Source: Candidatus Tectimicrobiota bacterium (GTDB lineage Bacteria; JACPSX01). From it: 5,019 nt of DNA. The position numbers and the translations under genes are program-made. Every line of letters begins with the position of its first letter. Position 1 is the stretch's first letter. Under the pieces are notes generated by a model. That model searched no databases. It was not told the DNA's origin and worked only from the letters and a program-made list of their open reading frames with translations. Below, one piece after another: positions 1 to 5,019 of this stretch. The DNA lies in NCBI GenBank assembly GCA_016193065.1, contig JACPSX010000130.1, positions 1 through 5,019 of the forward strand. The letters are read 5' to 3'.

Positions 1-1697
1 ACCCCGGAATCGAACCAGACATCGAGGATGTCCATCTCCTTGTAAAACGTCTGGCCGTCGCAGTATTGGCAATGCGTCCCCGGCAACAGGAGTTGGTCAG
101 CATCCTGCTCGAACCACACATCAGCCCCATGCTGCTCTACCAGAGCAGCCACACGTTCTGCCACCTCCTGGCTGGCTAAAGGCGCGTCGCAGCCCCGACA
201 ATAAAACACCGTGATCGGAACTCCCCAGGCCCGCTGCCGGGAGATACACCAGTCGGGGCGGGTGGCGATCATGTTGGAGATCCGCTCCTCTCCCCACGCG
301 GGGATCCACTGCACCCGCTTGATTTCCTCCAGGGAGTTACGGCGCAGGTCGTCTTTTTCCATCGAAATGAACCATTGGGAAGTAGCGCGATAGATAACCG
401 GATTCTTGCAGCGCCAGCAATGGGGGTAAGAGTGGGTAATCGTCTCTTCCAGCAGCAGGTGTCCCGAATCTTTCAGTCTCTTGATGATAACGGGGTTGGC
501 ATCCCACACGCTCTTGCCCTCCAGCCAGCTCCCCGCTTCCCGGGTAAAGCACCCACGGTCATCGACAGGGCTATAAACCGCCAGATCGTACTTGTCCGCG
601 ATCTCGTAGTCTTCCTGGCCATGCCCGGGGGCCGTGTGAACGCAGCCGGTTCCCTGGTCCAACGTCACATGAGTTCCAAGGACCAATGAAGAAAGCCGGT
701 GGCCAGACGAATTTACGTTCCCTCGCGCCCTCAGCCGATTAGAAGGCGAAGGAAGAAGGGGGTGATCCCCACTCACAAACGGATGCTGCGTTTCGATCCC
801 CTCCAGAACCGTCCCTTTCCAGGTTCCGAGAATTTCATAATCCCCAAACCCGAGCTTGCGGGCCACCTCGGCAACAAGCTCCTTGGCAATCAGGTACACT
901 TCCTCCCCTACAGCCACGGCGCTGTACTCGAAGTCCGGGTGGAGGCAGATGGCTAGATTTGCAGGGAGGGTCCAAGGGGTCGTGGTCCAGATGATGACAG
1001 AAACCTTTTTCCCCTTTAGCTCCGGCAGTCTTGCATTGACGGCGGAATCTTCCACGGGGAATTTCACGTAAATGGAGGGGGAGGTGTGCTCGTCGTACTC
1101 AACTTCGGCTTCGGCCAGTGCTGTCACGCATTCCGGGCACCAGTGCACGGGCTTCTTGCCGCGGTAAACGCTCCCCTTCCCGATGAATTTCCCGAGCTCC
1201 CGCACGATCGTGGCTTCGTATCCGTAGCTCATGGTGAGATAAGGATGATCCCAGTCGGCAAACCCGCCGAGGCGCTTGAACTCCTCGCGCTGGATGTCGA
1301 TATAGGAATTGGCGAACTCCCGGCAGTGCTGGCGGATCTCTTTCTTGCTCAGCTCCCGCTTCCGGGGCCCCAGCTCCTGGTCGACCTGGTGCTCGATCGG
1401 CAACCCATGGCAATCCCAGCCGGGCACAAAGACCGCGTCCTGCCCTTCCATGGTTTTCACTTTCACCACAAAGTCTTTGAGAATCTTGTTAAGGGCCGTG
1501 CCGATGTGAATATGGCCGTTGGCGTACGGGGGGCCGTCGTGGAGAATGTACAGCGGGCGGCCCCGGGCCGCGCGCCGGATTCTTCCGTAAACATCCATCT
1601 CGTCCCAGCGCCGGAGCAGTTCAGGCTCCTTTTTGACCAGATTGGCTTTCATGGGGAAGTCGGTGCGGGGAAGATTCAAGGTATCCTTCACGTCCAT
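1..1697 (-). CDS. ileS: Isoleucyl-tRNA synthetase, N-terminal 565 codons (3' end outside window)
   Basis: Cytoplasmic class I aminoacyl-tRNA synthetase that charges tRNA-Ile with isoleucine using ATP and hydrolyses Val-tRNA-Ile in its CP1 editing domain. The frame is open from the ATG at 1697 to the left edge. Visible landmarks are the [13 protein letters not shown] signature (HIGH region, about residues 53-66), [10 protein letters not shown], the editing-site TTTPWTLP (T238-T240), [11 protein letters not shown] (H354, D363, matching E. coli H333 and D342), [20 protein letters not shown], paired cysteines (YCRGC, HCQYC) of a probable zinc-binding insert, and DVWFDSG at the edge. The KMSKS loop and C-terminal zinc domain would lie beyond the window. 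The start is supported by the purine-rich RBS 5 nt upstream. Two oddities: residues 309-332 are an extra 24-codon segment in the editing domain, and the HIGH motif reads HIGT. Family assignment is certain; activity of this allele is not. Confidence 0.97.
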
Positions 1698-1702
1698 GCT
1701 GA

Positions 1703-1710
1703 CCCTTCCT
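1703..1710 (-). promoter_or_regulatory. Ribosome binding site of ileS
   Basis: The minus strand reads AGGAAGGG, then 5 nt (TCAGC), then the ATG at 1697. This good Shine-Dalgarno match fixes the ileS start and lies just downstream of the terminator-like hairpin. Confidence 0.75.
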
Positions 1711-1715
1711 GCATA

Positions 1716-1749
1716 ATAAAAAACCTCCCAGACCATGAGGCTGAGAGGT
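1716..1749 (-). terminator. Rho-independent terminator or attenuator upstream of ileS
   Basis: On the minus strand, ACCTCTCAG pairs with CTGGGAGGT (9 bp, one G-U), and an inner CC/GG pairing can shrink the loop. TTTTTATT follows directly. It lies 89 nt after the stop of the enolase-superfamily gene and about 20 nt before the ileS start codon. It could end the acyltransferase operon, or act as an attenuator within the ileS leader if the promoter at 1789-1818 is real. On the plus strand only a weak TTTT follows the stem. Confidence 0.75.
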
Positions 1750-1788
1750 CCCTTTTGCTGTGGCCTGAGGCGCTTCTAAGCAACACTT

Positions 1789-1818
1789 TGGATACCACAG
1801 GGCCTGGAGCTCTGTCAA
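1789..1818 (-). promoter_or_regulatory. Candidate sigma-70 promoter for ileS
   Basis: The minus strand carries a perfect -35 box TTGACA (1818-1813), an 18-nt spacer, and TATCCA (1794-1789) preceded by TG plus one base, so the -10 is of the extended kind (TGGTATCCA). Predicted initiation near 1781-1784 would give a leader of about 85 nt containing the terminator hairpin. The -35 box sits inside the loop of a 7-bp inverted repeat (1804-1810 and 1831-1837). Confidence 0.5.
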
Positions 1819-1837
1819 GGTGGATTTAATGCTCCAG
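1804..1837. repeat. 7-bp inverted repeat around the ileS -35 box
   Basis: CTGGAGC at 1804-1810 and GCTCCAG at 1831-1837 are perfect reverse complements separated by 20 nt that include the TTGACA box. The higher-coordinate arm ends one base from the enolase-superfamily stop codon. It could be an operator or an mRNA hairpin just after that stop; there is no T-run beside it. It is short enough to be chance. Confidence 0.35.
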
Positions 1838-2990
1838 CTATAGGCAGGAAACGCGGTCCTGGCAGTATTGCTGCAATTTAGTCTGGTCGACCGTAACCCC
1901 CAGGCCAGGGAAGTTCAGAACCGGCGCGCGTCCCCGGGCTCCAAAGGTGAGATCTTCCCGAACAATATCTTCCGTAAGGACGTAACGGTTAAAGGAGCCT
2001 TCGGCAAAGAGAAGGTCCGGGGTCCGGGCGGCAAAGTGCCGGCCCGCTGCCGACAGGATCCCCGTTTCCCCCACCTGGCAACCCAGTTGGCAGGGGATTC
2101 CCGAGGCCCGGGCAAAGCCGTAAATCCGCAAGGCAGCCAAGAGCCCGCCGCACTTGGAAATCCTCAGATTGAAGCCCCCGCAGGCCCCGGCAGCGATCAG
2201 GCTCCGGGCATCTTCGAGGGAAACCACTGATTCATCGGCAATGACCCGAATGGGGACGGATTCGCTGACTGCCCGCAACCCTTGCCAATCCCCTTTGGGA
2301 ACCGGCTGCTCGATGGCATCAATCCCGTATCCCTCCAGCACCTTAAGTTTCGCGATCGCGTCGCGAGAGTTCCAGGCCCCATTGGCATCCAGGCGCAGGG
2401 AGATTTCCTCTCCCAACTTCCGGCGCACGCTCATGACCGTGTCCAGGTCCCGGGATCTCCCCACCTTCACCTTTACACTGCGCACCTCCTGAGCCCTGAC
2501 CATATCCAGGATTATTTCCAGTGAACCGGGCTCCTCAAACGGGATCACGGCGCTGTACTCGACCGAGTCTCTGCGGCTCCCTCCCAACATATCCGCGCCG
2601 GACAGCCAGCTCCACGGCACAGCGGGCCGAGGGATACGCCGTAACCCGCGGATTTCTATCCAGTCGTTCCAGGTCGTTCAGCAAGTCACCGGCAGTCTGC
2701 CAGCACCTGTCAGCGAGCCCCTGGAGCAGGAAGCGGGCGGCCGCCGCTGCCGTCGCCATATTCTCCCCAGTCAGGTATTCCCGGGGCACTGCTTCCCCGA
2801 ACCCCTCAACCCCGGCTCTATTCACGACCCGGACCACGAGGTTGTCCGAAGTACTGCGCACCGCCTGGAAGTGACCCACGGTTCGTCGCAGGGGAATCTG
2901 CAACTTCCAGAGCTCGGCCTTGGCAATTTCCACTGGGATGGTTTGGGGCCGGACTAGAAGATGCGAAAAGACGGGTAAAAAAGGGTTCAT
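1838..2990 (-). pseudogene. Enolase-superfamily (muconate cycloisomerase / dipeptide epimerase-like) gene, frameshifted
   Basis: The MLE subgroup of the enolase superfamily comprises Mg-dependent cytoplasmic enzymes that abstract an alpha-proton next to a carboxylate: dipeptide epimerases, o-succinylbenzoate synthase and muconate cycloisomerase. The N-terminal capping domain is read from ATG 2990 (landmarks GEAVPR and TGEN, residues 65-76) to about residue 129 (ARCAVELA, near 2604). The barrel domain continues in another frame from about 2603 to the TAG at 1838. In the second piece, numbered from the GTG at 2620, I see KVKVG (K50, K52), DANG (D78), EQPV (E104), ADES (D129) and SKCGG (K156): the full lysine set and metal ligands. 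Between ELA and LGG only 16 nt remain where the family has about 16 codons, so a deletion of about 32 nt explains both the frameshift and the missing helix. The start overlaps the acyltransferase stop as ATGA. Substrate cannot be told; the product is probably inactive unless this is an assembly error. Confidence 0.85.
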
Positions 2991-4006
2991 GCAGCCGTTC
3001 CAGGCATGCGGTGCTCCGGTTGAACCCCGCGAACCCCAGGTCGCGAGTACCCTTGCCTGCGGGGGTGAGACGGAACTTGATGAGATATGAAATCAGCACC
3101 TGCCCGCAAACGCTTCCAATTCTTCCACTGGTACCATTGATCCGGATACTGCAGGATGTATTTTTCCAAAAGGTTCAGGAGACCGCAAGTAACCGAACCC
3201 GGGGAGAATTCAGATGCTTCCAGAGGTTCAACGCTGAGATGGTATCCTCCGAGGCCGTTTCTGATCAAAAAAATTCCCAGGACCTGAGCTCCAGTTTTTC
3301 TCTGCCAGCGATCGATGCTGCGGTCTATGTACTGCAAGAGATCGATGCTGCGGTCTATGTAAACAGGAACACCGAACATACTCCCACAGCCGGCTGTGGA
3401 GGGATTAATACTCTCCACCTCATCACACTCGGTAATAACGATCTTGTTCCGCTTCAAGATCTTCGCCAGTCGGAAGAACGAGGTTCCCTCGTCGGCGTCG
3501 ACCGGGGTAATCCCAACCCTGGCCGCTCTCTCTTCAAGGCTTCGTCTTAGAGAAGGGGTTTTGAACTTGACCACCATGTAAGGATGGTAGTGCTGTAAAG
3601 CCAGCACCGCGGGCAGAAATTCGACTCCACCAAAGTGGGCTGTAACCAAGAGAACCCCTCTTCCTTGCTTCAATGCACGGTCGATATGCTCCATGCCCGA
3701 AATGCGAACCTTTTTCCGGAGGTAGGTGACGACCCCCTCGTACTCGTGATAGGCCTGGAAGAGTTTTTCGGCATAATGATGAAAGATGCCTCGAAAGGTG
3801 GCCCGGATGATCCGTTCCAGGTCGCCGGCTGTCTTCCGGCCTTGCAAAACTTCTAGGATGTTTTCCACGACGAGGCGGCGCTCCCCCGGCCGCAGCCAGA
3901 AATAGATTTTCCCCAATAGTAGGAGATACGTGTAAGACAACAGGGGGGAAAGGAAAGAAAAAATAAAGCGGTTTAGAGGGAGCTGAAAGAACTCACTGAT
4001 GCCCAT
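2987..4006 (-). CDS. Lysophospholipid / lipid A type acyltransferase (HtrB/LpxL-like LPLAT family)
   Basis: Predicted inner-membrane acyltransferase that moves a fatty acyl chain from acyl-ACP or acyl-CoA onto a lipid A precursor or related lipid. From the ATG at 4006 it is 339 residues. A hydrophobic N-terminal segment (about residues 13-38) should anchor it. The catalytic HX4E motif is HFGGVE (H124, E129), followed by a conserved block at FGVP (211-214), TGAQV (238-242) and the family's C-terminal WYQWKNWK (291-298). Residues 216-225 and 226-235 are a tandem duplication of YIDRSID plus three residues. About 40 residues beyond WKRL are Arg/Pro/Gly-rich and not typical. The frame extends to a TTG at 4051, but ATG 4006 has GGAGG at 5 nt spacing, so I prefer it. 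The stop overlaps the next start as ATGA. Family call is firm; acceptor lipid is unknown and the duplication may impair the fold. Confidence 0.9.
   Translation of the reverse strand: MGISEFFQLPLNRFIFSFLSPLLSYTYLLLLGKIYFWLRPGERRLVVENILEVLQGRKTAGDLERIIRATFRGIFHHYAEKLFQAYHEYEGVVTYLRKKVRISGMEHIDRALKQGRGVLLVTAHFGGVEFLPAVLALQHYHPYMVVKFKTPSLRRSLEERAARVGITPVDADEGTSFFRLAKILKRNKIVITECDEVESINPSTAGCGSMFGVPVYIDRSIDLLQYIDRSIDRWQRKTGAQVLGIFLIRNGLGGYHLSVEPLEASEFSPGSVTCGLLNLLEKYILQYPDQWYQWKNWKRLRAGADFISHQVPSHPRRQGYSRPGVRGVQPEHRMPGTAA
3302..3361 (-). repeat. 30-bp in-frame tandem duplication inside the acyltransferase gene
   Basis: Two adjacent 30-nt units, 3361-3332 and 3331-3302 on the minus strand, match at 28 of 30 positions. 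The first 21 bases (TACATAGACC onward) are identical and the two differences are near the end. They encode YIDRSIDLLQ then YIDRSIDRWQ. With one copy, the distance from FGVP to TGA matches the usual LPLAT spacing, so the first copy is the likely addition. Confidence 0.93.
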
Positions 4007-4011
4007 GCGGC

Positions 4012-4016
4012 CCTCC
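4012..4016 (-). promoter_or_regulatory. Ribosome binding site choosing the acyltransferase start
   Basis: The minus strand reads GGAGG, 5 nt, then the ATG at 4006. The upstream TTG (4051) and the other in-frame ATG (4018) lack a similarly placed site, so this decides the start. Confidence 0.6.
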
Positions 4017-4050
4017 ATGGCCACCACGGATCCGAAATCACTTCCCCCCA

Positions 4051-4079
4051 ATTATGGAAAAGAAAACGACGGTGAGAAA
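4051..4079 (-). promoter_or_regulatory. Weak candidate promoter for the acyltransferase operon
   Basis: CATAAT (4056-4051, minus strand) resembles a -10 box 45 nt ahead of the ATG at 4006. The hexamer 17 nt further upstream (TTTCTC, 4079-4074) is a poor -35. It is offered because a new transcription unit is expected after the hairpins that follow the HD-GYP gene. If used, it would exclude translation from the TTG at 4051. Confidence 0.25.
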
Positions 4080-4092
4080 CGAACCGTCCCCT

Positions 4093-4108
4093 GCGATCCG
4101 GGGATCGC
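4093..4108. repeat. 7-bp perfect inverted repeat upstream of the acyltransferase
   Basis: GCGATCC at 4093-4099 and GGATCGC at 4102-4108 are separated by 2 nt; as RNA this is a 6-bp stem with a 4-nt loop. It lies upstream of the candidate -35 region, so it could be an operator. Its right arm shares GGATCGCCC with positions 4160-4168 inside the larger nested repeat. Confidence 0.4.
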
Positions 4109-4115
4109 CCCTGTA

Positions 4116-4141
4116 GAAAAAAGCAAAGGAGAATTATTCTC
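4116..4141 (-). terminator. Possible Rho-independent terminator downstream of the HD-GYP gene
   Basis: On the minus strand, GAGAA/TTCTC (4141-4129, loop TAA) is followed by CTTTGCTTTTTTC. The stem is short and AT-rich, but the T-rich tract is long. It sits about 110 nt after the HD-GYP stop and before the acyltransferase, where a terminator would be expected. Confidence 0.4.
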
Positions 4142-4153
4142 AAACTACTTTCG

Positions 4154-4209
4154 CTCGAAGGATCGCCCGGAGTCTGGGAGACTCATGGGCAACAAGCGTG
4201 TCCTTCGAG
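4154..4209. other. Nested inverted repeat, possible structured RNA or protein-binding element
   Basis: The outer arms CTCGAAGGA (4154-4162) and TCCTTCGAG (4201-4209) are perfect 9-bp complements. Inside lie GCCC (4165-4168) with GGGC (4187-4190), and GAGTCT (4170-4175) with AGACTC (4179-4184) around a GGG loop. Together these make one long hairpin of 19 pairs with small bulges and one asymmetric 2/10-nt internal loop. No T-run follows on either strand, so it is not an ordinary terminator. As minus-strand RNA it would be in the 3' UTR of the HD-GYP mRNA. I do not recognise a known riboswitch consensus. Confidence 0.6.
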
Positions 4210-4222
4210 AAACGAGATGAGT

Positions 4223-4246
4223 AAAAGGCAAAGGGGAGGTCCCCTC
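4223..4246 (-). terminator. Weak terminator-like hairpin directly after the HD-GYP stop
   Basis: On the minus strand, GAGGGG pairs with CCCCTT (4246-4231, loop ACCT, one G-U), followed by TGCCTTTT. It starts 4 nt after the HD-GYP stop codon. The stem is short and the T-tract interrupted, so it may be a 3'-end stabiliser rather than a terminator. Confidence 0.35.
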
Positions 4247-4250
4247 AGCC

Positions 4251-5019
4251 TCAACTCCCAACCGTTCGGTGTTGGTGAATGGGTATGACTCGCGCGGGAG
4301 TCGCAGAGCCATCTTCTACCAACCCGAGAAGTACCCTGGCAACTTCCGGATCAAATTGCTTGCCTGAGTTCACCCTGAGCTCCCGGCAGGCGTCTCGTAA
4401 CGCTAAAGCTCTCCGGTAAGGTCGATCAGTGGTCATGGCGTCAAATGCGTCCGCCACGGATACAATGCGGGCTTCAATGGGAATCTCTTCTCCTGCCAAC
4501 CCTTCCGGGTAACCTTTGCCGTCTATGCGCTCGTGGTGGCTCTTGATGATGGCAATCTCATTCTTGGGGAGGTGAAGGGGGTCGATGATTTTAGCTCCCA
4601 CAGTCGTGTGCCGGCAAATGAGATCCCATTCATTTGGGCTCAACTTCCCCGGCTTCACGAGAATCGTCTCCGGAACGCCGATCTTCCCGATATCATGCAT
4701 CATGCTCATCTGTCCCAGCCTCTCGCATTCCGTTTCGGACAGGCCAAGACGCCTGGCAATTTCCGTGGCATGCCGGGTAACCCGCTCCGAATGACCTTTC
4801 GTGTAGGAATCCTTGGCTTCCAGGGCGAGGGCGAGCGACTGGATACTTCTCATGTAGCTCGCGTTAATGTCGTGATAAAGCTTGGCATTATCGAGAGCGA
4901 CTGCAATCTGGTTGGCGTAGCTGAAGAGGTAGTCTCGATCTTCCTGCGAAATCCGCCCCTCGCTCTTCCCTTTGTCGGCTCCCAGGACTCCGATAACCCG
5001 GTTGCGGCTGATCAAAGGG
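4251..5019 (-). CDS. GAF plus HD-GYP domain cyclic-di-GMP phosphodiesterase (5' end outside window)
   Basis: Signalling enzyme predicted to hydrolyse cyclic-di-GMP to pGpG/GMP through a metal-dependent HD-GYP domain, lowering levels of the second messenger that controls motility and biofilm. The frame is open to the right edge, so the N-terminus is missing. Counting the first whole codon (5018-5016) as 1, residues 1-55 are the end of a GAF domain (RNRVIGVLG, YANQIAVALDNAKLY), joined by a helical linker to the HD-GYP domain (about 56-235). All signature residues are present: GHSERV (H76), HDIGK (H108, D109), RHTTVG (H137), HHERIDGKGYP (H161, H162, GYP 169-171), and VADAFDAMTTDRPYR (D190). This is the full set expected of an active phosphodiesterase. 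It ends with a TGA at 4251 and is followed by hairpins, so it looks like the last gene of its transcript. Additional N-terminal sensor domains may lie outside the window. Confidence 0.95.
   Translation of the reverse strand, partial: PLISRNRVIGVLGADKGKSEGRISQEDRDYLFSYANQIAVALDNAKLYHDINASYMRSIQSLALALEAKDSYTKGHSERVTRHATEIARRLGLSETECERLGQMSMMHDIGKIGVPETILVKPGKLSPNEWDLICRHTTVGAKIIDPLHLPKNEIAIIKSHHERIDGKGYPEGLAGEEIPIEARIVSVADAFDAMTTDRPYRRALALRDACRELRVNSGKQFDPEVARVLLGLVEDGSATPARVIPIHQHRTVGS

Follow-up and report, generated by a model that had tools for sequence, protein, structure and literature searches.

Residues Thr241, Thr246, His333, and Asp342 are the editing residues of E. coli isoleucyl-tRNA synthetase (IleRS) (PMC9023258). 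Rickettsia palindromic elements are in-frame inserts of about 150 bp in protein genes (review PMC10969869). Here we analyze an ileS gene whose editing domain, CP1, carries 24 extra codons that the initial annotation had likened to such elements. Our analysis suggests a different origin, probably a stretch of non-coding DNA.

The ileS gene and its upstream region

The window, the whole stretch of DNA analyzed here, corresponds to contig C50 (5019 bases) in a 2.9-Mb draft assembly that comprises 294 contigs and is 86% complete. The genome itself (G000) was screened by searches and through a sample of stretches (~154 kb). The N-terminal 565 residues of IleRS are encoded on the minus strand (3–1697), where the gene is truncated by the contig end. 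Despite comprising the N-terminal part alone, the protein scores 665.8 bits against TIGR00392 (cut-off 621.4) and matches PDB 8c9e with an E value of 2.9e-165. No second ileS is found in the draft genome. The remaining matches are much weaker and, from their scores, would represent synthetases of the ValRS/LeuRS type.

Directly upstream of the ileS start, a terminator-like hairpin followed by UUUUUU is located at 1712–1755 on the minus strand. There is hardly any promoter space between the hairpin and the start. The hairpin may act as an attenuator in the leader or, alternatively, terminate the gene upstream; it matches no Rfam family.

Position and length of the insert

The insert comprises residues 309–332 of IleRS and occupies positions 702–773 on the minus strand, as delimited by alignment, spacing counts, and codon usage. 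These coordinates and the length of 72 nt, or 24 in-frame codons, are exactly those annotated initially. The insert is in phase 0, contains no stop codon, and is an exact multiple of three. In an alignment with 31 relatives (52–66% identity), every relative has a 24-column gap at residues 309–332, and the solved IleRS structures show a gap at this site too. An alignment with close relatives had been proposed as a check; the relatives compared here lack the segment. Once the gap is placed, the residues flanking the insert pair one to one with those of the relatives.

Excision of codons 309–332 had been said to leave normal spacing, and two observations agree with this. First, when the insert is removed, the joined residues match HPFLERDSLLILG of the relative L032 column by column. 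Second, among ~106 relatives the HP-to-GTG spacing is 18 residues in 101, 19 in three, and 31 in one (L005); L029, which has no HP anchor, is outside these counts. The spacing in the window's IleRS is 42 residues, that is 18 + 24, counted from HPFV; the insert itself contains HPLL.

The exception, the IleRS of the distant relative L005 (genome G026), carries a 13-residue Lys/Asp-rich insert at the identical turn, with a sequence unrelated to that of the window's insert. This independent insert indicates that the turn tolerates insertions. The relatives compared share no rank below domain with the window's genome, and the insert is known from one genome. Among the genomes examined, the alignments mark it as specific to the window's lineage.

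Structural context in the editing domain

As annotated, the insert lies in CP1, with one half of the editing site on either side. Upstream is the motif TTTPWT (residues 238–243; 969–986, minus strand), and downstream is the motif HTAPGHG (residues 354–360; 618–638, minus strand). In the alignment, T238, T243, H354, and D363 (the last at 609–611, minus strand) are the equivalents of E. coli T241, T246, H333, and D342, and all are present. The E. coli numbering minus the window's numbering is +3 at T241/T246 and −21 at H333/D342, a difference of exactly 24.

The structure was predicted by AlphaFold2 run on the alignment. The whole model resembles IleRS structures, with 8c9f as the best match. 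The insert is modelled as a low-confidence loop, with pLDDT <50 at residues 313–325. On its 5′ side is the β strand of residues 302–309, which ends in HPFV (771–794, minus strand), and on its 3′ side is the β strand of residues 333–340, HRLSSLVL (678–701, minus strand). The insert is thus predicted to be disordered and to form the turn of a CP1 β-hairpin. Since the insert occupies the hairpin turn, the loop is presumably solvent-exposed. A model of CP1 had been suggested as a way to see whether the insert forms a surface loop, and a loop of this type is what the prediction gives.

Codon usage and origin of the insert

The insert is rich in Pro, Ser, and Arg, as described, and its codon usage differs from that of the gene. 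GC3 is 0.50 in the insert versus 0.735 ± 0.10 in the remainder of the gene. The codon score of the insert is −0.286 per codon, whereas the other 24-codon stretches of the gene average +0.262 and none falls below −0.202; the Pro/Ser/Arg-rich composition accounts for part of this odd score. An origin from coding DNA is not supported, the score being negative in all six frames. A template within the same contig was also considered and rejected, the longest shared words being 9 bases. Codon usage unlike that of the gene points to young non-coding DNA that is open in frame by chance.

We therefore consider it probable that the insert stems from one event, recent in evolutionary terms, in which 72 nt of non-coding DNA entered ileS in frame. 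The insert lies exactly at the turn of the CP1 β-hairpin. Neither the frame nor the residues on either side are disturbed, and the editing site retains its residues for catalysis and specificity. In the proposed course, the DNA would have become a 24-residue loop that is functionally near neutral, and the enzyme would still edit.

Comparison with palindromic repeats

The main alternative is that a palindromic repeat, of the Rickettsia-palindromic-element or the REP/MITE type, was inserted in frame, and that the insert is a decayed or last surviving copy. We regard this as rather unlikely. The insert is C/T-rich and then G-rich, and the imperfect hairpin described previously does exist: at 719–754 on the minus strand, a 13-bp stem with one bulge encloses a 9-nt loop. 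However, the hairpin is no stronger than those of shuffled sequences (z = −1.09, matched by 25 of 200 shuffles). With its flanks included, z is −0.43 as RNA and −0.06 as DNA. For comparison, the CP1 repeat loop of the relative L053, used as a control, gives z = −2.52. Folding against shuffles thus detects no inverted-repeat structure beyond chance in the insert, and no known RNA family matches it.

A search of the genome for further copies had also been proposed. We searched with the DNA at E values up to 10, with a 21-base pattern allowing three mismatches, and with the peptide. At every sensitivity tried, a second copy is absent from the 2.9-Mb draft (86% complete): apart from the window, all matches are chance ones of 14–19 bases. 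In plasmids and phages, there are chance matches only (best E values, 3–8). No word of at least five bases is common to both junction regions, indicating no target-site duplication. As a positive control, the near-perfect palindrome of the L053 CP1 loop (TPSHPSPLEGEGKGG) returns 34 matches in its own genome and 55 in the L064 genome, numbers that overcount sites, many rows being both strands of one palindrome. These matches reach 96% identity over 48 bases. The return of many copies indicates that the search is able to detect repeat families of this kind.

The window's genome does contain at least two dispersed palindromic families, which is in favor of a repeat origin. The R1 element, ~136 bases long, has roughly 40 matches, whereas the R2 palindrome, ~47 bases long, has some 25 sites; loci of these families include L135:3901–4070 and L135:5160–5225. 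We considered the insert as a member of either family. In pairwise gapped alignment with R2, it outscores 99.6% of shuffles (p 0.004, uncorrected), which is suggestive but no more than a lead, since 14 comparisons were made. The nhmmer searches with the R1 and R2 profile HMMs give no match to the insert. Some R1/R2 copies fall inside long frames of the genome. One of these frames has a Pfam match, which is far from the repeat, so no in-frame copy within a conserved gene of this genome is established. At one contig end of the same genome (C1; L118:1–323), regular repeats with a period of ~73 bases resemble a CRISPR array.

The description of the insert as a dispersed palindromic element is therefore not borne out: it is a single copy, with a hairpin that is not significant, no flanking duplication, and no R1/R2 profile match. 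Of the features tested, the one that it shares with elements of the RPE, REP, and MITE types is in-frame placement in a host gene. Because several defining tests failed, we do not class the insert as a repeat element, and as judged by these searches it is outside any repeat family detectable in the draft genome.

Palindromic loops in the IleRS of relatives

The IleRS CP1 loops of some relatives do carry such repeats, a further point in favor of the repeat origin. In L053 (3640–3711), the loop just upstream of TTTPWT encodes TPSHPSPLEGEGKGG, and its DNA is strongly palindromic and dispersed in the L053 and L064 genomes. The L053 case places a repeat in frame within an essential proofreading domain of a bacterium other than Rickettsia. 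In L064 (3778–3828), the insert NPVRNSSGVND is located between TPWT and HPF and contains a palindromic motif. In the L053 genome this motif, CCCCGTTAGAAATTCC, has 20 sites when one mismatch is allowed; the L064 genome has two. In addition, L055 (3784–3861) has the insert QESSVRGLPSNASIGGQGS between TPWT and HPF.

These loops raise the idea that uncultured bacteria outside Rickettsia repeatedly gain small in-frame repeats in the editing-domain loops of IleRS, with the window's insert decayed and those of L053 and L064 younger. We consider this idea unlikely. If true, it would show how a proofreading domain acquires loops.

Assembly fault and selected function as unlikely alternatives

The insert could also be an artefact of assembly or binning, in which bases of foreign origin or from a wrong join ended up in the draft metagenome contig; we consider this very unlikely. 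An assembly fault is disfavored because the length of the insert is exactly divisible by three, no stop interrupts it, and the flanks, in an essential gene, are complete to the residue; in addition, a source for the insert is absent elsewhere in the assembly. A fault is still conceivable because the draft is in 294 contigs and because two other indel-like anomalies lie on this contig, a disrupted gene of the enolase superfamily and a tandem duplication of 30 bases. The former is a muconate-cycloisomerase/dipeptide-epimerase-like gene at 1838–2990, which is in two frames and, from PDB homologues, has apparently lost ~34 nt near 2595; it is either a pseudogene or an assembly fault. The latter, at 3302–3361, is an in-frame duplication of 30 nt (IDRSIDLLQY/IDRSIDRWQR) in a Lip_A_acyltrans-type acyltransferase gene.

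A loop kept by selection to tune tRNA binding or proofreading, to which the location between the editing-site halves and the two Arg residues in the LRARG of the insert might point, is most improbable given that no conservation is demonstrable, the composition is non-coding-like, the loop is predicted to be disordered, and the catalytic residues are unchanged.

Discussion

As an insertion of non-coding DNA that looks young and is probably harmless, the insert is a modest curiosity. It is nevertheless a clean case, in which a length-invariant turn of an essential proofreading enzyme gains 24 residues at once, and the window's IleRS offers a defined, testable comparison with the loop-less form. 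As the relatives illustrate, dispersed repeats of small size can become part of the coding frame of CP1, which bears on the origin of protein loops.

Like Rickettsia palindromic elements (PMC10969869), the window's insert is short, keeps the frame, and sits where a housekeeping protein tolerates additions. It differs in being half as long (72 versus about 150 bp), in having neither dispersed copies nor a significant palindrome, and in encoding a peptide that is not conserved elsewhere. The IleRS of L053 and L064, from Deltaproteobacteria and Proteobacteria MAGs, likewise have CP1 loops with added or altered residues, in their case containing palindromic sequence. The loops are different ones, and the L053 sequence is demonstrably a dispersed repeat. 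The L005 IleRS shares the turn, but not the length or the sequence of the insert. The closest known system is bacterial type 1 IleRS (TIGR00392; Priestia megaterium IleRS1, 8c9e; S. aureus, 1ffy), with which the window's IleRS shares the fold, the motifs, and the editing residues T/T/H/D. The spacing is alike on either side of the insert, and the difference is 24 extra residues in one β turn of CP1.
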